From: Nesterenkonia massiliensis
Lineage (GTDB): Bacteria; Actinomycetota; Actinomycetes; Actinomycetales; Micrococcaceae
NCBI RefSeq assembly: GCF_000455245.1
Contig: NZ_HG005166.1
Location: 114,636 to 178,635, forward strand
DNA: 64,000 bases
Direction of reading: 5' to 3'
The position numbers were made by a program, and so were the translations under genes. The notes below the pieces were generated by a model. The model did no database searches and was not told the DNA's origin. It saw only the letters and a list, made by a program, of their open reading frames with translations. Each line of letters starts with the position of its first letter. Within the stretch, counting starts at the first letter, position 1. Shown here piece after piece: positions 1 through 64,000 of this stretch.

Positions 1-59
1 CGGTCGTTGTTGTCGTGTGGAAATCAGTTGGCTCTGAGTTTCACGGTCACCAGGACGAG

Positions 60-205
60 TTCCTGGGGTGCGACACAACTGTAAAGACCCTCTGGGGCGA
101 CCTGCGCAGGTGCAACGAAAGCCGCTGAAGATCCTTCGAACAGATGATCTCTGGAAGAAGGAACTGTCTGTGAGCCCCGTGCGTCTGCGCATCGGGGCTT
201 TTTTC
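60..205 (+). promoter_or_regulatory. L10 leader with terminator-like hairpin ahead of rplJ
   Basis: The untranslated region before rplJ is over 200 nt long. It ends in a perfect hairpin at 173-199 (AGCCCCG paired with CGGGGCT, extended by TGCG/CGCA) followed at once by a six-T run at 199-204, which is the form of an intrinsic terminator or attenuator. Upstream, 60-150 is rich in short pairable segments. In bacteria the rplJL mRNA leader is a known binding site for the L10(L12)4 complex, which represses its own synthesis. Assigning this leader to that class rests on position and general form, not on a covariance-model match. Confidence 0.6.
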
Positions 206-271
206 TTGCCTGAAGGCAGAAGAAACTCCGCGCACCGAGACTGACCGGCCTGTGAATTCGGAAGGAGTGCC

Positions 272-793
272 ATGGCGAATCCTGAGAAGGCTGCCGCCGT
301 CGAGGAGCTGAAGGAACTGTTCAGCAACTCGACTGCTGCCGTGCTCACGGAATACCGCGGCCTCTCCGTGGCCCAGCTGCAGAACCTGCGCCGGTCCGTG
401 CGAGAGAACGCGAACTACGCCGTGGTGAAGAACACGCTGACCGAGATCGCAGCCAAGGAGCTCGGCATCGATGCCTTCGATGGCAAGATGTCTGGCCCCT
501 CTGCGATTGCGTTCGTCCACGGCGATGCTGTGGATGTGGCTAAGGCCCTGCGTGACTTTGCCAAGGACAACCCCCAGCTCATCGTCAAGGGCGGCTACAT
601 GGATGGCCAGGCTCTGGACGAGGCTGGTGTGAAGAAGCTCGCGGATCTTGAATCCCGTGAGGTTCTGCTCGGCAAGCTGGCTGGTGCCTTCATCGGCGCG
701 CAGTCCAAGGCTGCTGCTACTTTCCAGGCTCCGATCTCCAAGATCGTGCGCACTGCGGAAGCCCTGCGCGTCAAGCAGGAAGAAGCTGCCTGA
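272..793 (+). CDS. rplJ: Large ribosomal subunit protein uL10
   Basis: The 173-residue product matches L10 throughout: an N-terminal segment of the MANPEKAAAVEELKELF type, the AVLTEYRGLSVAQL block that contacts 23S rRNA, and a C-terminal helix (about 145-173) that carries the L7/L12 dimers of the ribosomal stalk. The ATG start has a strong GAAGGAG ribosome binding site at 261-267. It is the first gene of the rplJ-rplL pair and sits downstream of a leader hairpin that could mediate autoregulation by L10. Length is normal for Actinobacteria. Confidence 0.98.
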   Translation: MANPEKAAAVEELKELFSNSTAAVLTEYRGLSVAQLQNLRRSVRENANYAVVKNTLTEIAAKELGIDAFDGKMSGPSAIAFVHGDAVDVAKALRDFAKDNPQLIVKGGYMDGQALDEAGVKKLADLESREVLLGKLAGAFIGAQSKAAATFQAPISKIVRTAEALRVKQEEAA

Positions 794-945
794 GTCTCTG
801 CCGAGACCCGACGGATCAACTCACCGGCGTAGTGGTGGGTCCCGTCACCTTCGACTGTACGCAGTCCGAGACAAACCAAGATCCGCGTGTGCCACACAGG
901 GTCCAGACTGGCCCGGCACAACAGATATAAGAAGGAGCGCCACCC

Positions 946-1332
946 ATGGCGAAGATGAGCAACGAAGAACTGATCGAGCAGTTCAAGGAGATGTCGCTGA
1001 TCGAGCTCTCTGAGTTCGTGAAGCTGTTCGAGGAGACCTTCGACGTGACCGCAGCCGCTCCGGTTGCTGTTGCAGGTGCAGCCCCGGCTGCTGGCGGCGA
1101 GGCCGCTGCTGCTGAAGAGCAGACCGAGTTCGACGTCATCCTCGAGGCCGCTGGTGACAAGAAGATCGGCGTCATCAAGGAGGTGCGCGGCCTGACCTCC
1201 CTCGGTCTGAAGGAGGCCAAGGAGCTGGTCGACGGCGCACCGAAGGCCGTGCTCGAGGGCGTGGACAAGGATGCCGCTGAGAAGGCCAAGGAGGCCCTGG
1301 AGGGCGCCGGCGCCACCGTCACCCTGAAGTGA
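946..1332 (+). CDS. rplL: Large ribosomal subunit protein bL12 (L7/L12)
   Basis: This 128-residue acidic protein is the stalk protein that recruits translational GTPases. It has the N-terminal dimerisation helices (about 1-35), an Ala/Gly-rich hinge (about 40-60), and the C-terminal domain with the conserved KIGVIKEVR and [10 protein letters not shown] segments. The ATG has a GAAGGAG site at 931-937. It follows rplJ after a 152-bp gap (794-945) in which I see no gene or clear terminator, so the two are probably co-transcribed. A strong hairpin terminator follows, so transcription does not obviously continue to rpoB, which is about 21 kb away. Confidence 0.98.
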
Positions 1333-1348
1333 CACTCATCGCATAGAT

Positions 1349-1386
1349 AAAAGGACCCCCGGAGATTTTCTCCGGGGGTCCTTTTA
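1349..1386. terminator. Bidirectional intrinsic terminator after rplL
   Basis: AAAAGGACCCCCGGAGA pairs with TCCGGGGGTCCTTTT around a short T-rich loop, giving an A-tract/stem/T-tract symmetry. It lies between rplL (+ strand, ends 1332) and the convergent - strand gene ending at 1400, so it can serve both. Confidence 0.9.
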
Positions 1387-1399
1387 TGTGCTGTGCGTT

Positions 1400-1870
1400 C
1401 TAGATGCGCTGCCCAGGCTTGGGTTTCAGACCTGCTATCACAAGCGTCAGGCCTGCCAAGGTGCAGATCACCAATGCCACGGTGATGGGGTCAACACTGA
1501 CTGAAAAGACCACCGAGGCGATGACCCACATCGCCAGCAACAGGCAGATGACCCCGAATACCATCGTCCCGGTGCGGATGCCGGGCTTCTCCCTGTCGGT
1601 AGTACGCGGATATACCGACGACGGTCCAACCGGGGTCGTTGGCCCGCTGGAGTACACGCTGCTGTGCTGCTGCATTTCTGCACGCTGCCACCAGCGGGGC
1701 TTCCGCTCTGGTTCCTTCCAGGTGAAGTCCATCTCTGACTGAGCCTTCAGGGACTCGGCAAGCAGCGCATCGACGTCCTTGGGTTCGCTCGGGCTGGGCA
1801 TAGACGCGGTGGGCTGATGCCTGGTGCCCAGCGGGCATGTGGCGTCGTCGTTCGTTCTGTTATTCATCAT
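1400..1870 (-). CDS. Small two-helix membrane protein of unknown function
   Basis: 156 residues. The first ~95 are hydrophilic, Pro/Ser-rich and probably cytoplasmic. Two adjacent hydrophobic helices follow (about 102-125 and 130-150), then a basic tail (KPKPGQR). I do not recognise a family. The start ATGATGAAT overlaps the end of the upstream PspC gene (stop at 1860-1862), so translation is likely coupled and the two proteins probably work together at the membrane. The overlap and shared strand support it as a real gene despite the lack of a known domain. Confidence 0.72.
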   Translation of the reverse strand: MMNNRTNDDATCPLGTRHQPTASMPSPSEPKDVDALLAESLKAQSEMDFTWKEPERKPRWWQRAEMQQHSSVYSSGPTTPVGPSSVYPRTTDREKPGIRTGTMVFGVICLLLAMWVIASVVFSVSVDPITVALVICTLAGLTLVIAGLKPKPGQRI

Positions 1871-3542
1871 CGGTCACCTCTTCCTGCCACTGCAGGTAGT
1901 TCTCATAATTGTCGTCCAACTCCAGTTCGCGCAGCCAGGACCGGTACTCAGGGTCCATGAATCCGGTGTCGTGGTACTCCTCGAGCTGCGGGTCCTGTTC
2001 GTCCTCGTCGTCCCAGTAGCTCTCGTCCCAGTTGCCCAGGACCTCCTGGTCATAGGTGCTGGCGTCGTAGATGGTGAGGTTGCCGAATGCCGAGTTCAAG
2101 TTGAGTTCGATGGTGTCCGTCGGCACGGTGGGTCCTTCATTGCCGAAGTCCACGTCAGGGGTTCCGAAGCCCGCCACGTTGTGCCAAAAGTCCCCGGCCC
2201 GGATCTCCATATTGCTGAGAGCATGAGCGTTCTTGGTCACCACATGCGTATTATCCGGAACGATGACTGTGGTGTTGGCGAAGGCCGAGTTGATCTCCAC
2301 TGAGGTGCTGTATCCCCAGTCCGCATCCTGAGGATCCTCACCGGCCTCCTGAGCCATCTGCTCGCGCAGCTGCCGCAGATCCACAGTGGTGTTGGAGAAC
2401 GCCGTGTTCACTGACTGGCTTTCGCTGTAGTAGTCGCCGAAGACGTAGTTGGCGCCGCGGCCATCGATGCCGGTGCTGTATCCGGAGAAGAGCACCATCA
2501 TCAGCACCGTGAAAATCATCAACAGTCCGGTGCGGCCCTTCCGGCCTCGTAGCCCGGAGACAATATTGGCCAGCCCCAGCAAAGCCACCAGACCGGCCAG
2601 TGCCACCAGCACTGCAGTGGGGCTGGAAAGACCGACGCCCGCTCCGAACCAGGCAGCAGCTGCCAGCAGCGGAAGGGCCAGCAGCAGGATGCCTAAGGTC
2701 ACCAGACGACGACGCCGGCGCGCCTCGCGCTCGCGAGGGTCCTCAGCAGGCTCCGGCGCTTCCGCGGGGGTGACCGGTGCGCTGTACCCTGCGGGTTTGC
2801 TGCGCGTTCCTGCAGCGGCTCCGGCGTAGCCACCTGCTGCAGGCCCCGTCGCTGAAGAGGTTGGATCACCGTGCTCGGCCGCCGAGCTGGCAGCGGCGCC
2901 AGCCGTCTCCTTGGGATACCAGGCGGGTTTGCCGTCGGGCCGCTGTGCGTTGCGTGCTGAGCCGTCGTCGTCCGCGGACGAGCCTGCTGACGACTCAGCG
3001 GGAGAAAAAGGGCGGGAGCCGGTCCCGGTGTGCCCGCGGCCTGCGTCTGGAGCGTCATAGGGGGAGGGGGCGTCGCTGTGTCGCCAGTTGCGGAAGACCA
3101 GATACACCACCCAAGCCACTACGCCCAGGATCATCAGGTTCAGCAGCACTGCGAAGGGGCCAGCAATGCTCACCGGAGTGAAGACATTGACCGCACCGAT
3201 CAGGGTGAGAGCGGCCGCGCCCCACAGCCCGCTCGGGTACTCCCCGCGAAGCGCCTGCTGTGCGTGGATCCGACCGTGGGTATCCGGCAGGAATAACCAC
3301 GCGAGACCGTAGATCAGTGCAGTGGGGGAGAAGAAGAGGATGAAGGCGACGACGCCGAGGCCGCGCACCAGGGCGGCGTCCCAGCCCAAGCGCTGGGCTG
3401 CCGCAGCGAACACACCCCCGGCCCAGCCGCCTTCGGGTCGGCTGATGCCTGTGGAGCGGATCCAGTTGAAGAGCTGATGCCCGGCCTCGGGTCGACCCGG
3501 ACCGGGTTCGCCGTGCGGGGCGGAGGAGTATGCGTTGTCCAT
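1860..3542 (-). CDS. PspC-domain membrane protein with toastrack-like extracellular domain
   Basis: 560 residues. A PspC domain lies at about 30-90 (RPEGGWAGGVFAAAAQRLG, then a membrane helix ending in LAWLFLPD). More membrane helices follow, then a low-complexity Ala/Ser/Pro linker (about 150-290), and a second block of three to four helices after an Arg cluster (ERE.ARRRRR). The C-terminal ~200 residues are extracellular-looking and acidic. They contain three spaced repeats of the form N(T/S)AF(S/A/G)N(T/L)T(V/I) near residues 379, 418 and 483, as expected for a beta-rich toastrack/DUF4097-like or LiaF-like fold. PspC and LiaF-type proteins sense envelope stress. The gene is divergent from a PspC-fused histidine kinase, which supports a Psp/Lia-like stress role. 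The exact signal is unknown. Confidence 0.85.
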   Translation of the reverse strand: MDNAYSSAPHGEPGPGRPEAGHQLFNWIRSTGISRPEGGWAGGVFAAAAQRLGWDAALVRGLGVVAFILFFSPTALIYGLAWLFLPDTHGRIHAQQALRGEYPSGLWGAAALTLIGAVNVFTPVSIAGPFAVLLNLMILGVVAWVVYLVFRNWRHSDAPSPYDAPDAGRGHTGTGSRPFSPAESSAGSSADDDGSARNAQRPDGKPAWYPKETAGAAASSAAEHGDPTSSATGPAAGGYAGAAAGTRSKPAGYSAPVTPAEAPEPAEDPREREARRRRRLVTLGILLLALPLLAAAAWFGAGVGLSSPTAVLVALAGLVALLGLANIVSGLRGRKGRTGLLMIFTVLMMVLFSGYSTGIDGRGANYVFGDYYSESQSVNTAFSNTTVDLRQLREQMAQEAGEDPQDADWGYSTSVEINSAFANTTVIVPDNTHVVTKNAHALSNMEIRAGDFWHNVAGFGTPDVDFGNEGPTVPTDTIELNLNSAFGNLTIYDASTYDQEVLGNWDESYWDDEDEQDPQLEEYHDTGFMDPEYRSWLRELELDDNYENYLQWQEEVTDDE

Positions 3543-3678
3543 GCTTCAAGCTTGCCGCTGGAGATGCATTGTCCGCTATGCGGGTTCCCCCTGATTCACC
3601 CCTGATCTGCGGAGCTTGTGGCCCGGAATCTTGCCTCCAACGAGGGTTTGATAGCGGTGCCCGTGGCAGGATGGCCCT

Positions 3679-5019
3679 ATGAACCCCGAGACTGCAGCAT
3701 CGCCGCGTCCCGCCCTGGTGCGCCCGCCGCTGCGCCGTGCTGTCGGCACGCCGGTGGCCGGTGTGTGTCTTGGGCTTTCCCGGCATCTTGGATTTTCGGT
3801 CCCCGTGGTGCGTGTGGTGATGATTCTGCTAACCCTGGCCGGCGGTGTGGGGCTGCTGCTCTACTGCTGGCTCTGGATCTTTGTGCCAAGCGATCAGGAA
3901 CCGGTCCCCGAGGCAGCTGCCCGGGGTCTCAGCGGTCCTGCAGTGCAGGGTGCAGAGGCTGCAAGTTCCTCCCATACTGCAGCGAATAGCGACGACGCCG
4001 CCTGGGAGAGTCGGGATCGGCAGGTTCGTGACAAACAGCTGCTGGATTCCTTGACCAGTTCCCCTGAGGTGCTGCTTGGGGGGCTGCTGCTGGGTGCGGG
4101 TGTGCTGCTGATGCTGCAGATGGTCGGGGTTGAGATCGACTTCCGGATGATTGTGCCTCCTGCGGTGCTGCTGATCGGCGTGCTGCTGGCATGGTCGCAG
4201 CTTGATCGCAGCACATCCGGGCAGGCGGCACGAGGTGAGAGCACGCGCGCCGGTGCGCTGTGGCAGGTGGTCGCAGGCGCATTTCTGGTGCTGATAGCGG
4301 TAGTGGTCATCGCGGCGGGCATGGTGTCCGGGGGAAATCTGATCCTGGGACTGGTGCTGGCCGCTATGCTGCTGGCCGGCCTGGCATTGGTGGTGGCGCC
4401 CTGGCTGATTCGGCTCTATCGCACCTCCAATCTCGAGCGAGCCCGTGCTGCGGCTGAGGCAGAACGCGCAGATATCGCGGCACATCTGCATGACTCAGTG
4501 CTGCAGACACTGGCCATGATTCAGAAGCAGAAAGCGGATCCGGCCGCCGTCGAACGTCTTGCCCGCAGCCAGGAGAGGCAGCTGCGCGCATGGCTGTACC
4601 GGCAGAATGCGGCCGACTCAGGGACGTTGAAAGATCAGCTGTTGGCAGTTGCCGCTGAGCTTGAAGAGGTGCATTCGGTGCCGGTGGAGGTGGTCGCTGT
4701 GGGCGATTCCCAGCGCAGTGATCATTCCGCTCTTGTGGCCGCAGCCCGGGAAGCCATCCTCAATGCCATCAAGCACGCTGGCCCGGCCTCGGTGTATATC
4801 GAGTCCAATGCGCGAGAGGATGCGGTCTTTGTTCGTGACAGGGGCGCAGGTTTTGATGTCGAGTCCATTGGAGAGGATCGGCTTGGCGTCCGGGAGTCGA
4901 TTATCGGCCGGATGAAGCGAGCAGGCGGGCACGCACGGATCCGCTCCAGTGCTCGCGGCACAGAAGTGGAACTGTGCATCCCCGTAGATTCCCCCAGCAC
5001 CCAGGAGAGCACCGCATGA
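3679..5019 (+). CDS. PspC-fused sensor histidine kinase (HisKA_3 type)
   Basis: 446 residues. An N-terminal PspC domain (about 18-75, GTPVAGVCLGLSRHLG and a helix ending in LWIFVP) is followed by a linker and four membrane helices (about 130-250). A DesK/LiaS-type dimerisation and phosphoacceptor region follows, with AHLHDSVLQTL (candidate His 271). The HATPase domain has an N-box near 355-367 (AREAILNAIKHA) and a G-box (DRGAGFD). The ATG has AGGA about 8 bases upstream. Its stop overlaps the ATG of the response regulator (ATGA at 5016), so the pair is translated together. It probably phosphorylates that regulator in response to membrane stress and may act on the divergent PspC operon. Confidence 0.92.
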   Translation: MNPETAASPRPALVRPPLRRAVGTPVAGVCLGLSRHLGFSVPVVRVVMILLTLAGGVGLLLYCWLWIFVPSDQEPVPEAAARGLSGPAVQGAEAASSSHTAANSDDAAWESRDRQVRDKQLLDSLTSSPEVLLGGLLLGAGVLLMLQMVGVEIDFRMIVPPAVLLIGVLLAWSQLDRSTSGQAARGESTRAGALWQVVAGAFLVLIAVVVIAAGMVSGGNLILGLVLAAMLLAGLALVVAPWLIRLYRTSNLERARAAAEAERADIAAHLHDSVLQTLAMIQKQKADPAAVERLARSQERQLRAWLYRQNAADSGTLKDQLLAVAAELEEVHSVPVEVVAVGDSQRSDHSALVAAAREAILNAIKHAGPASVYIESNAREDAVFVRDRGAGFDVESIGEDRLGVRESIIGRMKRAGGHARIRSSARGTEVELCIPVDSPSTQESTA

Positions 5020-5681
5020 GCACCCCAGCACCTGTTCGTCGTGTCGTGATTGTTGATGATCACGCAATTTTTCGCACCGGGCTGCGCGCTGAGCTTGCCG
5101 GTTGTGTTGATGTGGTGGCCGAGGCTCCCGACGTCGAATCTGCTGCCGCGGTGATCCGCCAGCAGGTTCCTGAAGTGGTGCTTCTTGATGTGCATTTGCC
5201 CGGTGGCACCGGCGGGGGCGGGGCTGAAGTGGTCAAGCTGTGCCGGGACCTTCTGGAGGAAGTGAAGTTCCTGGCCATCAGCGTTTCTGACCAGGCCGAA
5301 GACGTCGTCTCGGTGATCCGAGCTGGCGCCAGAGGCTACGTCACCAAGACCATCAGTGCCGCAGAGCTCGTGGAGGCAGTGGAATCCGTGGCCTCCGGGG
5401 ATGCGGTGTTCTCGCCTCGACTGGCGGGTTTTGTGCTGGATGCCTTTGGCACCTCCGGTGTGGTGGAGGACGTCCGCGATGAAGAGCTGGACAGACTCTC
5501 AGCACGTGAGGTGGAAGTCATGCGGCTGATCGCCCGGGGTTACACCTACCGGGAGATTGCCTCAGACCTGTTCATCTCCATTAAGACCGTGGAAACCCAC
5601 GTCTCCAAGGTGCTCCGCAAACTGCAGCTGTCCAGCCGACATGAGCTGACCCGCTGGGCCGAACAGCGTCGCATCGTCTGA
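5016..5681 (+). CDS. NarL/LuxR-family response regulator
   Basis: 221 residues from the ATG that overlaps the kinase stop. An in-frame start upstream at 4974 would lie inside the kinase and is not preferred. The receiver domain occupies about 8-125, with the acidic pair VDD near residue 14 and phosphoacceptor Asp58 in VVLLDVHLPGG. The C-terminal LuxR helix-turn-helix is at about 150-215 (LSAREVEVMRLIARGYTYREI, then SIKTVETHVSKVLRKL). It is the cognate DNA-binding partner of the PspC-histidine kinase. Targets cannot be read from the sequence, but the divergent PspC gene is the obvious candidate. Confidence 0.95.
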   Translation: MSTPAPVRRVVIVDDHAIFRTGLRAELAGCVDVVAEAPDVESAAAVIRQQVPEVVLLDVHLPGGTGGGGAEVVKLCRDLLEEVKFLAISVSDQAEDVVSVIRAGARGYVTKTISAAELVEAVESVASGDAVFSPRLAGFVLDAFGTSGVVEDVRDEELDRLSAREVEVMRLIARGYTYREIASDLFISIKTVETHVSKVLRKLQLSSRHELTRWAEQRRIV

Positions 5682-5819
5682 GCGCCCACGGTGACGGCAG
5701 CTCGTCGCCATCGCGCATAGGAGTTTGACCGAAGCACTGTGTAACTGGTTGCCCAGAATTCACCTGTTTGTCACGTTTTGCTTAGGTCCATGTCATGGAG
5801 ACTGCGCACACTCTGACTT

Positions 5820-5839
5820 GTGCGGGAGCGTTCCCGCAC
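5820..5839. promoter_or_regulatory. Putative LacI-family operator ahead of the phosphodiester ABC operon
   Basis: GTGCGGGAGCGTTCCCGCAC has two perfect 8-bp arms around GCGT and a central CG, as in many LacI-family operators. It lies 18 bp before the first possible start of the ABC transporter operon, whose fifth gene encodes a LacI-family repressor. A second, wider inverted repeat (TGTCATGG at 5791-5798 and CCATGACA at 5856-5863) flanks it and overlaps that start codon. Binding by the local repressor is inferred. Confidence 0.55.
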
Positions 5840-5857
5840 TTTCGCTCCTGAGATCCC

Positions 5858-7003
5858 ATGACACAGAAAGATGCGCAAATGACACTCCCCTTGATGTCCC
5901 GTCGGGCACGCAACGGACTTGCGGCAGCCGGCGTGCTCGGCCTGTTGGCTCTGACCGCTTGTGGCGGCGACGCCAACGAATCCGCGGAGGCTTCCGCAGA
6001 TGATGTCCAGGCAAACGGCTCTACTCTTGTGGTCTACACCAACTCCGATTCCCACACCAACGCCGAGGGACAGCAGTCAGCCGACTGGCTCACCGAGCGT
6101 GCTGCCGAGGAAGGCTTCGAGATCGAAGTTGTCGGCATTGGGGGCGGCGATCTCACCAACCGTCTCATCGCTGAGGCGGGTAATCCCGTGGCGGACGTGG
6201 TATTCGGTTTGAACCACGTCTTCTTCTCGCAGCTGGTAGCAGCTGAGGCCATCGCGCCGTATACCCCTGAATGGGCACAGGACGTATCTGATCCTGCATT
6301 GGGCGATCCTTCGGGCGAAGGCTACTTCCATCCAATCGTCCAGCAGGGCATTCCCCTGGTGTACAACCTCGATGCGGTCAGCCCTGAAGAAGCTCCTTCC
6401 GACTGGACTGACCTGTGGAGCGACGAACAGTGGCACGGACGCTACGAGAGCGTCATCGACCTCGGCGGCGCGACTACCCAAATGGTGTTCTCCGGCATTC
6501 TCACCCGCTATCAGGATCCGGAAGGGGAGCTCGGCATCTCTGATGAGGGATGGGAGCAGGTCGAGTTGTATTTCGAACACGGCAACAGTGCCGTTCCAGA
6601 GACTGATGCTTGGGTTCGCCTGGCCGATAGGGAAGTCGACATGGCGCAGCAGCCCGGCACCTCATCCATCTTCAATCGAGAAGACCAGTACGGTATCGAA
6701 GTCGGCATGATGGAACCTGAGATCGGTATTCCCTTCGCCGTGGAGCAGGTTGCGGTGGTGAACGGCACCGATCAGGAAGATCAGGCACAGGAATTCGTCG
6801 ACTGGTTCGGAAGTGCTGAGATCCAGGCGGAGTGGAGCGAGAACTTCGGCTCGATGCCAGCCATCCAGGGTGCTATCGATCAGGCCGATGAGCAGATCGT
6901 AGAGCTTCACGAGAATCTGCAGATCCAGGACATCGATTGGGAATTTGTCGCTGAGAACCTGCCCGCGTGGATCGAGAAGATCGAGCTCGAGTACATCCCG
7001 TGA
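5858..7003 (+). CDS. ABC transporter substrate-binding lipoprotein (Fe3+/phosphonate/hexose-phosphate-like group)
   Basis: 381 residues from the first ATG; later ATGs at 5879 and 5894 are also possible, and none has a strong ribosome binding site. A signal peptide ends in the lipobox LTAC, so the mature protein is an anchored lipoprotein. The body (TLVVYTNSD..., SQLVAAEAIAPY, GIPLVYNLDAV) has the type II periplasmic-binding fold of the AfuA/FbpA/PhnS group, which includes binders of ferric iron, phosphonates and sugar phosphates. It opens a coupled operon with its ATPase and permease, a glycerophosphodiesterase and a metallophosphoesterase. An organic phosphodiester or phosphoester is therefore a more likely ligand than iron. 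That is inference from context. Confidence 0.85.
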   Translation: MTQKDAQMTLPLMSRRARNGLAAAGVLGLLALTACGGDANESAEASADDVQANGSTLVVYTNSDSHTNAEGQQSADWLTERAAEEGFEIEVVGIGGGDLTNRLIAEAGNPVADVVFGLNHVFFSQLVAAEAIAPYTPEWAQDVSDPALGDPSGEGYFHPIVQQGIPLVYNLDAVSPEEAPSDWTDLWSDEQWHGRYESVIDLGGATTQMVFSGILTRYQDPEGELGISDEGWEQVELYFEHGNSAVPETDAWVRLADREVDMAQQPGTSSIFNREDQYGIEVGMMEPEIGIPFAVEQVAVVNGTDQEDQAQEFVDWFGSAEIQAEWSENFGSMPAIQGAIDQADEQIVELHENLQIQDIDWEFVAENLPAWIEKIELEYIP

Positions 7004-8067
7004 TCCGCTACGAGAACGTCGGAGTCCAGTTCGGGGACTTCACCGCAATCCCAGATCTGAGTCTGGAGGTGGCCAAGGGGGAGTTCTTCACCCTTCTCGG
7101 CCCCTCAGGGTGCGGCAAGACCACTGCTCTGCGCACCCTGGCAGGTTTCGTCACCCCCACCCGCGGGGATGTCTACGTGGACAACAAGCGCGTTACCCAC
7201 CTGCCCAGTGACAAGCGCCAGGTGGGGATGGTGTTTCAGAACTACGCCTTGTTCCCCTCGATGAACGTGTGGGAGAACATCGCCTTCGGCCTGAAGCTTC
7301 GCAAGCACAACAGAAGCGAACGCCAGAAACTCGTAGCCGATGTCGCCCGCAGGGTAGACCTCACCGAGGAGCAGCTGGAGAAGAACCCCGCCGAGCTTTC
7401 CGGCGGCCAGCAACAGCGCGTGGCCATCGCTCGGGCGCTGGTTCTGCAGCCGAAGATACTGCTGCTGGATGAACCGCTGTCCAACCTCGACGCTAAACTG
7501 CGTCATCAACTGCGGGCCCAGCTGAAAGAGCTGCAGTCAGAGTTCGGCATCACTACCGTGTACGTCACCCATGATCAGGACGAGGCACTCACGATGTCGG
7601 ACCGCATCGCAGTGTTCAACCGTGGCCGTGTGGAGCAAGTCGGTGCGCCTCGCGAAATCTACGATAGCTCCGCTACAGAGTTCGTCTGCACCTTCATCGG
7701 CGCTGCTACGTCACTCAGCGCTGAACTAACCCCCGTGCTGGGGCTGCGTCCTGGGCTATCCAGCTATCTTCGGCTGGAGAAGGCGCTGCTAGAGACCGAA
7801 GGGTCTCCGCTGCCGGTCGGATATGCACGATTCACCGGCACTGTGCTGGCACAGGCGTATCACGGCACGCACACCATCTACACCGTGGAAGTTCTCGGAA
7901 CCGAGTTGAAGATCCTCCAACGAGAGGACGGGGCGGCACGTCCTGAACCAGGGCAGACGGTGGAGGTAGGCATCCACCCCAGGCACGTGCTCAGCTATGC
8001 GATATCCGATGATCACGGTCAGGACGCTGCAGCTCACGCGGTAAGAACCACTTCGGCAGGGGCGTGA
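7000..8067 (+). CDS. ABC transporter ATP-binding protein
   Basis: 355 residues from the GTG at 7000, which overlaps the stop of the binding-protein gene (GTGA). A longer in-frame start at 6967 would lie inside that gene. It has Walker A GPSGCGKTT, the Q-loop region VFQNYALFPSMNVWENIAFG, signature LSGGQQQRVAIARAL, Walker B ILLLDEPLSNLD and the switch His in YVTHDQDEAL. A C-terminal ~110-residue TOBE-like regulatory region follows. This is the MalK/PotA/FbpC class of importer ATPase. It powers the adjacent fused permease. Confidence 0.95.
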   Translation: MIRYENVGVQFGDFTAIPDLSLEVAKGEFFTLLGPSGCGKTTALRTLAGFVTPTRGDVYVDNKRVTHLPSDKRQVGMVFQNYALFPSMNVWENIAFGLKLRKHNRSERQKLVADVARRVDLTEEQLEKNPAELSGGQQQRVAIARALVLQPKILLLDEPLSNLDAKLRHQLRAQLKELQSEFGITTVYVTHDQDEALTMSDRIAVFNRGRVEQVGAPREIYDSSATEFVCTFIGAATSLSAELTPVLGLRPGLSSYLRLEKALLETEGSPLPVGYARFTGTVLAQAYHGTHTIYTVEVLGTELKILQREDGAARPEPGQTVEVGIHPRHVLSYAISDDHGQDAAAHAVRTTSAGA

Positions 8068-9926
8068 GTATGAAGTCCACCGTGAAGCAGATGCTTAAGT
8101 CTCCCTTCGCAGTCGTCAGCTTGCTGATCCTGAGCTGGTTCGTCGTCGCGCTGCTCCTGTGGCCAAATATCAACCTACTGTTCGAGACGTTCTTCCCCGC
8201 CGGCGAATTCTCGGGCCGGGCCGTTGAGCGCATCCTGTCCTCGGAAAGAGCGATGCGTTCTCTATGGAACTCACTACTGCTGGCATTGGCCCTGGCCGTG
8301 TCCACCAACGTAGTCGGAGTTTTCATCGTGCTGGTGACTAAGTACTTCCACATCCGCGGTAGCCGGATCCTGTGGCTGGGGTACGCGACCACGCTCGTCT
8401 ACGGCGGCATCGTAGTCGCCGCGGCCTACCGCTTCATCTATGGCAGCGACGGTATTGTCACCGAAGCCCTGCTGCAGATTCTTCCTGGAATGGACCCCGA
8501 TTGGTTCCAAGGCTTCTTCGCTGTGCTGGTCGTCATGACTTTTGCGACGACGACCAATCACCTGCTGTTTCTCTCGTCGGCGATCGCCAAAGTAGACCAG
8601 CAGACTATTGAAGCAGCAAAGAACATGGGCGCAGGAGACTGGACCATTCTTCGCAGGGTGGTACTCCCCACGGTCAAGCCGATGATCTTCGCGATCACCA
8701 TCCTCAGCTTCCTCACCGGGCTGGGGGCTCTGTCCGCCCCGATTGTCTTAGGCGGCCGAGACTTCCAAACGATCGCCCCGATGATCCTCTCCTTCGCGAG
8801 TTCACCACACTCACGGGATCTGGCTGCCCTCATGGCTCTGGTGCTAGGGATGGCGACAATCGCGGTGCTGGTATTCCTCACCCGTATGGAAGCAGGCGGC
8901 ACCTACTTCTCCCTGTCCAAAGTGGCTACTCCACTGGATAAACAGAGAATCTCCAATCCAGTGGCGAACCTGGCCGTTCATGCAGGGGCCTATGCTCTCT
9001 TCCTCATCTACATCGCGCCCCCGGTCCTCATAGTTCTCTACTCGTTCGTGGACTCCTACAGCATCGAGACCAATGCTTTCGCAGTGGCCAATATGTCCTG
9101 GGAGAACTATCAGCGGGTCCTCACCCAGCCCAATGCGCTGCGTCCCTTCCTGGTCTCCATCACTTACAGCGCCCTGGCCTCGGCCATCGTCGGCGTCGGG
9201 CTGTTAGTCGTCGTGCGGATTCTGGTGAAGTACCGCAACGGAGTCTCGACAACATTTGAATACCTGCTGCATGTGCCGTGGTTGCTCCCCGGCGCGATGA
9301 TCGCCCTGGGGCTTATCCTCAGTTTCGACACATCGAGTCCGTTGCTGTTCAATAACGCCCTCAGCGGCACCCCGGTCATTCTGCTGGTCGCCTATGTGAT
9401 CATCAAGATCCCCTTCACTCTGCGTCTGATGAAGGCTGCCTTCGCCTCCATCAACCACTCTTTGGAGGAGGCTGCAGTGCTGATGGGCGCAGGGAACTGG
9501 ACGATCTTCCGGAGAATCCTGCTGCCTGCGGTGCTGCCAGTGGCAGCTGCTGTTTTCGGATTGAACTTCATCTCTCTGGTGGATGACTACGACACCACCG
9601 TTTTCCTGGCGCATCCGCTCTATCAGCCGCTGGGTCCGGTCATTCACCAAAACACCCAATCCACGACAGACCTCAACGCTCGCGCCAACACCTTCGTCTA
9701 CACAGTGCTGATCATGGTGATCTCCACGGCGGTCATGTGGTTGGTCTATGGAAGGACGACTACGCAACGGCGTCGTCGTCCACGGGGGCAGCGAGAAGCT
9801 CCTTCAGGAAGTGAACACGTTCCATCGGTGGCGCGCTTGGTCCATCAGCCGGTCCCCGGCGCGCAAGCCACCGGGTATGCACCTGCGGCCGCAGCTGCAC
9901 CGGCAGGAGCGGAGCCGCGATCGTGA
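8064..9926 (+). CDS. ABC transporter permease, fused double-domain
   Basis: 620 residues with about 12 membrane helices in two halves. Each half carries an EAA loop that docks the ATPase: EAAKNMGAGDWTILRRVVLP in the first and EAAVLMGAGNWTIFRRILLP in the second. It is thus a tandem fusion of two permease domains, as in FbpB/AfuB-type importers. The C-terminal ~55 residues are basic then Ala/Pro-rich and probably cytoplasmic. The GTG start overlaps the ATPase stop (GTGA at 8064), with a further ATG at 8070. It forms one importer with the two preceding genes. Confidence 0.93.
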   Translation: MSMKSTVKQMLKSPFAVVSLLILSWFVVALLLWPNINLLFETFFPAGEFSGRAVERILSSERAMRSLWNSLLLALALAVSTNVVGVFIVLVTKYFHIRGSRILWLGYATTLVYGGIVVAAAYRFIYGSDGIVTEALLQILPGMDPDWFQGFFAVLVVMTFATTTNHLLFLSSAIAKVDQQTIEAAKNMGAGDWTILRRVVLPTVKPMIFAITILSFLTGLGALSAPIVLGGRDFQTIAPMILSFASSPHSRDLAALMALVLGMATIAVLVFLTRMEAGGTYFSLSKVATPLDKQRISNPVANLAVHAGAYALFLIYIAPPVLIVLYSFVDSYSIETNAFAVANMSWENYQRVLTQPNALRPFLVSITYSALASAIVGVGLLVVVRILVKYRNGVSTTFEYLLHVPWLLPGAMIALGLILSFDTSSPLLFNNALSGTPVILLVAYVIIKIPFTLRLMKAAFASINHSLEEAAVLMGAGNWTIFRRILLPAVLPVAAAVFGLNFISLVDDYDTTVFLAHPLYQPLGPVIHQNTQSTTDLNARANTFVYTVLIMVISTAVMWLVYGRTTTQRRRRPRGQREAPSGSEHVPSVARLVHQPVPGAQATGYAPAAAAAPAGAEPRS

Positions 9927-10759
9927 TGCTGAACAAGTGCCTCGCAGCTAGTGCGGGTTTCCTGATTTTGGCTCATCGCGGCACCGTGTCTGGCCTGGTG
10001 GTGGAGAACACACCGCAGGCAGTGATAGCAGCTCTACGATCAGGCGCTGATGCCGTGGAGATCGATGTCATTCGGTCAGCGGACGGAGAGTTCTTCGCAT
10101 TCCACGACGGCGCCGAGCAGCGGTTGCTCGGCACTGACCTCGATCTTCGCAGCTGTCCAGCCGAGGAGATCCGGGCACTGAGGTACATTCACGCCGATCG
10201 TGAGGCCAGCACTGCTCGGGTTGCCACCTTGGAGGAGATCCTCAGGGCGTTGCCGCCGTCAGGCGTGGTGAACCTCGATCGGTCCTGGGATTGGTGGACC
10301 GAGATGCTGCCGTATCTGGACAGGCAGAACGTGACAGATCACGTGCTACTGAAATGCTCGGCACATGACAACCGCGCCTTGAGTGTTCTTGCCGATCACC
10401 CGGAGCCGTATCAGCTGATGCCCATATGCCGTAGCGTCGCAGACCTGCACCGTGTGCTGGCGATTCCACAAATCAACACTGTCGCAGTCGAGCTGATTGC
10501 TGATAGCCCCGAGCACGAGCTCGCAGACCCCACTTTCATCGCTGAGCTTCGGGACCGGGGATTGATCGTCACCGCCAACGCCGAAATGCTCACCGATGGG
10601 ATTCCCCTGTTTGCCGGGTACGACGATGAAACGTCCCTCTTTGTCGATCCCGAGGAAGGCTGGGGACATCTGGTTGATCTGGGCATTACGATGATTCAGA
10701 CCGACTGGCCCTGGCTATTAGCCGACTACCGGCGACGACGCCTGGAGCGTGCTGCGTGA
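9923..10759 (+). CDS. Glycerophosphodiester phosphodiesterase family protein (UgpQ-like)
   Basis: 278 residues with the family's active-site set: HRG at 18-20, EN at 28-29, E46 and D48 in AVEIDV, and HD at 61-62. Such enzymes hydrolyse glycerophosphodiesters to sn-glycerol 3-phosphate and an alcohol using a divalent metal. There is no signal peptide, so it should act in the cytoplasm on imported substrate, as UgpQ does beside the Ugp transporter. The GTG at 9923 overlaps the permease stop, with GGAG eight bases upstream. The exact substrate is not shown by the sequence. Confidence 0.9.
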   Translation: MMLNKCLAASAGFLILAHRGTVSGLVVENTPQAVIAALRSGADAVEIDVIRSADGEFFAFHDGAEQRLLGTDLDLRSCPAEEIRALRYIHADREASTARVATLEEILRALPPSGVVNLDRSWDWWTEMLPYLDRQNVTDHVLLKCSAHDNRALSVLADHPEPYQLMPICRSVADLHRVLAIPQINTVAVELIADSPEHELADPTFIAELRDRGLIVTANAEMLTDGIPLFAGYDDETSLFVDPEEGWGHLVDLGITMIQTDWPWLLADYRRRRLERAA

Positions 10760-11877
10760 GACCTGACACAGACCCCAGCACGCCGCCCACTATTGATGAT
10801 GTCGCCCATGCCGCAGGCGTCTCAAAATCTACCGTCTCCCGAGCGTTGCTGGGGAGGGGACGAGTCTCGGAGGGCACTCAGGCCAAGGTCCGCCAAGCTG
10901 CCCTGAGACTGGGCTATGTGCCTAATGTGATGGCTGCAGGACTGGCGCATCAGACATCCACCACAATTGGGCTGATGCTCAGGGATGCTTCGAACCCGGC
11001 CTACGGTCTGCTGTTCACCCGGTTGCATCAGGAAGCCCGGAATGCGGGGTTGCACCTGGTCTCCACCACTATCAGCTCCGACCCCACGGATCCCGGTCCG
11101 GAACAGATCACCAGCCTGCATTGGCTTGTGGGCTTGCGTGTTTCCGGACTGATCGTCTCCACCGGCGGGGTCAGTAGCGAAGAACTCGAACCTTTTCACG
11201 CTCGCCTTCCCATCCTTCGCGCCGGCCGCCCGGAGTCCAGCTCCTATTTGCATGCGGTCTCCTATGACGAGGTCCGCGCAGGGACTGAGATCGCCGAACT
11301 CGTGGCAACTGCCGGCCACCGTGCAGCTGCTGTGCTTCAGTCGCCTGCGCAGTTGTCCTATCCCGAATTCGTGCGCGCAGATGCAATGGCTCGTGCCCTA
11401 CGTGCCCGCGGAGTTCATGTCCATGAGATCCCGCTCGGGCAGCAGAATGACGACGCCGTCGCCCACGCCCTGGATCTGGTCCGCAGTGGTGAAGTCACCG
11501 CCGTGCTGTGTCCCAACGACCTGAGGCAGCTAGAGGTCATGAGGACCTTCAGCGCCGCGGGTCTTCACGCTCCAGAGGATTACTCCGTCACCGGGTGCGA
11601 CGGGGTCCTGCCCGGCATTGACCTCATGGGACTCTCCACCTACCGCATCGGGGTGGAGAAGCTGGCCGAACGCACGGTGGCTCAGCTTCAGAGCCTGCTG
11701 CAGAAGCGCCCTGCTGCCCAGGATCCTTCAGCCGCGCCCGTTGGCAGTGACATGCAAGGCCATGCCGCCCCAGGGGTGGCAGAGGCAGGCCAGTCAGTTG
11801 TGCGTGAGTTGATTCCGGGCACGCTGGTTCCCGGGCGTACCGTCGGCGCACCCCGCCGAGCATCATCGAAAGGCTAG
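10756..11877 (+). CDS. LacI-family transcriptional regulator, in-operon
   Basis: 373 residues. The N-terminal LacI helix-turn-helix and hinge occupy about 10-65 ([28 protein letters not shown], then [13 protein letters not shown]). A periplasmic-binding-like effector domain follows, and a ~50-residue Ala/Pro-rich tail. The GTG start overlaps the glycerophosphodiesterase stop (GTGA at 10756). It is translated within the operon it most likely represses. The perfect 20-bp inverted repeat at 5820-5839 is the candidate operator, and an imported compound or its breakdown product the likely effector. Confidence 0.93.
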
Positions 11878-11878
11878 G

Positions 11879-12853
11879 ATGAACCGTTTTCCCGAACAGC
11901 AGAGTTCCGCACTGCCCGACCCTGGTCAGTCTGAACAGTCGACCACGATGGTCCCTGTCGAACTTCCCCGACTGCGCGCCGCCGAATACCCGCGTCCGCG
12001 GCATTTCATAGTGCATATCTCCGATACTCACTTCGTGCGACCGGGTGAGCTGCTCTCCGGAACTGGCGACCCGCGGGCCCGGTTGAGGCAGCTGGTGACT
12101 TCTCTGGTGGACAGTGGCGTCCAACCGGAGGCAATCATCATCACCGGCGACCTCGCTGACCTTGGGGAGCCTGAAGCCTACCGGGACTTACGATCGGTGC
12201 TGGAGCCTGCGGCGAGGAGGTTGGGGGCCGAGTTGATCTGGGTGATGGGCAACCACGATCATCGCGAAGCCATGTATGAGCATCTCCTCGACGAAGCACC
12301 CTCGGGTGCGCCCTATGACCGGGTGGTCATGATCGGCGGGCTGCGCATTGTGGTCCTGGACAGCACGGTGCCGGGCTACGCTCACGGTGAGATCACCGAC
12401 GAACAGCTGCAGTGGCTCACACAGGTACTAGCGGAACCGTCACCTGAAGGCACCATCCTGGCGCTGCACCATCCGCCGGTTCCCTGCGTGCAGGACTTGG
12501 CCATCACCGTCGAACTGCGCGATCAGCAACGGTTGGCGACAGTGCTCCGGGGTTCGGATGTTCGCGCCATTCTCGGCGGACACTTGCACTACTCCACCTC
12601 TGCGACCTTTGCGGGAATACCGGTCTCGGTGGCAGCCGCCACCTGCTACACGCAGGACTTGTTCACGCCGGGACGTGGAACACGTGGGCGCGATGCCGCA
12701 CAGGCAGTTCATCTAGTCCACGTTTACGACCACACGATCATGCACTCTGTGGCACCCGTCGCCGGAGGGGTGACGGTCGGGAGGCACGTTGACGCTGTAG
12801 AGACTGCCCGAATTCTGGCAGCGGAAGGGCTGTACATTCCAGACTGCGTCTGA
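11879..12853 (+). CDS. Metallophosphoesterase, cyclic-nucleotide/glycerophosphodiesterase (CpdA/GpdQ) type
   Basis: 324 residues. It shows the calcineurin-like class III phosphodiesterase motifs in order: DTH (Asp49, His51), ITGDLAD, VMGNHDH, LHHPPVP and GGHLHYS. Together these bind two metals and hydrolyse phosphodiesters or monoesters. Relatives include cAMP phosphodiesterases (CpdA, Rv0805) and the glycerophosphodiesterase GpdQ. The ATG has GAAAGG upstream and lies one base after the LacI stop, so it is the last gene of the operon. Finding two unrelated phosphodiesterases with one importer argues for uptake and stepwise breakdown of a phosphodiester. The substrate is inferred. Confidence 0.88.
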
Positions 12854-12863
12854 GGAAGGCCCT

Positions 12864-12919
12864 CCCTATTCAGCGGGCCAGCCAGGCTCGACCCTATTCA
12901 GCGGGCCAGCCAGGCTCGA
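12864..12919. repeat. Perfect 28-bp tandem duplication
   Basis: The unit beginning CCCTATTCAGCGGGCCAGCC occurs twice head to tail without a mismatch (12864-12891 and 12892-12919). It fills most of the gap between the convergent metallophosphoesterase and LacI genes. It has no clear hairpin with a T-run, so I do not call it a terminator. Confidence 0.95.
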
Positions 12920-12941
12920 CGGGAACCGGAGGCGTTCGGCG

Positions 12942-13997
12942 TCATCCATTGCGTGGGGCAGCGGTGGAGGCCCGGACCTCCAGGGACGGCGCAATGGTGA
13001 TGTGCCGATCCTCTATCCGGCCGCCGATCCTCTCCAGCAGCATCTCCAAAGCCATCCGCCCCATCTCAGTGCGAGGTTGATCCACGCTGGTCAGCTGCGG
13101 GCGGAGCATTCTGCACACGCTGGAATTGTCATAGCCGACCACGCTGAGCTGCTCGGGGATACGCAATCCAGCATCCAGACAGGCCCCTACGAGGTCAGCG
13201 GCGATCCTGTCGTTCTGGGTAAACACCGCCGTGGGGGCTGAAGCCTCTTCCTGGAGCTGGAAGATGAGGTACTTGATAGCGGCGTCGAGATGCTCAGGTC
13301 CTTCGATCTGCGGCTCTATACCGGGCAGCAGGTTCCGCACGATCTCGGAGAAAGCCTGCCTGCGGTGCATCGCAGCCGGACGAGAGGAACCCGTCAGATG
13401 GGCAATGCGGGTATGCCCCAGGCTCACCAGATGCTCCACGGCGAGCTTCGCACCGAGCTCATCGTGGTTGGCTACGGTGTCGATTCCGCTGACCCGCTCA
13501 GGCAAGCGGCCTACCACGACCAGCGGCACCCGTCTGCCGATTCGCTCTAGGGACTGGGGAGGCACCCAGGAGGACACAATCACCACGCCTTCCACACCCA
13601 AGGCCAGGAGCGAAGCCAGCTCCGCCTGCATGCGGTGAGGATCGCGGCGTCCGTGGGCGATCACTAGGCGCAGGTCATTCTCCACGGCGGTGTCTTCGAC
13701 GCCGAAGGTGAGGTCGCGGTGGTAGCTATTGCCCAGATCTTGCAGCAGCACCCCCACCAGCCCGGTGCGTCCCTGCACCAGGGAACGGGCCCACACATTG
13801 GACCGGTAGCCCAGCTCCTGAGCCACCGAGAGGATGTGCTCGCGGGTAGCTTCTGAGACCCCGCGCTGATTGCGAATGGCCAGGGAGACCGCTGACTTCG
13901 ATACCCCCGCAGCCAGGGCCACATCATGGATCGTGGGCGCTCGGCCAGAGCGACGGCGGGCAGGCACCTTTTCAGGGGCAGAGCGGAGTCCAGTCAT
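12942..13997 (-). CDS. LacI-family transcriptional regulator of the HAD/oligo-solute transporter locus
   Basis: 351 residues. The N-terminal helix-turn-helix (TIHDVALAAGVSKSAVSLAIRNQRGVSE, about 20-50) and hinge (ELGYRSNVWARSLVQG) are followed by a sugar-binding-type effector domain (VGYDNSSVC... near 290). It is divergent from the double-HAD gene. The shared intergenic region (13998-14241) holds three copies of a CTGGAACGTTCCAG-like palindrome and two more precede the transporter operon. It is therefore the probable repressor of both units and of itself. LacI-type control suggests a carbohydrate-like inducer. Confidence 0.93.
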   Translation of the reverse strand: MTGLRSAPEKVPARRRSGRAPTIHDVALAAGVSKSAVSLAIRNQRGVSEATREHILSVAQELGYRSNVWARSLVQGRTGLVGVLLQDLGNSYHRDLTFGVEDTAVENDLRLVIAHGRRDPHRMQAELASLLALGVEGVVIVSSWVPPQSLERIGRRVPLVVVGRLPERVSGIDTVANHDELGAKLAVEHLVSLGHTRIAHLTGSSRPAAMHRRQAFSEIVRNLLPGIEPQIEGPEHLDAAIKYLIFQLQEEASAPTAVFTQNDRIAADLVGACLDAGLRIPEQLSVVGYDNSSVCRMLRPQLTSVDQPRTEMGRMALEMLLERIGGRIEDRHITIAPSLEVRASTAAPRNG

Positions 13998-14076
13998 CGT
14001 GGGGTGAACCTCTTAGTAAGAAAAGCGAGCGATTCAGGTTCAGCGTATGGCGGCTGAAGTGCGCGCGGGCCCGAAA

Positions 14077-14090
14077 CTGGCGCGTTCCAG
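14077..14090. promoter_or_regulatory. LacI-type operator 1
   Basis: CTGGCGCGTTCCAG is a degenerate copy of the locus palindrome, with intact CTGG and CCAG ends. Its centre lies 23 bp from the next copy, about two helical turns, so two repressor dimers could bind side by side. Confidence 0.5.
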
Positions 14091-14100
14091 CGAATTGTCG

Positions 14101-14112
14101 TGGAACGTTCCA
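14101..14112. promoter_or_regulatory. LacI-type operator 2 (perfect palindrome)
   Basis: TGGAACGTTCCA is a perfect 12-bp palindrome with the central CG typical of LacI-family sites. It lies midway between the divergent lacI-type gene and the double-HAD gene. Confidence 0.7.
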
Positions 14113-14177
14113 GAGCTGTTTACCTTCGGTACTCCAACGCGTCACCGGGTGTTCGTACTTTCGGACACCGGGCCTTG

Positions 14178-14191
14178 CTGAAACGTTCCAG
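14178..14191. promoter_or_regulatory. LacI-type operator 3
   Basis: CTGAAACGTTCCAG matches the locus consensus with one changed base in the left arm. It sits about 50 bp before the double-HAD start, where a bound repressor could block transcription of that gene. Confidence 0.62.
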
Positions 14192-14241
14192 CTCCTTAAG
14201 GCGTTCAGCCCCGCGAATCACATTCCACCGAGAGGATCCTC

Positions 14242-15864
14242 ATGACGCTCACCTCCCTGCCTGCTGCTCTGCGCAGGACTCCCCGTGCCCTGCTGCTGGA
14301 CTTCGGGGGAGTGATCATCCTGACGGCAAAGCGTCCCGAGGGTCGCCGCGAGTTCGCGCAGGCCCTGTCCCGTCGGCTCGAAGAGGCCGGGGCACCAGTG
14401 GCTGCCGAACGGCTGGAGCAGTGCCTGGCCGCCGGTGCGGCGGGGCTGAAGCACTGGAAGCACTCCTCCTCGCGGCGCCGGGAACCCCGTGAGCTCACCG
14501 TGGCAGAGATCATCGGCGACTTCTACTTCAGCGACCTGGAGGATCCGGCCCGGGCGCTGCTGACCGGCTGGGGTGCCGAGCTGCTGGATGAGATGTCCAC
14601 TGCGCTGACTGACCACAACCTGCGCGACGGCGTGCCGGAGCTCATCAGCTACGCGCAGCAGAACGGCATTGCCTTAGGCATCGTCTCCAATGCGCACTCC
14701 GGACGCAGCCACCGCCGACTGTTGACCGCGCTGGGGCTCGACGGCGTGTTCGGGACTCAGATCTATTCGGATGAGGCCGGAATTCGCAAGCCGCACCCAG
14801 ACATGCTGGGTCGGGCTGCCCGTGGGCTCGGGGTCGACCTCAAAGACGCCTGGTATGTGGGCGACACTATGGACCGCGATCTGGTGGCCGGCCGACGCGC
14901 CGGTGTGGGAGCGGTGATCCTCACGCGTTCTCAGCACACCGATAACCCGCCGTTCCCCATTGACGATACGGCCGAGGCCGTCGTCGACAACCCCGCCGAG
15001 CTCCTCCAGCTGCTGCAGGCCACTGAGCCGGCGGAAGTCCTCGCGGCTGAATCTGACCCCGCAGTGGATCAGGATGACGCCGCCGGGACTGCTGCCAGCT
15101 CCGGTGCCGTGCCGGTGCGAGCCCTGCTGCTGGACCACGGCGGGGTCATTTCCGATACCGTCAAGCCGCAGCAGCCCTTCGCAGAAGCCGCCGAGGCAGT
15201 TGAGCAGGCGCTGCTGCGCGCCGGATGCCCCGTGGCGGAAGGCCGCGGGCTGGAGATCATTGAGGCTGCACATCAGCGGTACAAGGAATATAAAGACGCG
15301 CAGGAAGCACAGGGCACCTACAAGGAAGTGACCCCGCGGCTTTACTGGGGCGAGTTCACCAAGGAGTCAGTGACCCCGCAGCAGACCGAGGTGCTGCTCG
15401 CCGAGGCCGAGTCGCTGCAGATGTCGCTCTACCGCTCCAAATCTCATAAGCGCGAGCGCGAAGGCATCCGGGATCTCCTGCTGCACTGCAAAGAGGCTGG
15501 CATCCCGGTGATCATCGTCTCCAACACCATCTGCGGCCGCGGGGTTCGCAGCATCATCGCCGGCTACGGGCTGGATCACCTGGTGGCCGGCTGGGTCTGC
15601 TCCGATGAACTCGGGCTTAAGAAACCCCACCCGGACATCTTCCGCTACGCCCTGCGCATGGCCTCAGTGGCCCCCGAAGAGGCCGTGATGGTGGGCGATA
15701 AGCCCTTTAACGACGCCATGGGGGCTCAGCAGGTGGGGATCGGTCGCCGCATCCTTACCCGCGGCGGTTCCGGCACTGACGCAGAGCTGCAGCAGGCGCT
15801 GGAGACCGGATGGGCTACCTCAGTTGTGGATCATCCCGGGCAGATCCTGGCACTGCTGAACTGA
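14242..15864 (+). CDS. Tandem fusion of two HAD-superfamily hydrolase domains
   Basis: 540 residues made of two complete HAD domains (about 1-260 and 285-540) joined by an acidic Ala/Glu/Asp-rich linker. Domain 1 has motif I LLLDFGGVI, motif II IVSNAHS, motif III Lys in RKPHPDM and motif IV VGDTMDRD. Domain 2 has LLLDHGGVI, IVSNTIC, KKPHPDI and VGDKPFND. In both, the second motif I Asp is Gly (DxG), as in the YihX sugar-phosphatase and related HAD-IA proteins. Phosphatase action on a small phosphorylated, perhaps sugar, substrate is plausible but unproven. The gene lies between a LacI regulator and an Opp-type transporter, with operators on both sides. Such a double-domain protein is uncommon. 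Confidence 0.88.
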   Translation: MTLTSLPAALRRTPRALLLDFGGVIILTAKRPEGRREFAQALSRRLEEAGAPVAAERLEQCLAAGAAGLKHWKHSSSRRREPRELTVAEIIGDFYFSDLEDPARALLTGWGAELLDEMSTALTDHNLRDGVPELISYAQQNGIALGIVSNAHSGRSHRRLLTALGLDGVFGTQIYSDEAGIRKPHPDMLGRAARGLGVDLKDAWYVGDTMDRDLVAGRRAGVGAVILTRSQHTDNPPFPIDDTAEAVVDNPAELLQLLQATEPAEVLAAESDPAVDQDDAAGTAASSGAVPVRALLLDHGGVISDTVKPQQPFAEAAEAVEQALLRAGCPVAEGRGLEIIEAAHQRYKEYKDAQEAQGTYKEVTPRLYWGEFTKESVTPQQTEVLLAEAESLQMSLYRSKSHKREREGIRDLLLHCKEAGIPVIIVSNTICGRGVRSIIAGYGLDHLVAGWVCSDELGLKKPHPDIFRYALRMASVAPEEAVMVGDKPFNDAMGAQQVGIGRRILTRGGSGTDAELQQALETGWATSVVDHPGQILALLN

Positions 15865-15875
15865 GCGCCGTCGAT

Positions 15876-15893
15876 CACTGGAACGATCCAGTG
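15876..15893. promoter_or_regulatory. LacI-type operator 4
   Basis: CACTGGAACGATCCAGTG has perfect 7-bp arms around ACGA. It begins 12 bp after the double-HAD stop and precedes the transporter operon, implying a second regulated promoter here. Confidence 0.7.
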
Positions 15894-15967
15894 AATTCCG
15901 CAGAATTCTTCCCCGTAAGTCACCAGAGAGTTCACCGAGAGATTACTTAGCGTCCCTAGCGTGACAA

Positions 15968-15981
15968 CTGGAGCGATCCAG
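15968..15981. promoter_or_regulatory. LacI-type operator 5
   Basis: CTGGAGCGATCCAG repeats the locus palindrome about 55 bp before the transporter binding-protein start. Its centre is 90 bp from operator 4, so looping between the two is possible. Confidence 0.68.
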
Positions 15982-16036
15982 AAGCCCTTGGGGCTGTTCG
16001 TTCACCACTGGCACACCACACTTGAGAGGCATCACT

Positions 16037-18145
16037 ATGCGATATGCAGCATCGGCAGCCACAGCGCTGACGGTCGCGGCACTGGCGCTGACATCCTGCG
16101 GGGCAACCGCCCCGGCAGCGTCAGAGCCCACCGAGGACAACAGCAGCACCGGCCATATCGACACCGGCATGGCCAACGGATCACCAGCCCTGGCAGACCA
16201 GCTCACCGCCCCCACTGCAGAGTCCCCGCAGCTCGCCGAGCGTGTCGAGGCCGGGGAGCTCCCCGAGCTGCAGGACCGTATGCCGGCCGAGGCGGTGACC
16301 CTGATCGGCAAGGATGGTGTGGGCCAGTACGGCGGCGAGCTGCAGATGGCCATGAACGGCAACGACGATGACTCTCTCATCCGCCGTTACGCTGCCTATG
16401 AGCCCATGGTGCGCTGGGATGGTGACTGGTCTTCGGAGCTGACCCCCGGTGTGGCACGGCAGTGGGAGGTCTCTGAAGACGCCACCACCTATACCTTCCA
16501 CCTGCAGGAGGGCATCCGCTGGTCTGACGGTGAGCCCTTCACCTCTGATGACATTGTCTTCGGTTACCAGGATGTGCTCATGAATGAGGCCCTCACCCCG
16601 GGGCCCACTGAGTACCTCATGGACCCGGAAGGCAACTGGCCTGAGGTCACCGCCATTGATGAGCACACTGTGGAGCTGAAGTTCCAGGCCCCGCATGGCT
16701 TGTTCCTCATGCAGCTGGCCCGCGCAGAAGAGGATGGAAAGTTCCACCGCTTCCCACGCCACTACCTGGAGCAGTTCCACGCTGACTACAACTCTGATGC
16801 CGAGCAGATGGCCGAAGAGGAGGGTTACGAGGACTGGGCGGATATGTTCACCGCCAAGGGCTGGGTCACCCTGGGCACCGGTTTCGACTCCCGGTGGATG
16901 AACCCCGAGCTGCCCCAGCTCAACCCGTGGATCATCGAGAATCCCGCCTATGAGGGCACCCGCGTCACCGCAGTGCGCAACCCCTACTACTGGAAGGTTG
17001 ATGAGGACGGCAACCAGCTGCCCTATATCGACCGCCTGGTCTTCGACGTCTTCGATTCCGCCGAAGTCATCGCCTTCCGCGCAGCAGCCGGAAACATCTC
17101 CTACCAGGACCGTCACTTCGATCACGACTTCCGCCCGCTGCTGGCGGAGTCCATGGACGAATATGACTTCAGCCTGATTGATGTCACCTCCACGGATATG
17201 AACACCCTGCTGTTCAACTTCAACCACATCCACCCGGATGAGCAGATGCGCGAAGTCTTCACCGACCTGAACTTCAAGGCTGGTCTGAGCCACGCGCTGA
17301 ATCGCGACGAGATCATCGAGTTGGTCTACTTCGGCCAGGGGGAACCAGCACAGGCTGCCCCGCGTGAGGGCTCCCCGTACTACCACGAGGAACTCGCCAC
17401 CCAGTACCTAGACTTCGATCTGGACCTGGCTGCTGAGTACCTCGACGAGGTGCTCCCCGATAAGGACGACGACGGCCGCCGCCTCGGCCCAGACGGCACA
17501 CCATTCACCTTCGCTGTTGATGTGGCCACCGACCGTTCCGTAGAACATGCCCGCGTCCTGGAGCTTGCTCAGGGCCACTGGGCAGAGGTGGGCATCACCA
17601 TGGAGATCCAGTCGATGGACCGTGACCTGCGTAATGAGCGTCGCGACGCCGGCGAATTCGATGTCTATGTCCGTGACGGCTCAGCCGGCCTGCAGGACGC
17701 CATCCTGCGTCCGCACTGGTATATGCCCTACGGCGACTCCGGTGCATACGCCTGGTCCTGGGGTTCGTACTACCTCGACGGCGAGGACGCCGGTGAAGCA
17801 CCGCCGCAGGACTCCCCGGCATGGCGCCAGTGGGAAATCTACGACGAGATCCTGGTGACCGCTGACCAGGAACGCCAGGCGGAGCTCATGCACGAGCTGC
17901 TGGATGTCTCTGCTGAGGCGTTCTGGACTATCGGTGTCTCCACAAGCCCCAACCGGGCCGGCGTCGTCGCCAATGATCTGCGCAACGCACCGCATGAACT
18001 CTTCGAAGCCAGCGCTTACCAGAACCCCGGCCCTTCATACCCCGCACTGTGGTGGTGGGAGAACCCGGATGAGGCCGTGGCCGATGACGAGGAAGACGCC
18101 CAGGAGTACGTAGACGAGTACGAGGGCGAAGACCTGCCCGAGTAG
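16037..18145 (+). CDS. Family-5 ABC transporter substrate-binding lipoprotein (Opp/Dpp or oligosaccharide type)
   Basis: 702 residues from the ATG at 16037, which has GAGAGG seven bases upstream; a TTG at 16022 is less likely. A signal peptide ends in the lipobox LTSC. The body is a large SBP_bac_5 protein (YTFHLQEGIRWSDGEPFTSDDIVF, NPYYWKVDEDGNQLPYIDRL), about 100-150 residues longer than typical OppA and very acidic. Family 5 includes binders of peptides, nickel and, in some bacteria, cello- or other oligosaccharides. Control by a LacI protein and the nearby HAD phosphatase fusion favour a carbohydrate ligand, but this is inference. It starts a four-gene transporter operon. Confidence 0.9.
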   Translation: MRYAASAATALTVAALALTSCGATAPAASEPTEDNSSTGHIDTGMANGSPALADQLTAPTAESPQLAERVEAGELPELQDRMPAEAVTLIGKDGVGQYGGELQMAMNGNDDDSLIRRYAAYEPMVRWDGDWSSELTPGVARQWEVSEDATTYTFHLQEGIRWSDGEPFTSDDIVFGYQDVLMNEALTPGPTEYLMDPEGNWPEVTAIDEHTVELKFQAPHGLFLMQLARAEEDGKFHRFPRHYLEQFHADYNSDAEQMAEEEGYEDWADMFTAKGWVTLGTGFDSRWMNPELPQLNPWIIENPAYEGTRVTAVRNPYYWKVDEDGNQLPYIDRLVFDVFDSAEVIAFRAAAGNISYQDRHFDHDFRPLLAESMDEYDFSLIDVTSTDMNTLLFNFNHIHPDEQMREVFTDLNFKAGLSHALNRDEIIELVYFGQGEPAQAAPREGSPYYHEELATQYLDFDLDLAAEYLDEVLPDKDDDGRRLGPDGTPFTFAVDVATDRSVEHARVLELAQGHWAEVGITMEIQSMDRDLRNERRDAGEFDVYVRDGSAGLQDAILRPHWYMPYGDSGAYAWSWGSYYLDGEDAGEAPPQDSPAWRQWEIYDEILVTADQERQAELMHELLDVSAEAFWTIGVSTSPNRAGVVANDLRNAPHELFEASAYQNPGPSYPALWWWENPDEAVADDEEDAQEYVDEYEGEDLPE

Positions 18146-18211
18146 TCCCGGCGCGAACTGACAGCTGCCGATTCATCACTGACACCATCCCCCGGAGGAC
18201 CTGAGACGACG

Positions 18212-19216
18212 ATGCTGACCTACATGATCCGCCGCATCGGCTGGTCGCTGCTGACCATATGGCTGATCTCGCTGGTCTGCTTCTTCATCATCCAGGCGCC
18301 TCCGGGGGACTTCGTCTCCGTCCTGATGGCCAATATGGAGATGGAAGGACGGCGTCTCAACGCGGAGCAGGTATCGGTGCTGCGTGAGAGATATGCGCTG
18401 GACCAACCCTGGTACGCCCAGTACTGGGCCTGGATCAGCGGCATTCTGCTGCGCGGTGACTTCGGGTACTCCTTCCGCTGGAACCGCCCGGCAACTGACG
18501 TGATCCTGGAGCACCTGCCATTTACGCTGCTCCTTGCCGGGGGCGCCCTGCTGCTGACCTGGATCATCGCCTTCGCCATCGGCATCTACACCGCCGTCAA
18601 GCGCTACTCCATCGGTGACTATTTCTTCACCTTTTTAGGGTTCATCGGACTCTCAGTGCCGAACTTCGTGCTGGCGCTGGTGTTCATGTACATCGCATTC
18701 AAGTACTTCGGCATGAGCGTCGGTGGGTTGTTCAGTCCGGACTATGTGGAGGCCGAATGGTCCCCTGCCAAGGCCCTGGATCTGATCAGGAACTTGATAG
18801 TGCCCGCACTGATCATCGCCACAGCAGGTACCGCCGGGCTGATACGTATTACCCGCGCCAATCTCGCCGATGAGCTCACCCAGCCCTATGTGGTGGCGGC
18901 CCGGGCTCGGGGCCAGCGCGAGAATGTGCTGCTGATGCGCTACCCGGTGCGAGCCGCTATGAACCCCTTCATCTCCACGGTGGGGTACGCGATCCCCTCG
19001 GTGATCTCCGGTGAGGTCATCGTCTCTTCGGTGCTCTCTCTGCCTACCACCGGCCCGGTGCTGCTGGGGGCGCTGCGCAATCAGGACATGTACCTGGCCG
19101 GCAGCTTCCTACTGATCTTGGGGGTCTTGACCGTTATCGGCACCGTCATTTCTGACCTGGTCCTGGCATGGGCCGATCCGCGAGTCCGCCGACAGCATTC
19201 AGGAGCCGCGCAGTGA
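18212..19216 (+). CDS. ABC transporter permease, OppB/DppB type
   Basis: 334 residues with about six membrane helices. The N-terminal MLTYMIRRIGWSLLTIWLIS segment and the helix with PPGDF are typical of DppB/OppB. The docking loop (PYVVAARARGQRENVLLMRYPVRAAMNP) and the C-terminal VIGTVISDLVLAWADPRVR segment are also present. It starts 66 bp after the binding-protein stop, in a gap that shows no terminator, and overlaps the next permease gene. Confidence 0.94.
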   Translation: MLTYMIRRIGWSLLTIWLISLVCFFIIQAPPGDFVSVLMANMEMEGRRLNAEQVSVLRERYALDQPWYAQYWAWISGILLRGDFGYSFRWNRPATDVILEHLPFTLLLAGGALLLTWIIAFAIGIYTAVKRYSIGDYFFTFLGFIGLSVPNFVLALVFMYIAFKYFGMSVGGLFSPDYVEAEWSPAKALDLIRNLIVPALIIATAGTAGLIRITRANLADELTQPYVVAARARGQRENVLLMRYPVRAAMNPFISTVGYAIPSVISGEVIVSSVLSLPTTGPVLLGALRNQDMYLAGSFLLILGVLTVIGTVISDLVLAWADPRVRRQHSGAAQ

Positions 19217-20379
19217 CCACCTTGGAAGGAACTATCCCCGAGCAGCCCAAGGACCAGGGCCCCAGCTCAGCCGAACCAGCCGACGACGGCAAGCGCTCCT
19301 CGCGGTCCCTGATCTGGCGGCGCTTTAAGCGCCACAAGCTGGCCGTGGTCTCGCTGTGGATCATTATCGCCGTCTATCTCATTGCGATTTTCGCCGATGT
19401 CCTAGCACCGCGTCCGGCGGCCCATTACAACCCTGACTATCCCTATGCTCCGCCGCAGTCCATCACTGTCACTGATCCCGGAGACGGACGCGGCCTCGGC
19501 CTCTACGTCCACGGATACACCCAAGAGTTCGACGAGGTCTCCTGGAATCGGTACTACACCGAGAATCCTGATGAACTGCATAAACTCGGGTTCTTCGTCC
19601 CCTCCGGTCACGAATACCGGTTCTTGGGCCTTTTCGAGACTGACCGCAAAGTCTTTGCACCCCTTGAGCCCGATGCTCCGTTCTACCTCTTCGGGGCCGA
19701 TGCCAATGGCCGGGATATCTTCTCCCGGGCCATCTACGGCACCCAGATCTCCATGTCCATCGGACTCATCGGTGTAGTCCTCTCCCTGATCATCGGCATC
19801 ACTCTGGGTGCCCTGGCCGGATTCTTCAGGGGGCCCATTGATGCGGTGATCCAGCGGATCACCGAAGTCTTCATGTCTCTGCCCACTCTTCCGCTGTGGA
19901 TGGCATTGGCGGCAGCCCTGCCTCGTGATTGGGGGCCGCTGACCATCTACTTCGCCATTACCGTGCTGCTGTCGCTGATCGGTTGGACCTCACTGTCCAG
20001 GGAGGTCCGAGGCAGAGTCCTCACCCTGCGCAGCGAGGACTATGTGGTGGCCGCCCGACTGGATGGAGCCAGCAGAGCCAGGGTCATCCGGCGGCATATC
20101 CTGCCCAGCCTGACCAGCCACATCATCGCCTCGGTCACCTTGGCTGTTCCTGCCATGATCCTTGCCGAGACCTCGCTGAGCTTCCTCGGGCTTGGGCTCC
20201 AACCGCCAATCGTCTCCTGGGGCGTGCTGCTCCAGGAAGCACAGAATATCCGCAGCGTCATCACGGCACCCTGGCTGCTGATCGTTCCCTCAGCAGCTGT
20301 GGTGATCTCCACCCTCGCCCTGAACTTCCTCGGCGATGGCCTTCGCGACGCTGCAGACCCGTATGAGGGAGCCAAGTGA
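19213..20379 (+). CDS. ABC transporter permease, OppC/DppC type
   Basis: 388 residues from the GTG at 19213, which overlaps the OppB-type stop (GTGA) and has AGGAG at 19201-19205. The frame stays open upstream to 19168, but that start lies within the previous gene. The N-terminal RRFKRHKLAVVSLWIII helix and the region after it (FLFGADANGRDIFSRAIYG) are characteristic of OppC. The docking loop is YVVAARLDGASRARVIRRHILP, and the end is LNFLGDGLRDAADP. A large insertion (about 70-165) between helix 1 and the FGADANGRD motif is longer than in peptide transporters. Confidence 0.93.
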   Translation: MTTLEGTIPEQPKDQGPSSAEPADDGKRSSRSLIWRRFKRHKLAVVSLWIIIAVYLIAIFADVLAPRPAAHYNPDYPYAPPQSITVTDPGDGRGLGLYVHGYTQEFDEVSWNRYYTENPDELHKLGFFVPSGHEYRFLGLFETDRKVFAPLEPDAPFYLFGADANGRDIFSRAIYGTQISMSIGLIGVVLSLIIGITLGALAGFFRGPIDAVIQRITEVFMSLPTLPLWMALAAALPRDWGPLTIYFAITVLLSLIGWTSLSREVRGRVLTLRSEDYVVAARLDGASRARVIRRHILPSLTSHIIASVTLAVPAMILAETSLSFLGLGLQPPIVSWGVLLQEAQNIRSVITAPWLLIVPSAAVVISTLALNFLGDGLRDAADPYEGAK

Positions 20380-22394
20380 GCACCCCGCACCATGAGAGCA
20401 CCAGCCCAGGAGTCAATCCGATGACCGAACCGCTGCAGGGACACCCCGCAACGACGGCGACCACCGCCTTAGCCGAACCGGCACTGCTTCAGGTCAACGG
20501 ACTTACCGTGGAGTTCCCTACGGATGAAGGACTGGTCACCGCGGTCCGCGGCGCCAACTTGGACATTGCCGCCGGGGAGATACACGCCCTTGTGGGCGAG
20601 TCGGGTTCTGGCAAATCGCAGACGGCACGGGCCGCGTTGGGACTGCTGGACCCGCCGGGGCGCATCGCCTCCGGACAGGTGCTCTTCAGCCAGTCCGACG
20701 GGCAGATCCTGGATCTTGCCGACCTCAAGGCACGCGGGCGGCGCATGCGGCATATCCGCGGTGGTGAGATCGGGATGATCTTCCAGGAGCCCGCCCGCAG
20801 CCTTTCACCCATGCACACAGTTGGTGCCCAGATTGCCGAAGCCATGCGGCTTCACCGCGGGTTGGACAAGAAAGCGGCCTGGGATGCCGCGGTGGAGGCG
20901 CTGCGCGATGTGCGCATTCCGCGGCCTGAACTACGCGCCAAGGCCTACCCCTTTGAACTCTCCGGCGGCATGCGGCAGCGGGCGATGATCGCTATCGCCC
21001 TCGCCGGCGAGCCCCGACTGCTGATTGCTGATGAGCCGACCACGGCCCTGGATGTCACCACGCAGGCGCAGATCCTCGGGCTGCTCAGAGATATCCAAGC
21101 TGAGCGTGAAATGGCCATTCTGTTCATCACCCATGACCTCGGAGTCGTTGCGGAGATGGCGGATCAGGTCTCGGTGATGCGCCGCGGGGAAGTGGTGGAA
21201 TCTCAGCCGGTCTTCGACCTCTTCGCCAGGCCGCAGCACGCCTATACCCGGATGCTGCTCGAGGCCACTCCAGCTCTGCGCTCCACAACTGCCCGGGCCT
21301 CCACCCCTGAGGTCGGATCCACGCCGTCGTCGACCCTTGCCCACTCCTCCGCAGACCAGGAAGGCCCCGCTGCGCCGGAGCCGCTGATCCAGGTCCGGGA
21401 TCTGACGCGCAGCTTTACCCTGAAGTCCGGACTGTTGGGCATGAAGCGCAATCAGCTCCACGCCGTCGACGGCGTGAGCTTCGATATCTTCCCGGGCGAG
21501 ACCTTGGGCCTGGTGGGGGAGTCTGGATGCGGGAAGTCCACGCTGGCGAAGAGCCTGTTGCGCGTGGAGAAGCCGAATTCAGGTCAGATCCTGGAGAATC
21601 TCACCGATGCGGGGGAGAAGGCTGATGTGGCCACGGCGCCGGAGCGGATGCTGGGGGACTACCGGCAGCAGATGCGCATGGTGTTCCAGGATCCCTTCGC
21701 CTCGCTGAATCCCCGGATGACCGTGCATGACATCCTCAGCGAACCGCTGCGGTATCAGCGCGGAGCGGTGTCACAGAAGGTTGATCGCCGTCAGTTGGTG
21801 GAACTGTTGGAGTTGGTGGGCCTGGAGCCTGAGCATCTGGAGCGCTACCCGCATGCCTTCTCCGGAGGTCAGCGCCAGCGCATCGGCATTGCCCGCGCCA
21901 TCGCTACAGATCCGCAGGTCCTTGTTGCTGATGAAGCAGTCTCGGCGCTGGATGTCTCGGTCCGGGCCCAGATCCTCGACCTGCTTGCCAGGCTGCAGGA
22001 ACAGCGGGGACTGAGCTACCTGTTCATCTCCCATGATCTCTCCACCGTTGAACATCTGGCAGACCGGGTGGCGGTGATGTACTTGGGACGTCTGGTGGAA
22101 ACCGCACCGACAGCGGCACTGTTCTCCCGCCCGCGGCACCCCTACACCGAAACTCTCCTCTCCGCGGTTCCGATCCCTGATCCGGTGCGGCAGCGGGCTC
22201 GCGCCAAGGTGGAGATCTCCGGGGAGCTGCCCGATCCGGCCCAGCGGCCCAGCGGCTGTCCCTTCCGGAACCGCTGCCGATTCGCCCAGGACATCTGTGC
22301 CGAAAAGACACCTGAGCTTCGCTCCCTGGATGGGGGCCGACAAGCGGCGTGTCACTTTGCCGAGGAGCTTGAACTTGCCGGCGTGGCGCGGTGA
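20376..22394 (+). CDS. Fused double ATPase of the Opp/Dpp-type transporter (OppD-OppF fusion)
   Basis: 672 residues holding two ABC ATPase domains. Domain 1 has Walker [11 protein letters not shown], signature [10 protein letters not shown] and Walker [13 protein letters not shown]. Domain 2 has [19 protein letters not shown] and [12 protein letters not shown]. Each core is followed by an oligopeptide-transporter C-terminal extension; the last one has a Cys cluster ([10 protein letters not shown], then DICAE and ACHF) as in OppD/OppF proteins that carry an iron-sulfur or metal site. The GTG overlaps the permease stop (GTGA). It completes the importer. No terminator is visible before rpoB. Confidence 0.94.
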
Positions 22395-22462
22395 GCAACG
22401 TCGTCGTGCTTAGTGCTAATGTGTGGTGCGCGCCCGTTCTTTAGGGCCCATTTGCCGTGCAC

Positions 22463-22490
22463 TTGCGCGTGCCCTCTTCTTTCCTATATC
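22463..22490 (+). promoter_or_regulatory. Candidate promoter for rpoB-rpoC
   Basis: TTGCGC (22463-22468) and TATATC (22485-22490) are separated by 16 bp in the 200-bp gap before rpoB. Transcription would start about 95 bp before the rpoB start. A local promoter is expected here because the usual upstream partner rplJL is 21 kb away behind a terminator. Confidence 0.45.
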
Positions 22491-22594
22491 CTGTAACTTC
22501 GCGTCGTCTCCATTTGTCATGCCTTCATATAGCGGTGGGCATCTCTCTGTGACGCTAAGACACGGAATACGACAGGTCTGTGGAAGGATCCCTC

Positions 22595-26118
<3,524 letters not shown>

Positions 26119-26245
26119 TCCTCTCACCGTCCGGTCGTTTACGGGTCCGCGCTCGGAGCAGCAGCTCAAAGCGCGGACCCGGACCCGGACACTGACGCTC
26201 TAAAACGCTTACGAATCTTTGCAAGAGAAAAGAGAGATACGGACT

Positions 26246-30229
<3,984 letters not shown>

Positions 30230-30245
30230 CGCTGACGAGCTGATC

Positions 30246-30283
30246 GAAAACGCCGGGTTCCCTTCAGGGAGCCCGGCGTTTTC
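30246..30283 (+). terminator. Intrinsic terminator after rpoC
   Basis: GAAAACGCCGGGTTCCC pairs with GGGAGCCCGGCGTTTTC around TTCA, ending in a TTTT run. It separates rpoBC from the str operon. Confidence 0.9.
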
Positions 30284-30511
30284 GCATGTGACGACACGAC
30301 CTGGTATCGTTGACTTGATTGTTTCTGTGTGGCAAAGGACGCTGTCCGGGTTGCGGGGAAGTTGCGCAACGAATGCCACATTTTTGCACGCCTGGGGACT
30401 GAGTCATCTCGGCCGCATCGGCGGCTGCGGCCTCGGACCTGAAGAGTTTCGCATCAGCAGAGACACACCGGCCGCAGGCGGCCCCGGACAACTATTGATG
30501 GAGAACACATA
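30284..30511 (+). promoter_or_regulatory. Leader/promoter region of the str operon
   Basis: This 228-bp gap holds no gene. A TGGTATCGT motif at 30302-30310 could be an extended -10 element, and TTGACT at 30310-30315 a -35 element, but neither has a convincing partner. Further down are GC-rich hairpin-forming stretches (for example GGCCGCAGGCGGCC near 30472). It probably contains the str operon promoter and a structured 5' leader. The exact promoter cannot be fixed by eye. Confidence 0.35.
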
Positions 30512-30886
30512 GTGCCTACTATTCAGCAGCTGGTGCGCAAGGGTCGCACCCCCAAAGTTGCCAAGAACAAGACCCCTGCCCTGCAGGGATCCCCAATGCG
30601 TCGTGGCGTATGCACCCGTGTGTACACCACCACGCCCAAGAAGCCGAACTCCGCACTGCGCAAGGTGGCCCGTGTCCGCCTCGGCGGCGGCGTTGAGGTC
30701 ACTGCCTACATCCCGGGCGAGGGCCACAACCTGCAGGAGCACTCCATCGTGCTCGTGCGTGGCGGTCGTGTGAAGGACCTCCCCGGCGTTCGCTACAAGA
30801 TCGTCCGCGGCGCTCTTGACACCCAGGGTGTCAAGGGTCGCGGCCAGGCTCGCTCCCGCTACGGCGCGAAGAAGGAGAAGAAGTAA
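30512..30886 (+). CDS. rpsL: Small ribosomal subunit protein uS12
   Basis: 124 residues, start GTG with GGAG eight bases upstream. S12 sits at the decoding centre. The conserved [16 protein letters not shown] segment (with the Lys linked to streptomycin sensitivity) and the [15 protein letters not shown] segment are wild-type in form. It is the first gene of the str operon. Its TAA overlaps the ATG of rpsG by one base. Confidence 0.98.
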
Positions 30887-31356
30887 TGCCTCGTAAAGGA
30901 CCCGCTCCTAAGCGCCCTCTCGTCCAGGACCCCGTCCATGGCTCCCCGCTGGTCACCCAGCTGATCAACAAGGTGCTGGTCGACGGCAAGAAGTCCACTG
31001 CTGAGCGCATCGTCTACGGCGCCCTCGAAGGTGTGGCCAAGAAGTCCGGCGAGGACTCCGTGGCTGTGCTGAAGAAGGCCATGGACAACATCCGCCCCGC
31101 TCTCGAGGTCCGCTCCCGCCGTGTCGGCGGTGCCACCTACCAGGTGCCCGTGGAAGTGAAGCCCGGTCGTGCTACTGCCCTGGCTCTGCGCTGGCTGGTG
31201 GGCTACGCCAAGGACCGTCGTGAGAAGACCATGATCGACCGTCTGATGAACGAGATCCTGGATGCATCCAACGGTCTCGGCGCCGCTGTGAAGCGCCGCG
31301 AGGACACCCACAAGATGGCCGAGGCCAACAAGGCCTTCGCCCACTACCGCTGGTAA
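30886..31356 (+). CDS. rpsG: Small ribosomal subunit protein uS7
   Basis: 156 residues, the full length of S7, which nucleates the 30S head by binding 16S rRNA. It contains the typical blocks [31 protein letters not shown] and [20 protein letters not shown]. The start ATG shares a base with the rpsL stop (TAATG), so the two are coupled. fusA follows 33 bp on. Confidence 0.98.
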
Positions 31357-31389
31357 GCCCAAGCAGAACCGAGTTAAAGGGGATTCACC

Positions 31390-33504
31390 GTGGCACAAGA
31401 CGTGCTCACTGACCTGAAGAAGGTCCGCAACATCGGCATCATGGCTCACATCGATGCCGGTAAGACCACCACCACCGAACGCATCCTGTTCTACACGGGC
31501 ATCAACCACAAGATCGGTGAGACCCACGACGGTGCGTCGACGACGGACTGGATGGAGCAGGAGAAGGAGCGCGGCATCACCATCACCTCCGCCGCGGTGA
31601 CCTGCTTCTGGGACAACAACCAGATCAACATCATTGACACCCCCGGTCACGTGGACTTCACCGTTGAGGTCGAGCGCGCGCTTCGCGTGCTCGACGGCGC
31701 GGTGGCTGTCTTCGACGGCAAGGAAGGCGTGGAGCCCCAGTCCGAGACCGTGTGGCGTCAGGCTGATAAGTACAACGTGCCTCGCATCTGCTTCGTCAAC
31801 AAGATGGACAAGCTGGGCGCAGACTTCTACTTCACCGTTGACACCATCAAGTCCCGTCTGGGCGCCAAGCCGCTGGTGATGCAGCTGCCTATCGGTGCTG
31901 AGAATGACTTCGTGGGCGTTGTTGACCTCCTGAAGATGAAGGCCCTGGTGTGGCCCGGCGATGCCAAGGGTGACGTGACCATGGGCGCTGAGTACGAGAC
32001 CCGCGAGATCCCTGAGGATCTGGTGGAGCGTGCTGAGGAGTACCGCAACGAGCTCATCGAGCAGGTTGCCGAGGCCGACGAGGCTCTCATGGAGAAGTAC
32101 CTCGAGGGCGAAGAGCTGACCATGGACGAGCTGAAGGAAGGCATCCGCAAGCTCACCGTAGCTGGCGAGGCCTACCCGGTCTTCTGTGGTTCTGCCTTCA
32201 AGAACCGCGGTGTGCAGCCCATGCTTGACGCCGTGATCGATTACCTGCCCTCCCCGGCAGACGTTGAGTCCATGGTGGGTCACAAGCCCAATGATGAAGA
32301 GGTCGAGCTGACCCGTAAGCCGTCCAAGGACGAGCCTTTCTCCGCTCTGGCGTTCAAGATTGCTGCTCACCCGTTCTTCGGACAGCTGACCTTCATCCGC
32401 GTGTACTCCGGCAAGCTCAGCTCCGGTGCCCAGGTGATCAACTCCACTAAGGGCAAGAAGGAGCGCATCGGCAAGCTCTTCCAGATGCACGCCAACAAGG
32501 AGAACCCGGTGGAGGAGATCCAGGCCGGCCACATCTATGCGGTCATCGGTCTGAAGGACACCACTACCGGTGACACCCTGTGCGATCCGGACAACCAGAT
32601 CGTTCTTGAGTCGATGACTTTCCCGGAGCCGGTGATTTCCGTGGCCATCGAGCCCAAGACCAAGGGCGACCAGGAGAAGCTCTCCACCGCTATTCAGAAG
32701 CTGGCCGCTGAGGATCCGACCTTCACGGTCAACCTCAACGAAGAAACCGGCCAGACCGAGATCGGCGGCATGGGCGAGCTCCACCTGGACATCCTGGTGG
32801 ACCGCATGAAGCGCGAATTCAAGGTCGAAGCAAACGTAGGCAAGCCGCAGGTTGCCTACCGCGAGACCATCAAGAAGCGCGTGGAGAAGGTCGAATACAC
32901 CCACAAGAAGCAGACTGGTGGATCCGGCCAGTTCGCGAAGGTGCAGATGAACTTCGAGCCCCTGGACACCACCGACGGCGAGCTCTACGAGTTTGCCAAC
33001 TTGGTGACCGGTGGTCGTATCCCGCGTGAGTACATCCCTTCGGTGGATGCTGGTATTCAGGACGCCATGCAGGTCGGCGTGCTGGCCGGCTACCCGATGG
33101 TGGGCGTGAAGGCCGAGCTGACCGACGGCGCTTACCACGACGTCGACTCCTCGGAGATGGCGTTCAAGCTCGCTGGCTCCCAGGTGTTCAAGGAGGGCGC
33201 ACGCCGCGCCAACCCTGTGCTGCTGGAGCCCATGATGTCCGTTGAGGTCCGTACTCCTGAGGAGTACATGGGCGACGTCATCGGTGACCTGAACTCCCGT
33301 CGCGGTCAGATCCAGTCCATGGACGACGCTGCTGGTGTGAAGGTCGTCAAGGCACTGGTGCCGCTGAGCGAGATGTTCGGCTACATCGGTGAGCTGCGCT
33401 CCCGTACTCAGGGTCGCGCAGTGTTCACCATGACCTTCGACTCCTACGCTGAGGTGCCGAAGGCTGTGGCCGACGAGATCATCGAGAAGAGCCGCGGCGA
33501 GTAA
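31390..33504 (+). CDS. fusA: Elongation factor G
   Basis: 704 residues, start GTG with AAAGGGGA upstream. The GTPase catalyses ribosomal translocation. Visible are the P-loop [15 protein letters not shown], switch region [28 protein letters not shown], then domains II to V ending in [20 protein letters not shown]. Length and motifs are those of a canonical EF-G, not a tetracycline-resistance protein. It lies between rpsG and tuf in the usual str operon order. Confidence 0.98.
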
Positions 33505-33634
33505 CTCGTCCTGGCATCGAGCAAAATTTCCCCAATAACCCTGTAATTAGTAGACTTGCGAGAGTTTCAGCCAACTACCCTGTGCGGCTGAAGTAAGTCT
33601 TACTGACCTGAACACGTTTCTATAGGAGGAACCT

Positions 33635-34825
33635 GTGGCCAAGGCAAAGTTCGAGCGGACTAAGCCGCACCTCAACATCGGCACCATCGGTCACGTCGAC
33701 CACGGCAAGACCACGTTGACTGCCGCTATCTCCAAGGTGCTGGCTGACAAGTACCCGGACCTCAACGAGGGCCGTGACTTCGCATCCATCGATAACGCTC
33801 CTGAGGAGCGCGAGCGCGGTATCACTATCAACGTCTCTCACGTGGAGTACCAGACGGAGAAGCGTCACTACGCTCACGTCGATGCTCCCGGCCACGCCGA
33901 CTACGTGAAGAACATGATCACCGGTGCTGCTCAGATGGACGGCGCGATCCTCGTGGTCGCAGCCACCGACGGTCCGATGGCTCAGACCCGCGAGCACGTG
34001 CTGCTGGCCCGCCAGGTTGGCGTGCCGAAGCTGCTGGTGGCTCTGAACAAGTCCGACATGGTTGATGACGAGGAGCTGCTGGACCTCGTCGAGATGGAGG
34101 TTCGCGAACTTCTGTCCGACCAGGGCTTCGAGGGCGACGACGCTCCTGTGATCCGCACCTCCGGCCTGAAGGCTCTCGAGGGCGACGCAGAGTGGGTCAA
34201 GTCCGTTGAGGACCTGATGGAGGCTGTGGATGAGTTCATCCCGGAGCCGGAGCGTGACCGTGACAAGCCGTTCCTGATGCCGATCGAGGACGTCTTCACC
34301 ATCACCGGTCGCGGCACTGTGGTGACCGGTCGCGCCGAGCGTGGCACCCTGGCTATCAACTCTGAGGTTGAGATCCTGGGTATCCGCGAGAAGCAGAAGA
34401 CCGTTGTGACCGGTATCGAGATGTTCCACAAGCAGCTCGACGAGGCTTGGGCAGGCGAGAACTGTGGTCTGCTGCTTCGCGGTCTGAAGCGCGAGGATGT
34501 CGAGCGCGGCCAGGTTGTGGCTGCTCCCGGCTCCATCACCCCGCACACCAAGTTCGAGGCAAACGTCTACATCCTGTCCAAGGATGAGGGCGGTCGCCAC
34601 AACCCCTTCTACACCAACTACCGTCCGCAGTTCTACTTCCGTACTACTGACGTGACCGGTGTGATCGATCTGCCTGAGGGCACCGAGATGGTGATGCCCG
34701 GTGACAACACCGAGATGACCGTCGAGCTCATCCAGCCGATCGCTATGGAAGAGGGCCTCGGCTTCGCTATCCGCGAGGGTGGCCGCACCGTTGGCTCCGG
34801 CAAGGTCACCAAGATCATCGAGTAA
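33635..34825 (+). CDS. tuf: Elongation factor Tu
   Basis: 396 residues, start GTG with an ideal AGGAGG at 33624-33629. EF-Tu delivers aminoacyl-tRNA. It has [28 protein letters not shown], the actinobacterial form [13 protein letters not shown] (Ala where many bacteria have Cys) and NKSDMVDD, then beta-barrel domains 2 and 3. The 130-bp gap after fusA includes a TAGACT motif at 33551 that could be the -10 of a separate tuf promoter, but its -35 is poor. A strong hairpin follows the gene. Confidence 0.98.
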
Positions 34826-34856
34826 TACTCTTACTCACTGATCAGCTGATCTGATT

Positions 34857-34896
34857 CACAGGACCCCCAGCATCTTCGGATGCTGGGGGTCCTGTG
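34857..34896 (+). terminator. Hairpin terminator after tuf
   Basis: An 18-bp perfect stem (beginning CACAGGACCCCCAGCATC) closes on a TTCG tetraloop. There is no long T-run after it, so it may end transcription as a tailless hairpin or protect the mRNA end. Confidence 0.82.
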
Positions 34897-34975
34897 CGTT
34901 ATACGCTGTCAGGGTTGCCGCGGTAGCCGTGGTTCCCCGGGGTGGTCAACGAAGTGGATAAGGCGGTAACCAGTC

Positions 34976-37786
34976 ATGGAGTGGCTGACGATATTTCTGC
35001 TGATGCTGGCCGTGCCCTTTGGCATCGGCCTGGCTTTGGGCTATCACTGGGGGCGTTCAACGACACCCCAGCGCCCCTCGCCCTACGATATGTCCACCCC
35101 CGGCAGGCCCGCGGAATACGTTCCCCCAGCGCCTCCTGGCAATGAGTGGGTGGCACCTTCTGGCTATTTCGCTCCGACTGGCCCGCCACCCCCGAGTGGG
35201 CAGCAGCCGGCGACTGTCGCTCTGCCTCCGGCCGGTTATATCCCTCCTATTGCGCAGCCAACTACAGCGCATAGGCAGCCTGGTGACCTTGCGTATCCGC
35301 CGCAGTCCACGGCAGTCCCGCGCACACCGGCATATCCGGCGCCAGCGACAGCGCCGAGCACTCGCAGTGAGTTTCGAGCTATCAATATCGCGCTCTACAT
35401 CGGGGGACTGCTGCTGTCCGCGGCTGCTTTGGCGTATGTCTCAGTGATGCAGTCACCTGTATTCACCGCGGTGTCCCTGTTGGTGGCCTATGTGGTCTTC
35501 GCCGTCGTGGGCTTTGTCCTGGCTGAACGTGTCAGTGTGCTCAAACCGGCGGGAATGGCCTTATTCGGCACGTCATTGGCGATTCTCTCGGTGGCTGCAG
35601 TGCCGGTGAATGCAGCATTCATCGGTGACGGACGGCTCACCTGGCTGCTGACCTCCCTGCTGGGCCTGAGTGTCTACAGTGCTGCAGCGCTGCGCCTGGA
35701 TTCGCGGGTACTGGGATATCTGGCCGTATCGTTCTTCTACTCCGCGATGTTCTCCTCCACCGCGGTGCTGCAGCAGGGGCTGCTGTGGTCGCTGGTGCTA
35801 ATCATGCTGCTGGCCGCTATGAGCCAGTTCGGGATGAATCTGCTGGGGGAGAGGCTCCCCGTCATCCTGACGCGTCCCTTCGGCCGACTGCATTGGCTGG
35901 TTGTCCCAGGTGCGGTGCTGGCCGGGCTGCTGACACCGACGGCTATGCGCAGCACTGACTACACGGTCCTCTTCGCCGCAGCGGGGATCTACTATCTGGT
36001 CTGTGCGGTGTGGCCGCCTGTGGAGAGGTTCAGCCTCGGCTACGCTGTGGCGGCCCGGATGCTGTTCACCGCTGCCTTCATCAGCTGGCTGCTGACTCTG
36101 GACCTGGGGTATGTGATCACGCTGGCGCTGATCACCCTGTGGATGGCTGCGGTCTACTTCTCTATGATCTATCTGCCCGGTTCTGCCCCGGATCACGGCA
36201 GATCCGATCAACGCATACCCGCCCACCGAGAAGCAGCCTCGGCAGCGCTAGTAGCCGCTCTGGCGACAGCCCTGCTGTCCCAGATGCTTATGGTGTCTGC
36301 AGCAGCTGAGGAGACACCATGGCTGTGGCTGAGCGTCATCGTCGCAACAGCATCAGCCATCGGTGCCCACGAGATTCTGCTGCGCCGGCCTGGCAGAATC
36401 CGCCGGAACGTGCTGCGTGCCTTCCTCATCCTGGCTGTCATCACCTCACTGCCCGGGCTACCAGTTCTGGGAATGGTGTGGTTGAGCATCTGGATCCTGG
36501 CCGAACGCCGACTCAGTGGCGAAGGGCTGCGCTCAGCAGTTCAGCGTGGTCTTCTGGCACTATGGTGCGCCGGCCTGGGCTGGACTGTGGGGGAGTTCGG
36601 AGCTGATATCTGGCTCGGTATCCGGCTCGGGCTGCTGGCGCTCTGCCTGGCAGCAGCCGGGGCGGTCCTGCACTGGGTGCGCCGACCCGATGCCAGGTAC
36701 CTCGTCGGCGAACCCCTGGCATGGCTCATCCTGATTCCCGCCGTGACACTGCTTCACCGTGCTCAAGCCTCGAGCTGGTGGTGGGCTGATCTTGCCACCG
36801 CGTTTGTTCTGCTGGGTCTGGCACTCTTGTTGGTTTTGCGCAGGCTGAAGGAACCCGTCACCGCGGTGACGGTACCGGTATATGCAGCCCTAGGTGCGTA
36901 TCTGACCGTAGTTGAGACACTGCAGAACCTCTTTGACGGTCGTATCGGGGCCACGAGTTCGGTCACCGGGTACCTGGGGTCCAGCGTGGCCTTCACAGTT
37001 GTGGTGCCGCTGGCGCTTTGGATGCGCGACCGGTACCCCAGAGAAGCTAGCGCACTGCGTATGCAGCTGGCCCGAAGCGCCGCAGTGGTGGCGCTGGTCG
37101 CTTCTACCGCACCTATGGTGACAGCAGAGCCGGGCCGGGTCCCGGTGCTGGCCTGGGTGGTACCGCTGATGCAGGGCACACTACTGGTCTTGGCCGTTCG
37201 CTGGGTACCCCAGCGACTGCGTGTCCACGTGGGCCTAGCCGGCAGTCTCCTGCTTCCGCTGTCTGGACTTTTCGCGCTGTACCAGGCCGAGCTTGATACT
37301 GAAGCGCTCGTGGCGGGAACTGGACTGCTGATGCTGCTGGCCATTCTGCTCAACGAAGCGTTGATCTTCGGTCGCACCGAAGCGCCTGGCCAGCCTGCAC
37401 CACGCGGTCCGGGCGTGGATCGTGACTGGGCGATGATCCACTACGTCACTGCCGGCGTGCTGGCCACCCTTCTGGCGCTGGTAGGCCTCGGCGCAGATAG
37501 CCCGTTGGTACAGATCACACCCCTTGTGGCAGCGGCAGCGCTGCTGACCGCTGGTCTGCTGAGAGCGCGACGCCTGGGCCTCTACTGGGGTGCCGGTCTC
37601 ATCGTCCTCGCTGTCCTGTGGTCACTGCGTCAGGCGGTCTTTGGACTGCTGATTGCCCTGGGTGTGCTCATCATTGCTGCGGCTGTGTGGAGGCTGCTGG
37701 CTGTACAGAAGAAGCAGCCGCCAGAGCACAGACCAGCTGCAGCTGACCCCGGCCAGTATGCCTCAGAGCGCACCGACAGCCGTTGA
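34976..37786 (+). CDS. Large polytopic membrane protein of unknown function
   Basis: 936 residues. One N-terminal helix (about 3-24, FLLMLAVPFGIGLALGYHWG) is followed by a Pro-rich hydrophilic stretch (about 30-120, with PPAPPG, PPPPSG and VALPPAGYIPP). A very long series of hydrophobic segments then runs to about residue 905, probably more than 20 helices, and ends in a short Gln/Pro-rich basic tail. I recognise no catalytic motif and do not assign a family. AAGGCGG precedes the ATG. It interrupts the usual tuf-rpsJ neighbourhood and is bounded upstream by a terminator and downstream by the S10 leader, so it is probably its own transcription unit. Confidence 0.85.
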   Translation: MEWLTIFLLMLAVPFGIGLALGYHWGRSTTPQRPSPYDMSTPGRPAEYVPPAPPGNEWVAPSGYFAPTGPPPPSGQQPATVALPPAGYIPPIAQPTTAHRQPGDLAYPPQSTAVPRTPAYPAPATAPSTRSEFRAINIALYIGGLLLSAAALAYVSVMQSPVFTAVSLLVAYVVFAVVGFVLAERVSVLKPAGMALFGTSLAILSVAAVPVNAAFIGDGRLTWLLTSLLGLSVYSAAALRLDSRVLGYLAVSFFYSAMFSSTAVLQQGLLWSLVLIMLLAAMSQFGMNLLGERLPVILTRPFGRLHWLVVPGAVLAGLLTPTAMRSTDYTVLFAAAGIYYLVCAVWPPVERFSLGYAVAARMLFTAAFISWLLTLDLGYVITLALITLWMAAVYFSMIYLPGSAPDHGRSDQRIPAHREAASAALVAALATALLSQMLMVSAAAEETPWLWLSVIVATASAIGAHEILLRRPGRIRRNVLRAFLILAVITSLPGLPVLGMVWLSIWILAERRLSGEGLRSAVQRGLLALWCAGLGWTVGEFGADIWLGIRLGLLALCLAAAGAVLHWVRRPDARYLVGEPLAWLILIPAVTLLHRAQASSWWWADLATAFVLLGLALLLVLRRLKEPVTAVTVPVYAALGAYLTVVETLQNLFDGRIGATSSVTGYLGSSVAFTVVVPLALWMRDRYPREASALRMQLARSAAVVALVASTAPMVTAEPGRVPVLAWVVPLMQGTLLVLAVRWVPQRLRVHVGLAGSLLLPLSGLFALYQAELDTEALVAGTGLLMLLAILLNEALIFGRTEAPGQPAPRGPGVDRDWAMIHYVTAGVLATLLALVGLGADSPLVQITPLVAAAALLTAGLLRARRLGLYWGAGLIVLAVLWSLRQAVFGLLIALGVLIIAAAVWRLLAVQKKQPPEHRPAAADPGQYASERTDSR

Positions 37787-38281
37787 GACCGGCTTCACCA
37801 GGCTTCCGAGCTTGCGAGTCCGGAGAGAACATGACACTATAGACAAGTTGTTCACGATCCGTGTGCCCTGGCGTGCCTGCGGTCCGGATTCGATGAACGG
37901 GCAAGCATAACTTTCAATCCGGCTCACTGCGGGTGTTCTGCTGTGCGCAGCAATCGCTGCTCATCTAAGCGACACGCCCGACCGCGGGGGCCGGGGTTCC
38001 GGTCAGTCGAGGAACCCATTGCAGCCGCTGATACCAGCGGCGCACCGTCAACGGTGGTGATGGATTCGGCAGGCAGAGGGACCGCAGATCACGTGTCACA
38101 CGTGATAGGCAGCCACAACATCAGACGGTTTTCCGGCACCGGATATGGCTCTTTTGAAGAGCTGATCCCCCACGCCGCGCAGAGCTTTTCGATGAGGTCG
38201 CGTCGCTTCGACGACGTCGCCGCCACATGGCTGCCACGAACAACGAACGAAGCAGGACTGACCAGAAAGAGGCTCAACGCC
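37787..38281 (+). promoter_or_regulatory. S10 operon promoter and long leader
   Basis: A 495-bp stretch without a supported gene. A candidate promoter lies near its start: TTGCGA at 37812-37817 and CACTAT at 37835-37840 with 17-bp spacing. That would give an mRNA leader over 400 nt long before rpsJ. The rpsJ frame stays open upstream to 37943, but the predicted peptide is unlike any ribosomal protein and has no usable ribosome binding site, so I treat it as untranslated. Long S10 leaders can host autogenous control; no particular fold is recognised here. Confidence 0.5.
38088..38106. promoter_or_regulatory. Perfect inverted repeat in the S10 leader
   Basis: ATCACGTGTCACACGTGAT has two perfect 8-bp arms around a 3-bp centre, each arm containing CACGTG. 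It could be a protein-binding site or, in RNA, a hairpin with a tight loop. No binder is identified. Confidence 0.5.
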
Positions 38282-38590
38282 ATGGCGGGACAGAAAATCC
38301 GCATCCGGCTGAAGTCGTATGACCATGAGGTCATCGACACCTCGGCTCGGAAGATCGTCGACACGGTCACACGTGCAGGTGCAACGGTTGTCGGCCCCGT
38401 GCCGCTGCCCACCGAGAAGAACGTGTACGCCGTTATTCGTTCTCCCCATAAGTACAAGGACTCTCGCGAGCACTTCGAGATGCGCACTCATAAGCGCCTG
38501 ATCGACATCGTGGACCCGACGCCTAAGGCTGTCGATTCCCTGATGCGTCTCGACCTGCCTGCAGACGTCAACATCGAGATCAAGCTCTAG
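38282..38590 (+). CDS. rpsJ: Small ribosomal subunit protein uS10
   Basis: 102 residues from the ATG giving [20 protein letters not shown]10 is a 30S head protein that also acts as NusE in antitermination. The block [20 protein letters not shown] is fully conserved and the length is canonical. The frame continues upstream without a stop, but S10 homology begins exactly here. First gene of the S10 operon. Confidence 0.97.
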
Positions 38591-38612
38591 TCAGGGAGGT
38601 GCTGAGAGAACT

Positions 38613-39275
38613 ATGACCAACATTTCCCGCGTCGAAACCAACGTCAAGGGACTGCTGGGCACGAAGCTCGGCATGACCCAGGTCTGGGACGAGAACAACA
38701 ACCTCGTCCCCGTCACTGTCGTCCAGGCCGACTCCAACGTCGTCACCCAGATCCGCTCCGAGGAAGTCGACGGCTACAACGCCGTCCAGATCGGCTTCGG
38801 CCAGATCGATCCTCGCAAAGTGACCAAGCCGATGGCTGGCCACTTCGAGAAGGCAGGCGTGACCCCACGCCGCCATATCGTGGAAATCCGCACCGCAGAG
38901 GCCGGCTCCTACGAGCTGGGCCAGGAGCTCAAGGCTGAGACCTTTGAAGCCGGCCAGAAGGTCGACGTCATCGGCAAGACCAAGGGCAAGGGCTTCGCTG
39001 GCGTTATGAAGCGCCACGGCTTCTCCGGTGTCGGTGCTTCCCACGGTCAGCACAAGAACCACCGCAAGCCCGGCTCCATCGGTGGCGCAGCCACCCCCGG
39101 ACGCGTCTTCAAGGGCCTGCGCATGGCTGGCCGGATGGGCAACGTCCGCCACACCACGCACAACCTCACCGTCCACGCAGTGGACGCCGAGAAGAACCTG
39201 CTGCTCATCAAGGGCGCCGTTCCTGGCCCCAAGGGTGCGGTCATCCTGGTCCGCACGGCAGTGAAGGGAGCATGA
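38613..39275 (+). CDS. rplC: Large ribosomal subunit protein uL3
   Basis: 220 residues. It binds the 3' region of 23S rRNA early in 50S assembly. Diagnostic segments are [15 protein letters not shown] and [16 protein letters not shown], with the central extension [20 protein letters not shown] reaching toward the peptidyl transferase centre. A GGGAGG lies 13 bases and a GAGAGA four bases upstream of the ATG. The stop overlaps the rplD start (ATGA). Confidence 0.98.
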
Positions 39276-39901
39276 TCAAAATGGCAACCAAGGTTTCCGT
39301 CGACTTCCCCGCAGAGGTTTTCGACGTCGCCACCAACAACGCGCTGATCCACCAGGTCGTCGTGGCGCAGCAGGCTGCTGCTCGTCAGGGCACCCACAAG
39401 GTGAAGACCCGCGCTGAGGTCTCCGGCACCGGCGCTAAGCCGTTCCGCCAGAAGGGAACCGGCCGGGCTCGTCAGGGCTCAATGCGCGGTCCCCACATGA
39501 TCGGCGGCGGCATCGTTCACGGTCCGACCCCGCGTGACTACGCCCAGCGCACCCCCAAGAAGATGAAGGCTGCTGCACTGCGCGGCGCTCTGTCTGACCG
39601 GGCACGCAACGGCCGTATCCACGTGATTGACGCACTGGTGACCGAGAAGGCCTCCACCAAGGCAGCCAAGGAAGCTCTGGCTTCCCTCGGCGGCCAGGAT
39701 CGCAACTGGCTGGTGGTCATCGACCGCAGCGACGACGTCGCCGCGCTGTCCACCCGCAACCTGCCCCATGTCCACACTCTCTACGCCGACCAGCTGAACA
39801 CCTACGATGTGCTCGTCTCCGACGACATCGTGTTCACCCAGGCCGGATACGACGCCTTCCTGGCTCACGCACAGGGCGGCAACAAGGAGGAGGCCAAGTG
39901 A
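39272..39901 (+). CDS. rplD: Large ribosomal subunit protein uL4
   Basis: 209 residues. It lines the exit tunnel via its extended loop, visible as [20 protein letters not shown]. The end of the loop has [13 protein letters not shown], followed by the globular part. The start at 39272 overlaps the rplC stop; an ATG at 39281 ([13 protein letters not shown]) is the alternative, three residues shorter. In enterobacteria L4 represses the S10 operon; nothing here shows whether that holds in this organism. Confidence 0.97.
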
Positions 39902-40206
39902 GCGTCCTGACCCAGAAAGACCCCCGCGACGTCATCATCGCGCCGGTGGTCTCCGAGAAGTCCTACGCACTGATCGACGAAGGCAAGTACACCTTCCTGG
40001 TCGATACTCGCTCCACCAAGAGCGAGATCAAGTACGCAGTGGAGAAGATCTTCGGCGTCAAGGTCGACAAGGTCAACACCATCAACCGTCCGGGCAAGCG
40101 CAAGCGGACCCGTTTCGGCTGGGGCTCCCGCAATGACACCAAGCGGGCGGTCATCACCCTCAAAGAGGGCTTTGCAATTGACATCTTCGGAGGATCCGCA
40201 GCATAA
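39898..40206 (+). CDS. rplW: Large ribosomal subunit protein uL23
   Basis: 102 residues. L23 sits at the tunnel exit and is the docking point for trigger factor and SRP. Key segments are [17 protein letters not shown] and the loop [23 protein letters not shown]. The GTG start overlaps the rplD stop (GTGA). Confidence 0.97.
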
Positions 40207-40240
40207 GGCTGCCGGAACCACTTGATCGAGGAAGAGAACC

Positions 40241-41077
40241 ATGGCTATTCGTAACCTGAAGCCGACCACCCCGGGCCAGCGCGGCTCATCGGTGGCCGAC
40301 TTCGCAGAGATCACCCGGTCTACGCCGGAAAAGTCCCTGCTGCGCCCGCTGAGCAAGACCGGCGGCCGTAACAGCTCGGGCAAGATCACCACCCGTCACA
40401 AGGGCGGCGGCCACAAGCGCCAGTACCGCCTGATCGACTTCCGCCGCGCGGATAAGGACGGCGTGCCCGCGAAGGTCGCTCATATTGAGTACGACCCCAA
40501 CCGCACCGCACGTATCGCCCTGCTGCACTTCGCAGACGGCACCAAGCGCTACATCCTGGCTCCGGCCAAGCTTGAGCAGGGTGCTGCAGTGGAGTCCGGC
40601 CCCAACGCGGATATCAAGCCCGGCAACAACCTGCCGCTGCGTAACATCCCCGTCGGTACCGTGATCCACGCTGTGGAGCTGCGTCCCGGCGGCGGTGCCA
40701 AGCTCGGCCGCTCCGCTGGTGCCTCCATCCAGCTGGTTGCTCGTGAAGGCAAGTACGCCCAGCTGCGTCTGCCTTCCGGTGAGGTCCGCAACGTGGACGT
40801 GCGCTGTCGTGCAACTGTTGGGCAGGTCGGCAACGCCGAGCAGTCCAACATCAACTGGGGCAAGGCTGGCCGTATGCGCTGGAAGGGCGTCCGCCCGACC
40901 GTCCGCGGTGTTGTCATGAACCCTGTCGACCACCCGCACGGTGGTGGCGAGGGCAAGACCTCCGGTGGTCGCCACCCGGTCAACCCCAACGGCAAGCCCG
41001 AGGGCCGCACCCGCCGTCCCAACAAGGAAAGCGACAAGCTCATCGTGCGTCGCCGTCGTACCAAGAACAAGCGATAG
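40241..41077 (+). CDS. rplB: Large ribosomal subunit protein uL2
   Basis: 278 residues, canonical length. L2 is essential for subunit association and peptidyl transfer. It has [17 protein letters not shown], the central SH3-like/OB region, and the C-terminal [19 protein letters not shown] segment with the conserved His near the active centre. GAGGAAGAGAA precedes the ATG. Confidence 0.98.
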
Positions 41078-41089
41078 GAGCCTGGAAAC

Positions 41090-41371
41090 ATGCCACGCAG
41101 CTTGAAGAAGGGCCCCTTCGTTGATCAGCACCTGTACCTGAAGGTCGCTGCTGAGAACGAAAAGGGCACCAAGAACGTCATCAAGACATGGTCCCGCCGT
41201 TCCATGATCATCCCGGACATGCTCGGCCACACCATCGCCGTGCACGACGGACGCAAGCACATCCCCGTGTTCATCACTGAGTCGATGGTCGGGCACAAGC
41301 TCGGCGAGTTCGCTCCGACGCGCACATTCCGCGGCCATGTGAAGGACGACAAGAAGGGCAAGCGCCGCTGA
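41090..41371 (+). CDS. rpsS: Small ribosomal subunit protein uS19
   Basis: 93 residues. S19 binds the 30S head with S13 near the A site. The sequence [15 protein letters not shown], then [20 protein letters not shown] and [16 protein letters not shown] is diagnostic. It lies 12 bp after rplB, with TAGGAG as ribosome binding site. Confidence 0.98.
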
Positions 41372-41427
41372 CCCTCACGGGATCAGTACGTTTGCACTAC
41401 TTCTGAGAAGACGAGAGAAGGAAAGCA

Positions 41428-41793
41428 ATGGAAGCCAAGGCAATTGCGCGCTACGTGCGTGTGACGCCTATGAAGGCCCGGCGCGTCGTCGACCTTGTCC
41501 GCGGCAAGCAGGCCAACGAGGCACTGGCCATTCTGCAGTTCGCCCCCCAGGGCGCTTCGGAGCCGGTGTACAAGGTGGTGGCCTCTGCAATGGCCAACGC
41601 CCGGCAGCATGCTGACAAGGCCGGCGTCGCCTTCAATGAGGACGATTACGTCATCACTGAGGCACGCGTCGACGAAGGACCCACCATGAAGCGGTTCCGC
41701 CCCCGTGCACAGGGACGCGCCTACCGCATCAACAAGCGCACCAGCCACGTGACCATCGTGGTCGGCACAGAAGAGAAAGGTGGAGATCAGTAG
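41428..41793 (+). CDS. rplV: Large ribosomal subunit protein uL22
   Basis: 121 residues. Its long beta-hairpin lines the exit tunnel beside L4. Segments [20 protein letters not shown] and [23 protein letters not shown] are diagnostic; the hairpin tip shows no macrolide-resistance-type insertion. GAGAAGGA precedes the ATG. The stop shares a base with the rpsC GTG. Confidence 0.98.
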
Positions 41794-42596
41794 TGGGACA
41801 GAAGATCAACCCCAATGGTTTCCGTCTGGGCATCACCACTGACCACGTCTCCCACTGGTACGCCGACTCCACCAAGCCGGGTCAGCGCTACAAGGACTTC
41901 GTGAAAGAGGATGTCCAGATCCGCGAGCTGCTGGAGAAGAGCGTTGAGCGCGCCGGCATCTCCAAGGTCGAGATCGAGCGCACCCGTGACCGCGTTCGCG
42001 TCGATATTCACACTGCCCGCCCGGGTATTGTGATCGGCCGCCGTGGCGCCGAGGCAGACCGCATCCGCGGCGAGCTCGAGAAGCTCACCGGCAAGCAGAT
42101 CCAGCTGAACATCCTCGAGGTCAAGAACCCCGAGATCGACGCTCAGCTGGTTGCTCAGGGTGTGGCCGAGCAGCTCGCTGCTCGTGTGGCATTCCGCCGC
42201 GCAATGAAGAAGGCCATCTCCTCGGCAATGCGTGCAGGCGCCAAGGGTATTCGTATCCAGTGCTCCGGCCGTCTTGGCGGTGCCGAGATGTCCCGTTCCG
42301 AGTTCTACCGCGAAGGCCGTGTGCCGCTGCACACCCTGCGTGCGAACATCGACTTCGGCAAGCACGAGGCTAAGACCACCTTCGGCCGCATTGGCGTGAA
42401 GGTCTGGGTCTACAAGGGCGATCTGACCGCCAAGGAGCTTGCTGCACAGCAGGCTGCTGCTCCCTCCGGCCGCGGCGGACGCCGTGGACCCGGCGGCGGA
42501 GCTGGCGATCGTCGTCGCCGCGGTGCAGGCCGTGGGCGCGATGGCGCACCGGCAGCAGCCGAGGCCGCACCTGCCGCTGAAGGAGGGCAGAACTGA
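41793..42596 (+). CDS. rpsC: Small ribosomal subunit protein uS3, with basic C-terminal extension
   Basis: 267 residues. S3 shapes the mRNA entry channel. The KH domain is at about 40-110 ([20 protein letters not shown]) and the C-terminal domain contains [14 protein letters not shown] and [10 protein letters not shown]. The last ~45 residues form a low-complexity Gly/Arg then Ala/Pro tail ([20 protein letters not shown]), common in Actinobacteria. The GTG overlaps the rplV stop (TAGTG). Confidence 0.97.
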
Positions 42597-43012
42597 TGTT
42601 GATGCCACGTCGCGTCAAGTACCGCAAGCCGCATAAGCCTAAGCGCAGCGGCATGGCTAAGGGCGGCACCGAGCTCGCATTCGGCGAGTACGGCATCCAG
42701 GCCCTCGCCCCGGCATATGTGACCAACCGTCAGATCGAGTCGGCACGTATCGCCATGACCCGTCACATCAAGCGTGGCGGCAAGGTTTGGATCAATATTT
42801 ATCCTGACCAGCCGATCACCAAGAAGCCTGCCGAGGTCCGTATGGGCTCCGGTAAGGGTTCCCCCGAGTGGTGGGTCGCGAATGTGAAGCCCGGACGTGT
42901 GATGTTCGAGCTGTCCGGTGTCAGCGAGGAGGTCGCCAAGGAGGCGCTCCGTCTGGCAATCCACAAGCTGCCGATGAAGGCACGCGTGATCAGCCGAGAG
43001 AGTGGTGAGTGA
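42596..43012 (+). CDS. rplP: Large ribosomal subunit protein uL16
   Basis: 138 residues. L16 organises the A-site region of the 50S subunit. It opens [16 protein letters not shown] and contains [19 protein letters not shown] and [19 protein letters not shown], all diagnostic. AAGGAGG precedes the ATG, which overlaps the rpsC stop (TGATG). Confidence 0.98.
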
Positions 43013-43014
43013 CC

Positions 43015-43272
43015 ATGGCAGTCGGATCCAAGGACCTGACCGTTGAGAAGCTCGCAGAGCTGGACGAGGCGCAGCTGGCTGAGGCCCTGCGCACCGCCAA
43101 GGAAGAGCTCTTCAACCTCCGTTTCCAGTCCGCCACCGGTCAGCTGGAGAACTCCGCCCGGCTGAAGGCCGTTAAGCGCGATATCGCTCGCATCTACACG
43201 ATCCTGAACGAGCGCAAGCTCGGCATTCGTGAAAACGTGGGCGCTTCCGCTGAAGAGAAGACTGAGGACTGA
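43015..43272 (+). CDS. rpmC: Large ribosomal subunit protein uL29
   Basis: 85 residues from the ATG giving [17 protein letters not shown] at 43009 overlapping the rplP stop is the alternative and would add two residues. L29 is a helical hairpin at the tunnel exit. [20 protein letters not shown] and [15 protein letters not shown] are diagnostic. A ~20-residue C-terminal extension is usual in this group. Confidence 0.95.
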
Positions 43273-43274
43273 GC

Positions 43275-43559
43275 ATGAGCGAAGCAAGCACTGAAACCCA
43301 GGGCACTGAGCGTAACTACCGCAAGAACCTGCGCGGCGTCGTCGTCTCCGACAAGATGGACAAGACCATCGTCGTCGAGGTCGAGGACCGCAAGAAGCAC
43401 TCCCTGTACGGGAAGGTCATGAAGCGGCACAGCAAGTTCAAGGCCCACGACGAGAACGGCGAGGCCGGCGTCGGAGACATCGTTCTGATCTCCGAGACCC
43501 GTCCGCTCTCCGCTAGCAAGCGGTGGCGCCTGGTCCGCGTGGTCGAGAAGGCTAAGTAA
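43275..43559 (+). CDS. rpsQ: Small ribosomal subunit protein uS17
   Basis: 94 residues. S17 is an OB-fold primary rRNA binder. It has [20 protein letters not shown], the loop with HPLYGK-like [19 protein letters not shown], and [20 protein letters not shown]. It begins two bases after rpmC and is the last gene of the S10 operon here, since a terminator follows. Confidence 0.98.
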
Positions 43560-43584
43560 GCCTTTTCGCTGCCGCGACTATCAC

Positions 43585-43625
43585 CAGCAAGACCCCGACT
43601 CGCCCGACGAGTTGGGGTCTTGCTG
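43585..43625 (+). terminator. Hairpin terminator after rpsQ
   Basis: An 18-bp stem (beginning CAGCAAGACCCCGACTCG), with one mismatch-like G-T position, pairs around a short loop at 43603-43607. It separates the S10 and spc operons, which are often joined in other bacteria. Confidence 0.85.
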
Positions 43626-43640
43626 TTTATTCGGTATGAT
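43612..43640 (+). promoter_or_regulatory. Candidate promoter for the spc operon (rplN)
   Basis: TTGGGG (43612-43617) and TATGAT (43635-43640) are 17 bp apart. The -35 lies inside the right arm of the preceding terminator. It would give a leader of about 200 nt before rplN. The rest of the 43641-43850 gap shows no gene. Confidence 0.55.
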
Positions 43641-43850
43641 ATTGAGGCTGTGCGCCCATGCGTGGAGATATCCGTCTGCATGGACAGCGCACATCCCCCA
43701 AGATCGCCTCGGCCATCTGCCCATTCCAACGTCTCCCGCCACGGGAGCTGGGGTATGTGGGAAAGCGATGGGGGAGGTCCATATTGAAGTTCCACAAGGC
43801 TCGTGAAGCGGTTGCATGACGAGAACCAGTGAGACGACAGGAGAAACCAA

Positions 43851-44222
43851 GTGATTCAGCAGGAATCGCGGCTGAAGATCGCCGACAACACCGGTGCTAA
43901 GGAAATCCTTACCATCCGTGTTCTCGGTGGATCCGGACGCCGCTATGCAGGTATCGGCGACACCATTGTCGCCACCGTCAAGGATGCAATCCCCGGCGGT
44001 AACGTCAAGAAGGGCGATGTGGTCAAGGCCGTCATCGTCCGTACTAAGAAGAAGACCCGTCGCACAGACGGCTCCTACATCAGCTTCGATGAGAACGCTG
44101 CCGTCATCCTCAAGGGTGACACCCCGGAGCCCCGCGGCACCCGTATCTTCGGCCCCGTGGGCCGCGAACTTCGCGACAAGAAGTTCATGAAGATCGTCTC
44201 GCTTGCTCCGGAGGTGCTGTAA
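43851..44222 (+). CDS. rplN: Large ribosomal subunit protein uL14
   Basis: 123 residues, start GTG with ACAGGAGA upstream. L14 forms an intersubunit bridge and is the binding site of the silencing factor Rsf[19 protein letters not shown] and [17 protein letters not shown] are diagnostic, as is [20 protein letters not shown]. First gene of the spc operon. Confidence 0.98.
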
Positions 44223-44225
44223 CTC

Positions 44226-44564
44226 ATGGCCAAGATCAAGAAGGACGACCTCGTCCAGATCCTCACCGGCAAGGACAAAGGCAAGCAGGGCAAAGTTCTG
44301 CAGGTGCTCCCCAAGAAGGACCGCGTGGTCGTCGAGGGTGTCAACCGAGTGAAGCGTCACCTGCGTGCCGGCCAGTTCGGCAACACCGAGGGTGGCATCG
44401 TCGAGTCCGAGGCCCCCATTCAAGTCTCCAACGTCGCAGTCGTCGACCCGGAGACCGGCAAGCCGACCCGTGTGGGCTACCGCTTTGAGACTGTAGAGCG
44501 CGACGGCGAGACCGTGACCAAGAAGGTCCGCTTCGCCAAGGCCTCCGGGAAGGAGCTGTCATGA
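44226..44564 (+). CDS. rplX: Large ribosomal subunit protein uL24
   Basis: 112 residues. L24 initiates 50S assembly. The KOW motif [20 protein letters not shown] is followed by [12 protein letters not shown] and [14 protein letters not shown]. It begins three bases after rplN, and its stop overlaps the rplE ATG. Confidence 0.98.
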
Positions 44565-45130
44565 CAGAGACCGCCGTGAAGATCACCCCCCGCCTGAAAA
44601 CCAAGTACCGTGAGGAGATCCGTACCTCCCTGCAGGAGGAGTTCGGATACTCCAACGTGATGCAGGTTCCCGGTCTGGTGAAGGTTGTCGTCAACATGGG
44701 CGTCGGCGAGGCTGCTCGCGACTCCAAGCTCATCCAGGGCGCTATCGAGGACCTGACCGCAATCACCGGCCAGAAGCCCAAGGTGACCCGCGCAAAGAAG
44801 TCCATTGCACAGTTCAAGCTGCGCGAAGGCCAGCCCATTGGTACTCACGCAACCCTGCGTGGCGACCGCATGTGGGAGTTCATCGATCGCCTGGTGACCC
44901 TGGCCCTGCCCCGTATCCGGGACTTCCGCGGCCTGAGCCCCAAGCAGTTCGACGGCAACGGCAACTACACCTTCGGGCTCACCGAGCAGTCGGTGTTCCA
45001 CGAGATCGATCAGGACAACATTGATCGCCCCCGCGGTATGGACATCACTGTGGTGACCACCGCTACCACCGACGAGGAAGGCCGCGCGCTGCTGCGTGCA
45101 CTGGGCTTCCCCTTCAAGACCGAACAGTAA
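44561..45130 (+). CDS. rplE: Large ribosomal subunit protein uL5
   Basis: 189 residues. L5 binds 5S rRNA and contacts P-site tRNA. Diagnostic segments include [57 protein letters not shown] and [20 protein letters not shown]. The ATG overlaps the rplX stop (ATGA). The S14 gene that often follows is absent; the next gene is rpsH after 98 bp that hold no ORF of that type. Confidence 0.98.
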
Positions 45131-45228
45131 GCACTACGTCGAAGGTCCTTTCACCAGAGGTTCCAAGCAGCTAGCTTGAGTTCCTTCGGAGATCGGAAAC
45201 CGCGACGAGGAAGGGCATAAGCCCCACC

Positions 45229-45627
45229 ATGACAATGACTGATCCCGTCGCAGACATGCTGACGCGTCTGCGCAACGCCAACTCGGCCTACCACGACCAG
45301 GTCTCCATGCCCAGCTCCAAGCTGAAGGTGCGCGTGGCCGACATCCTCAAGGCCGAGGGCTACATCACCGACTGGCGCGAGGAAGAGGCAGAGGTCGGCA
45401 AGACTCTGATCATCGACCTGAAGTTCGGCCCGAACCGTGAGCGTTCGATCGCCGGCCTGCGCCGCATCTCCAAGCCCGGGCTCCGGGTCTACGCGAAGTC
45501 CAACAACCTCCCGCACGTTCTGGGCGGCCTGGGCATCGCCATCCTGTCCACCTCCTCCGGTCTCTTGACTGACCGGCAGGCAGCTAAGAAGGGTGTGGGT
45601 GGGGAAGTCCTCGCCTACGTCTGGTAA
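45229..45627 (+). CDS. rpsH: Small ribosomal subunit protein uS8
   Basis: 132 residues. S8 binds the central domain of 16S rRNA and in E. coli represses the spc operon. It has [38 protein letters not shown] and the C-terminal [29 protein letters not shown] at 45229 and at 45235 are both possible; the nearest ribosome binding site (GAGGAAGG) lies a little far from either. Confidence 0.97.
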
Positions 45628-45647
45628 CCGGAAGGAGTCGAAGCACT

Positions 45648-46184
45648 ATGTCACGCATCGGTCGTCTTCCGATCACCGTTCCTGCCGGCGTTGATGTCAC
45701 CATCAACGGCCGTGAGATCCGCGTTAAGGGCGCCAAAGGCGAACTTACCCGCACCATTGCCGAGGGCATCGGCGTCGAGCTTGAGGATGGCACCCTGACG
45801 GTGACCCGTCCCAGCGATGAGCGCGAATACCGCTCACTGCACGGCCTGACCCGCAGCCTGATCAACAACATGATCATCGGCGTCACCGAGGGCTACACCA
45901 AGAAGCTCGAAATCGTCGGCACCGGTTACCGCGTGCAGGCCAAGGGCTCGGACCTCGAGTTCGCACTCGGCTACTCCCACCCTGTCGCAGTGAAGGCCCC
46001 CGAGGGCATCAGCTTCCAGGTTGAGGGCAACACCAAGCTGGCAGTGTCCGGCATTGACAAGCAGCAGGTCGGCGAGGTTGCTGCAAACATCCGCAAACTG
46101 CGCAAGCCTGACCCGTACAAGGGTAAGGGCGTGCGCTACGAGGGTGAGCAGATCCGCCGCAAGGCCGGAAAGGCAGGTAAGTAA
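45648..46184 (+). CDS. rplF: Large ribosomal subunit protein uL6
   Basis: 178 residues with the two L6 repeats. Segments [36 protein letters not shown] and the C-terminal [16 protein letters not shown] are diagnostic. L6 lies near the factor-binding site. GGAAGGAG precedes the ATG. Confidence 0.98.
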
Positions 46185-46187
46185 ACC

Positions 46188-46559
46188 ATGGCTATCGGTA
46201 TCAAGGGCAAGTCCAAGTCCGCTGCCCGCGGCCGGCGCCACCTGCGCCTGCGCAAGCGGATCAGCGGTAGCGCCGAGCGTCCCCGCCTGGTGGTTAACCG
46301 TTCCGCTCGCCACATGGTCGCTCAGGTCGTCAACGACCTCGAGGGCAAGACCGTGGTCTCCGCCACCACTATGGAGGCAGACCTGCGGAACTTCGATGGC
46401 GATAAGACCGCCAAGGCGAAGAAGATCGGCGAGCTGATCGCCGAGCGCGCCAAGGCAGCCGGCATCGAGGCCGTGGTCTTCGACCGCGGCGGCAACAAGT
46501 ACCACGGTCGCGTGGCCGCCGTCGCCGACGGCGCCCGGGAAGGTGGGCTGAAGCTGTGA
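46188..46559 (+). CDS. rplR: Large ribosomal subunit protein uL18
   Basis: 123 residues. L18 brings 5S rRNA to the 50S subunit. It has a basic N-terminus ([18 protein letters not shown]), [17 protein letters not shown], and a conserved end with [26 protein letters not shown] within it. It begins three bases after rplF and overlaps rpsE. Confidence 0.98.
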
Positions 46560-47305
46560 GTGAGAACGCCAACAACACTGAGAAGGACTCATCTGTGACT
46601 GAGGCCAACGAAAACGTTGCTGAGGCAGCTGAGAAGCAGTCCCAGCCGGAGAACACTGAGGCCCGTGACAACCGAGGCGAGGGTCGCGGACGCGGCCGTG
46701 GCCGCGGTGAGGGTCGCGGTCGCGGCGAGGGCCGTGGACGTGGCGGTCGCGATGAGGACAAGGACAAGTTCCTTGAGCGCGTCGTCACCATCAACCGCGT
46801 CTCCAAGGTCGTCAAGGGCGGTCGTCGTTTCAGCTTCACCGCACTTGTCGTCGTCGGCGACGGCGACGGCACCGTGGGTGTCGGCTACGGCAAGGCCAAG
46901 GAAGTTCCTGCAGCTATCGCCAAGGGCGTGGAAGAGGCCAAGAAGTCCTTCTTCCGCGTTCCCCGCGTCGGCTCCACCATCCCGCACCTGGTCAAGGGTG
47001 AGGCCGCTGCCGGCGTCGTGCTGCTGCGTCCCGCTTCTCCAGGTACCGGTGTGATCGCCGGCGGTCCGGTCCGCGCCGTGCTTGAGTGTGCAGGCATCCA
47101 CGATGTGCTGACCAAGTCCATGGGCTCGGCCAACGCCATCAACATCGTGCACGGCACCATCGATGCGCTCAAGCGCCTCGAAGAGCCCGAGTCCGTGGCA
47201 GCACGCCGCGGCAAGGCTCTTGACGAGGTCGCTCCGGCACCGATGCTGCGCACTATGGCTGCTGACCGCGAAGCCAAGAAGAACGCACAGAAAGCAGGTG
47301 CATGA
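46556..47305 (+). CDS. rpsE: Small ribosomal subunit protein uS5 with long RG-rich N-terminal extension
   Basis: 249 residues against about 165 for E. coli S5. The GTG start overlaps the rplR stop. The first ~45 residues are acidic (Glu/Asn/Thr/Ala). Residues about 42-64 form an Arg-Gly repeat ([18 protein letters not shown] in part), after which the normal S5 begins ([20 protein letters not shown]). The double-stranded RNA-binding fold follows, then the C-terminal domain with [14 protein letters not shown] and [22 protein letters not shown] in it. Micrococcaceae S5 proteins often carry such extensions; their function is not known to me. Confidence 0.96.
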
Positions 47306-47538
47306 CATTGGCAAACACTGTTCAGTACAGCACCGCCAAGGATCTGAAGGCTTCCGACGCGAAGCTTGAGATCACCCAGATCAAGTCCACCATCGGCGCC
47401 AAGCCCAAGCACCGCGAAACCGTTCGCTCGCTGGGCCTGAAGCGTATCGGCCACACCGTGGTTCGCGACGCTGACGCAGTGACCGTGGGCATGCTCAACA
47501 CTGTCAAGCATCTCGTGAAAGTTGAGGAGGCCAACTGA
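47302..47538 (+). CDS. rpmD: Large ribosomal subunit protein uL30
   Basis: 78 residues. The ferredoxin-like L30 core is clear: [20 protein letters not shown], then [20 protein letters not shown]. The N-terminus is about 15 residues longer than the minimal protein. The ATG overlaps the rpsE stop (ATGA) and its own stop overlaps the rplO ATG. Confidence 0.97.
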
Positions 47539-48032
47539 TGGCAGAGAACACTCCTGCCGAGTCCGGAGTCCTGAAGCTTCACGACCTGCGTCCGGCCCCC
47601 GGTTCCAAGAAGGCCCGCACCCGCGTTGGTCGTGGTGAGGCATCTAAGGGCAAGACCGCAGGCCGTGGCACCAAGGGCACCAAGGCTCGTTACCAGGTCC
47701 GTCCTGGCTTCGAAGGTGGACAGCTTCCGCTGTACATGCGCCTTCCGAAGCTGCGCGGCTTCAAGAACCCCTTCCGTGTGGAGTACTCGCCGGTCAACCT
47801 GACCAAGCTGGGCGAGCTCTTCCCCGAGGGCGGCGAGGTAACCGCTGAGGCGCTGATCTCCAAGGGTGTTGCCCGCAAGGGTCGCCCGGTGAAGATCCTC
47901 GGCTCCGGTGACATCTCCGTGGCTCTGACGGTGAAGGCTCACGCTTTCTCCGCTTCCGCTGAAGAGAAGATCACCGCTGCGGGCGGTTCCGTCGAAAAGC
48001 TCCCGGTGAAGGCCGCTCCCACCGCGGAGTGA
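47538..48032 (+). CDS. rplO: Large ribosomal subunit protein uL15
   Basis: 164 residues. The basic Gly-rich N-terminal arm ([20 protein letters not shown], then [13 protein letters not shown]) threads into 23S r[22 protein letters not shown] is diagnostic. The ATG overlaps the rpmD stop (TGATG). A terminator and a new promoter separate it from secY. Confidence 0.98.
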
Positions 48033-48052
48033 CCCACCAGGAATAAGTGATC

Positions 48053-48112
48053 AGCCCCCGTAGGCCTTCAGAGTTCCCCGATCAGGGGTTTCTGGCCAGG
48101 CCTGCGGGGGCT
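48053..48112 (+). terminator. Terminator after rplO
   Basis: AGCCCCCGTAGGCCT (48053-48067) pairs with AGGCCTGCGGGGGCT (48098-48112) with one internal mismatch. A smaller CCCCGATCAGGGG hairpin lies in the loop. A short CTTTC follows. Confidence 0.8.
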
Positions 48113-48141
48113 TTCACATATGTGGGGGATTGGTTGAATTC

Positions 48142-48169
48142 TTCGCCAGCGCGCTGAGCGCGTTAGGAT
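48142..48169 (+). promoter_or_regulatory. Candidate promoter for secY-adk-map
   Basis: TTCGCC (48142-48147) and TAGGAT (48164-48169) are 16 bp apart, ending 39 bp before the secY start. A GCGCGCTGAGCGCG palindrome lies in the spacer. Assignment is by eye. Confidence 0.42.
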
Positions 48170-48208
48170 GACTGACTGTGTGGTCGGCAGACCCATAGAG
48201 GAGGACGC

Positions 48209-49516
48209 TTGTTCAGCGCAATAGCTAGGGTTTTCGCATCACCCGACCTGCGCATGAAGATCCTGTTTACGCTCGGGATCATCACGATCTACCGGATCGG
48301 CGCATTTATCCCTGCACCCGGGGTGGACTACAACGGTGTGCAGCAGTGTCTTGCCCTCGGGCAGGCAGAGGGTGGTCTGTACAACTTCGTCAATATGTTC
48401 TCCGGCGGCGCCATGCTTCAGGTCTCGGTCTTCGCCCTGGGTGTCATGCCGTACATCACCGCAGCGATCATCGTGCAACTGCTGCGTGTGGTCATTCCAC
48501 GTTTTGAGACTCTTCAGCGTGAAGGTGCACAGGGTCAGGCCAAACTGACCCAGTACACCCGGTATCTCACGCTGGCGCTGGCGACGCTGAACGCCACTGT
48601 GCTGGTCACGATGGCGCGTTCGGGTGCCCTGCTGGGCTGCAACCCCGGCGACATCATCCCTGATGACAGCATCTTCCTGGTCATGCTCATGATCCTCACG
48701 CTGGTCACCGGCGTGGCCATGATCATGTGGCTCGGCGAACAGATCACCGAGCGCGGCGTCGGCAATGGCATGTCCATCCTGATCTTTGTTGCTATCGCCG
48801 CCGGCTTCCCTGGCTCCATGCGCGATATCTGGACCGTTCAGGGCTGGCGCGTCTTCACCATCGTGTGCATCGTGGGCCTGATCGTTGTGGCTGCGGTGGT
48901 CTTCGTGGAGCAGTCCCAGCGCCGTGTTCCCGTCCAGTACGCAAAGAAGCAGGTAGGTCGCCGCACCGTTGGCGGAACCTCCACCTATATCCCCATCAAG
49001 GTCAACATGGCTGGCGTGATCCCCGTGATCTTCGCTTCCTCGATCCTGATGTTGCCCTCGGTTCTGGGCCAGTTCAATCAGCCGGCACCCGGTGAAGAGG
49101 CGCCGCAGTGGTTGATCTGGATCAACACGTATTTCGACGGCGCCCACCCGGTCTATATGGCTGTGTTCTTCCTGATGACCATCGGCTTCACCTACTTCTA
49201 CGTCACCATCACGTTCAACCCGAACGAAGTGGCCGAGAATATGCGGAAGTTCGGCGGCTTCATCCCCGGTATTCGGGCCGGCAAACCCACCGAGAGCTAC
49301 CTCTCCTACGTGATCTCCCGCATCACCTTCCCGGGCTCGCTGTACCTGGGTCTGATCGCGCTCATCCCACTCATCGCCTTCGTCCTCATCGGGGCTGATC
49401 AGAACTTCCCATTCGGTGGAACGTCTATTCTGATCATGGTTGGTGTGGGCTTGACCACAGTCAAACAGATCAACGCTCAGATGGAACAACACAACTACGA
49501 AGGGCTGCTGCGATGA
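48209..49516 (+). CDS. secY: Preprotein translocase subunit SecY
   Basis: 435 residues with ten membrane helices; the pore of the Sec channel. It opens MFSAIARVFASPDLRMKILF, and has IYRIGAFIPAPGVD with the plug region after it, GNGMSILIFVAI and the cytoplasmic loop QSQRRVPVQYAKKQVGRR. The conserved end has VKQINAQMEQHNYEG. Start TTG with GAGGAGG upstream. Its stop overlaps the adk ATG. Confidence 0.98.
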   Translation: MFSAIARVFASPDLRMKILFTLGIITIYRIGAFIPAPGVDYNGVQQCLALGQAEGGLYNFVNMFSGGAMLQVSVFALGVMPYITAAIIVQLLRVVIPRFETLQREGAQGQAKLTQYTRYLTLALATLNATVLVTMARSGALLGCNPGDIIPDDSIFLVMLMILTLVTGVAMIMWLGEQITERGVGNGMSILIFVAIAAGFPGSMRDIWTVQGWRVFTIVCIVGLIVVAAVVFVEQSQRRVPVQYAKKQVGRRTVGGTSTYIPIKVNMAGVIPVIFASSILMLPSVLGQFNQPAPGEEAPQWLIWINTYFDGAHPVYMAVFFLMTIGFTYFYVTITFNPNEVAENMRKFGGFIPGIRAGKPTESYLSYVISRITFPGSLYLGLIALIPLIAFVLIGADQNFPFGGTSILIMVGVGLTTVKQINAQMEQHNYEGLLR

Positions 49517-50082
49517 CTCGAATGCTGATCGTGGGACCGGCTGGATCCGGCAAGGGAACCCAGTCCAAGCGGATTTCCGAGGAGCTTGGCATTGTGGCCA
49601 TCTCCACCGGAGATATCTTCCGTGCCAATATCAAGGGTGAGACTGAGCTTGGCAAAGAGGCCAAGACCTATGTCGACGCCGGCAACCTCGTCCCGGATTC
49701 GGTGACCAACCGCATGGTGGAGGACCGGCTGGGCTGGGAGGATGCCAAAGACGGCTTCCTGCTGGATGGCTACCCGCGCAACCGCACCCAGGTTGCCGCC
49801 CTCGATGAGATGCTCTCGCGTCTGGGCGTGGAGCTCGACGTCGTCCTGGAGCTCACCGCTGACCGCGAAGAGCTCATCCAGCGCCTGAAGAAGCGTGCTG
49901 AGATCGAGGGACGCAAGGATGACGCTGACGAGTCAGCGATCCGTCGTCGCCTGGAGCTTTTTGATACCGAGACCGCACCGATGATCGCTGAGTACGAAGA
50001 GCGCGGTCTGCTGCGCCGCGTCGACGGACTGGGCCCGATCGATGAGGTCAACGCCCGCATCATGGAAACGCTGAAGTCCTAA
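49513..50082 (+). CDS. adk: Adenylate kinase
   Basis: 189 residues. It interconverts ATP + AMP and 2 ADP. P-loop GPAGSGKGTQS (about 8-18), AMP-binding STGDIFRANI and FLLDGYPRNRTQ, and Arg residues in DESAIRRRLELF are present. The LID is the short form without zinc-binding cysteines, as usual in Actinobacteria. Overlaps secY (ATGA) and abuts map. Confidence 0.97.
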   Translation: MTRMLIVGPAGSGKGTQSKRISEELGIVAISTGDIFRANIKGETELGKEAKTYVDAGNLVPDSVTNRMVEDRLGWEDAKDGFLLDGYPRNRTQVAALDEMLSRLGVELDVVLELTADREELIQRLKKRAEIEGRKDDADESAIRRRLELFDTETAPMIAEYEERGLLRRVDGLGPIDEVNARIMETLKS

Positions 50083-50925
50083 GTGCTAACACGTGCGCGG
50101 ATCGAACTGAAGTCCAATGAGCAGCTGCGTCATATGGACGCAGCCGGCTCTATCCTCAGTGAGGGACTGGACCGTGCAGTGGCTGCTGCCCGCCCGGGAG
50201 TGACTACTGGCGAGCTTAATGATGTGTTCGCCGAGTACATCACCTCCCGGGGGGCCAAGCCGAACTTCTTGAACTACCACGGCTTCCCCGGCTATATCTG
50301 CGCCTCGGTCAATGAGGAAGTCGTTCACGGCATCCCGGGGGAGCGGGTGCTGCAGACCGGTGATGTGCTCAAGATCGACGGCGGCTGCATCATTGAGGGC
50401 TGGCACTCCGACTCTGCACGGACTGTCATCCTGGGATCTTCTGCTGAAGGTACTGCTGATCCCGAGGATGAGCGGCTCAGCGAGATCACCCGCGCTGCGC
50501 TGTGGCAGGGCATTGCTGCCTTCGCCACCGCCAAGCACATCGGGGAGATCGGCGACGCCGTCGAGGACTTCGTAAGGTCCCAGCCCGGTAAGCCGCTGGG
50601 GATCCTGGAGGATTATGTGGGTCACGGCATCGGTTCGGCGATGCATATGGCTCCCGATGTCTTCAACTACTCCACCGGGATGAAGGGCGCGAAGATCAAG
50701 CCCGGCATGGCGGTGGCGATTGAGCCGATGCTCACCCGCGGCGGTATTGAGACCAAGGTCCTTGAGGATGACTGGACCATCATCACCACTGACGGCACCC
50801 GCGCCAGCCAGTGGGAGCACTCGGTGTGCCGCCACGAAGCTGGCATCTGGGTGCTGACTGCCCCCGATGGCGGGGCTTCTGAGCTGGAGCCGCTCGGTGT
50901 GACTCCAGTGCCGATTCCTTCCTGA
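50083..50925 (+). CDS. map: Type I methionine aminopeptidase
   Basis: 280 residues. It removes N-terminal Met from new proteins. The metal ligands are visible in order: Asp in KIDGG and the nearby DSARTVI, His in GHGIGSAMH, Glu in IEPMLTRGG and Glu in SQWEHSV; a conserved His lies in NYHGFPG. Start GTG directly after the adk stop. Normally infA follows, but here a type I restriction-modification block intervenes. Confidence 0.97.
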   Translation: MLTRARIELKSNEQLRHMDAAGSILSEGLDRAVAAARPGVTTGELNDVFAEYITSRGAKPNFLNYHGFPGYICASVNEEVVHGIPGERVLQTGDVLKIDGGCIIEGWHSDSARTVILGSSAEGTADPEDERLSEITRAALWQGIAAFATAKHIGEIGDAVEDFVRSQPGKPLGILEDYVGHGIGSAMHMAPDVFNYSTGMKGAKIKPGMAVAIEPMLTRGGIETKVLEDDWTIITTDGTRASQWEHSVCRHEAGIWVLTAPDGGASELEPLGVTPVPIPS

Positions 50926-50986
50926 GTATTCGTTAGGCTTTAGTGCCTTAGCTTCACGCCCGCGTTCACTTTTGAGGGGACTTCCT

Positions 50987-52960
50987 GTGCTTAACCATGC
51001 CCAGTTCATCTGGAACGCCGCCGATATTCTGCGGGGCACCTATAAGCAGCACCAGTACGGGGACATCATTCTGCCCTTTACTGTTCTGGCTCGGCTTGAT
51101 GCCGTGCTGGCCCCTACTAAAGCTGCGGTGCTGGAGGCGGCCAAGGGGTTCGACGTCGACGCTGAGCTTCCGCTGGGCATGCTCCGTCACCGCGCAGGTC
51201 ACCACTACTCCTTCTATAACCGGGCTGGCCATACTTTGCTTACCCTGCGTGGGGACACCTACAACTTGGAGGAGAATCTCCGGTCGTATGTGAACGGTTT
51301 TTCCGGCAATGTGCGGGACATCTTCGAGCAGTACAAGTTTGAAGACACGGTGATTGATTTGGCCCGTCATGATCTGCTCTTTGATGTGCTCAAGCACTTC
51401 ACCCAGGCTGATCTGGATCTGCACCCGGACCGTGTCAGCAACGAGCAGATGGGGCATATCTTTGAGGAGCTGATTCGTCGGTTCGCGGAAGCCTCCAATG
51501 AAACCGCTGGTGAGCATTTCACACCGCGAGAAGTCATCGAGCTGATGGTGTCACTGCTGGTGACTGAGGAAGAACAGCTGAACACCCCTGGTGTGGTGCG
51601 CGATGTCTACGACCCCACCGCTGGCACCGGCGGCATGCTCTCAGTGGCGGAGGAGAAGATTCGGAAGCTGAATCCGCAGGCTGAGGTGAACCTGCTGGGC
51701 CAGGAGATCAACCCGGAGTCATACGCCATCTGCAAGGCGGACATGGTGGTGAAGGGCCAGGGGATCGACAACATTGTGTTGGGAAATACTCTCACCAGCC
51801 CCGCTTTCGAGGACCGCACCTTCCATTATGGCCTCTCGAATCCACCGTTTGGGGTGGACTGGAAGAAGCACAAACAAGTGGTGGAGACCGAGCATGAGGT
51901 ACAGGGGTATACCGGTCGCTTCGGCCCGGGACTGCCCAGGGTCTCCGACGGTTCCTTGCTGTTCCTGATGCACTTGATCACTAAGCTGCGGGATCCCGAC
52001 CCCGGGACTGGTGCAGCGGGCGGCAAGGGCGCGATTGTTCTCAACGGTTCCCCGCTGTTCACCGGCGGTGCCGGCTCGGGTGAGTCGAATATCCGGAAGT
52101 GGGTGCTGGAGAACGACTACCTGGAAGCCATCATCGGGCTGCCCACGGACATGTTCTACAACACCGGGATCTCCACATACATCTGGGTGCTGAACAAGAA
52201 GAAGCCAGAGCACCGCAAGTGGAAGGTGCAACTGATCGACGCCACCGCGATGTTCACAAAAATGCGCAAGTCGGTGGGCTCCAAGCGCAAGATGCTGGGC
52301 GCGGAGGACATCAAACGCATCACGGAGCTGTATGAGGGCTTCGATGAGTCCAAGCATTCGAAGATCTTCCGCAACCAGGACTTCTTCTACCGGACCATCA
52401 CCGTAGAGCGCGCGCTGCGGTTGAATTACGCCTACGCCGCGGATCGCGTAGAGCGGGCCTTGGACTCCAAAGCGGTGACGAAGCTGGAGGAGGATATTCG
52501 CGCGGGCCTTGGAGAGGTGCTGCAGGCAGCCGAGGCGGAGGCTTCGAATACGTGGACCAGCCGGGATGAGTTCTTGAAGGATCTCAAGACCCGGTTGGAT
52601 GCCGGGGGAGCGAAACTAACTCCTGCTCAGCTGAAGGCAGTCGTCTCAGAACTCTCGGAGCATGACGACGACGGCGAGCTGATCACCAAGCGCAACGGCT
52701 CACCTGAGCCGAACCCCGCGTTGCGTGACACAGAGAATGTGCCCTGGGATGAGGACATTCACGAGTATCTCGAACGCGAGGTCAAGCCATTCGTGCCGGA
52801 TGCTTGGATTGATGAGTCCAAAACCAAGATCGGCGTGGAGATTCCGTTCACCCGGCATTTCTACGAGTACGTTCCGCCGCGCCCCTTGGAAGAGATCGAT
52901 CGCGACCTCGAGGAAGTCCTCGGCCGTATCCGCCAACGCCTAGAGCAGGTGAAAGCGTGA
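50987..52960 (+). CDS. hsdM: Type I restriction-modification system, methyltransferase subunit
   Basis: 657 residues from the GTG at 50987, which has GAGGGGA six bases upstream; a TTG at 50972 is less likely. The N-terminal helical domain (FIWNAADILRGTYKQHQYGD) recognises HsdS/DNA. The N6-adenine methyltransferase core has the AdoMet motif DPTAGTGGML (Asp209) and catalytic NPPF (Asn285). A C-terminal coiled region of about 170 residues contacts HsdS. It modifies host DNA at the sites set by HsdS. The stop overlaps the hsdS GTG. It begins 61 bp after map. Confidence 0.96.
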   Translation: MLNHAQFIWNAADILRGTYKQHQYGDIILPFTVLARLDAVLAPTKAAVLEAAKGFDVDAELPLGMLRHRAGHHYSFYNRAGHTLLTLRGDTYNLEENLRSYVNGFSGNVRDIFEQYKFEDTVIDLARHDLLFDVLKHFTQADLDLHPDRVSNEQMGHIFEELIRRFAEASNETAGEHFTPREVIELMVSLLVTEEEQLNTPGVVRDVYDPTAGTGGMLSVAEEKIRKLNPQAEVNLLGQEINPESYAICKADMVVKGQGIDNIVLGNTLTSPAFEDRTFHYGLSNPPFGVDWKKHKQVVETEHEVQGYTGRFGPGLPRVSDGSLLFLMHLITKLRDPDPGTGAAGGKGAIVLNGSPLFTGGAGSGESNIRKWVLENDYLEAIIGLPTDMFYNTGISTYIWVLNKKKPEHRKWKVQLIDATAMFTKMRKSVGSKRKMLGAEDIKRITELYEGFDESKHSKIFRNQDFFYRTITVERALRLNYAYAADRVERALDSKAVTKLEEDIRAGLGEVLQAAEAEASNTWTSRDEFLKDLKTRLDAGGAKLTPAQLKAVVSELSEHDDDGELITKRNGSPEPNPALRDTENVPWDEDIHEYLEREVKPFVPDAWIDESKTKIGVEIPFTRHFYEYVPPRPLEEIDRDLEEVLGRIRQRLEQVKA

Positions 52961-54216
52961 GACAAGTGTACTTGCCGAGCCGGTGGCCCCAAGTGGCTCT
53001 CGGTCGGTTATTTCAGCGTCAACAGCGCACACCTGGTAAGGGCACAGGCGTAGTTACGGCATTTAGGGATGGCCAGGTTATGCTCCGGTCCCGACGCAGA
53101 ACAGATGGATTTACTGAAGCCGTGCAAGAGATTGGCTATCAGGGAATCGAACCTGGGGATCTCGTGATTCATGCGATGGATGGATTTGCTGGTGCAATCG
53201 GTGTTGCACAGGATCGGGGCAAATCCTCGCCTGTTTATTCGGTGCTTACTCCGCGTCAGGCGCAGACCGCGTATGTGCCCTTCTACGCCTACGTCCTGAG
53301 AAACTATGCGTTATCGGGTCTCGTTCAGTCTTTCGCACAAGGAGTTCGAGAGCGTTCCACTGAGTTTCGTTGGAACACTTCCAAGACTGTGCTGGTACCC
53401 GCGCCCGGATATGGAACCCAACAGACCATCGCCGACTACCTCGACCACGAGACCGCCGAAATCGACGCCTTCATCGCGGATCTAGAAGCGCTGATTAAAT
53501 TGGAAGAAGAGCGTCGTATCGCAACTATCGACGCTCACCTCGATGCAGGTGAGCCGGTAATGGTGCCGATGAAGCATCTCGGAACTTTAAGGTCAGGTCT
53601 CACTCTAGGCACCAAGTACACGGAACCGGTCGAAGAGTTTCCCTACCTCCGTGTGGCGAATGTACAGACCAACTACGTGGACCTCACAGACGTGGCCACA
53701 GTCCGTGTGCCGCAGCGGGTCGCGGATACAAACCGCCTGCAACCAGGAGACATTCTGATGACTGAGGGTGGTGACCGCGACAAATTGGGCCGGGGAGCCA
53801 TCTGGGACGGAAGTGTTCCAAACATGCTCCACCAGAATCACATCTTCTCGTTTCGCTGCGCTGAAGCTCTCTCCCCGGAGTACCTGGTGCTTGTTCTGGA
53901 ATCCACATGGGCGCGTGACTACTTCGATCTCACCGCACGTCAGTCCACTAATTTGGCCTCCACAAACTCGACTACGGTGAGGTCTTTCCTCGTCCCATAT
54001 CGGGACCGAGGAGCTCAGGAAAGGCTCGTCAAAGCACTTCACGCTGCCCTAGCTAAGGTGGCCGATGCTGTGCACGATTCCCGGAAGGCGATTGCGCTCG
54101 CCAAGGAACGCCGCGCTGCACTGATCTCGGCTGCCGTCACCGGGCAGATCGATGTCACCGCTAAGCATAAGCCAGCCGCCGAACAGCTCGAAGAGGACAT
54201 CGCTCAGCTCGCCTGA
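52957..54216 (+). CDS. hsdS: Type I restriction-modification system, specificity subunit
   Basis: 419 residues with two target-recognition domains (about 10-150 and 195-345), each followed by a long helix. Conserved helix elements repeat as QQTIADYLDHETAEIDAFIA after the first and LIKLEEERR or ALAKERRAALISAAVTGQID at the spacer and end. The first domain is divergent and shows no close relative by eye; the second contains LRVANVQTNYVDL and GDILMTEGGDRDKLGRGAIW, typical of HsdS. It sets the bipartite DNA sequence for HsdM and HsdR. GTG overlaps the hsdM stop (GTGA). The gap to convergent fic is 36 bp. Confidence 0.93.
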   Translation: MRQVYLPSRWPQVALGRLFQRQQRTPGKGTGVVTAFRDGQVMLRSRRRTDGFTEAVQEIGYQGIEPGDLVIHAMDGFAGAIGVAQDRGKSSPVYSVLTPRQAQTAYVPFYAYVLRNYALSGLVQSFAQGVRERSTEFRWNTSKTVLVPAPGYGTQQTIADYLDHETAEIDAFIADLEALIKLEEERRIATIDAHLDAGEPVMVPMKHLGTLRSGLTLGTKYTEPVEEFPYLRVANVQTNYVDLTDVATVRVPQRVADTNRLQPGDILMTEGGDRDKLGRGAIWDGSVPNMLHQNHIFSFRCAEALSPEYLVLVLESTWARDYFDLTARQSTNLASTNSTTVRSFLVPYRDRGAQERLVKALHAALAKVADAVHDSRKAIALAKERRAALISAAVTGQIDVTAKHKPAAEQLEEDIAQLA

Positions 54217-54252
54217 GAGCGCGCCGAGCAGCCGCGCCTCCTCCCGTCCACG

Positions 54253-55464
54253 CTATTTGCGGTGCAGCTGCTGGGCGTAGGCATCGAGAGTCTGGAGAAC
54301 TCCCGGGTGCTGATACACCCGGTGCCGCCGCTTCCCTGAACGTTCTTCCAACACACCGCGTTCGGTCAGCTGGGCCAGCGCGCGCTGGGCCGTCATTTCA
54401 TTGAGTCCAAGCTGCGTGACCAAGAACCGGGAGTCAATCACCGGATGCGAGATCAAGTGCGGGATCACTGACCACGCGCTGGCATTGCGGCGAAGTCCTG
54501 CGAGCTTCTGCTCCGAGTCCTCCAATACGGTCACCAGATCATCCACCAACACCATTCCGGAGTTTGACGCGAATAAAGACGCTTCAACGAAGCGGCTGAG
54601 AATCGGCTCCGCATCCCCCTGGCGGAAAGCAGTCAGCGCATCGAAATATCCCTCGGTGTCCCGAAGCAGACCGGCCGACACAGGCGCCGTCGTCTCCGTC
54701 ATCACCCCGTGCGTCTGGAGCATGGCATGCACCAGGGCGCGGCCGGTTCGACCATTGCCGTCAACGAACGGGTGAATAGTCTCGAACTGGGCATGGGCTA
54801 CCGCCGCCTGAAACAGCGGGGGGAGGTCCACCCGATGCATAAACGTCATCAAATCCTGCATGGCCGGCCGAATCAGCTCCGGCTGGGGCGCCATATGGCT
54901 GGCACCAATAGGGGTTACTCGCGAAGTCCCCACCCACACCAGGGAATCCCGATACCGGCCGGCGTACCTCTCGCCATGACGCTGCGCCGAAATCAGCACC
55001 CGCTGCATGGTCAGAATGGCATCCTCGTCCAGGCGGTCAGCGAGCTGCAAAGCCGCTTCCATGGCACGCAGGTTGCCGACCACCACGGAGGCATTATCAC
55101 TAGAGCTCTGACCAAGCTCAGCTAGGGCAAGCTGGCGTGCGCCTACCGTGAGGTTCTCGATCTGAGAGGAGGATGAGGATTCCGTGCGCAGCAGGATGGA
55201 ACTCATGGGTCCCAGGGCGTTGTTCTCGCGGCCCAGCCGCCCCAACGCGTAGTTGTCGAAGCGGGCGAGTGCTGTGGTCGCTTCGTCCAGATCTGTCACC
55301 AGTTCAGGGGGAAGAGCCGGCCGGTAGTCCTTCAACTCGGCGGGCACAGCAGAACGGTACGGCCCAGTGGCGGCAGCCAGGCGTCGTCGTCCTGTGCTGC
55401 CGTCAGGTTCCGCTGTCCAGAAGTGGTCTTCTTTGCCCATGGCAGGGACAGGAAGTGTTGCCAT
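54253..55464 (-). CDS. Fic-family protein with C-terminal winged helix
   Basis: 403 residues. The Fic core has the catalytic HPFVDGNGRTGR (His231). An N-terminal inhibitory motif of the S/T-x3-E-G/N type is present as SSQIEN (Ser99 to Asn104), so it is a class II-like Fic whose AMP-transferase activity should be self-restrained. The C-terminal ~100 residues form a winged-helix domain (LGLNEMTAQRALAQLTERGVL), suggesting DNA binding and autoregulation. It lies inverted between hsdS and hsdR, divergent from hsdR, across a 12-bp perfect inverted repeat. Fic genes are known companions of type I systems; their role there is unclear. Confidence 0.93.
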   Translation of the reverse strand: MATLPVPAMGKEDHFWTAEPDGSTGRRRLAAATGPYRSAVPAELKDYRPALPPELVTDLDEATTALARFDNYALGRLGRENNALGPMSSILLRTESSSSSQIENLTVGARQLALAELGQSSSDNASVVVGNLRAMEAALQLADRLDEDAILTMQRVLISAQRHGERYAGRYRDSLVWVGTSRVTPIGASHMAPQPELIRPAMQDLMTFMHRVDLPPLFQAAVAHAQFETIHPFVDGNGRTGRALVHAMLQTHGVMTETTAPVSAGLLRDTEGYFDALTAFRQGDAEPILSRFVEASLFASNSGMVLVDDLVTVLEDSEQKLAGLRRNASAWSVIPHLISHPVIDSRFLVTQLGLNEMTAQRALAQLTERGVLEERSGKRRHRVYQHPGVLQTLDAYAQQLHRK

Positions 55465-55473
55465 AGATCCACC

Positions 55474-55504
55474 TTACTAACACTTTGAGCGTAAGTGTTA
55501 GTAA
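55474..55504. promoter_or_regulatory. Perfect 12-bp inverted repeat between fic and hsdR
   Basis: TTACTAACACTT and AAGTGTTAGTAA are exact reverse complements separated by TGAGCGT. The site starts ten bases upstream of the fic start codon, in the only divergent promoter region of the restriction-modification block. This is the form of an operator; the winged helix of the Fic protein is the obvious candidate to bind it. Confidence 0.75.
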
Positions 55505-55599
55505 CGATCTGTCGAGACTCACAGTTCTTCACACGCGAGCTGACCTGCACAAAGTAGGGTGAGGGAGAGCACTCGGCAGAGCAAAAGAGGGGACCTCGG

Positions 55600-58500
55600 A
55601 TGAGTCAGCTTCACCACGAGGATAGATTTCAGCGCCAGATTGCGGACTACCTGGCCGACCACGGCTGGCTGGCGTCACCGAACTCCTCCGGCTATGACAA
55701 AGAACGTGCCCTCTGGCCCGAAGACCTCCTCGGTTGGTTAGAAGACTCTGATCCGGAGAACTACCGCAGGATTGTCCCTGCTGAACCGGGTGCGGCCCAG
55801 CAGAAGGGGCAGCGCACAATCCTAGACAGGGTGGCCAAGCAGCTCGCTGTCACCGAAGAGCAGGGCGGTGGCACTCTCAACGTGTTGCGCAACGGGGTGG
55901 ATGTCATCGGGGCTCGCCGATTCCAGCTCATGCAGAACCCGGTCTCCACGGATCTAAACCCTGAACTAACTGCGCGGTACCGGAAGAACCGGCTGAGGGT
56001 TGTCCGTGAGGTCATCTACTCCACGCGGCACAGCAACCGCATTGACCTTGTCCTCTTCCTCAACGGCATCCCGGTGGCCACCATTGAAACCAAGACCACC
56101 TTTAGCCAGTCGTTAGAAAAGGTTAAAGACCAGTACCGCAAGGACCGGCTGCCACAGGGCGAACCGCTGCTGACCCCGTTCCGTGGAGCCCTGGTGCACT
56201 TCGGGCTCACCGACGAGAACATCGTGATGACCACCGCACTCAGGGGAAGCGAAACCTTCTTCCTTCCCTTTGACCGCGGCCATCACAACGGCGCAGGCAA
56301 CCCGCCGGTGGAGGGCAAGCATCGCACAAGCTACTTCTGGGAGGAGATCCTGGATCCTGATACTTGGCTCAACATCCTGGCCAAGTTCATCTACGTCAAC
56401 CGAGAGAAACGCGCCGACCCGCTCACCGGCAAAATCATCACGCGCAGTCAGATCCGATTCCCCCGGTACCACCAGTGGCGGGCAGTCAGCAGGCTCGTCC
56501 ACACTGCCGCAGAAGAGGGTCCCGGTCATAAATACCTCATCCAGCACTCTGCTGGTTCCGGAAAAACTGACTCTATCGCTTGGACCGCCCATAGGCTGGC
56601 AGATCTTCAGGCGGCAGATGGTCAGAAAGTCTTCGACTCAGTCATTGTCATCTCCGACCGGCAAGTTCTGGACCGCCAGCTGCAGGAAGCTGTGAATCAG
56701 CTGACTAACACTTCAGGGAAGTTCCAACCCATCACCTCGGGCAGCGAGGGGTCTAAAACCAAACAACTCATGGCGGCCTTCGCTGCACGAGTGCCCATTA
56801 TTGGGCTTACCCTGCAGACCTTCCCCCATGCATTGAAGAAGATGCGCGAAGAAGGCGGGATTCTGGATGGCCGACGCTTCGCCGTCATCGCAGACGAGGC
56901 TCACACCTCGCAGACCGGTGCTGCGGCCAATGCACTCAAAGAGCTGCTCTACCTGCAACAGCAGGCAACTGATGTTGCTGATATGGATGAAGCCGAACTG
57001 AACCAGGAAGCGCTGGCAGCAATGGCCGCCAGGGTGGATGAAGACAAGCGAATCAGTTACTTCGCCTTCACGGCCACACCTAAGGGAAAGACCCTGGAGA
57101 TATTCGGCAGACGCAGGGACCCGCAGAGCCCGCCAGAGCCCTTTGACCTGTATTCCATGAAGCAGGCCATTGAAGAAGGCTTCATCCTCGATGTGCTGAA
57201 GAACTACACCAGTTATGAAACCGCGGCCCGGATCGCTCGTCGCACTGAGACCGGTGGTCATCAAGAGCTGGACATCCGGCGTTCCAGTAGGGCGATCATT
57301 GGCAAAGTGGAGCTGCACCCGACCAACGTCTCCTCCAAAGTCCACGAGATCATCGAGCACTTCACCCATGTGGTCCAGCCCGAACTCGGCGGCCGTGCTA
57401 AAGCCATCGTGGTCACCTCATCCCGTGCTGCCGCAGTGCGCTATCACCGGCATTTTCAGCGTGCCGTGGCAGAGCGTGGGTTGGCTTTGAAATCGTTGGT
57501 GGCGTTTTCGGGAGAAGTTGAAGATCCCGATGTCCCAAGTATTGGCGGAGCACAGAAGCACACGGTGACTGAGGAAACTGAGAACCCAGACCTCAAGGGC
57601 CGGGACTTAGCTCAGGTCTTTGGGCAGCAGGACCAGCATGTCCTCATCGTCGCGAATAAATACCAGACTGGCTTTGATGAGCCGCTGCTGGTGGCCATGT
57701 ATGTGGATAAGAAACTCTCGGGCATCTCCGCAGTCCAGACCCTCTCACGGCTCAACCGCCAGGCCCAGGGGAAAGACAACACCTACATCCTGGACTTCAT
57801 CCCGGATAACCCCCAGCGCGTGGAAGCCGCTTTCAGGGAGTACTACGAGGATGCAGTCCTGGTGAAGGAATCCGATCCCGAGCTGGTCCTGGAGCTGAGG
57901 ATGAAGCTGGAGAATAAGCGGATCTTCCTGCCCTCTGAAGTAGACCACTTCTGGCGCATCTGGCGCGGCGCCAAGAGTGAGAAGAACGCCCACGGACAGA
58001 TCAATGGCGTCATCGACATCGCGGTTGAACGATTCGCCGTGTATTGGCAGCAAGCAGTGAACATCTACGTACAGCAGGACGATGCTGCTCAACTAGAGGA
58101 ACTAAAGGAGTTCCGTAAGACCCTGGGTGCCTATTCCAAGGCCTACGACTTCTTCAGCCAAATCCTCAATTTCGGAGATGAATACTACGAGAAGCTCTCC
58201 GTGTACGCGGAGAAGCTTCAGCGCAAGCTCGTGAGCTTCACCGAGGAGGAGACAGACCCCGACCGGATCAACCTCGACGACGTTGTTCTCACACACTTCA
58301 AGCTAGAGAAACTCCGGGAAGAGTCCTTGACCGCTGGGGGTGGGGGAGAAGGTCTGCGCGGAATGACCGAGGCGGGCATCTCCCGTGGTGGCGATGCCCA
58401 GCGCGGCACTTGGGAAGAGGTCATCGAGACAGTCAACGAGTACTTAGGCCACCTGGACGTGGATGACGAGCACAAGCTCAGCTACACCGAATCACTGCTG

Positions 58501-58731
58501 GCTCGTGCTGTGAAGGACAAGAAGCTTCAAACACAGGCCAGTAATAACCCTGAGGCGGACTTCAAGCATTCACCCACACTGAATGCCGTGGTCGAGGATG
58601 CTATCTGGGGTGATGATCAGGACCATGCGGCATTGGCGGAGGCTGCTCGCAAGAATCCTGGCGGTATGGTGAAGCTGCTGTTGGATATGGGGCTCTACGA
58701 ACGGCTGCTGGAAGAGCACCGCGCGGCCTGA
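55600..58731 (+). CDS. hsdR: Type I restriction-modification system, endonuclease/translocase subunit
   Basis: 1043 residues. The N-terminal PD-(D/E)XK nuclease has Asp149 (NRIDLVLF) and Glu163-x-Lys165 (ATIETKTT). The SF2 translocase follows, with Walker A AGSGKT (about 318-323), the DEAH box DEAHTS (Asp432), FAFTATPKGKT and later VANKYQTGFDEP and QTLSRLNRQAQGKD. A helical C-terminal domain (about 800-1043) binds the methylase. All key residues are present, so it looks functional. It cuts unmodified DNA after translocation. ATG with GAGGGGAC upstream. It is separated from hsdMS by the inverted fic gene, so it has its own promoter. Confidence 0.96.
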   Translation: MSQLHHEDRFQRQIADYLADHGWLASPNSSGYDKERALWPEDLLGWLEDSDPENYRRIVPAEPGAAQQKGQRTILDRVAKQLAVTEEQGGGTLNVLRNGVDVIGARRFQLMQNPVSTDLNPELTARYRKNRLRVVREVIYSTRHSNRIDLVLFLNGIPVATIETKTTFSQSLEKVKDQYRKDRLPQGEPLLTPFRGALVHFGLTDENIVMTTALRGSETFFLPFDRGHHNGAGNPPVEGKHRTSYFWEEILDPDTWLNILAKFIYVNREKRADPLTGKIITRSQIRFPRYHQWRAVSRLVHTAAEEGPGHKYLIQHSAGSGKTDSIAWTAHRLADLQAADGQKVFDSVIVISDRQVLDRQLQEAVNQLTNTSGKFQPITSGSEGSKTKQLMAAFAARVPIIGLTLQTFPHALKKMREEGGILDGRRFAVIADEAHTSQTGAAANALKELLYLQQQATDVADMDEAELNQEALAAMAARVDEDKRISYFAFTATPKGKTLEIFGRRRDPQSPPEPFDLYSMKQAIEEGFILDVLKNYTSYETAARIARRTETGGHQELDIRRSSRAIIGKVELHPTNVSSKVHEIIEHFTHVVQPELGGRAKAIVVTSSRAAAVRYHRHFQRAVAERGLALKSLVAFSGEVEDPDVPSIGGAQKHTVTEETENPDLKGRDLAQVFGQQDQHVLIVANKYQTGFDEPLLVAMYVDKKLSGISAVQTLSRLNRQAQGKDNTYILDFIPDNPQRVEAAFREYYEDAVLVKESDPELVLELRMKLENKRIFLPSEVDHFWRIWRGAKSEKNAHGQINGVIDIAVERFAVYWQQAVNIYVQQDDAAQLEELKEFRKTLGAYSKAYDFFSQILNFGDEYYEKLSVYAEKLQRKLVSFTEEETDPDRINLDDVVLTHFKLEKLREESLTAGGGGEGLRGMTEAGISRGGDAQRGTWEEVIETVNEYLGHLDVDDEHKLSYTESLLARAVKDKKLQTQASNNPEADFKHSPTLNAVVEDAIWGDDQDHAALAEAARKNPGGMVKLLLDMGLYERLLEEHRAA

Positions 58732-58970
58732 TCAGGTGGAGTCGGCCCGCCGTCGACGTTGGGTTTTGGTGGAACTAACACCGACTGGCGCGGCGGGCTT
58801 GACTCAGGTACGATTGTCTGTTGGTTGTCTCTGCCCAACTATGCCTGTTGGCAGATGTGCGGGCAGGGACTCTAAAGCAGAAATCCAGATCCTCCGCTCA
58901 GCCCTACTTTATGCCGATATTCCGGTGTGAACGGGGCGGTTCAGGGGATCGTGAACGGTGTGTGGAGCAT
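58732..58970 (+). promoter_or_regulatory. infA upstream region
   Basis: A 239-bp gap without a supported gene. GCCCGCC (58745-58751) and GGCGGGC (58792-58798) could form a long hairpin ending the hsdR transcript. Just after it, TTGACT (58799-58804) and GGTACGAT (58807-58814) look like promoter elements but are too close to form one pair; GGTACGAT may be an extended -10. The infA frame is open upstream to 58821, but the predicted extension does not resemble IF-1. Confidence 0.4.
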
Positions 58971-59192
58971 ATGGGTAAAAAAGAAGGCGTCATCGAGGTC
59001 GAGGGCTCAGTTGTTGAAGCCCTGCCGAATGCAATGTTCCGTGTGAAGCTGGAGAACGATCACGTTGTCCTGGCAACCATCTCGGGCAAGATGCGCCAGC
59101 ACTACATCCGCATCCTCCCCGAGGACCGGGTCGTGGTGGAGATGAGCCCTTATGACCTCAACCGCGGCCGTATCGTCTACCGCTACAAGTAA
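58971..59192 (+). CDS. infA: Translation initiation factor IF-1
   Basis: 73 residues from [12 protein letters not shown]; canonical S1/OB-fold IF-1 with [33 protein letters not shown] and [15 protein letters not shown]. It occupies the ribosomal A site during initiation. TGGAGC is the ribosome binding site. An upstream in-frame start would add 50 unrelated residues and is rejected. rpmJ follows 13 bp on. Confidence 0.97.
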
Positions 59193-59205
59193 TCGAGGAG
59201 AACCC

Positions 59206-59319
59206 ATGAAGGTTCAGCCGAGCGTGAAGCCGATCTGCTCCGACTGCAAGACCATCCGTCGCGGTGGTGTTGTGCGAGTGATCTGCAAGAACCCGCGCCA
59301 CAAGCAGCGCCAGGGCTGA
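59206..59319 (+). CDS. rpmJ: Large ribosomal subunit protein bL36, zinc-binding form
   Basis: 37 residues: [19 protein letters not shown], then a basic end with [13 protein letters not shown]. The zinc ribbon ligands Cys11, Cys14, Cys27 and His32 are all present, so this is the zinc-containing (C+) form. GAGGAG lies six bases before the ATG. Position between infA and rpsM is canonical. Confidence 0.97.
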
Positions 59320-59584
59320 GCTCTTCACTTAAGTCTTTTAAGTGAGGGCGCTTAAGTACCGCGCAGGGAGTTGTGCCACCGGTCGCCTAGTTGGCGAACG
59401 GGAGCATTCCCACCACAGCTCAATACAGCAAAGCAGTGCAGCTCGCGAATGAGCTGGCGAGCATACCTCCGGTTACCGAAGGCCGGGGACCCGCTGATGA
59501 CGCCGCCTCCGGCGTCGGACATAAAAGTCCCAGAGGGGATCGCGCTGCTTCAGACCTTCGGATAAGACAAAGGAGGACTGCCAC
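59320..59584 (+). other. Gap between rpmJ and rpsM
   Basis: 265 bp without a supported gene. CACTTAA (59326-59332) and TTAAGTG (59338-59344) form a small A/T-rich hairpin just after rpmJ. I see no convincing promoter. AAAGGAGG at 59570-59577 is the rpsM ribosome binding site. Confidence 0.5.
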
Positions 59585-59953
59585 GTGGCACGTCTGGCAG
59601 GTGTGGACATCCCGCGCGAAAAGCGCACGGTGATCGCACTCACTTATATCTACGGCGTGGGACGCACCCGCGCTGAACAGGTCCTTGAGGCCACTGGGGT
59701 TGACCCCAACACCCGCGTGAAGGACCTGACTGACGAACAGCTGGTCGCTCTGCGTGACTACATCGAAGGCAACTTCACCGTTGAGGGCGACCTCCGCCGT
59801 GAGGTCTCCGCTGATATCCGCCGCAAGGTCGAAATCGGCTCTTACGAGGGCCTGCGCCACCGCCGTGGCCTGCCCGTCCGCGGTCAGCGCACCAAGACCA
59901 ATGCGCGCACCCGTAAGGGCCCCAAGAAGACCGTCGCAGGCAAGAAGAAGTAG
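59585..59953 (+). CDS. rpsM: Small ribosomal subunit protein uS13
   Basis: 122 residues, start GTG with AAAGGAGG upstream. S13 bridges the subunits and contacts P-site tRNA through its basic tail. [34 protein letters not shown] and the helix-two-turn-helix region with [20 protein letters not shown] are diagnostic. First gene of the alpha operon. Confidence 0.98.
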
Positions 59954-59968
59954 TTCACAGGAGAGACA

Positions 59969-60370
59969 ATGCCCCCCAAGACTCGTGCAGCGGTCCGTAA
60001 GCCGCGCCGCAAGGCAAGCAAAAACATCACTCAGGGTCAGGCTCACATCAAGTCGACCTTCAACAACACCATCGTGTCCATCACGGACTCCACTGGCGCT
60101 GTGATCTCCTGGGCCTCCTCCGGCGAGGTTGGCTTCAAGGGATCCCGCAAGTCCACTCCCTACGCCGCACAGATGGCAGCCGAGCAGGCTGCTAAGCGCG
60201 CACAGGAGCACGGCATGAAGAAGGTTGACGTCTTCGTCAAGGGCCCCGGCTCCGGCCGCGAGACCGCGATCCGCTCCCTACAGGCCGCTGGCCTGGAGGT
60301 CGGATCCATCGCTGACGTCACCCCCAGCGCTCACAACGGCTGCCGCCCGCCCAAGCGCCGTCGCGTCTGA
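59969..60370 (+). CDS. rpsK: Small ribosomal subunit protein uS11
   Basis: 133 residues. S11 lies on the 30S platform. [40 protein letters not shown] and the C-terminal [18 protein letters not shown] are diagnostic. It follows rpsM after 15 bp with CAGGAGAG upstream. In this order rpsD is not between rpsK and rpoA, as is common in Actinobacteria of this group. Confidence 0.98.
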
Positions 60371-60399
60371 GCGACACTTCTTTACCCTGATCGTCTAGG

Positions 60400-60438
60400 G
60401 CCCGACGACGGCAGCCGCCTGTGCCGCCGTCGTCGGGC
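60400..60438 (+). other. Strong hairpin between rpsK and rpoA
   Basis: A perfect 13-bp stem (GCCCGACGACGGC with GCCGTCGTCGGGC) encloses a 13-nt loop. There is no T-run. It may be a partial terminator or an mRNA processing/stability element that changes the rpoA level relative to the ribosomal proteins. Confidence 0.7.
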
Positions 60439-60501
60439 TGAGCATCAATCACTGAACTGAGAATGCGTCATATAGCGGATGCACTCTGAAAGGAACCACC
60501 A

Positions 60502-61521
60502 GTGCTCATTGCACAGCGCCCCACGCTGACTGAAGAAGTCGTCGCTGATAACCGCTCCCGCTTCATCATCGAACCCCTTGAGCCGGGTTTCGGCTACACC
60601 CTGGGTAACTCCCTGCGCCGTACCCTGCTCTCCTCGATTCCCGGTGCCGCTGTGACCAGCGTCCGCATCGACGGCGTCCTCCACGAGTTCAGCACTATCG
60701 CTGGCGCCAAGGAAGATGTCACCGAGCTGATCCTGAACATCAAGCGTCTCTCAGTGTCTTCCGAGCACGATGAGCCCGTTGTGGCTTACCTGCGCAAGGA
60801 AGGCCCCGGCGCCGTCACAGCTGCTGACATCACCCCGCCGGCCGGTGTGGAGTTCCACAACCCCGACCTGCACCTGCTGACCCTCAACGAGGACGGCAAG
60901 CTGGACCTGGAGCTGACTGTGGAGCGTGGCCGCGGCTACGTCTCGGCAGCTCTGAACAAGCTCGAGGACGCAGAGATCGGCCGTATCCCGGTCGACTCCA
61001 TCTACTCCCCGGTGCTGAAGGTCAGCTTCAAGGTGGAGGCCACCCGTGTGGAGCAGCGCACCGACTTCGACAAGCTCACCATCGATGTGGAGACCAAGCC
61101 TTCTATGGCTCCGCGCGATGCGCTGGCCTCGGCAGGCACCACCCTGGTGGAGCTGTTCACCCTGGCCCGCGAGCTGAACTTCTCGGCTGAGGGCATCGAG
61201 ATCGGCCCGTCCCCATCGGATGCCGCACTGGCAGCCGATATGGCACTGCCGATCGAGGACCTCGAGCTGACGGTGCGGTCCTACAACTGCCTCAAGCGCG
61301 AGGGCATCCACACCATCGGTGAGCTCACCGCTCGCTCCGAGGCCGACCTGATGGACATCCGCAACTTCGGTGCCAAGTCCATCGACGAGGTCAAGGAGAA
61401 GCTGGCCGAGTACAACCTCCAGCTGAAGGACTCCCCGGAGGGCTTCGACCCCACGGCAGCTCGCTTCGCCGCTGAGCAGGACGAGTACGACGACGACGCA
61501 GACGCTCAGTTCTCCAACTGA
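60502..61521 (+). CDS. rpoA: DNA-directed RNA polymerase subunit alpha
   Basis: 339 residues, start GTG with AAAGGAA upstream. The N-terminal assembly domain has [20 protein letters not shown] and [19 protein letters not shown]. The C-terminal domain (about 250-315), which binds UP elements and activators, has [20 protein letters not shown] and [14 protein letters not shown]. An acidic tail ends the protein. Canonical position in the alpha operon. Confidence 0.98.
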
Positions 61522-61589
61522 GTCCGGCCCGTCATTTAAGACATTCGTGCTCGCCGCAGGTGAGCGCTTCATTCAAGGAGTAAGACACA

Positions 61590-62159
61590 ATGCCTACCCC
61601 CACTAAGGGACCGCGTCTGGGCGGAGGCCCGGCGCACGAGAAGATCATGCTGGCGAACCTCTCCGCTCAGCTGTTCGAGCACCGCTCGATCACCACTACT
61701 CTGACCAAGGCCAAGCGCCTTCGTCCCTACGCTGAGCGTCTCATCACGCTGGCGAAGAAGGGCGATCTCGCAGCACGCCGCAAGGTTGTGGGCCTGATCA
61801 GCGCCAAGAACGCCACCAACCAGAGCATCGTTCACGAGCTCTTCACCGTGATCGCACCGGCTATGGCCGAGCGCGAGGGCGGCTACACCCGCATCACCAA
61901 GATTGGCAACCGTAAGGGCGACAACGCTCCTATGGCCGTCATCGAACTGGTGATGGAGCCTGTTTCCCCGAAGCAGAAGGTTGTGGCTGACGCTGAGCGT
62001 GCCACCGCTGCCGCTGCTCCTGTGGAGGAGCCGGAGGTCGAGGAGACTGAGGTGGAGACCGCTGAGGTGTCCGACGAGGCTGCTGCTGAAGCACCTGCCG
62101 ACACTGAGGTGGATGCAACCGCCGCTGAGGCTGCTGCTGAGGAGTCCGAGGACAAGTAA
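61590..62159 (+). CDS. rplQ: Large ribosomal subunit protein bL17 with acidic C-terminal extension
   Basis: 189 residues against about 127 in E. coli. The L17 core (about 1-130) has [41 protein letters not shown] and [19 protein letters not shown]. The last ~60 residues are Ala/Glu/Val-rich and acidic ([20 protein letters not shown] in part), a tail often seen in actinobacterial L17. CAAGGAGT precedes the ATG. A strong terminator follows. Confidence 0.97.
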
Positions 62160-62185
62160 GTCCTTGACTCTCTGACACACCACTG

Positions 62186-62221
62186 ACTGAGCCCCCGTTC
62201 TCTGCAGAGCGGGGGCTCAGT
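62186..62221 (+). terminator. Terminator after rplQ
   Basis: ACTGAGCCCCCG pairs with CGGGGGCTCAGT, and the inner CTCTGCAGAG extends the stem. It lies 26 bp after rplQ and 28 bp before truA. Confidence 0.85.
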
Positions 62222-62249
62222 CGTGTCTTCACCGAAGTAGGCTAGTTTC

Positions 62250-63128
62250 ATGCCCAGAATCCGACTCGACCTCGCCTATGACGGTAACGCGTATAAGGGC
62301 TGGGCTGCTCAGCCAGGGCTGCAGACGGTAGAAGGCGCCCTGCATGAGGCGCTGGCAACAATTCTGCGACGCGAAGTCCGGGTGACTGTCGCTGGACGCA
62401 CCGATGCCGGTGTGCACGCCCGAGGTCAAGTCGTGCACCTGGACCTCGGTGACGATGAATGGCAAGGATTAGCCCGCGGCAGAGACCTGCTGCCCCACGA
62501 GGCCATGCTGCGCCGGCTCAGCGGCGTGCTGAACCGCCAGCAGGGCGCCGTGGTGCTGAAGAGCGTCTCAGCTGTCCCTGAGACCTTCGACGCTCGATTC
62601 TCCGCGCTGAGCCGCAGCTACAGCTACCGGATAGCGGACCGTCGCGAGCTATGGGACCCGTTGCGGCGTCATGACACCGCCTGGATCCGCGGTGCGGTTG
62701 ACGCGCGCCTCATGGACGCTGAAGCCACCGCTGTGCTGGGGCTGCATGACTTTGGAAGTTTCTGCCGTCCACGAGAGCACTCCACCACTATTCGTGAGCT
62801 TCAGGCGTTCACCATCCGCCGCGGTGCCGATGGCATCATCACCGCAACGCTGACTGCCGACGCCTTCTGCCACCATATGGTTCGCGCCCTCATCGGAGGC
62901 TGCCTGGATGTGGGAGAAAGACGCCGCGCACCAGGCTGGCTGTTCAGCCGCCTGCAGGAACCCAGTTGGGACCAGCGAGTACGACTGGCTCCACCCCAAG
63001 GGTTAGTTCTTGAGTCTGTGGCTTACCCGCGGGAGGATCAGCTGGCTCAGCGTGCCGAACAGACGCGTGCCCTGCGGCCGGTGCACACGGGCACCGCTGA
63101 AAGTGCAGTCAACGACGACGCAGAATGA
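62250..63128 (+). CDS. truA: tRNA pseudouridine synthase A
   Basis: 292 residues. It makes pseudouridine 38-40 in tRNA anticodon arms. The catalytic Asp52 lies in AGRTDAGVHARGQ; other family blocks are LAYDGNAYKGWAAQPGLQTV, FDARFSALSRSYSYRI, LHDFGSFCRP and FCHHMVRALIGGCL. It lies in the usual place after rplQ. A leaderless or weakly led start is likely: only GAAGTAGG lies upstream of the ATG. Confidence 0.96.
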   Translation: MPRIRLDLAYDGNAYKGWAAQPGLQTVEGALHEALATILRREVRVTVAGRTDAGVHARGQVVHLDLGDDEWQGLARGRDLLPHEAMLRRLSGVLNRQQGAVVLKSVSAVPETFDARFSALSRSYSYRIADRRELWDPLRRHDTAWIRGAVDARLMDAEATAVLGLHDFGSFCRPREHSTTIRELQAFTIRRGADGIITATLTADAFCHHMVRALIGGCLDVGERRRAPGWLFSRLQEPSWDQRVRLAPPQGLVLESVAYPREDQLAQRAEQTRALRPVHTGTAESAVNDDAE

Positions 63129-63186
63129 GGCATGTCGGCCGGACCGCGCCCTGTGAAATGATTTAGATCTCACCCTCAAACTAAAG

Positions 63187-63215
63187 TTGCGCAGTGCACA
63201 CGGACAGCGTATACT
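63187..63215 (+). promoter_or_regulatory. Candidate promoter for the MFS transporter gene
   Basis: TTGCGC (63187-63192) and TATACT (63210-63215) are 17 bp apart. Transcription would start near 63222. A GGCCGG/CCGGCC hairpin (63227-63244) followed by a TTTTT run at 63252-63256 lies at the very start of the leader. Confidence 0.6.
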
Positions 63216-63261
63216 CTCCGGGGATCGGCCGGGCTTGACCGGCCAGTCGCATTTTTGCGGC

Positions 63262-63274
63262 ACGTACTGTACGT
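63262..63274. promoter_or_regulatory. 13-bp palindrome in the MFS gene leader
   Basis: ACGTACTGTACGT is a perfect inverted repeat (6-bp arms around T), 20 bp before the start codon. It may be an operator; no regulator gene lies within the window beside it. Confidence 0.4.
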
Positions 63275-63294
63275 CGTTGAGAAGGAACTCAAAG

Positions 63295-64000
63295 ATGAGC
63301 ACTGAATCACGCAGCGAGGACTCCTCTGTGGGAGCGGTTGCTTGGGTAGTATTGGTAGCCGCCTTCGGCGGTTTCCTCTTCGGCTTCGATACCGCTGTGA
63401 TCAACGGCGCCGTCGGCCCCATCCGTGAGGCTTTTGACCTCTCCGCGCTGATGAGCGGTTTCACTGTCTCCACTGCCCTGCTGGGCTGTGTGGTCGGTGC
63501 CTTCACCGGCGGTAACTTAGCTGACCGGGTCGGACGCCAGAAGGCGATGCTGATCGCGGCGGGACTCTTCCTGGCCTCTGCGATCGGCTCCGGGCTGGTT
63601 TTCGGTGTGTATGACCTCATCTTCTGGCGAATCATCGGTGGTATCGGCGTGGGTATGGCCTCGGTCATCGCCCCGGCCTACATTGCCGAGGTCTCGCCGG
63701 CCAACTGGCGCGGCCGTCTGGGCTCGCTGTTTCAGCTGGCCATTGTGATCGGTATTTTCATGGCTGCGGTCTCCAATGCGCTCTTCGCCAACCTGGCCGG
63801 TGGCGCGGAACTTCCGCTGTGGCTGGGCCTGGACGCTTGGCGCTGGATGTTCATCTCCGAAGCTGTACCGGCTTTGATCTACGGCCTGCTGGCGCTGTCG
63901 ATCCCGGAGTCTCCGCGGTACCTGGTCTCGCGTGGGCGCGACGCCGCAGCCCGCGAGGTGCTCACCGACATCGTCGGTATCAAGGGCGAGTCAAACCTGA
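63295..64000 (+). CDS. Sugar porter family MFS transporter (cut by window end)
   Basis: The first 235 residues of a protein that continues past the window. It opens MSTESRSEDSS, with AAGGAA upstream of the ATG. Helices 1-6 are visible with sugar-porter signatures: GGFLFGFDTAVINGAVGPI in helix 1, the loop 2-3 motif GGNLADRVGRQKAM, RIIGGIGVGMASVIAPAYIAE and SPANWRGRLGSLFQLAI in helices 4-5, and PESPRYLVSRGR after helix 6. These fit the XylE/GlcP/IolT group of proton-coupled sugar or polyol importers. The substrate cannot be told. Confidence 0.92.
   Translation, partial: MSTESRSEDSSVGAVAWVVLVAAFGGFLFGFDTAVINGAVGPIREAFDLSALMSGFTVSTALLGCVVGAFTGGNLADRVGRQKAMLIAAGLFLASAIGSGLVFGVYDLIFWRIIGGIGVGMASVIAPAYIAEVSPANWRGRLGSLFQLAIVIGIFMAAVSNALFANLAGGAELPLWLGLDAWRWMFISEAVPALIYGLLALSIPESPRYLVSRGRDAAAREVLTDIVGIKGESNL

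Follow-up and report, generated by a model that had tools for sequence, protein, structure and literature searches.

A palindrome between fic and hsdR is probably the core of the operator of a class II fic gene and the middle of an array of alternating half-sites

The window, by which we mean the whole 64-kb stretch of Nesterenkonia massiliensis DNA that was analysed, carries an hsdM-hsdS-fic-hsdR block (50083-59192) that lies between map and infA inside a run of ribosomal-protein genes, the names being assigned by eye. Within the block fic runs against the hsd genes, its stop codon being separated from that of hsdS by 36 bp. The genes, together with the part of fic that is predicted to encode a winged helix, are these:

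50972..52960, plus strand: hsdM, by profile matches
52957..54216, plus strand: hsdS, by a profile match
54253..55464, minus strand: fic, a class II, SoFic-like Fic protein of 403 aa with HPFVDGNGRTGR and the inhibitory motif SSQIEN
54310..54480, minus strand: winged-helix codons of fic (residues 329-385 in the AlphaFold model, recognition helix 356-368)
55600..58731, plus strand: hsdR, a type I restriction subunit and a neighbour that is probably outside the Fic circuit

The fic product is presumed from its motifs to be an AMP-transferase. The Fic motif HxFx(D/E)GNGRxxR is present as HPFVDGNGRTGR at residues 231-242, and an alignment of 26 sequences, that of the window included, shows 11 of the 12 positions to be invariant or conserved to 90% or more; the inhibitory motif (S/T)xxxE(G/N), N-terminal to the Fic core, was read by eye as SSQIEN at residues 99-104, and S99, S100 and E103 are invariant in the same 26 Fic sequences. 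Pfam Fic matches at 2.5e-20, with Fic_N just below its cut-off, and the PADLOC SoFic profile matches residues 43-393 at E=1.5e-70; against the NCBIfam SoFic equivalog NF046030 the protein scores 73.8 bits, the cut-off being 550. A C-terminal winged helix had been proposed for this protein, and the AlphaFold model (mean pLDDT 87.4) agrees, with helices at 329-336, 345-352 and 356-368, strands at 373-376 and 382-385, and a last helix. The fold matches found with Foldseek point the same way, the nearest being 7cb8 (TM 0.87) and then SoFic 3zcn (TM 0.71). Residues 348-377 also match the HutC repressor model weakly (E=0.005, far under the cut-off).

The original prediction placed a perfect inverted repeat in the divergent region between fic and hsdR, and both the repeat and its location are as described: TTACTAACACTT-TGAGCGT-AAGTGTTAGTAA occupies 31 bp, its 12-bp arms are both perfect, and it lies 9 bp from the fic ATG and 95 bp from the hsdR ATG. 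The repeat and the sites around it, with offsets counted from the arm that is farther from fic, are as follows:

55474..55504, no strand: central palindrome, TTACTAACACTT-N7-AAGTGTTAGTAA
55493..55504, minus (fic) strand: half-site A, offset 0, TTACTAACACTT
55474..55485, plus (opposite) strand: half-site B, offset +19, TTACTAACACTT, overlapping the presumed fic -10 box
55453..55464, minus (fic) strand: half-site C, offset +40, ATGGCAACACTT, 8/12, overlapping fic codons 1-4
55515..55526, plus (opposite) strand: half-site D, offset -22, AGACTCACAGTT, 8/12, on the hsdR side
55471..55476, minus strand: presumed fic -10 box TAAGGT, 6 nt before the ATG at -12..-7, from which the mRNA would be leaderless

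With up to three mismatches allowed the palindrome is found once in the window and in none of 100 shuffles, and, searched for as a pattern with 10-bp arms, it is single at that tolerance in the 2.67 Mb of the genome. When the sequence upstream of fic was shuffled 30 times, no shuffle held an equally good repeat. A lone half-site with one mismatch (TGACTAACACTT) lies at 56702-56713 within the hsdR coding sequence and is probably there by chance. A comparison of the DNA between fic and hsdR with 10 fic loci and 8 hsdR loci gave a single match, which covered 22 nt at E=0.18 and was taken as chance, and a search of genome contigs for related loci gave one distant locus and nothing more.

Palindromes of the same kind recur before the fic genes of relatives. 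Fic relatives at E<=1e-30 were found in 103 of 295 genomes of the family, and DNA of up to 19 kb was fetched around 95 fic places and 5 places with the palindrome only; some fic places were left out, one of which (in genome G040) entered later from the hsdR side as locus L191. A search that took in other actinobacterial families gave a Fic match in 80 of 394 genomes, the window's own genome counted among them. The upstream regions compared number 92, the window and 91 relatives, three loci being broken and without a usable start (L059, L060, L061) and one having too little upstream sequence (L108). A palindrome with at least 9 of 10 outer pairs is present in 60 of the 92 (10/10 in 33 and 9/10 in 27), against 28 of 460 control segments (Fisher p=4e-35, for loci that are not phylogenetically independent). 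Because most of the control segments are coding sequence, with a composition unlike that of upstream regions, shuffles of the upstream regions were added, and 6 of 276 of these reach the same score. The remaining 32 regions attain only 7 or 8 of 10 pairs, and in some loci (L051, L076, L101, L115) the best repeat is GC-rich and placed elsewhere. The genes upstream of fic vary, with 46 divergent and 46 co-oriented neighbours from 82 families among the 92 loci, as counted with a crude frame caller some of whose frames resemble antisense shadows. On this comparison of sequences the palindrome is a feature of fic rather than of hsdR, and it is very probably a Fic operator.

The window's own version of the palindrome, with up to three mismatches, occurs at 13 places in 12 of the 295 family genomes, 8 of them directly before a Fic frame and 5 without an intact one. 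Two of the latter (L126 near 8913 and L127 near 9136) are Fic-type operators in front of an apparent fic remnant, recognised by a match of 12 residues with E about 0.1. Near 8922 in locus L129 a palindrome of the ACTATCACTT type, followed after about 40 bp by another half-site, precedes a frame that by eye resembles an acyltransferase; no fic match in that locus is better than E=0.06, and it may represent a second target or a fic remnant. In L125, near 9193, a version with three mismatches stands directly before a frame that by eye resembles a regulator of the TetR type.

Our scans of the related loci point to a larger structure, an array with the palindrome at its centre in which half-sites alternate at a spacing of about two helical turns. 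This array, with its flanking half-sites C and D, was absent from the original prediction and is the new element here. When each locus was scanned with its own half-site, the fic strand gave, beyond the palindrome itself, one sharp peak at +41 from the far arm (mean 6.4/12, background 3.2, z about 17), and on the opposite strand offsets -21 to -23 were raised (z 7 to 9.5). An extra half-site of at least 8/12 is found at +39..42 on the same strand in 38 of 75 loci and at -20..-23 on the opposite strand in 35, whereas 54 background windows gave a mean of 1.3 and a maximum of 5 loci per 75; these counts leave out 11 loci with 7/10 pairs and, removed by hand, the GC-rich or unlikely repeats of L051, L076, L085, L101, L104 and L115. 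Across loci the half-sites thus fall at -20..-23, 0, +18/19 and +39..42; each points the opposite way to its neighbours, and from one start to the next there are 18-19 or about 20-23 bp. The window's array spans 55453-55526, with C and D in the same register as the flanking half-sites of relatives; the chance of a copy of at least 8/12 within a range of four positions is about 0.003 over the window for each. The test was also run as a joint array score on all 92 loci, with no choice made by hand. The window scores 28, a value that 33 of the 92 fic loci equal or exceed, as do 1 of 368 shuffles and 0 of 368 control segments; for a score of at least 25 the figures are 58 of 92, 45 of 368 and 10 of 368.

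The array is not uniform over the family. The joint score is below 26 in 46 of the 92 loci, and several clades have weak flanking half-sites or none (the upstream median is 5 in the L072 group, for example). The offsets are also blurred by some loci, L052 and L058 among them, in which it was the outer, divergent pair that was taken for the palindrome. Copy C overlaps the first codons of fic in the window; its likeness to the arms is not a by-product of shared protein sequence, because the arms vary by clade and C follows them, TGAGCAACGATC standing beside TACGCAACG arms and TGCCAATGTTTG beside TACCAATGTTTA arms. Among plasmids, 28 records were found and 15 named loci were used. The array is clear in three of these 15 loci (L216, L227 and L228, no control segment scoring as high), marginal in two (L225 and L229) and indistinguishable from controls in ten, nine of which are distant (31-38% identical) and one of which, Microbacterium locus L215, is 50% identical; the three clear loci belong to the same family as the loci in which the array was found. 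The fic relative on the Microbacterium plasmid (L215, 2498-3702), which is without a clear array, is annotated as two overlapping frames.

The position of the palindrome next to a restriction gene had suggested that Fic is a control protein for the type I system, with one operator repressing both fic and hsdR and so delaying restriction until the DNA has been modified. The idea behind this model comes from type II restriction-modification systems, whose C proteins are small, regulate themselves, hold back the endonuclease and are as a rule linked to their restriction-modification genes, whereas the Fic protein considered here is unlinked to such genes in the loci examined. With the window's own hsd proteins as queries, and hence for the type I family of the window only, 94 of the 95 fetched fic loci gave no hsdM, hsdS or hsdR match at E<=1e-8, and Fic-type operators stand at fic genes that have no hsd genes beside them. 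The one exception among the 95 with hsdMSR (L131) is the sole other divergent fic-hsd locus seen, and there fic faces hsdM. In L191 fic is again placed differently, downstream of hsdR.

Seen from the side of hsdR the picture is the same. Relatives of HsdR at E<=1e-60 are present in 72 of the 295 family genomes, and fic and hsdR occur together in 30 against 25.1 expected (p=0.11), a non-significant excess; the genome with the closest Fic relative (G269) has no hsdR relative at E<=1e-60. In the 41 other hsdR loci (40 fetched, and L131), 11 Fic queries at E<=1e-5 placed fic between hsdS and hsdR in none. Instead, hsdR lies within about 60 bp of an hsdS match in 27 of the 41, and 0.4-5.4 kb lie between them in 11; the remaining loci are L204, with a split hsdR, and L188 and L189, without hsdM or hsdS. 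In eight close relatives the start of hsdR follows directly, by eye, on an apparent hsdS coding sequence. In another genome of the same genus (G165; loci L060 and L175) fic has internal stop codons and hsdR lies about 690 kb away on the same contig. The 800 bp before hsdM in the window contain no half-site with up to three mismatches. We set the control-protein model aside as improbable, with hsdMSR at 1 of 95 fic loci and fic between hsdS and hsdR in 0 of 41. Two features of the locus do speak for it: the array extends to 55526, leaving 73 bp to the hsdR ATG, and hsdR lacks the tight coupling to hsdS that is typical of 27 of the 41 other loci, so that it needs either a promoter in this region or read-through from upstream. 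Of the proposed shared operator the fic part is supported and the hsdR part is not; the repeat covers the presumed core promoter of fic and lies 95 bp from the hsdR start. Because the promoter scan found no hsdR promoter and copy D reaches 55526, control of hsdR by the operator is possible but unsupported, and hsdR appears from these comparisons to be an incidental neighbour of the fic operator.

The array lies over what we take to be the promoter of fic. TAnnnT about 10-12 nt before the start codon marks leaderless genes, which make up more than a fifth of the genes in Actinobacteria (PMC3160421), and the same -10 motif is described in PMC3898074. In 34 of the 75 loci, that of the window included, the start codon lies 25-26 nt past the centre of the palindrome, and in 27 of these 34, again including the window, TAnnnT stands exactly at -12..-7, compared with a mean of 0.6 at other shifts, though 18 of them carry a second TAnnnT 10 nt further up. 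The inverted repeat of the window accordingly sits at the gene's own promoter as presumed from TAAGGT. For the remaining 41 loci the distance from centre to start codon runs from 14 to about 160 nt, with some uncertainty over the starts. These were selected by a rule that probably took the wrong codon in a number of loci, among them L072, L089, L090, L091 and L094, where a start 27 nt further on would restore the usual distance. A promoter scan of 55380-55700 gave no site on either strand; TAGGGT at 55556-55561, noted by eye only, is a possible -10 box of hsdR. On this reading the near arm overlaps the presumed -10 box, copy C lies at the start of the transcript, and the repeat itself would not be transcribed.

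This placement bears directly on the possibility that the repeat acts as RNA, folding into a hairpin in a 5' leader that serves as an attenuator, a lock on the ribosome site or a terminator. A perfect 12-bp stem with a 7-nt loop adjoining the start codon would suit such a role. The presumed -10 box sits in the near arm, so that transcription beginning there would not include the repeat, nor does a hairpin call for flanking half-sites that switch strand at fixed offsets, as these do. The centre-to-start distance, moreover, ranges from 14 to about 160 nt outside the 25-26-nt group (some of these starts being uncertain), and the only terminator-like site found, at 55410-55426, is away from the repeat. 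The box in the near arm, inferred as its start is, and the alternating half-sites led us to reject the hairpin, which we regard as very improbable.

The arms of the operator differ between clades (TACTAACACTT, TACTTACAGTT, TACTATCACTT, TACGCAACG, TACCAAAGGCT, TTTTCTCAATA and TTTTCCCA are examples), and these differences track the protein. The closest Fic relative found, that of G269, is 68% identical and its operator differs at 2 of 20 arm positions. Over the set, operator distance correlates with winged-helix distance at a Mantel r=0.66 and with catalytic-domain distance at r=0.60, and the correlation with the winged helix given catalytic-domain distance is r=0.36 (partial Mantel, p=0.001). 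The loci are related, falling into 20 winged-helix clusters at 60% identity, and the p-values of the palindrome counts and Mantel tests overstate their independence. That an unlinked transcription factor for defence genes, rather than Fic, binds the operator is highly unlikely, since the operator sequence follows the Fic winged helix beyond catalytic-domain distance and the palindrome is single in its own genome, while the 5 of 13 family matches without an intact Fic frame, which would favour such a factor, include two that look like fic remnants.

These observations suggest that the palindrome is the core of fic's own operator, that a dimeric Fic protein represses its own gene, and that hsdR is a chance neighbour, a reading of the sequence comparisons to which we assign a probability of roughly 0.82. 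The two winged helices of a Fic dimer would each contact one arm, at a distance of about two helical turns, and further Fic subunits would occupy the flanking half-sites C and D, so that the complex would cover -62 to +12 relative to fic. RNA polymerase would thereby be excluded from the -10 box within the near arm, and the level of Fic would be kept low. We infer the identity of the binding protein, its dimeric state, repression by binding and the extra subunits on C and D from the arrangement of the sites. The proximity of hsdR to the fic promoter would be explained if a fic cassette with its operator had been inserted, in reversed orientation, between the hsdS and hsdR genes of an ordinary hsdMSR operon, which seems the simplest history of the locus.

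It is conceivable, although we think it rather unlikely, that the array has a further role. In such a scheme at least four alternating half-sites, two turns apart, would be bound by an oligomeric Fic repressor whose operator and winged helix co-evolve clade by clade, and occupancy of the DNA may hold the enzyme in a dimeric, inactive or deAMPylating state. If this were true, release of Fic from its own operator would both raise the amount of the protein and switch the enzyme on.

Our findings correct, through comparative data, the view of this Fic protein as a control protein of type I restriction. An operator that recurs in a legible register, together with a winged helix that varies with it, provides dozens of protein-DNA pairs for testing, on which self-repression, a specificity code of the winged helix and control of the enzyme by operator DNA can each be addressed. 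Class II proteins are stated to make up 80% of Fic proteins, with almost nothing known about what restrains them (PMC9755527). In the accessible part of the open-access literature self-repression is described for CccR, but no such half-site array for any Fic protein.

Among proteins of known structure the Fic protein of Mycobacterium marinum (7cb8) is the closest, with a match of E=3.5e-46 over residues 44-402, and SoFic of Shewanella (3eqx/3zcn) has the same fold over most of its length, with 21% identity in the structural alignment to 3zcn. In the Sofic anti-phage system, EcSofic is held in check by AS1, a small antitoxin whose gene lies downstream (PMC12249575); with no more than 36 bp between the stop codons of fic and hsdS, there is no room here for a gene like AS1 downstream of fic. 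None of the terms 'palindrom', 'HTH', 'winged' and 'DNA-binding' appears in that paper's main text. CbFic2 of Coxiella burnetii is, like the protein described here, a class II Fic with a winged helix, and its DNA binding is tied both to dimerisation and to switching between AMPylation and deAMPylation (PMC10628234). The work used random DNA and no operator, and a role on histones is proposed for CbFic2. It bound the random DNA with high affinity, so specificity for a sequence is not to be taken as given for every Fic protein of this type.

The closest parallel to the proposed self-repression is CccR of Yersinia pseudotuberculosis, a T6SS effector and class II Fic AMP-transferase with a C-terminal HTH, which binds inverted repeats near the -35/-10 region of its own promoter and represses itself in a manner that requires dimerisation (PMC9755527). 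The two systems have in common a class II Fic protein, a C-terminal winged helix (in our case a predicted one) and an inverted repeat at the gene's own promoter, which here is presumed. The CccR operator, AGATAATCAT-N26-ATGATAATCT, is 46 bp long with its repeats 26 bp apart (PMC9755527), whereas the arms here are 7-8 bp apart and are embedded in an alternating array. The recognition helices of CccR are reported to be 70 angstroms apart (PMC9755527), or about 20 bp of DNA, although its repeats are more widely spaced than that, and the half-sites described here, at 18-23 bp from one another, fit that distance loosely.
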